20,446 nucleotides of DNA from a virus. The notes under the pieces were generated by a model. That model was not told the DNA's origin. It saw only the letters and a program-made list of their open reading frames with translations, and made no database searches. A program made the translations under genes and the position numbers. The stretch lies in the IMG/VR virus record IMGVR_UViG_3300032046_002115, positions 1-20,446 of that record; one strand, given 5' to 3'. Position 1 is the stretch's first letter. Each line of letters begins with the position of its first letter. Shown piece by piece: positions 1 through 20,446 of this stretch.

Positions 1-2
1 CT

Positions 3-443
3 AAACAGAAGCTAGTTGATATGGAAGGAACGATTGCTTCTGAAAAGGCCAATATCCAAACTCAATTAATGGCGGGATTGAATCAAATCAATCAAGCCAG
101 AGCCTCGGCGGCTGTTGATAAAGCTAATAGAAGACAAGATTTATTACTAAATGCTCAACGAGCATACGCCGAACTTAAAGCTAATGCCCAGACTTTTACT
201 CAATCTTTACAAACATGGGCGGCACAAAATACAAGTGCTTTGAATAATGCGGCAAAGACTGATTACAATTCAATCTTTGCCAGTGCTATTCAAAATCTAC
301 CAGCGATAAGTCAGCAATTATTAGGTCAAGGATTATCACCAGCTTATACCATTTCTCCAACAGGTCAAATTACGACTAAAATTAGTCCCAAAAAAGAAGA
401 AGACCCCTATGAAGCAGCATTAAGAGCAGCTGGTCTAAAATAA
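3..443 (+). CDS. Partial Gln/Ala-rich helical protein, probably virion-associated
   Basis: The reading frame is open to the left edge (codons begin at base 3), so the true start lies outside the window. The in-frame ATG at 21 need not be the start. The visible part is about 146 residues, rich in Ala, Gln, Asn and Lys, with long predicted helices lacking Pro or Gly. The tail is polar and contains a Lys-Lys-Glu-Glu cluster followed by a short Ala-rich helix. No catalytic motif or membrane segment is visible. It lies directly upstream of a metallopeptidase-like gene and a giant protein gene, which suggests the end of a morphogenesis operon. A structural, tail or ejection role is inferred from that position only. 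Confidence 0.6.
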   Translation, partial: KQKLVDMEGTIASEKANIQTQLMAGLNQINQARASAAVDKANRRQDLLLNAQRAYAELKANAQTFTQSLQTWAAQNTSALNNAAKTDYNSIFASAIQNLPAISQQLLGQGLSPAYTISPTGQITTKISPKKEEDPYEAALRAAGLK

Positions 444-459
444 TTAAAAATAAAATGAA

Positions 460-1308
460 ATGTCTAACCCAATTCAAAACGCTAAAAACCTTCTTAAAAA
501 ACTTCAACCTATAAAACAGGCGATTCAAATTGCGGGACAAAACCTAAGTAATCCTATTAAGGGATTTTTTACCGATATTCCAGCTAATCTTTCTTATCTT
601 CAGGCTAGGGCTTCTCAAAAGTTTGCCCCTAAAGATATAATTCCTACTGCTGAACAAATGCAAAGTCAAACCTTTCTAAATCCAAATAAACCAGAACTCA
701 ATTTTTCGGAAGGTCTAACTAAATCTATGTCCGCACAATTAAATCCGTGGCCTGTGGCTCAACAAACTCCCTATAACCAACAACTAGAACAAAGAAAGCA
801 ACAAATTCTTAATTCTGGGGTCTTTAGGCCCGCAATGAAAAGGTATTTATCTACTGTTCCCATATATGGTGATTATGGTGCTCCCGGTGGAGGAATGGCA
901 GATGTAACTCCTCTTCAAACTTATGATAACCCCGCAAACTATCCAGGGGCATCGTTTGGTAGGGGCAGTTGGGAAACCGCTACTGGTCCCTATCAACCAG
1001 TAATAGGAATGGGTATTTCTAAAAATAAACCTATCCCAAATGACCAAGTATTTAATTCAGTATTAGTCCATGAACTTATCCATGCTTCTCCTAGAAATAT
1101 GAGATATAAAGATGAGTTTATAAATTTTTTTAATAATGTGAAGCCAAATACCAATCCTATGCTTTATAAAATAGGATTAACATATCTTAAAAACGGGAAT
1201 CCACCACCTAACTCAGAAGAATTTTATGCCATTGTAGCACAAAGATTAGGGCCTCAAGTCCTTAATATTCCAGAAATCAGAAAGTTTTACGAAAATCTAT
1301 TTAAATGA
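460..1308 (+). CDS. HExxH zinc-metallopeptidase-like phage protein
   Basis: This 282-residue protein has a zincin motif HELIH at residues 204-208 (H204, E205, H208) inside a hydrophobic helix. A second acidic site, SEEFYAIVAQ, lies near residues 252-261, where E253 or E254 could be the third zinc ligand as in gluzincins. The first 130 residues are Gln/Pro/Asn-rich without recognisable domains. The middle (about 140-185) is rich in Gly, Tyr and Pro. No signal peptide or TM helix is seen. The ATG at 460 has only a weak ribosome site and follows the previous stop by 16 bases. The gene overlaps the next by ATGA, so the two are probably translationally coupled. A virion-carried protease that processes an internal protein or attacks the cell envelope is possible; the substrate is unknown. 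The family is not securely identified. Confidence 0.72.
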   Translation: MSNPIQNAKNLLKKLQPIKQAIQIAGQNLSNPIKGFFTDIPANLSYLQARASQKFAPKDIIPTAEQMQSQTFLNPNKPELNFSEGLTKSMSAQLNPWPVAQQTPYNQQLEQRKQQILNSGVFRPAMKRYLSTVPIYGDYGAPGGGMADVTPLQTYDNPANYPGASFGRGSWETATGPYQPVIGMGISKNKPIPNDQVFNSVLVHELIHASPRNMRYKDEFINFFNNVKPNTNPMLYKIGLTYLKNGNPPPNSEEFYAIVAQRLGPQVLNIPEIRKFYENLFK

Positions 1309-4300
1309 ATATCAACGACCTAACCATCAAATTAAAAAATTACTTAACCCAATCTGGGCGTAATTTGAGTGCTTGGAAACAAGTCGTTTCTCAACCTCAA
1401 TTAAGGCAGGAATATAGACAACAGATAATTCAACCTAAAGTTCAACAAGTTAGTAATTATGTAAAACCAATTCTTCAACAACAATACTCACCAAGAAATA
1501 TAATTAAAATGGTAATGCCTCAAATAAGTGGAGCAAGGATGTTACCTCAAGTGGGCAGGCAAATGATGAAAATTCCCCAAGCTCCAGAGTTAGTTGGGCC
1601 AACTCTTAAAGCGGGGCCAACAAGAGTTCCCATTCTTGGCCCAATTCAACAAGCCCCGAGATTCCTTACAGAAAGCATTAAGAGTTATGGAAGAACCCTA
1701 GCTGAACCACAAAAACACCCACTGGAAACCGCCTTGAATGTTTTGCCATTTTTACCAATGGGAAGATTAAAGGCAATTTTGCCAAAGGGTAAAATCAAAA
1801 TCAAACCAACAATAGGTGAAATTGCCGATTATGAAAGCAGAGCTTTAGCAGAAGCAAGAAGTGAGCTAAAAGCTATGGAAATGGCTAATCCTGACCAACA
1901 ATTGTTTGGTAAAATGCGTAATTTTCTACGCTTTGCTGGTGAGAAAACAAGCAGGGAAACAGGCGAACTTTTTAGAGAGCATATTCCCAGAAGGGTTTTT
2001 GGCGAATCAAGTGATGAATTGGCTTCTTCTATGGGAATAACCGAGAATGGCTTAATGGCTAAATTAACAGAAAATTTACCAATGGCAGGGGAAACGAGGG
2101 GGGTTATTTCTTTGCCAAGGATAAGCAAGAGAGCCAAAGATTTGTATGAAAAGTTAGATCCGCAATTTTACAAGACTATTAGGGATGTTTTTAATAAAGT
2201 TGAAGCTGTTTCTGCCAAAGTTATTCCATTCCAACTAGCCCAAAAACGAGCACAGACCGCCGAACAAATAGCAAAACAAAGTTATCGAGAATGGCAATCT
2301 AGTTTATTTAAGCAAGAAGGTGTAAGAACCACCAGAGGAGCAGTTGAGACAGCCATAAAAGGGATAAAAGAAAAAACCATTTCTCCACTTTCGAGTGATG
2401 TTGAGAACCTAAAAGACATAAGTGGATTTTCAGGGGGAATGAGGGATATTTACAGAAACTTTAAGGCAGTTTTCGGTCAAAAGATTGGAGTTGCTAAGAG
2501 ATTAGTTCTTGATCCCTTTGATAAATCTAAGGGTGAGTTTATAGATGAGCTTAACCAATGGACAGGCACTTTGGAAAACTATGTAGGCAAAAAATTAGGT
2601 ATTAGAAAAGGAAGCCTTGAGAGTGCGGCAGTTCAGGAATTTGGCGAGAAAACTTTATCAGAAGCCGATTTACTAAGAAAGTTTGGTATCCAAAAGACAA
2701 AAAACATTATTGAGGCTGACAATTGGTTCAGGCAGTCATATAACCAACTTCTTGATGAAGTTAATGCGGTTCGGGCCAAGATTTATCCCAACGACCCAAC
2801 TAAAATTATCCCTCGCCGTCAAGACTACTATCGGCATTTTAGGGAGTTAGCTCAAGGTTTCCGAGGTCTAGCTAATATTTTCGATGTGCCAGCTAATATT
2901 GCTTCTCCTCTTTCTGGTATTTCTGAATTTACTAAACCAAAAGCAAAATGGTTATCATTTGCCCAAAGAAGACTAGGTTTAGGAACAGATATAGACGCAG
3001 TGGGTGGATTCTTGGATTATATTAAGGCTTCCTCTTATGCTAAGCATATTGACCCCAATATACCCAAGTTTAGAGCCCTAGCAGATGAGTTAGCACAGGC
3101 TACTAGTGAAGGAACTCTTTATCGTGGAAAACTTAATAACTTTATTGAGTTTTTACACGACTTCTCTAATGATTTGGCGGGTAAAACCAACCCCCTTGAT
3201 AGAACTTTACAGAAATGGATTCCTGGTGGGAGAAAGACTTTTAGAGTTATTAACTGGATGAACAGCCGAGTGAAAGCTAATGTGATGTTAGGTAATGCTT
3301 CTGCTTCACTAGCCCAGATATTCAATGTTCCTCAAGGAATGGCCAATGTTCAAAATCCTAAGTATTGGATTAAAGGAATAGGAAAAACCCTTGCCTCAAT
3401 GTTTGTTAAAAATAGACCAATGGAAAATTCTGTTTTTATTAAAGAAAGATATTTTAAGGCTTTTGATAAATTTAATCGTGGCTTATTGTATCAACCTTAT
3501 AGATTTACCAAGTGGATGATAACCGCCCTGGATGAAGTTGGAACAAAATATATTTGGAATATGTCTTATGACAAAGCTTTGGATATGGGGATTACCAATG
3601 CTACTAAATATGCTGATGATATTGCTCGCAGTATGGTTGCTGGTCGAGGGATAGGTGAAGTGCCACTTGCCCAAAAATCAAGACTTTTCCAGATGATTGC
3701 TCCTTTCCAAATTGAGGTTACTAATCTCTGGTGGGTAATGAAGGATTTTATTGACGAAAGGGCTTTCGGTAAAATTGCCACCTTATTTGTCTTTAATCAT
3801 CTTTTTAACAATGCGGCAGAAAGGATAAGGGGTTCGAGAGTAACTTTTGATCCAATTCAAGCAACACTTGAAGCAATAAATACTTTCCAGCAAGAAGAGA
3901 GTAAAGGAAAAGGAGCTTTGATGGCCGGAGGGCGATTAGTGGGTGAGGTTCTTTCAAATATCCCTGTGGGTCAAACCTTTGGGGCAATGTACCCTGAATA
4001 TGGTTTTAAAATTGGTGAAACTCAATACCCCACAAGAAAACAATTTTTTGGTAGAGAAGACCCGACAAGGTTTGGTGGTGGAATTTTAGTTACAAGGGGA
4101 ATAACTGATCCACTTTATAAACTTCTTCCTCCTTATGGCGGACAGCAGATTAAGAGAACAATTGGGGGTTTAGGAGCTTATGGCAAGGGTTATGCCGAGA
4201 GTGCTAAAGGATTAGTTCAATATCCAATAGAAAAAAAGCTTACTAATCTTTTACAGGCGGGAACTTTTGGTAAAACCGCATTGCCAGAAGCCCAAAAATA

Positions 4301-4685
4301 CTTTAAGGAAGAAAGAACTCCATTAGGAGAAAAACAATCATTGTTTTTTAAACAAGCCCCTACTACTGGAACACATCAATTAATTATGAAACGACGGGAA
4401 TTCGATAAATTAAACAAAAAAGCAAAGGAATTAATAGATGATGGGCAAACAAAAAAAGCAATAGAATTAATGAAAGCTAATAAAGAGATTTTTCAACAAG
4501 GGGAAGTTTTAAAGGAATTTGATAAAAGAATGGGGAAACTTTCCGAAGCGAGAAAAAAAGCTATGGAGGATAAAAGATTAACTGAAGAACAGAGGAAAAA
4601 GGTTTTAGCCATCATAGATCAACAGATAAAACAAATGTCAGACCAAGCTAATAAGTTAAATCAATATCTGGAAGGAGGTCAATAA
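1305..4685 (+). CDS. Giant (1126 aa) putative internal virion / ejection protein
   Basis: This is the largest gene in the window. The N-terminus (1-170) is Gln/Pro-rich. The centre (200-900) is mostly helical. A stretch starting near residue 770 (ADDIARSMVAGRG, then a PLAQKSRLFQ segment and an aromatic-rich helix) resembles the C-terminal regions of large polyvalent or internal phage proteins. The last 110 residues are a highly charged predicted coiled coil. There is no Walker, polymerase or clear lytic-enzyme motif. Hydrophobic patches such as IATLFVFNHLF near 825 could contact membrane. The start ATG overlaps the previous stop (ATGA). Length and late-operon position fit a protein injected with the DNA or forming an inner core, but this is inference. 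A tape-measure protein is less likely because long uniform coiled coil and extended TM blocks are absent. Confidence 0.75.
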   Translation: MNINDLTIKLKNYLTQSGRNLSAWKQVVSQPQLRQEYRQQIIQPKVQQVSNYVKPILQQQYSPRNIIKMVMPQISGARMLPQVGRQMMKIPQAPELVGPTLKAGPTRVPILGPIQQAPRFLTESIKSYGRTLAEPQKHPLETALNVLPFLPMGRLKAILPKGKIKIKPTIGEIADYESRALAEARSELKAMEMANPDQQLFGKMRNFLRFAGEKTSRETGELFREHIPRRVFGESSDELASSMGITENGLMAKLTENLPMAGETRGVISLPRISKRAKDLYEKLDPQFYKTIRDVFNKVEAVSAKVIPFQLAQKRAQTAEQIAKQSYREWQSSLFKQEGVRTTRGAVETAIKGIKEKTISPLSSDVENLKDISGFSGGMRDIYRNFKAVFGQKIGVAKRLVLDPFDKSKGEFIDELNQWTGTLENYVGKKLGIRKGSLESAAVQEFGEKTLSEADLLRKFGIQKTKNIIEADNWFRQSYNQLLDEVNAVRAKIYPNDPTKIIPRRQDYYRHFRELAQGFRGLANIFDVPANIASPLSGISEFTKPKAKWLSFAQRRLGLGTDIDAVGGFLDYIKASSYAKHIDPNIPKFRALADELAQATSEGTLYRGKLNNFIEFLHDFSNDLAGKTNPLDRTLQKWIPGGRKTFRVINWMNSRVKANVMLGNASASLAQIFNVPQGMANVQNPKYWIKGIGKTLASMFVKNRPMENSVFIKERYFKAFDKFNRGLLYQPYRFTKWMITALDEVGTKYIWNMSYDKALDMGITNATKYADDIARSMVAGRGIGEVPLAQKSRLFQMIAPFQIEVTNLWWVMKDFIDERAFGKIATLFVFNHLFNNAAERIRGSRVTFDPIQATLEAINTFQQEESKGKGALMAGGRLVGEVLSNIPVGQTFGAMYPEYGFKIGETQYPTRKQFFGREDPTRFGGGILVTRGITDPLYKLLPPYGGQQIKRTIGGLGAYGKGYAESAKGLVQYPIEKKLTNLLQAGTFGKTALPEAQKYFKEERTPLGEKQSLFFKQAPTTGTHQLIMKRREFDKLNKKAKELIDDGQTKKAIELMKANKEIFQQGEVLKEFDKRMGKLSEARKKAMEDKRLTEEQRKKVLAIIDQQIKQMSDQANKLNQYLEGGQ

Positions 4686-4686
4686 A

Positions 4687-4827
4687 ATGGCTAAAAAGAA
4701 ATCATTAGCATCTATCCTCGCTTTATACAAGAAATATGGGGTGAAACCCATTAGTTTAAAGATACCTAAATCTAAGTTTAAGATGCCCAAGTTTTCTAAA
4801 ATTAGTTTTAAGGGGGGTAAAAAATGA
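4687..4827 (+). CDS. Tiny hyperbasic protein (46 aa)
   Basis: A very good ribosome site (AGGAGG at 4673-4678, eight bases before the ATG) supports this short gene. Its stop overlaps the next ATG (ATGA). The product begins MAKKKSLASILALYKK and ends with Lys-rich repeats of the type K-[IM]-P-K-[SF]. It has about 15 lysines and almost no acidic residues, so it should bind nucleic acid, acidic protein surfaces or membrane lipids. No family is recognised. It sits between the giant protein and a holin-like protein. Confidence 0.72.
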   Translation: MAKKKSLASILALYKKYGVKPISLKIPKSKFKMPKFSKISFKGGKK

Positions 4828-5075
4828 ATAATAATAATAATTTTAAACTATCAACAGCCGAATTCAAAGGAAATGTTATCGCCCAATTATCAGAAATTCG
4901 TGGTGATTTGACTACCATTAGAGAATTTATTGAGTCAAACAGCATCCGAATTACATCTCTGGAAATGTGGCGGTCTAATCTGATGGGCAAAATAACTCTC
5001 GCTGTTGGAATTTTTAGTTTAGCTTTTACTTGTTTATGGCAGTGGATTCTTAAAAAGTTTGTAAATCCCAATTAG
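4824..5075 (+). CDS. XhlA-like small membrane protein, holin candidate
   Basis: This 83-residue protein has an amphipathic helical N-terminus (about 10-50, heptad-like, containing EFKGNVIAQLSEIRGDL). One hydrophobic segment follows at about 55-75 (ITLAVGIFSLAFTCLWQWIL), then a short basic tail. The layout of coiled coil, Trp-containing turn, a single TM helix and Lys/Arg end matches the XhlA/hemolysin-type proteins often found in phage lysis cassettes. The start overlaps the previous stop as ATGA, and GGGGGG at about 4813-4818 can serve as ribosome site. The next gene is a peptidase that could be the endolysin, so a holin or membrane-anchor role in lysis is plausible. Motif-level resemblance only. 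Confidence 0.68.
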   Translation: MNNNNNFKLSTAEFKGNVIAQLSEIRGDLTTIREFIESNSIRITSLEMWRSNLMGKITLAVGIFSLAFTCLWQWILKKFVNPN

Positions 5076-5087
5076 ATGTGTTATAAT
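5059..5087 (+). promoter_or_regulatory. Sigma70-like promoter before the lysis peptidase
   Basis: TTGTAA (5059-5064), a 17-base spacer and a perfect TATAAT (5082-5087) preceded by TGT, an extended -10. The -35 lies in the last codons of the upstream gene. Expected start of transcription is about 5094. The downstream leader shares words with the leader before the portal gene. Confidence 0.75.
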
Positions 5088-5120
5088 GTAATTTAACCTA
5101 GAACTCATCGTTGATTCGAG

Positions 5121-5159
5121 AGAGCCGGTTAACCCAAAGGGGTTTCCGACTCTTTTTTT
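5121..5159 (+). terminator. Intrinsic terminator / attenuator in leader of lysis peptidase
   Basis: The stem AGAG-C-CGG pairs with CCG-A-CTCT (5121-5128 with 5146-5153), with one C/A mismatch. An inner stem AACCC/GGGTT (5131-5135, 5140-5144) closes an AAAG loop. Seven Ts (5153-5159) follow. It lies about 30 bases downstream of the predicted transcription start and 14 bases before the ATG at 5174. It would stop both read-through from the upstream operon and transcripts from the local promoter, so it probably works as a conditional attenuator. CTAGAA (5098-5103) and ATTCGAG (5114-5120), shared with the second leader, precede it. Confidence 0.72.
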
Positions 5160-5173
5160 GTTGGTTTAAAAAA

Positions 5174-6004
5174 ATGATACCATTATCTCAACGAGATTCA
5201 CGCTGGAAAGATATTAAATTAGGGACTTCTTCAACTACAATCGGTGGTTATGGTTGTGTTATTGCTGGATTAGCCATAATGGTCGATACTACCCCAGATA
5301 TAGTTAATCAGAAATTATTAGAGGTTGGTGGTTATTCTCAAGGGAATCTAGTTGTTTGGGCTAAAGTCAACCAAGCTCTACCTTCTTTAAACTTTATTAA
5401 GAGAGCCTATTCTTATTCAAACGATATTGTTAAAAAAGCTATTGATGATTATGGTGCTTGTCTAGTAGAGGTAGATGGAAAAAAGATTGGTGGAGTTAAA
5501 CATTGGGTATTATATATTGGTAATCAACAAATAATTGACCCTTGGTGGGGTGATATTCGCTCCACCTCTGAATATCCGCCTTTGGGTTATGCCGTGTTTG
5601 AAATAAAAAAGGAGGTTAATTATGAACAAGAACTTAAAGATAAGATTTCAGATTTGGAAACTAAAGTGGCAACTCTTAATCAAGCGGTGGCAACAAAATC
5701 ATTGGAAGTCAATAATTTACGAACAGAGCTTGAAACTCAAGAACGAGATAATGCGGACTTGGGAAAACAAATCAAAGAAGCTCGGAGTCAAAGAGAACAA
5801 TTTAGAGTCGAAGCCGAAATGTGGCAAAAAAAGGCCTTTGATTTAGAAAACCAGCTAAATAGTGCTTTAACCGAGAATAATGCCCTGAAGGGGTCAATAA
5901 ATGACTTAAATAAAGCGATAAAAGATAGTCAAGCCTTGGCATTAAGTAAAGTTGATACTGGTCTAGTTATTAAAGAACTATTCTATCGTTTTTTTAAAAG
6001 GTGA
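5174..6004 (+). CDS. C39-like cysteine peptidase with coiled-coil tail, endolysin candidate
   Basis: This 276-residue protein has an N-terminal papain-fold domain of the peptidase C39-like type (residues 1-145). It shows Q6 with D8 and W11 in the pattern Q-x-D-x-x-W, nucleophile C28 in GYGC, H110 in KHWVLYIG and D122 in IIDPWWGD. That is the full Gln-Cys-His-Asp set for cleaving peptide or amide bonds, in a phage most likely in peptidoglycan. Residues 150-265 form a long heptad-rich coiled coil unlike usual cell-wall-binding modules. No signal peptide is seen, so release would need a holin; holin-like genes lie on both sides. The start is ATG 5174. An earlier in-frame TTG (5111) lies inside the leader hairpin region and adds no domain residues. 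No Shine-Dalgarno precedes 5174. Its target bond is not determinable. Confidence 0.78.
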   Translation: MIPLSQRDSRWKDIKLGTSSTTIGGYGCVIAGLAIMVDTTPDIVNQKLLEVGGYSQGNLVVWAKVNQALPSLNFIKRAYSYSNDIVKKAIDDYGACLVEVDGKKIGGVKHWVLYIGNQQIIDPWWGDIRSTSEYPPLGYAVFEIKKEVNYEQELKDKISDLETKVATLNQAVATKSLEVNNLRTELETQERDNADLGKQIKEARSQREQFRVEAEMWQKKAFDLENQLNSALTENNALKGSINDLNKAIKDSQALALSKVDTGLVIKELFYRFFKR

Positions 6005-6049
6005 GAAAAAAAAGAAGAAAACTCATTAAATCACGATTAAGGAGACAGA

Positions 6050-6151
6050 ATGGGAAAAGAAAAGTTTGACAAAAAGGCTTATTGGCAAAACAAGCAAAAA
6101 AAGAAGAACAAGAAGAAAAAACATAAGAAACGGAAAGGAGGTAAAAAGTGA
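6050..6151 (+). CDS. Tiny Lys-rich protein (33 aa)
   Basis: AAGGAG at 6039-6044 lies five bases before the ATG. The stop overlaps the GTG start of the holin-like gene (GTGA). The product starts MGKEKFDKKAYWQNKQKKK and is more than half lysine, with Tyr and Trp near the middle. The coding strand here is almost pure purine. It could be a membrane- or nucleic-acid-binding peptide, or mainly a translational coupler that also supplies the AAAGGAGG site for the next gene. Function unknown. Confidence 0.6.
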   Translation: MGKEKFDKKAYWQNKQKKKNKKKKHKKRKGGKK

Positions 6152-6333
6152 AAAAAATAAGTGGAAGTAAGTTTTTATCTCGTAAATTCATACTGGCTAT
6201 TGTCGCAGGATTAATTGTCTTTCTAAATAAAGCTTTTGATTTTAAATTGAATGATGGGGAAATTCTAACTATTATCGGTTCTCTTTTATCATTCGTGATA
6301 GTTGAGGGAATAGCCGACATCAAGGAGAGATAA
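6148..6333 (+). CDS. Small two-helix membrane protein, phage holin candidate
   Basis: This 61-residue protein starts with GTG after AAAGGAGG (6135-6142), overlapping the previous stop. Two hydrophobic segments, about 14-27 (FILAIVAGLIVFLN) and 38-55 (EILTIIGSLLSFVIVEGI), are joined by a short turn, and the protein ends in AD-x-KER. The layout (SRKF-x-x-A, hydrophobic helix, turn, second helix, then E-G-x-A-D with basic end) is common among small phage proteins placed next to endolysins and usually called holins. Its position after a putative endolysin fits. It would act in the cytoplasmic membrane. Confidence 0.7.
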   Translation: MKKISGSKFLSRKFILAIVAGLIVFLNKAFDFKLNDGEILTIIGSLLSFVIVEGIADIKER

Positions 6334-6334
6334 A

Positions 6335-6499
6335 TTGGATGGACTAATTGTTTTAATTGCTTTTGGGGTAATTTTTATGGCCTTAATGGTAGTAGTAGTT
6401 TTTTGTTATCTATTTATTTACGCTGATAAAATTATAGACCAAATAGTGAAGAAATTTAAGAATGAAAGAAAAATGGATACCACTTTTAGAAACCGATGA
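6335..6499 (+). CDS. Single-TM small protein with TTG start (54 aa)
   Basis: The frame opens with TTG at 6335, seven bases after AAGGAG (6322-6327). The nearby ATG at 6339 is in another frame and stops at once. A strong hydrophobic helix covers residues 3-29 (LIVLIAFGVIFMALMVVVVF core), followed by a Lys-rich amphipathic tail, giving an N-out or N-in one-TM topology. It overlaps the next gene by 38 bases. Position directly after the holin-like gene suggests an accessory lysis or spanin-like role, but no lipobox is present. Low-certainty function. Confidence 0.58.
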   Translation: MDGLIVLIAFGVIFMALMVVVVFCYLFIYADKIIDQIVKKFKNERKMDTTFRNR

Positions 6500-6818
6500 T
6501 GAAAACATTTATCAAAAAAGAGATGAGACTTTGTTGATTAGTAAGCGAGGGATAACTTTACAAACAGCCAAAACGATTTTCAAAATGACCACAGAAGATT
6601 TAAAAAACAAAGACTTTCAATTACAAGAACTTCAAAAACAAGGCCAGAAAGGTCTTAACTCTATTCGTGAACGAGTAGAAGTAGAAATCTTTAATAGTAT
6701 TGACAATGAAAAAATAGAGGATGATGAGGAAATAGAAAAAGTAAGAGAGAAAATTTGGCAAGAAAAAAGAAAAGAGTTAATAAAAGACTTGACTGGTAAA
6801 GGGGAATTCAAAAAATGA
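6462..6818 (+). CDS. Charged protein of unknown function (118 aa)
   Basis: Not recognised. The N-terminus contains MKEKWIPLLETDDENIYQKR, followed by a compact mixed region to residue 50. The rest is a highly charged Glu/Lys helix with coiled-coil character. There are no Cys, TM segments or catalytic motifs. Coding is supported by length, ATGA overlap with the next gene and consistent codon use. No clear ribosome site precedes the ATG, so it may be coupled to the overlapping upstream gene. Its place before a phosphoesterase and a nucleotide-hydrolase-like fusion hints at DNA or nucleotide metabolism, but that is only context. Confidence 0.62.
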   Translation: MKEKWIPLLETDDENIYQKRDETLLISKRGITLQTAKTIFKMTTEDLKNKDFQLQELQKQGQKGLNSIRERVEVEIFNSIDNEKIEDDEEIEKVREKIWQEKRKELIKDLTGKGEFKK

Positions 6819-7195
6819 ATGAAAAAGAACCAACGTCTGAAAAAAAACTAATCGTTCCTGAAGGGAAAGATTTATTAAAGCTCTTGACGAAGAATTTAGA
6901 AATTTCTTCTAAAAAAGAAAAAGAGAAAGAAGAGAAGATAACGCTTTCTCGTCAAGACTTCTTTTTACGACTAGAACAACAAATAGACTTCTCTAACAAA
7001 AATATTGTTGACCTTCAAATGGAAACCCTAGATGAAAAAGTAAAGTCGGCCGAATTCTATGGTTTAAAAGAAAAAGTGTTTGAATTGGAGGATTTAGGTT
7101 TTAAATTATCTTTCTTTGAAAGAGGCAAGCGATTAGGTATGGAAATTGAGAAGAAACCTAAAGTTGGTTTCGGAAGGAAAAATAACAATGACTGA
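6815..7195 (+). CDS. Charged helical protein of unknown function (126 aa)
   Basis: Not recognised. It starts by ATGA overlap with the previous gene. Residues 1-45 are Lys/Glu-rich and probably disordered or coiled. Residues 46-105 are more structured (SRQDFFLRLEQQIDF, then LKEKVFELEDLGFKLSFFE). The C-terminus is basic (KKPKVGFGRKNNND). No enzyme motif or membrane segment is visible. It overlaps the phosphoesterase gene by eight bases and contains that gene's ribosome site, so the two are coupled. It could be a regulatory or adaptor partner of the phosphoesterase; this is a guess from gene order. Confidence 0.62.
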   Translation: MNEKEPTSEKKLIVPEGKDLLKLLTKNLEISSKKEKEKEEKITLSRQDFFLRLEQQIDFSNKNIVDLQMETLDEKVKSAEFYGLKEKVFELEDLGFKLSFFERGKRLGMEIEKKPKVGFGRKNNND

Positions 7196-8276
7196 AAGAC
7201 ATATTTCTACCCCACAAGAGAAAATTCTCAATAGAACCCCCGAATACATTATCTTTAGAGAACCAGAAATTGAAAACTCTATTGCTAATGTTAAAAAAGA
7301 ATTTGAAGAAAAAAAAGAGACTCTTACACCAGAAGCAAGACTTCTTATTACTAAAGGTCTTGAAATTAAAGAAAGTGAGAATATCCACGAAGTCTCAAAC
7401 CAAGGATGGAGATACTCTCCTAAAAAAGAACCAAATATTAAAGAGTCTAAGACTTGGAATTTAGAGATAGCTAGAAGAGAAATTAAAAAGAGAGTTAAAA
7501 ACCAAGTTGGTGAACTTCAAGAAATTCAATCCCAGATTGGGGATAGAAGAATAAGACCATTTTGGGAATATAAATTTAATGTTAATGAGAAGAAACTTAT
7601 GGGTGTTGGTGATTTACATTACAAAACTTTAGGTTCGGATGTTAAATACTTTGAAGGAACGATTGATTATATTAAAAAAACTAATACCGCCATCATCTTA
7701 ATGGGAGATATGTTAGAAAATGCGACAAGATATTCTATCGGGGCTGGAGTTTACGAACAATACATTCCACCAATGGAGCAGTTGTATGATGTTTGTGAGA
7801 TGCTTTCTCCTATTAAAAAGCAGATATTAGCGGTTATCTGCGGCAACCATGAGTATCGAACTTTTAAAGAGTCTGGCTTCAATCCTGCGCAAATTATGGC
7901 AGATAAATTAAGTGCGCCCTATTGTGGCTTTGAAACCTTTTTAAGAATTTGGGCAAAGAAACAAAAGTATATTATTTATGGAACTCACGGGGCAACTGGG
8001 GCAAGATTCGCTTGGACGAAAATGAAAGCCCTAGATGACTTAATGAGGTATATTAACGCCGATGTCATTATGTATGGACATACTCACGATACTTTAATCA
8101 AAAAAACAACCACTAAGGGGTTAATAGATAAAAAGAAATTCGGGATACTAACTGGTTCTTTTTTAAGAGATGAACCTCATTCTTACGCAGTAATGAAATG
8201 TTATCCACCAGCCGAAGTAGGAGTGGTGAAGGTTAAATTATTCGGTGACCGGTGGGACATCCATTGCTCGAAATAA
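7188..8276 (+). CDS. Calcineurin-like metallophosphoesterase
   Basis: This 362-residue protein has all signature blocks of the calcineurin-like phosphoesterase superfamily in order: GDLH (D142, H144), GDMLEN (D174), GNHE (N220, H221), GTHG (H267) and GHTH (H298, H300). These bind two metal ions and cleave phosphomono- or diesters. The N-terminal 130 residues are a charged helical extension beyond the usual catalytic core. The start is ATG 7188, with GGAAGGA nine bases upstream. An in-frame TTG at 7146 would overlap the previous gene further and is less likely. The stop TAA shares a base with the next ATG. In phages such enzymes act on nucleic acids or nucleotides; being next to a MazG-like/HAD fusion supports that. 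The exact substrate is unknown. Confidence 0.88.
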   Translation: MTERHISTPQEKILNRTPEYIIFREPEIENSIANVKKEFEEKKETLTPEARLLITKGLEIKESENIHEVSNQGWRYSPKKEPNIKESKTWNLEIARREIKKRVKNQVGELQEIQSQIGDRRIRPFWEYKFNVNEKKLMGVGDLHYKTLGSDVKYFEGTIDYIKKTNTAIILMGDMLENATRYSIGAGVYEQYIPPMEQLYDVCEMLSPIKKQILAVICGNHEYRTFKESGFNPAQIMADKLSAPYCGFETFLRIWAKKQKYIIYGTHGATGARFAWTKMKALDDLMRYINADVIMYGHTHDTLIKKTTTKGLIDKKKFGILTGSFLRDEPHSYAVMKCYPPAEVGVVKVKLFGDRWDIHCSK

Positions 8277-8797
8277 TGAACGATTTAGCAATTAAAGAAA
8301 AATATCTTAACAAGTTTGTTAAGGTAATGGTGGAGAGATTAAAGTCTGGCAATCAAAAGTATGGTGATGATTGGTTGAGGAAGGATTGCTTTGAGGAAGC
8401 GGAATTTGAATTATATGATCTAGCAAATTATGCTTATTTGGTCTGGTTAAAACTTCAAATAAGGAAAGTAAAAGTAGCGACTGACTATGATGGTGTTTTT
8501 CACCGAGTAAAACCCCTTCTTGAATCTTTTAACATTAAACCTATTATTCTTACTGGCCGTCCACCTTCAGAAAAAAAGTTAGTAGAGACTCAACTTAAAG
8601 GATGTCAATATCAAGAATTAATTAACTATCCCTATGAATACGGCAAGGATTTGGGAGAAACCCTTAAAAAGATTTCCGAATGGAAGGCCAAGAAACTGAA
8701 AGAACTGAAAGTGGATGTTTTTATTGATGATGACATCCGGTATCTTTTAGAAGCGAAAAAGAAGAACCAGAAATTACTTTGTTTATTAGTTATTTAG
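8276..8797 (+). CDS. MazG-like / HAD-like hydrolase fusion
   Basis: This 173-residue protein appears to join two nucleotide-related modules. Residues 1-62 look like an all-alpha MazG-like NTP pyrophosphohydrolase: KYGDDWLRKDCFEEAEFELYD has E-x-x-E and E-x-x-D type metal sites and is followed by LANYAYL. Residues 66-173 resemble a small HAD phosphatase: motif I D70-Y-D72-G, motif II T93-G-R, a Lys-rich segment WKAKKL for motif III, and motif IV D151-D-D153. The start is ATG 8276 (TAATG with the upstream gene). A GTG at 8252 in the same frame is less likely. Combined action could remove unwanted (d)NTPs to nucleosides, but this is inferred. The MazG part is short and may be only structural. Confidence 0.72.
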   Translation: MNDLAIKEKYLNKFVKVMVERLKSGNQKYGDDWLRKDCFEEAEFELYDLANYAYLVWLKLQIRKVKVATDYDGVFHRVKPLLESFNIKPIILTGRPPSEKKLVETQLKGCQYQELINYPYEYGKDLGETLKKISEWKAKKLKELKVDVFIDDDIRYLLEAKKKNQKLLCLLVI

Positions 8798-8821
8798 TAA
8801 TCCTATAGTTTCTAACTTCAT

Positions 8822-8851
8822 TTGACTTTTCCTATCTTATAATATTATACT
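8822..8851 (+). promoter_or_regulatory. Probable promoter of the regulatory region
   Basis: TTGACT (8822-8827), an 18-base spacer and TATACT (8846-8851). An overlapping perfect TATAAT (8838-8843) lacks a well-placed -35. The site lies in the gap after the HAD gene, where a new transcription unit is expected. Confidence 0.55.
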
Positions 8852-8852
8852 T

Positions 8853-8919
8853 AGATTAATGCTCATGCCCACACTGCCTAGTTAGGAGGTGGGGGAGTGT
8901 GAAAAGATTAATGCTTCAT
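8853..8919 (+). promoter_or_regulatory. Leader hairpin that can hide RBS and GTG start, flanked by a direct repeat
   Basis: CACACT (8870-8875) can pair with AGTGTG (8896-8901), which contains the GTG start of the next small gene. Inside, CCT (8877-8879) pairs with AGG (8884-8886), part of the AGGAGG ribosome site. AGATTAATGCT occurs on both sides (8853-8863 and 8905-8915), each followed by (T)CAT. The folded leader would block ribosome access, so translation may be conditional. Pairing is read by eye. Confidence 0.45.
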
Positions 8920-9036
8920 ATTATTATTGGTGTCAAAGAATTTTGTATTGAGAAAGGCCAAGAAGATAATTACAACCATAATGTTTGGTGGGATTTAGTG
9001 AAGTTTTTTGACCGAGTAAGTCTAAAACTTGTTTAA
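8899..9036 (+). CDS. Small protein of unknown function (45 aa, GTG start)
   Basis: The frame starts with GTG nine bases after AGGAGG (8884-8889) and encodes KRLMLHIIIGVKEFCIEKG followed by an Asn-rich turn and an aromatic helix (NVWWDLVKFFDRVSLKLV). It looks like a compact helical protein with one Cys and two adjacent Trp. It is preceded by its own promoter and followed by the promoter of the HTH gene. A regulatory role is suggested only by position. The strong ribosome site argues that it is real; the length is too small to be certain. Confidence 0.5.
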   Translation: MKRLMLHIIIGVKEFCIEKGQEDNYNHNVWWDLVKFFDRVSLKLV

Positions 9037-9083
9037 TTTTAATCCATTTTTAAAAGTGCCTTATTATCTAACTAAACTGCCCC

Positions 9084-9112
9084 TTGACAAGTGTTTAGGG
9101 AAGTAGTATATT
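9084..9112 (+). promoter_or_regulatory. Strong sigma70-like promoter for the HTH gene
   Basis: A perfect TTGACA (9084-9089), a 17-base spacer and TATATT (9107-9112, five of six consensus bases). The predicted transcription start (about 9119-9120) coincides with the ATG at 9120. Confidence 0.75.
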
Positions 9113-9119
9113 GACCATA

Positions 9120-9368
9120 ATGTCGCAAAAGCTACATCTCCAGACTCCAAACCTAGAGGTTCCCTTCCAAAAAAGGGAAGAGAGAGAAAGAAACGAAAGA
9201 GTTATTTCCCTCTATAAAACAGGTAGTTATTCTTACACTTCACTTGCCAGAATTTTCAAGATTACCAAACAACGAATTTATCAAATTATTAAAAAAGATA
9301 AAGACATAGTTAAAAATGAGGAGCTGGTTCAGGAAATTGACCCAAGAGATACTCCTGACCAGTGGTAA
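9120..9368 (+). CDS. Small helix-turn-helix DNA-binding protein, likely regulator
   Basis: This 82-residue protein carries a C-terminal-half HTH: residues about 29-60, SLYKTGSYSYTSLARIFKI then TKQRIYQIIKKD. It resembles sigma-region-4 or homeodomain-like HTHs, in which a short-spaced recognition helix follows a Gly-turn. The first 25 residues are basic/acidic and flexible. The start is ATG 9120; the in-frame TTG at 9111 lies inside the -10 box and cannot be in the transcript. With the start of transcription at about 9119-9120, the mRNA would be leaderless. A hairpin TTCCCTT/AAGGGAA (9160-9166, 9173-9179) lies early in the coding region. Candidate phage transcription regulator, possibly of the replication operon or of the late promoters. 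Confidence 0.7.
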   Translation: MSQKLHLQTPNLEVPFQKREERERNERVISLYKTGSYSYTSLARIFKITKQRIYQIIKKDKDIVKNEELVQEIDPRDTPDQW

Positions 9369-9370
9369 AT

Positions 9371-9556
9371 ATGATTCTATATTTTATAAATCCATCTAAT
9401 TGGGATAAACAACAAGCATTTGGTTTTTTTCGATTTAAACCCTGTAGGTGTGGGTGTACAAAAACCTATGGGTGGGGATTTAATTTCTTCTTGTTAGGAT
9501 TTAATATCCAAAGAAAGAAAAAGGTTTTTGACTCTCGTTTATTCAAAAAAGTTTAA
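9371..9556 (+). CDS. Small aromatic/Cys-containing protein (61 aa)
   Basis: Not recognised. From ATG 9371 it reads MILYFINPSNWDKQQAFGFF and contains a C-x-C-x-C cluster (FKPCRCGCTKTYGWGFNFF) and a basic tail. The Cys cluster might bind a metal but is too small for a classic zinc finger. A GTG at 9362 in frame would overlap the HTH gene by seven bases. No clear ribosome site is visible for either. It lies between the HTH gene and a zinc-ribbon protein in a tight + strand series. Confidence 0.45.
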   Translation: MILYFINPSNWDKQQAFGFFRFKPCRCGCTKTYGWGFNFFLLGFNIQRKKKVFDSRLFKKV

Positions 9557-9563
9557 AAGGCTT

Positions 9564-9992
9564 ATGAACGATTTTGACAAAGACGATGCTGATTGGATTA
9601 AAAATAATGTTCCAGAATCTCCTGGAAATAATGAGCCAGAAATAAGTGGGTTACCCGAAGCCCCCGTCAGTATAAATGTAAGGGGATATTATAAGGGTTT
9701 CTCAGTTCAAATTACTAAAAGAAACGCCAAGGGTGTTGTTGAATTAGAAAAAATAATAACTGCCATTGATAATATGATTAAAAATGGCTTTAAACCTAGT
9801 TGGAATGACGATACAAATGGCAAAAGCTCCAGCACTCCTAAGGTAGAAGTTAAAACCAAACCCTGTGAACAATGCGGTGGAACACGAAAATTAGTTGAAG
9901 GAGTTTCAAAAGGCAAAAGATGGGCTGGGTGGTTTTGTCAAAATAAAGTTTCTCATTGCTCGGTTGAATGGATACCCTTAGGAAAAAAATGA
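9564..9992 (+). CDS. Zinc-ribbon protein of unknown function (142 aa)
   Basis: The N-terminus is acidic and Pro-rich. Residues 38-80 form a small alpha/beta segment (VSINVRGYYKGFSVQITKRN then VVELEKIITAIDNMIKNGF). A Ser/Thr linker follows, then a C-terminal zinc ribbon with CEQC and a second Cys pair in FCQNKVSHC. The start chosen is ATG 9564, with AAAGG just upstream. A TTG at 9528 would extend it by 12 residues into the preceding gene. It ends in ATGA overlap with another Cys-rich gene. It might be a DNA- or RNA-binding accessory protein of the replication region; this is inferred from the ribbon and position. Confidence 0.65.
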   Translation: MNDFDKDDADWIKNNVPESPGNNEPEISGLPEAPVSINVRGYYKGFSVQITKRNAKGVVELEKIITAIDNMIKNGFKPSWNDDTNGKSSSTPKVEVKTKPCEQCGGTRKLVEGVSKGKRWAGWFCQNKVSHCSVEWIPLGKK

Positions 9993-10165
9993 AACCTAAA
10001 AAGTGTGAAAAATGTCCAAATTTATTAACTGAAGGAGTCGCTAGATATTCAAGGGGAGCTTTTGGGGGACAGGAATTATGTATCTCGTGTCAGAAGATTG
10101 AACGACGCAAAACAATACCTAAGAAAATGGCTGACTTTTTGAATAATAAAAGTTTTATTTTATAG
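9989..10165 (+). CDS. Small zinc-finger-like protein (58 aa)
   Basis: It begins MKPKKCEKCPNLLTEGVARY and has a second pair in ELCISCQKIERR, giving a CX2C...CX2C treble-clef or ribbon layout with a basic tail. ATG 9989 overlaps the previous stop (ATGA), with AGGA five bases upstream. An earlier in-frame ATG at 9968 is possible but overlaps more. It probably binds zinc; the partner is unknown. It is the last gene before the 128-base replication leader. Confidence 0.6.
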   Translation: MKPKKCEKCPNLLTEGVARYSRGAFGGQELCISCQKIERRKTIPKKMADFLNNKSFIL

Positions 10166-10180
10166 CTCTTTGTAATCCGA

Positions 10181-10284
10181 TTAAAGGACACTTTAAGGTT
10201 TGTATCTTAAAGAGACAAGAGAGATAACTCAATCTGGCAAATACAACAACACAGAATTGTTTTCACCTTCTCTCTTGTCCCTTT
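10181..10284 (+). repeat. Non-coding leader with 16-bp-arm dyad before the replication module
   Basis: The gap 10166-10293 holds no gene. A small palindrome TTAAAG-GACA-CTTTAA lies at 10181-10196. A long dyad follows: left arm 10209-10224 (AAAGAGACAAGAGAGA) and right arm 10269-10284 (TCTCTCTTGTCCCTTT) match at 15 of 16 positions. Between them AACAA/TTGTT (10245-10249, 10257-10261) can form an inner hairpin. The right arm ends nine bases before the ATG at 10294. It may be an RNA structure controlling translation, an operator, or part of the replication origin. No clear promoter is seen here. Confidence 0.65.
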
Positions 10285-10293
10285 AGGGTAAAA

Positions 10294-10785
10294 ATGAAAA
10301 ACGCTGTCCTGACGATTTGGATACCAAATCAGAAATTCGTAAAACAGGGTAAATACTGCCTAATTGACAATAAGCCTTGCTTTGTCGCTAATATGACTGC
10401 TCAAAAGTGGTTTCGTAATTATGGTGGATACTCTATCGCTAAAAGAATACTTGACGCTCTACCTCGTGGCACAAAGATTATCTATAAGAGAATAGATCAA
10501 CAACAATACTTTATTACCAATAAGACTAAATTTCAGAAGAAGGGGATTTTAGTTTCCTTCGGCGCACATTCACAATGGGTTTTACCCTTAAAGAATTGGG
10601 TTGTTAAACATGGCGTTTTAAAGAACGAACCCAAAGACTTGCCAGTAATTTCTTTAGATAAATGGACAAAAACGGGGGCTAGTTCTCCACCTGTCCTGGC
10701 GACTAGCCCCCCACTTGAAGATTTTTCTATTCCTAATGATGTTCGGTTGAGATTAAAAAAAGTTTGGGAGGCAAAATATGCCTGA
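10294..10785 (+). CDS. Unknown protein of the replication module (163 aa)
   Basis: Not recognised. The N-terminal 110 residues look like a folded mixed alpha/beta domain with many aromatic and basic residues (MKNAVLTIWIPNQKFVKQGK, then KWFRNYGGYSIAKRILDALP). The linker at about 127-140 is Ser/Pro-rich (GASSPPVLATSPPLED), and a short C-terminal helix follows. The linker is encoded by a GC-rich perfect inverted repeat. AGGG lies five bases before the ATG and the long dyad lies upstream. It overlaps the initiator gene by eight bases and carries that gene's GGGAGG site, so the two are coupled. A DNA-binding replication or regulatory role is inferred from position. Confidence 0.65.
   Translation: MKNAVLTIWIPNQKFVKQGKYCLIDNKPCFVANMTAQKWFRNYGGYSIAKRILDALPRGTKIIYKRIDQQQYFITNKTKFQKKGILVSFGAHSQWVLPLKNWVVKHGVLKNEPKDLPVISLDKWTKTGASSPPVLATSPPLEDFSIPNDVRLRLKKVWEAKYA
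10674..10711 (+). repeat. Perfect 10-bp GC-rich inverted repeat
   Basis: GGGGGCTAGT (10674-10683) and ACTAGCCCCC (10702-10711) are perfect reverse complements around an 18-base loop that itself contains CCA/TGG. Such a GC-rich hairpin stands out in this AT-rich sequence. It lies inside the 3' part of a coding region, about 400 bases before the putative origin iterons, with which it shares the word ACTAG. Confidence 0.7.
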
Positions 10786-11269
10786 AGTTAAATTTCCTGG
10801 ATTTCCAGAAGAACCGAAAACAAACTATTGGCCATATCCTAAAGTTCTTAATGGCTATTGGTATATTCTTTCAGGAAGTGAACAAAAAGCACTTGATTAT
10901 ATCTTGCGCCATACTTGGGGTTTTAAAAAAACAGCCGATAAAATTTCTCTTAGCCAATTTGCTTTAGGAGTTAAAAATTGCGACTTAGGGTGTGGTATTA
11001 AACACCGCACTACCCTGATTAAAGCTCTTAATGGTTTAGTAAAAAAGGGTTTTGTTGAAAAAGTTATCCACAAAGGGAAGACAACTGAATGGAGATTGAA
11101 ATTTAAACTAGTGCGTGAAATGAACCAGACTAGTGCGCAAAATAGACTAGTAACTAGTACAGAAAATGAACCCACAATAAAGGATAACAATAAAGGATAT
11201 TCAATAAAGGGTAGAAATTTTTTAAGAAAGAAAATTAAAGACTTAGGTCTTAAAAGGATTTATGCCTGA
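10778..11269 (+). CDS. Phage replication initiator, O-protein-like
   Basis: This 163-residue protein has an N-terminal winged-helix domain of the lambda O / phage replisome-organiser type. FPEEPKTNYWPYPKVLNGYW is followed by LSGSEQKALDYILRHTWGF, then K-x-x-DKISLSQFALG, and the recognition part HRTTLIKALNGLVKKGFVEK. The family signature (stable 'RxTWGF' helix, 'IS-x-x-QFA', then a winged part) is clear. The C-terminal 50 residues are polar and linker-like; this is where the DNA carries iterons and AT-rich repeats, just as lambda's origin lies inside O. It would bind the origin and recruit the host or phage helicase. No helicase-loader gene follows, so it may contact the host helicase or loader directly. 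Shine-Dalgarno GGGAGG lies upstream. Confidence 0.82.
   Translation: MPEVKFPGFPEEPKTNYWPYPKVLNGYWYILSGSEQKALDYILRHTWGFKKTADKISLSQFALGVKNCDLGCGIKHRTTLIKALNGLVKKGFVEKVIHKGKTTEWRLKFKLVREMNQTSAQNRLVTSTENEPTIKDNNKGYSIKGRNFLRKKIKDLGLKRIYA
11107..11213 (+). other. Candidate replication origin inside the initiator gene
   Basis: Two tandem 22-bp units (11107-11128 and 11129-11150) both start ACTAGTGCG and match at 17 of 22 positions. Two more ACTAGT words follow (11146-11151, 11153-11158). Next come three AT-rich direct repeats of the form CAATAAAGGRTA at 11175-11186, 11188-11199 and 11202-11213, spaced 13 and 14 bases apart. Initiator iterons next to a row of AT-rich 12- to 13-mers is the classic layout of a theta origin with an unwinding element. 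The repeats lie in the linker-coding part of the O-like gene. Confidence 0.65.
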
Positions 11270-11408
11270 TTTATTAAAAGAATTGGATCAAGTGAGGCAA
11301 CGTTGGTTAAAAGCTAAGAAAAAAGGTGATGAAGTTATGATGGGGCTTTGGGAGAAGACAGGTAAAAAATTAAAGGCGGAGTTAGAAAAAAGATTAAAAA
11401 ATGACTAA
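11262..11408 (+). CDS. Small charged helical protein (48 aa)
   Basis: It starts MPDLLKELDQVRQRWLKAKK and ends in a Lys/Glu-rich helix. AAAGGA lies three bases before the ATG, and the gene overlaps the initiator stop by eight bases. Entirely helical, with no known motif. It directly follows the initiator and may be a small replication accessory or regulator, but there is no sequence evidence for this. Confidence 0.55.
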   Translation: MPDLLKELDQVRQRWLKAKKKGDEVMMGLWEKTGKKLKAELEKRLKND

Positions 11409-11419
11409 AAGGAGGTTTT

Positions 11420-11665
11420 ATGAAGATTATAACTATACTTGCCGGCTTGGTATTATTTTTATACTTATTTTTCTCGTTCTTAATGCTGTTGGACAAATTA
11501 AGAGAACTGAACCAAGATAGATGCTTTCGCCGGTGCCAATCATTGGGGCACAAGAGATTACAGAAGTTTTACCTACCCCAAAACTTAGTGAAAAAGACCA
11601 AATCATCGCCGAAATCCAAAGAGTATTCGGTGAACATTCAGAAAAAGCCTTCTTGTTATTACTAG
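11420..11665 (+). CDS. Small TM protein overlapping the lysozyme-like gene (uncertain)
   Basis: AGGAGG (11410-11415) lies just upstream of the ATG. Residues 3-25 are a strong TM helix (ITILAGLVLFLYLFFSFLML), followed by a charged stretch. The last half is encoded in a region that is also the start of the lysozyme-like gene in another frame, and its composition (Cys/Arg/Lys/Ser-rich) looks like an overprinted frame. The start region is well supported by the ribosome site; the C-terminal part is doubtful. It may be a holin-like membrane protein, or the true N-terminal anchor of the lysozyme joined through a frameshift or an assembly error. Confidence 0.42.
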   Translation: MKIITILAGLVLFLYLFFSFLMLLDKLRELNQDRCFRRCQSLGHKRLQKFYLPQNLVKKTKSSPKSKEYSVNIQKKPSCYY

Positions 11666-11907
11666 GGAAAGATAACAAGAGTTGTGCCGAAAATAGAATG
11701 TTGGACAAAAATGCGGTAAACAATAATTATAACTGGGGTGGGGTTGGAAGGGATTGTGGAATTTTTCAGATTAGCGATTACTACCATCCCTATACTTGTG
11801 AACAAATGAAGGATTGGAAATTAAATATAAATTATGCTTGGAGAATGTTTAAAAATGACAATTACCATTTTTCAAGATGGTCTTGCGGGAAAGAATATGG
11901 CATCTAA
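11521..11907 (+). CDS. Lysozyme / lytic-transglycosylase-like protein
   Basis: This 128-residue protein is of the small lysozyme-like type. A candidate catalytic Glu (E57 in CAENRMLD) is followed about 23 residues later by GIFQIS (80-85), the usual substrate-cleft motif, then a Tyr-rich region and a C-terminal AWRMF-x(9)-FSRWSC part. Four Cys (C55, C79, C93, C122) suggest disulfides and hence an exported protein, cutting the glycan strands of peptidoglycan. The N-terminus (MLSPVPIIGAQ) looks like the end of a signal peptide without its hydrophobic core. The same frame upstream (from ATG 11401) encodes a TM stretch but is cut by TAG at 11518-11520, just before this ATG. No ribosome site precedes 11521. 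Confidence 0.72.
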   Translation: MLSPVPIIGAQEITEVLPTPKLSEKDQIIAEIQRVFGEHSEKAFLLLLGKDNKSCAENRMLDKNAVNNNYNWGGVGRDCGIFQISDYYHPYTCEQMKDWKLNINYAWRMFKNDNYHFSRWSCGKEYGI

Positions 11908-12226
11908 AATGAAAAAAGATAAAATACTTGACGAAGTTAAAAAAGAGCAAATAGGACGAATAATAAGAGATAAAAACTTTACTCTTATGAGGTTTAAAAG
12001 ACTTAGGGATGACCATATAGAAGAAATAAAGAATAATCTTTTCATTCGTAAATCTTGGACATTGATAGATAGAATTGTCGCAAAATTAGCTAACTATGAT
12101 TTATCAGAAACACCATCGGAAAGATTAATAAGACAAGAGAAAGAATGGTTGGGAAAAAATAAGAAGAGGATAGAAAAAGAGACTAAAAGTTATATTGAGC
12201 AGATTTTAAATTTTAAACTAAAATGA
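11897..12226 (+). CDS. Charged helical protein of unknown function (109 aa)
   Basis: Not recognised. The product is Lys/Glu/Arg-rich and almost wholly helical, with KEQIGRIIRDKNFTLMRF near the front and a Glu/Lys coiled tail. The start is uncertain: ATG 11897 has GGGA six bases upstream and overlaps the lysozyme gene by 11 bases. ATG 11909 follows the stop by one base and would remove four residues. It ends with ATGA overlap to a membrane protein gene. No Cys, TM helix or catalytic motif is visible. Confidence 0.55.
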   Translation: MASKMKKDKILDEVKKEQIGRIIRDKNFTLMRFKRLRDDHIEEIKNNLFIRKSWTLIDRIVAKLANYDLSETPSERLIRQEKEWLGKNKKRIEKETKSYIEQILNFKLK

Positions 12227-12585
12227 CTACCAAAAAAGAAACTATTTTAATTTTTTCACTTATATTAATCTTTGGAGGCATATTTATTATAGCTTCACTT
12301 AGCTTTGATAATGGCTACAAAACTGGTTATCAGAAAGCTACCGAGAATTTAATCCAGCGTCTTGATAAGTGTGAGGAAGATAATGAATTTTATCAAAAAG
12401 ATATTTCAGAGTGGAAAGAAGATAAGGAATTAGGAAACAAATTTGTAGAAGAAAGATGTGTTTGTGTTTCTTGGGGGAATAGCATTGAAGAACCATTAAC
12501 TAAAGATGAGATTTGTAATTATCAATGTCCTAAAGATGGGGTTTGCCCATTATTTTATCCAGCCAACAAGGATTTACTAAAATGA
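12223..12585 (+). CDS. Membrane-anchored Cys-rich protein (120 aa)
   Basis: A signal-anchor helix (residues 7-26, TILIFSLILIFGGIFIIASL) follows a short basic N-terminus, so the rest is probably outside the membrane. A predicted helix (30-75) leads to a C-terminal Cys-rich part with CVCVSW, then CNYQCPKDGVCPLF, in total six Cys that could form disulfides. It starts and ends in ATGA overlaps, so it sits in a coupled string. A surface role such as superinfection exclusion or envelope modification is possible but not shown. Confidence 0.6.
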   Translation: MTTKKETILIFSLILIFGGIFIIASLSFDNGYKTGYQKATENLIQRLDKCEEDNEFYQKDISEWKEDKELGNKFVEERCVCVSWGNSIEEPLTKDEICNYQCPKDGVCPLFYPANKDLLK

Positions 12586-13049
12586 AAAAGATAATTAAAG
12601 AGAGAGAAATAACTTATACAATTGGATATAATTTCTTTTGTAAAAAAGCTGATTGGAGTGTTGAAGATTGCCCTAAATATGGTGGTCATTGTTGGGTTGA
12701 CAATACGCCTAATATTTGGGTGGAAACAGAGAATGAAGAAAGAATTTGTAAGCATTGTGGTTTAAAACAAGAATTAATTATTACAAGGGAATGGAAACCC
12801 TTAAAGAACCACCCCAAAAGTCTGCTCAACTCAGTTAGGATATTAAAAGAAAAAACTAAAATGAAAAATAACTCTATCAAAGAAAAGAGGAAATTAAAGG
12901 AAACACTTAAAGAAGAACAGGCAAGATTTCAGGCCGAGGCAGAAGGTGAGGCAATGGAAAGAGAGAAATCAGAAGATGAATGGCGACAACAACAAGAAAG
13001 ACAGGCTCAATGGGAAGATGAGCAAAGCCAAGGAGAGGGCGGAAGATGA
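12582..13049 (+). CDS. Putative zinc-binding protein with Gln/Glu-rich tail (155 aa)
   Basis: It starts at ATG 12582, overlapping the previous stop. An in-frame TTG-type extension to 12543 is unlikely. Residues 1-65 contain paired Cys (FFCKKADWSVEDCPKYGGHC and later ICKHCGLKQ) consistent with a zinc ribbon, and several Trp. Residues 90-155 form a Glu/Gln/Arg-rich coiled coil ending in QSQGEGGR. The segment beginning at Met codon 12861 (MKNNSIKEKRK) closely resembles the start of the next gene (MKNNLSTIKEKK), so the tail may derive from a duplicated or fused gene, or be translated separately. Function unknown. Confidence 0.55.
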   Translation: MKKIIKEREITYTIGYNFFCKKADWSVEDCPKYGGHCWVDNTPNIWVETENEERICKHCGLKQELIITREWKPLKNHPKSLLNSVRILKEKTKMKNNSIKEKRKLKETLKEEQARFQAEAEGEAMEREKSEDEWRQQQERQAQWEDEQSQGEGGR

Positions 13050-13258
13050 AAAATAATCTCTCTACTATCAAAGAAAAGAAAATAAGAAAAGCCTATTCTA
13101 AGTATCTAATAGAGTTCTGGAATAGCAAGGAACATCAGAGGGGGTTGCGGATGTTAAGGTTAATGGGGAAAGTAAATCCATTCGGTTTGATTAGAGTTAA
13201 ATGGAATAAAGAATTATCCCCCTCTCATCTAGGGGGTGGAGAAAGGAAAGTAAGATGA
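13046..13258 (+). CDS. Small basic protein (70 aa)
   Basis: It starts by ATGA overlap. It is rich in Lys and Arg, with an aromatic helix YLIEFWNSKEHQRGLRMLRL followed by a hydrophobic patch (GKVNPFGLIRVKW). The last 14 residues are encoded by a region with a GC-rich hairpin. The first 12 codons repeat a segment 185 bases upstream. No known family. The stop overlaps the next ATG. Confidence 0.5.
   Translation: MKNNLSTIKEKKIRKAYSKYLIEFWNSKEHQRGLRMLRLMGKVNPFGLIRVKWNKELSPSHLGGGERKVR
13218..13236 (+). repeat. Short GC-rich hairpin at gene end
   Basis: CCCCCT (13218-13223) and AGGGGG (13231-13236) are perfect reverse complements around a seven-base loop, near the end of one gene and just before the ribosome site of the next (GGAGAAAGGA). 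No T-tract follows, so it is not a typical terminator. It may shape mRNA processing or translation. Confidence 0.5.
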
Positions 13259-13491
13259 CAACAAATAAAATAAAACATATAGAATTAGCAACAAAAAAGG
13301 AACTTGATATATTTATTGCGATGATTACTGCCTTTGCTTGGACAGAAGCAGAAGAAAAATTAAAGATATATCCGTCAAGTAAGTTTCTATTAGAATTTGG
13401 TTGGCAATTAGTAAAAGCTACTAAAAGAATTATTGAAGGTAAAAGTCTTTTAGAACCCACCTCTAAAGGTGAAGAGGAAAAAGAGGACTAA
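13255..13491 (+). CDS. Unknown small protein (78 aa)
   Basis: Not recognised. It has a compact helical core with aromatic residues (ELDIFIAMITAFAWTEAEEK, then KFLLEFGWQLVKATKRIIEG) and an acidic tail. No Cys, and no TM helix strong enough to call. It starts with ATGA overlap and has AAAGGAAAG upstream, so it is coupled to the previous gene. Confidence 0.55.
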   Translation: MTTNKIKHIELATKKELDIFIAMITAFAWTEAEEKLKIYPSSKFLLEFGWQLVKATKRIIEGKSLLEPTSKGEEEKED

Positions 13492-13494
13492 TCT

Positions 13495-13821
13495 ATGTTA
13501 AATCTCTATAGCTATTACTGGGCTTTAAGAAACGAACCAAAGAGAATTTGGGAGTGGTGGCATAGACACAGCCCAATAACTGGTAAAAGATACTCTTTAA
13601 AAGAAGCATTTAGGGCTGTTTGGGAAAACCCACCCTGTTTAGATGTTAGTTGGGATGAAGATATGGAAAGAAAACCAAAGGAAATAAAACATTACCCTGA
13701 TTGCGAAATTAACAATGGAGGTGAGTGTGATTGTAAGATACCTTGCCAATTCAAAAATAGTTTTACAGAAAAAAAGTTAAGTGAAGATTGTAAGTTAAAA
13801 CATTTAAAGGAAGGTAAATAA
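13495..13821 (+). CDS. Unknown protein with C-terminal Cys cluster (108 aa)
   Basis: Not recognised. The N-terminus is rich in Trp/Tyr/Arg (YSYYWALRNEPKRIWEWWHR), and the C-terminal half carries C-x(7)-C-x-C-x(3)-C (PDCEINNGGECDCKIPCQF) and one more Cys, which may bind metal. AGAGGA precedes the ATG at a distance of about eight bases. It follows the previous stop by three bases in the accessory series. Confidence 0.55.
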   Translation: MLNLYSYYWALRNEPKRIWEWWHRHSPITGKRYSLKEAFRAVWENPPCLDVSWDEDMERKPKEIKHYPDCEINNGGECDCKIPCQFKNSFTEKKLSEDCKLKHLKEGK

Positions 13822-14142
13822 ATGAAAGAATTAAAAGAAAAGATAACAAAGATTTTAGAACGCTCAATGAGGGGAGAAGAAGCTATTGCTTTAGCAACTG
13901 AAGAACTTTTAAAACTTTTATCTCAAAAGGAAGTAAAGGGGAATTGGGAAAAAGAGTTTAATAGAGAGTTTGATTATATGATACCCAACAAATCCCTCCT
14001 AAAAGCTCATACCTCAAGAATTGTGGGGATAGTTAAAGGGATGAAAGTAAACGAGGCCTATAAATACTATAAAGAAATAACAAGTTTTTTAAGAGGTTTT
14101 GACCGATGTTTAGATGATATTTTAAAAGCTATAAGGAAATGA
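13822..14142 (+). CDS. Helical protein of unknown function (106 aa)
   Basis: Not recognised. Strong AAGGAAGG lies just upstream. The product is helical: KELKEKITKILERSMRGEEA, a Lys/Glu middle, then KAHTSRIVGIVKGMKVNEAY, then FLRGFDRCLDDILKAIRK. No enzyme motif. It begins right after the previous stop and ends in ATGA overlap with the next gene. Confidence 0.58.
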   Translation: MKELKEKITKILERSMRGEEAIALATEELLKLLSQKEVKGNWEKEFNREFDYMIPNKSLLKAHTSRIVGIVKGMKVNEAYKYYKEITSFLRGFDRCLDDILKAIRK

Positions 14143-14291
14143 AAGAAATGTATTACAATTATGAATCCAGTTATATCAAGCCTTGGTCAATAAAGGGGAA
14201 TACAGGTTTGTTTGGCTTCTGGGGAGATGGTGGAACTATTCAATATTATGAAGATGAAAATAATAAATTATCTCTAAAGGAGAAAGAGTAG
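14139..14291 (+). CDS. Small Gly/Tyr-rich protein (50 aa)
   Basis: It reads MKEMYYNYESSYIKPWSIKG with a Gly/Phe/Trp-rich middle (NTGLFGFWGDGGTIQYYED) and an acidic/basic end. It starts with ATGA overlap and ends one base before the next ATG (TAGATG). The aromatic and glycine pattern suggests a small beta fold. Function unknown. Confidence 0.5.
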   Translation: MKEMYYNYESSYIKPWSIKGNTGLFGFWGDGGTIQYYEDENNKLSLKEKE

Positions 14292-14465
14292 ATGACTAAA
14301 AAAGAAAAACAAAACTTAAATACTATCCATAAGGTAAAGATGGCTGATATTAAGGAATTAGCCAAAAGTAAAGAATATAGATTAGGTTATAAGCAGGGTT
14401 TTAATACTGCCAGAAGAAAGATTAGAAAAGTTTTAGGAGTTTTAATTACCTATAAGAAACCTTAA
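14292..14465 (+). CDS. Small basic helical protein (57 aa)
   Basis: AAAGGAG (14276-14282) lies nine bases before the ATG, a good ribosome site. The product is Lys/Arg-rich (MTKKEKQNLNTIHKVKMADI, then YRLGYKQGFNTARRKIRKVL). The pattern LGYKQGFNTARRK resembles small DNA-binding or phage accessory peptides, but no family can be named. Confidence 0.55.
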   Translation: MTKKEKQNLNTIHKVKMADIKELAKSKEYRLGYKQGFNTARRKIRKVLGVLITYKKP

Positions 14466-14467
14466 AA

Positions 14468-14623
14468 ATGACAGCTATTTCACAAACATCTTGTAGTCTT
14501 AAATATTGTCAAAACCAAAAACCTAAAAGGTTCAGGACTATTTTTGTGAAGAATAGAGGTTATTTTATTTGTGAGAAATGCTTTGACTTTTTTAAGAAGG
14601 TTGGGCAACTGGTGATAGAGTGA
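14468..14623 (+). CDS. Small zinc-finger-like protein (51 aa)
   Basis: It contains C-x4-C (SCSLKYC) near residues 9-14 and C-x2-C (ICEKCFDFF) near 35-38, a short zinc-ribbon layout, with a basic middle. It starts two bases after the previous stop. The stop overlaps the GTG start of the HNH gene (GTGA), tying it to the packaging operon. A DNA-binding helper is plausible. Confidence 0.55.
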   Translation: MTAISQTSCSLKYCQNQKPKRFRTIFVKNRGYFICEKCFDFFKKVGQLVIE

Positions 14624-14973
14624 AACCAAAGAAATCAACTCTTAAAACTAAATGCGATAAATTATGGTCTGAGATTATTCGGTCAAAAGGAAAATGTGAG
14701 GTGTGTGGTAAGCCAGCTAACAATCCTCATCATATTATCGGGAGAAAGAATCTAACTTTAAGGTGGGGTTTAAGGAATGGCTGCCTATTATGCTTTCAAC
14801 ATCATACTGGCGGTAATCAGTCGGCTCACAACGACCCTCTCTGGTTTCAAGATTGGATGAGGAAGAACAGAAAAAAAGACTTAAATTATTTAATGTTAAA
14901 AAGGATGGAATTAGCTACTAAAATAGATTATGAGGAGATATTAAAGGAGTTAAATGAAGAAAAACGACAGTAA
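14620..14973 (+). CDS. HNH endonuclease next to terminase
   Basis: This 117-residue protein starts with GTG, overlapping the previous stop (GTGA). C26-x2-C29 and C58-x2-H61 form a zinc site, H37-H38 (NPHHIIGR) and N53 supply the HNH core, and H62 could complete it. A basic/Trp-rich tail follows. Stand-alone HNH nucleases beside terminase genes are a known part of packaging in many cohesive-end phages, acting with TerL to cut DNA; gene order here (HNH, TerS, TerL, portal) matches. A homing nuclease is less likely because the gene is integrated in the overlapping operon. It overlaps TerS by 20 bases. Confidence 0.85.
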   Translation: MKPKKSTLKTKCDKLWSEIIRSKGKCEVCGKPANNPHHIIGRKNLTLRWGLRNGCLLCFQHHTGGNQSAHNDPLWFQDWMRKNRKKDLNYLMLKRMELATKIDYEEILKELNEEKRQ

Positions 14974-15358
14974 ACAAATTACTACAAAAAGTGCCTTCCA
15001 GAAAGCTAAATTAGTTGAACTTTGGACAGACACAAGGGGACACATAAGTAATATGTGCCGGTCAGTTGGGGTTACTAGAAAAACATTTTATAAGTGGTTG
15101 AAAGACGATAAAGAATTTAATCAAGAGATTCAAGATGCGGAATGGGATTTACATGATGATGTTAGAGATGCCTTAATCCAAAAAATAGCTGATGGTTCAT
15201 CAACTGACATTCAGTTTTACTTGAGGAAACGCCATCCAGACTTTTTAGATAAAGGGGAAGGAAATATAAATATTAAAGAAGCCAAAATATTAGTTATACC
15301 ATCAGAACTTATTGTTAAATATGGAATTACATCCGACGCAAAAGATAGTAGCCAATGA
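14954..15358 (+). CDS. Terminase small subunit (TerS-like)
   Basis: This 134-residue protein has an N-terminal HTH (SNMCRSVGVTRKTFYKWLKD, about residues 34-53), then a helical acidic part (DDVRDALIQKIADGSSTDIQ) and the segment FYLRKRHPDFLD, a pattern common in small terminase subunits of the HTH type. It would recognise the packaging site and load TerL. AAAGGAG lies six bases before the ATG. It overlaps HNH by 20 bases and TerL by 38 bases in different frames. Confidence 0.8.
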   Translation: MKKNDSKQITTKSAFQKAKLVELWTDTRGHISNMCRSVGVTRKTFYKWLKDDKEFNQEIQDAEWDLHDDVRDALIQKIADGSSTDIQFYLRKRHPDFLDKGEGNINIKEAKILVIPSELIVKYGITSDAKDSSQ

Positions 15359-16673
15359 CAATCATGATTACCGAGTTGTTTGTTGCGGGAGACAATGGGG
15401 AAAGACAACCCTCTCGGTTCTTGAAATGGTTGCCTGTGCTTATGCCAAAAATGGTAGGGAAATTGCTTACTTTGCGACAACCTTTGACCAAGCGAGGAAT
15501 ATCGCTTGGAATATGCTCAAAAACTTTGCGAGGTCGGCATTTTCTAGACAACCAAATGAGTCAAGGCTTGAACTTTATATTAAAACACAAGATGGAGGAG
15601 AATCGAGAATTACTCTTAGGGGATTTGAGAATATTGAAACAGCGAGAGGTCAGCAATTTGATTTATTAGTGATAGATGAAGTTGCTTTTATGCGTAATTG
15701 GGAATACGCATGGGGGCAGATATTAGAACCAACACTAGCTTTTAGAAAAGGAAAAGCATTATTTATCAGCACGCCAGTAGGGTATAACCATTTTAAGGGA
15801 ATATATGATAAAGGATTATTATTAAACGATACTTGGAAAAGCTGGAGGTTTACAAGTTATGAAAACCCATATTTGGACAAAGAATGGATTGACAAAAAGA
15901 AAAAAGAAAGAACACCAGAAGCATTTGCCACTGAATATTTGGCAGACTTTAAACAATATTATGGCCTTGTTTATAAAGACTTTCAAAAAGAAGTCCATGT
16001 TATTGAACCATTTAATATACCTGAATCTTGGCAATGTTATCGAGCGATTGACTTCGGATCGACCAATCCAACTGCTTGTCTCTGGATTGCTGTTGACAAT
16101 GACGAAAACTGGTTTATTTATCTCGAACACTACGAAACGGGACAAACGATTGATTACCACGCTGGGTGTATCAACTCTCAAACAAAACGAAGCATTGTAT
16201 CTAGCTATGGAGACCCTTCCGGAGCGCAATGGATTCAAGAGTTTGCCCAAAGAGGTATCTACATCACCCCAGCCAATAAAGAAGTCGGCACAAACTTCAA
16301 CTCATGGGTCAGATTCGGAATTGAAAAGATTAGCGAAAAACTTAAAGCCATACCTGGGCATCTTGTATCATTACCACATAGAGGACAAACATCAGGAACC
16401 TTGGGACACATGCCAACGTTGTTTATCTTCAGCTCGTGCAATGCGACCATTCATGAATTTGAAACCTACCGCTGGAAAGAAAAGAGTGTCAGCCAAGCGC
16501 AAGACTTAAATGAGCCAGATGTCCCAGAAAAGGCTAATGACCATGCTATGGACGCTCTAAGATACTTTGCAGTCTCTTACAAGCGTTCAGAGGGCTGGCA
16601 GATAGACCAATCAAGGTTTGGTCAGAATTACGAAAATATCAATAAAGATTTAAAGACTAAGTGGAAACTATAA
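15321..16673 (+). CDS. Terminase large subunit (TerL)
   Basis: About 450 residues. ATPase half: Walker A CCGRQWGKTT (21-30), Walker B LLVIDE (115-120) and coupling motif FISTP (S150-P152). Nuclease half (RNase-H-like): D244 in AIDFGS, D298 in YGDPSG and D407/D411 in NDHAMDALRYF. All key residues for ATP-driven DNA translocation and headful or cos cutting are present. The start is ATG 15321; an in-frame TTG at 15312 is possible, and neither has a clear ribosome site, so translation may be coupled to TerS, which it overlaps. The gene is followed immediately by the next ATG. Confidence 0.95.
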   Translation: MELHPTQKIVANDNHDYRVVCCGRQWGKTTLSVLEMVACAYAKNGREIAYFATTFDQARNIAWNMLKNFARSAFSRQPNESRLELYIKTQDGGESRITLRGFENIETARGQQFDLLVIDEVAFMRNWEYAWGQILEPTLAFRKGKALFISTPVGYNHFKGIYDKGLLLNDTWKSWRFTSYENPYLDKEWIDKKKKERTPEAFATEYLADFKQYYGLVYKDFQKEVHVIEPFNIPESWQCYRAIDFGSTNPTACLWIAVDNDENWFIYLEHYETGQTIDYHAGCINSQTKRSIVSSYGDPSGAQWIQEFAQRGIYITPANKEVGTNFNSWVRFGIEKISEKLKAIPGHLVSLPHRGQTSGTLGHMPTLFIFSSCNATIHEFETYRWKEKSVSQAQDLNEPDVPEKANDHAMDALRYFAVSYKRSEGWQIDQSRFGQNYENINKDLKTKWKL

Positions 16674-16991
16674 ATGTCATCACTGCCAACCATTGTCGAT
16701 TCTAGAGCCGAATATGATATTGAATGGGATAACAACGCCAAAAAGATAGAGGAGTTGTTTACAGCGGTCTTTCCTGATGTTCATGTTCCTTGCCAATATA
16801 TTTATGAAGTTTTGAAGTTTTTAGAAGAAACAAATGTCAATGCCGGTGTCCTACCGAAAGTTATTAGGGGAGTTAATAACATCTTATTAGGCACTGGTAA
16901 AGGTCAAGTCATCGTCCATGTCCAGAAGAATATTATGAATGTTAGTGTTAGAGAGAATGATGAAGATATTAAAACAAAGGATAGTTATTAA
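16674..16991 (+). CDS. Unknown protein between TerL and portal (105 aa)
   Basis: Not recognised. It starts on the base after the TerL stop. The product is acidic and mixed alpha/beta (AEYDIEWDNNAKKIEELFTA, then IYEVLKFLEETNVNAGVLPK, then GKGQVIVHVQKNIMNVSV). No catalytic motif, and no TM helix. Position suggests a packaging or head-related accessory role, but no direct evidence. Confidence 0.6.
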   Translation: MSSLPTIVDSRAEYDIEWDNNAKKIEELFTAVFPDVHVPCQYIYEVLKFLEETNVNAGVLPKVIRGVNNILLGTGKGQVIVHVQKNIMNVSVRENDEDIKTKDSY

Positions 16992-17006
16992 GAAAGGAGG
17001 TTAAAT

Positions 17007-17225
17007 ATAAACGAATTGGATTTAACTGACAAAATAATTAAGAGTGAAACGGGTCTTAACGACTTATTACAAGAATATTGGGAAAAAACGGGAAAAGTTC
17101 CAACAAAGATTTATGTTACTTATAAACAGAGAAAAACTATTTTAGACTTTTCATCTCCCTTAGATATTCCGAGATTAAAAACACCTAAATATAATGAAAG
17201 TCTAATAATAGTTAAACATAAATAA
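17007..17225 (+). CDS. Small protein with unusual (ATA or TTG) start
   Basis: A perfect AAGGAGG (16994-17000) precedes this frame. ATA at 17007 is six bases away, the ideal spacing. The next usual start, TTG 17016, is 15 bases away. The product (about 70 residues) reads NELDLTDKIIKSETGLNDLL and continues with a Lys/Tyr-rich beta-like part (TKIYVTYKQRKTILDF). No ATG start is available. Coding is supported by the ribosome site and gene order. Function unknown. Confidence 0.55.
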   Translation: MNELDLTDKIIKSETGLNDLLQEYWEKTGKVPTKIYVTYKQRKTILDFSSPLDIPRLKTPKYNESLIIVKHK

Positions 17226-17235
17226 TTTATAGTTA

Positions 17236-17264
17236 TTGACAATTTCGGTTTAATTTAATATAAT
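17236..17264 (+). promoter_or_regulatory. Perfect consensus sigma70 promoter before the portal gene
   Basis: TTGACA (17236-17241), a 17-base spacer and TATAAT (17259-17264) are both full consensus with optimal spacing. Transcription should start near 17271. It lies in the gap between a small gene and the portal gene. Confidence 0.88.
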
Positions 17265-17294
17265 AGGTCATTAAACGCTAGAATTGTATTCGAG

Positions 17295-17321
17295 GCGGAG
17301 TCGTAAGACTTCGCTTTTTTT
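17295..17321 (+). terminator. Intrinsic terminator / attenuator just before the portal ATG
   Basis: GCGGAGTC (17295-17302) pairs with GACTTCGC (17307-17314) over eight base pairs including one G-U, with loop GTAA. Seven Ts (17315-17321) follow and touch the portal ATG at 17322. CTAGAA (17278-17283) and ATTCGAG (17288-17294) precede it, as in the leader at 5098-5120. It is only about 25 bases from the predicted transcription start, so most transcripts should stop here unless antitermination occurs. Confidence 0.8.
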
Positions 17322-19373
17322 ATGGCTTTAGATAACTTAATCATCACTGGCTCACCTCAAGAACAAAAACGCTTCACCGAGTGTAATTCTCACTATTCTA
17401 TGTCCAAACAGGATTTACAACAAAGAATTCAACGGAAGAATGGCTTTGATGATGCGGATAAGTTATATGCTTCTTTTATTGACGAGAAGAACTGGCCTTA
17501 CAAATCAATGATGTTTGACCCTCGCCCCTATACCGTCATTATCGAAAAGTCTGCCAGACTTATCGGTAGTAAACCCAAGGGGCACTTAGTCGCCAGAGAG
17601 GGTGGGGATACCCTTGGAGCCTACATTAACAACGAACTTCTATCTTTCCAATGGGATGATAACTCAAGACTAGGGGAATCAATGATTTCTAAGTGGATTA
17701 TGATGGATCAGAATACTAGAAAGTATGGTTCTTCCTTTGCGATTACTAAATGGAGATATGAAACACGAATAAAAGATGGCAAAAAACAGGTCTATTTTGA
17801 TGGCAATGACTTTAAAGTCTGCGACCCAAGAAATGTCTTAGCCAATCCTTCCTATACTTTTATCAACAAATGGTTTCAATATCGGGAATATACCACGATG
17901 GATGAGTTGGAAAAGGTCAATGATACCGCCAAATCAGCCCCTATCTATAAAAATTTGGAACAATTAAGGACTTCTTTGAAAGAAGAAGCCAAAGCCAAAG
18001 GTGATAAGCGTTCAACTCAATATGTTAATCAGAATAAATCAATTCGAGGTTTAACTGATACTATGGGGGAAGATATTGTTTATCCCCCTATTGAGATAGT
18101 AACGGAATATCGACCCGACAGATGGATTACTTTCTGTCCAAGACATGGCGTCATTATTCGGGATATACCCAATCCTTATAAACATGGCGAAATACCAGTC
18201 GTTCATTTAAAATATTATCCTTTACCTGATGATTTATATGGGGTTTCGGAGTTTGAACCCGTCAGCAAGCAGTTTAAGGGCATTAATTGTCTCTTTAGTC
18301 AGTATATTGACAACATTACGGTTGATTTATATCCACCCTTAATGGTTAATCCCGTCAATGTCAGAATGCACACTTTAGAGTTCACCCCTGAAGCCAAATG
18401 GTTAATGAATAACCCTGGTGTTGATGTTAAGAGATTAGAAACTTCAACGGCTGCGACTAATAATTTTCAATCCGCCTACGCCTTAATGGTCGGTAGTTTG
18501 ATGAATGCTTTAGGTGAGCAATCACAACAAATGAGTGCGGTTAATCCTTTTCAACAGCAAGGTAAAGTTACGGCCACCGAGATTAGAGATACCGCTTTTA
18601 CAAGGAATGTCAGGGATAATATGAACCAAATTTTCCTGTCTGAAGCCTTAAAGAAGCAAATTATGTTCTGGCATTCGATGAATCAACAATTTATGTTCTC
18701 CGGCAAGACAGAAAAGGTTAGGATTATCAGAATTGTCGGTAAGGACGCTATTAACTTCTTTACCAATCAAGGTTTAAGCGATATTCGACCAACGGCTAAA
18801 GATGTCGAAGATGTGGCTAATGGCTTGTTAAAACAAGAGGATATACAACCAGGACCAGTCTTTGGAGTTCAACAAGGTAATAAGGTTGTGCCTAAATTTC
18901 AACCCGACCAATTAGGTCAAGGAGGTAATCTTTATATTGAACAAGGTGATTTATTGGGTAGTTATGACTATATTCCTGATATTGAATCAATGAAAGCCCC
19001 ATCTGATGAAGATGTGGAAGCAAAGATGGCTGGTGTGTTAGGGGTTTTGAAAGACCCAGTTATTCTTCAAGGTTTGGCTGCCGAAGGTAAAAGACCAAAG
19101 TTTCAGGATATTTTAGTTAAATTATTTGAATCTACAAAAATTATTAAAGACGCTGATGCCTATTTTGAGGAAATACCTCAAGCACCAGTAATTTCAGGTC
19201 AAGGAGGTATAAATGGCCAAGGTCAAGTTAACCAAGGAGGAATCCCAACTCCAGGAGCAGGGATACCTAATCAAGGAGCTAATCCAAACCAAAGGATGGT
19301 TGGAAGTCCTCAAGCCATGGTTGGAGGACAAAATCCACAACTCGTGGGTGGACCCCCGCAGTTTCAAGGATGA
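17322..19373 (+). CDS. Portal protein
   Basis: This 683-residue protein follows TerL and two small genes. The N-terminal half has the portal-like pattern of an aromatic/basic start, SMMFDPRPYTVIIEKSARLI, and a clip/stem region (QFKGINCLFSQYIDNITVDL, YPPLMVNPVNV), then long helices and a 'QQGKVTATEIRDTAFTRNV' helix typical of portal wing/crown parts. The last 60 residues are low-complexity Gly/Gln/Pro/Asn and partly overlap another gene. It would form the dodecameric ring through which DNA enters and leaves the capsid. The start ATG 17322 has no Shine-Dalgarno and directly follows a T-tract. An internal ATG (17400) also lacks one. The family assignment rests on size, position and general pattern. 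Confidence 0.8.
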   Translation: MALDNLIITGSPQEQKRFTECNSHYSMSKQDLQQRIQRKNGFDDADKLYASFIDEKNWPYKSMMFDPRPYTVIIEKSARLIGSKPKGHLVAREGGDTLGAYINNELLSFQWDDNSRLGESMISKWIMMDQNTRKYGSSFAITKWRYETRIKDGKKQVYFDGNDFKVCDPRNVLANPSYTFINKWFQYREYTTMDELEKVNDTAKSAPIYKNLEQLRTSLKEEAKAKGDKRSTQYVNQNKSIRGLTDTMGEDIVYPPIEIVTEYRPDRWITFCPRHGVIIRDIPNPYKHGEIPVVHLKYYPLPDDLYGVSEFEPVSKQFKGINCLFSQYIDNITVDLYPPLMVNPVNVRMHTLEFTPEAKWLMNNPGVDVKRLETSTAATNNFQSAYALMVGSLMNALGEQSQQMSAVNPFQQQGKVTATEIRDTAFTRNVRDNMNQIFLSEALKKQIMFWHSMNQQFMFSGKTEKVRIIRIVGKDAINFFTNQGLSDIRPTAKDVEDVANGLLKQEDIQPGPVFGVQQGNKVVPKFQPDQLGQGGNLYIEQGDLLGSYDYIPDIESMKAPSDEDVEAKMAGVLGVLKDPVILQGLAAEGKRPKFQDILVKLFESTKIIKDADAYFEEIPQAPVISGQGGINGQGQVNQGGIPTPGAGIPNQGANPNQRMVGSPQAMVGGQNPQLVGGPPQFQG

Positions 19374-19530
19374 TAAGGAATACGCTTATGCGATGAAAAC
19401 TGCGTGGGCTTTTGCTCAAGCTGGTGAGGAGATATTGGCTTTTACGGAAAAGATGGTTGAAGAAGCAGAAGCTTTAACCAAAAAAGAGAAAGGTTTAATT
19501 AAAGACAAGCTAAGAGAGGCTTTAAGTTAG
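19213..19530 (+). CDS. Small protein overlapping the portal tail in another frame (105 aa)
   Basis: AGGAGG (19202-19207) lies five bases before ATG 19213, and the frame runs 157 bases past the portal stop, so it is a real gene with its first 161 bases overlapping the portal in the +1 frame. The product starts MAKVKLTKEESQLQEQGYLI, contains Trp-rich turns (KGWLEVLKPWLEDKIHNSW) and ends in a Lys/Glu helix. No family is recognised. Position after the portal suggests a head-assembly accessory, possibly scaffold-like, but it is too small to call. Confidence 0.72.
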   Translation: MAKVKLTKEESQLQEQGYLIKELIQTKGWLEVLKPWLEDKIHNSWVDPRSFKDDKEYAYAMKTAWAFAQAGEEILAFTEKMVEEAEALTKKEKGLIKDKLREALS

Positions 19531-19544
19531 AAAGGAGGTAAATT

Positions 19545-19811
19545 ATGAGCTTAACAGTTAAAAATATCGGTTGCATTCAAGCTGCTGGTGCGGCTGGTAA
19601 GGGTAAAAAAGATACCAAATCACCAGATTCTACCTTTGGTGAGGTAGGAACAGTCAGAGTGGTTTTTCAAGGTCTAGAATATGTTTTTGGACCTAATTGT
19701 TCAATTACTTTTGCGGATAATGGTATTGGCACAGCCGTGGCGGCTGCCGATTCTCGTTTGAGAATTTGTGATACTCGTGATGGTTTTGACAAAGGAACAT
19801 CAGTTAAATGA
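19545..19811 (+). CDS. Small Gly/Ala-rich protein (88 aa)
   Basis: AAGGAGG lies seven bases before the ATG. The product reads MSLTVKNIGCIQAAGAAGKG, then a beta-like segment (VGTVRVVFQGLEYVFGPNCS) and a Gly/Ala-rich turn region (FADNGIGTAVAAADSRLRIC). Three Cys. It could be a small head-decoration or structural protein, from its position after the portal. Not recognised. It ends with ATGA overlap to the next gene. Confidence 0.62.
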   Translation: MSLTVKNIGCIQAAGAAGKGKKDTKSPDSTFGEVGTVRVVFQGLEYVFGPNCSITFADNGIGTAVAAADSRLRICDTRDGFDKGTSVK

Positions 19812-20074
19812 AAAAGAATAAATTATGGAAAAGAATAAAAGATAACAAAATGCGTTGGCATGGTGATATTGACTATGACAATAAGATTATCAGAGTTAAT
19901 AAGAATAAAAAAAAGAACAAGAAAAAGGGTGAGGTTTTAGACACGATTATCCATGAGGAATTACACCGGAAACACCCAAAGATGACTGAAAGAAAAGTCA
20001 GTAAGAAAACGAAAGAGTTAATGAAACGATACGGGATTGAAGTTAAAAAGAAATTATATGGGAGGTATCAATAA
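19808..20074 (+). CDS. Mini HExxH zincin-like protein (88 aa)
   Basis: It carries HEELH (H49, E50, H53) in TIIHEELHRKHPKMTERKV, with E61 as a candidate third ligand. The rest is extremely Lys-rich. The N-terminal 40 residues include a short beta-like stretch (MRWHGDIDYDNKIIRVNK), similar in layout to small SprT-like or phage mini-metallopeptidases with a beta hairpin followed by the metal helix. It may be an active peptidase or a metal-binding relic. ATGA overlap at the start; its stop overlaps the next ATG by one base. Confidence 0.65.
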   Translation: MKKNKLWKRIKDNKMRWHGDIDYDNKIIRVNKNKKKNKKKGEVLDTIIHEELHRKHPKMTERKVSKKTKELMKRYGIEVKKKLYGRYQ

Positions 20075-20208
20075 TGCCATTCAAAAGCGAAAAACAAAGA
20101 CGATATATGTGGGCTAAACACCCCAATATTGCTAAAAGGTGGACTAAGAAATATGGATCAAAAATCGTCAAACACAAAAAAACTGGACGATCTGCCTGCG
20201 TCAAGTGA
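20074..20208 (+). CDS. Small basic phage protein (44 aa), MPFKS-QRR type
   Basis: It begins MPFKSEKQRRYMWAKHPNIA and continues KRWTKKYG; the pattern MPFKS-x-x-QRR-x-MWAKHP-x-IAKRW is a recurring small protein type in phage genomes, whose role is unknown. GGGAGGT at about 20060 gives a ribosome site. The tail is basic with one Cys. It overlaps the following gene by 56 bases. Confidence 0.72.
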   Translation: MPFKSEKQRRYMWAKHPNIAKRWTKKYGSKIVKHKKTGRSACVK

Positions 20209-20407
20209 TGGTGATTTCTGGTTGGAAGCGGAAATTCATACAGGATTGATACCTGAGGAAGTTAGAAAGGGAGGAGAACATTATTTTATCAGAACAACAG
20301 GAAGACAGGCTCAATGCCAACACTGTGATTGGGGATTTGAGTTAGACCCAGGGGACAAGATTATTGATGGACATTTATATAATAAAAAAGGCAAGCTAGT
20401 TATTTGA
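20153..20407 (+). CDS. Small Cys/His-containing protein (84 aa)
   Basis: It starts at ATG 20153 (a TTG at 20129 in frame is less likely). The N-terminus is Asp/Ser-rich, then FWLEAEIHTGLIPEEVRKGG, then QCQHCDWGFELDPGDKIIDGH with a C-x2-C pair and a downstream His that could form a small metal site, ending LYNKKGKLVI. This looks like a conserved phage small-protein type with a Cys pair followed by W-G-F and D-G-H-L/I-Y, but no function is known. Confidence 0.65.
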   Translation: MDQKSSNTKKLDDLPASSDGDFWLEAEIHTGLIPEEVRKGGEHYFIRTTGRQAQCQHCDWGFELDPGDKIIDGHLYNKKGKLVI

Positions 20408-20432
20408 GATTAGGAGATAAAGTCTCTTAATC
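20408..20432 (+). repeat. Ten-bp hairpin after the last gene
   Basis: GATTAGGAGA (20408-20417) and TCTCTTAATC (20423-20432) pair along ten bases with one G-U, with loop TAAAG. It begins right after the last stop (20405-20407). There is no T-tract in the 14 bases left, so a terminator cannot be claimed; it may also be a processing or leader element for the next gene. Confidence 0.5.
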
Positions 20433-20446
20433 CCAGCAAATTAGCT

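Follow-up and report, generated by a model that had tools for sequence, protein, structure and literature searches.

How can a phage express a gene whose start codon is joined directly to an intrinsic terminator? This question is raised by the window, the whole stretch of 20,446 nucleotides analysed here (positions 1 to 20,446 of IMG/VR record IMGVR_UViG_3300032046_002115). On its + strand a hairpin at 17292..17317 (GAGGCGGAGTC-GTAA-GACTTCGCTTT, with GTAA as the loop) runs into a T7 tract at 17315..17321, which shares the last three T of the stem and lies immediately 5' of ATG 17322. This codon opens the portal protein gene (17322..19373, +, 683 aa), located after TerS and TerL. An earlier sequence-only reading had described the succession of hairpin, seven T and ATG, and the sequence agrees. 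It had also called the hairpin perfect, which holds insofar as its 11 pairs include zero mismatches, although three of them are G-U. The dilemma it saw is real: transcription either stops before the start codon or reads through into a message whose stem adjoins the start.

Could the terminator be a product of chance, or the true start lie elsewhere? The region 17270-17324 folds with -16.2 kcal/mol (z = -3.05 against shuffles), and 17292-17317 stands alone on the + strand of the window as a strong, near-perfect predicted intrinsic terminator (score 24), the next-best candidate scoring 17 and having no real T tract. Together with shuffled-sequence counts, these results rule out a chance terminator. 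The suggestion of a start elsewhere is not borne out either. The gene has PHROG connector/portal matches, the N-terminus of its product, MALDNLIITGSP, aligns with the MA...GTP/GSP of relatives, and portals of 40-70% identity align starting at ATG 17322; the alignment fixes this codon as the true and conserved portal start. The later Met at 17403 would lose the conserved N-terminal GTP/GSP..E..F segment and was rejected. The region just upstream holds a small extra gene (17016-17225), which lies after a conserved 105-aa gene and before the portal promoter and is missing at that place in several relatives. It has a strong Shine-Dalgarno sequence (SD), AGGAGG (16996-17001), 14 nt from the listed TTG start; the in-frame ATA at 17007 has a favourable distance to this SD and is a possible AUA start.

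The sequence-only reading overlooked two elements, a promoter and a second hairpin, which make the terminator a probable regulatory attenuator and not an oddity. The predicted promoter is of the sigma70 type, TTGACA-17 bp-TATAAT at 17236..17264 (+), and matches the consensus at 12 of 12 positions. From spacing, transcription would start at the A at 17270, 6 nt after the -10 box; an A is likewise enriched 7 nt 3' of the box in 25 of 35 aligned units. In relatives the -10 box is found at the same place and often TGn-extended, and the promoter alignment yielded no strong extra motif besides the -35, the -10 and the T/G-rich extended -10. Because this promoter lies just upstream, the terminator sits inside the 5' leader, about 50 nt into its own transcript. 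Its hairpin begins about 22 nt after the inferred start site, and the portal AUG follows at about +53 of a transcript starting near 17270.

The second hairpin, termed H1, is a candidate antiterminator at 17276..17297 (+). It consists of an outer stem CGCT (17276-17279) / GGCG (17294-17297), an internal loop A/GA, an inner stem GAAT/ATTC and a TGT loop. Since its outer stem is formed with the 5' arm of the terminator, H1 and the terminator are mutually exclusive, and the upstream arm of H1 resembles the terminator 3' arm because both pair with that same 5' arm. In nascent-RNA folding of the window sequence, H1 is the minimum free energy structure at 28-44 emerged nt, and the complete terminator does not form before 46 nt. 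At equilibrium the terminator by itself is much the more stable, with about -16 kcal/mol against -0.8 to -7 kcal/mol for H1, so that H1 must act kinetically or with help.

Is this overlap kept among relatives? These were gathered from IMG/VR by their portal protein, and in 27 portal leaders the outer stem co-varies with the terminator despite widely differing sequence. Outer-stem complementarity has a score of 276, against 126±19 in a shuffled control and 186±18 after an exchange of 5' flanks among loci (maximum 238; 0 of 2000 swaps reach the observed value). The swap test is conservative, since the flanks of close relatives pair with each other, and its weakness is that the limits of the H1 hairpin were set by hand. 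Double compensatory changes are found in the outer stem, for example CGUC/GACG in L004 versus CGCU/AGCG in L017, and the terminator 3' arm follows (CGUC and CGCU, respectively). The three arms read GGUUCU/AGAACU/GGUUCU in L046 and AUCUUU/AAGGAU/AUCUUU in L062. In nearer relatives the inner stem co-varies too, at three of its four pairs (AGAT/ATCT, GAAT/ATTC, GGAT/ATCC, AGGT/ACCT). The 5' base of the internal loop is A in all 14 hand-listed portal and non-portal instances, which carry 11 distinct outer arms; in the genomes G001 and G002 the loop is mostly 1x2 with A on its 5' side, and the outer arms vary between copies. A few loci have an outer stem of only 3 bp (L088, the portal of L023/G002 and the lysis copy of the window, described below). 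Comparison of these leaders thus finds an alternative structure that is exclusive with the terminator and marked by compensatory change, and it places an intrinsic terminator between the predicted promoter and the first gene, both of which are expected of an attenuator.

Among 44 portal start regions compared, 33 have their ATG 0-21 nt behind a terminator-like hairpin and 11 lack the unit; the classing was made by eye and fold with no single threshold, and one region (L057) has a shorter U run. The -10 box usually lies about 25-30 nt before the stem, and most relatives, to identities as low as about 40%, have promoter, H1 and terminator ahead of the portal. Exact abutment of U tract and ATG is rarer, with 4 of the 33 (the window, L046, L062 and L088). 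In two loci, L038 (~3410-3500) and L074 (~2900-2975), a tandem pair of terminators separates the promoter from the portal ATG. An exact-pattern leader scan of viral contigs also returned L011-L013, which have no promoter, terminator or gene start and were set aside as chance matches. In all, dozens of uncultivated phages show the succession of promoter, small competing hairpin, terminator and start codon in front of late genes. INPHARED holds no cultured relatives of the portal, and the terminase reaches only about 31%. No prophage or host link was found via the portal in GTDB genomes, nor did tRNAs offer clues to the host.

The unit is not confined to the portal: comparison along genomes shows it three to six times in several phages. 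Under a strict rule, promoter plus terminator occur 3 times in G001 (2 with H1), 6 times in G002 (3 with H1) and 5 times in G005 (2 with H1), against about 0 units in dinucleotide shuffles. A covariance model and scanners with looser rules give five or six units in G001, six or more in G002 and about three in G005, the fold-based scan also listing some likely chance matches, mainly in G005-G011. The copies examined nearly always adjoin the start of a gene with the same orientation. Among the genes behind them are portal and glycosyltransferase-like genes and others; portal, lysis and tail neighbours suggest that these are late genes. Several non-portal copies in related genomes also have the ATG abutting the U tract; a glycosyltransferase family 2-like gene stands behind such a copy in L101 (9425 onward) and in L104 (around 9088, - strand).

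The window itself has a second copy. Missed by the first scanner, which needed near-perfect stems, it was found by the fold-based scan and comprises a promoter TTGTAA-17-TATAAT with TG extension (5059..5087, +), an H1-like hairpin CTC-A-TCG(TTGATT)CGA-GA-GAG (5104..5124, +) and an interrupted terminator stem with its T7 tract (5118..5159, +; tract 5153-5159). The hairpin was recognised by inspection, its 3-bp outer stem being below the 4-bp limit of the scanner. A lysis-type peptidase gene (5174..6004, +) begins 14 nt after the T tract; it looks C39-like by eye and has no convincing Pfam match. The earlier remark that this start, too, has no Shine-Dalgarno is correct and has the same cause as at the portal, the second copy (5059-5159) that precedes the gene. 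Just before lies a gene (4824-5075) for an 83-aa protein with one C-terminal transmembrane-like hydrophobic segment, in a holin-like position and with no Pfam match.

How, then, would a ribosome start on these messages? At the portal no SD stands at a usable distance from ATG 17322, as had been noted; a 4-nt SD-like match, TAAG, lies inside the hairpin loop. Comparison with relatives shows this lack to be conserved: about 2 of the 33 terminator-bearing portals have a plausible SD (AGGA in L031, AAGG in L044). Relatives with a normal ribosome site, named beforehand as an argument against such a start, do exist, as L026/L054 and L041 have an ordinary SD upstream of the portal, but these loci lack the whole promoter-terminator unit and would make good controls. 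At least five SD-matching bases precede 8 of 24 genes in the window, compared with 11% of random single sites; SD use elsewhere in these phages is thus partial, and a missing SD is not extraordinary in itself. U-rich or S1-assisted initiation is a subject of work in E. coli (PMC3858243, PMC2176067).

Taken together, we favour, with somewhat better than even confidence, a promoter-proximal attenuator that opens the late (structural) operon and is followed by SD-independent initiation. The unit probably sets how much transcription passes the terminator. A host-type RNA polymerase would start at about 17270, and H1, as the first hairpin to emerge, would hold the base of the terminator 5' arm (GGCG) with its outer arm CGCU. 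With the polymerase at the U tract, H1 and the terminator 3' arm would compete for this 5' arm. If the terminator is completed, an RNA of ~50 nt would be released; if H1 persists, the polymerase would continue into the portal operon. In the read-through mRNA the AUG would stand directly or closely behind the U tract, and the ribosome may start there aided by this unpaired U-rich stretch. With several copies per genome, the same checkpoint could act on several late operons. That transcripts both end at the terminator and pass it is our inference, as is a shift of this balance by timing or by a factor from the phage or its host.

Against this attenuator stand the 11 of 44 portal regions without the unit and the tandem terminators of L038 and L074, which a single H1 switch cannot disarm. 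These tandem terminators need more than local competition and leave room for processive antitermination. In that reading a phage or host factor, or H1 itself like the put RNA of phage HK022, would modify the polymerase at the promoter or on H1 and enable it to pass both this terminator and those further along; the H1 overlap would then be compactness or an added safeguard. The order of promoter and terminator before late genes resembles lambda pR'-tR', and the conserved 1x2 internal loop with its A, seen in the first clade, could be a recognition site. We nevertheless judge this reading unlikely, if worth keeping in view: Q (PF06530) and NusG-family (PF02357) genes are absent from 14 phage records in searches whose controls were detected, the inner hairpin sequence varies between copies within one genome, and H1 falls well short of the ~70 nt of put RNA (PMC9378689). 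Nor does processive antitermination require the co-varying mutual exclusion that is seen.

The same co-variation is left without a reason if the leader is simply a compact gene start, in which a promoter and a terminator serving as insulator share a narrow gap, read-through is constitutive and partial, and the ATG abutment results from compaction. Phage genomes are compact, and the distance from U tract to ATG varies from 0 to 21 nt among portals; still, the place of an insulator is upstream of a promoter, and here the terminator comes about 22 nt past the start site; moreover the unit recurs at several late genes, which makes this account quite improbable. The ~50-nt RNA might instead be the conserved product, a phage small RNA, given that a strong promoter and terminator yield a discrete RNA and that close portal leaders keep the inner hairpin AGATTGTATCT. 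Between copies or distant relatives only the architecture is kept and not the sequence, and the copies examined nearly always adjoin a same-strand gene start, so that we give a small RNA very little weight. Hairpin-mediated SD bypass has been proposed for some T4 genes. Here GAGG (17292-17295) precedes most of the stem and by inspection would be brought to about 7 nt from the AUG in the folded window leader; it overlaps the stem base and H1, and spacing and sequence vary among relatives, leaving this idea barely credible.

For a widespread group of uncultivated phages in which no regulator can be recognised, the unit provides a cis element for late-gene timing that is concrete and testable. 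Attenuation is usually reported from individual bacterial operons, and the copies seen here suggest that a phage can employ it repeatedly along its genome. Their SD-less starts, joined to U tracts, also form a natural collection for work on SD-independent initiation. More tentatively, the units may represent a new class of late-gene control: RNA switches spread over the genome and close to their promoters, each setting a minimal two-part hairpin, with a sequence-free outer stem and a fixed A/NN internal loop, against an intrinsic terminator. They would be read by a phage factor or by polymerase speed, and translation would start at the AUG joined to the U tract.

How does the unit compare with known systems? 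In the BglG/SacY RAT, ANTAR targets, T-box and other leaders, a small hairpin overlaps the 5' arm of the terminator and is mutually exclusive with it. H1, with its internal loop, overlaps the terminator 5' arm in the same manner; unlike in those attenuators, the inner hairpin sequence is variable, several units occur per phage genome, the unit lies 25-30 nt from the -10 box and the start codon is at or near the U tract. A CAT_RBD gene, as for BglG/SacY, was found in 0 of 14 phage records (controls detected), and a host protein could still take this role. An ANTAR search of the phage records gave no match, its control search being equally silent, and one hairpin precedes the terminator here versus the dual hexaloop hairpins of ANTAR targets.

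Lambda pR'-tR' gives a short abortive RNA by default. As in our unit, a strong promoter stands ahead of late genes with an intrinsic terminator behind it, in lambda together with Q. Here, by contrast, only ~22 nt separate the start site from the terminator hairpin, a second hairpin competes with the terminator, and genomes have several copies; the absence of PF06530 noted above concerns that Q family only. Lambda-type Q antitermination also uses a QBE and a -10-like pause element in the initially transcribed region, and the promoter alignment gave no strong motif beyond those named above. HK022 put is likewise a promoter-proximal phage RNA structure before terminators, of about 70 nt with two stem-loops that bind the polymerase beta' zinc-binding domain (PMC9378689). 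In contrast, the leader here is about 50 nt long, with one ~22-nt hairpin overlapping the terminator, which is itself the second stem, and thus has no put-type two-stem RNA. The LoaP/dfn leader also has a small hairpin upstream of an intrinsic terminator, and LoaP depends on both a UNCG-type hairpin and a NusG paralogue (PMC12691694). The loops here are not UNCG, and none of the 14 phage records yielded a NusG-family gene, with controls detected in 10.

Rfam gave no match at gathering score, and our literature searches, whose coverage did not extend to the original T4 PeSL papers, found no description of this unit. PeSLs are early promoters with a stem-loop in T4-type phages, regarded as recombination cassettes, and we know of no competing antiterminator hairpin in them. 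To judge from a title cited in PMC4503421, which speaks of 'composite conserved promoter-terminator motifs', they resemble our units as recurrent intergenic cassettes of promoter and stem-loop in phage genomes. Compared by description only, the PeSL is the nearest known cassette, and we file the element as an attenuator leader, a kind itself known, of which this variant is new.
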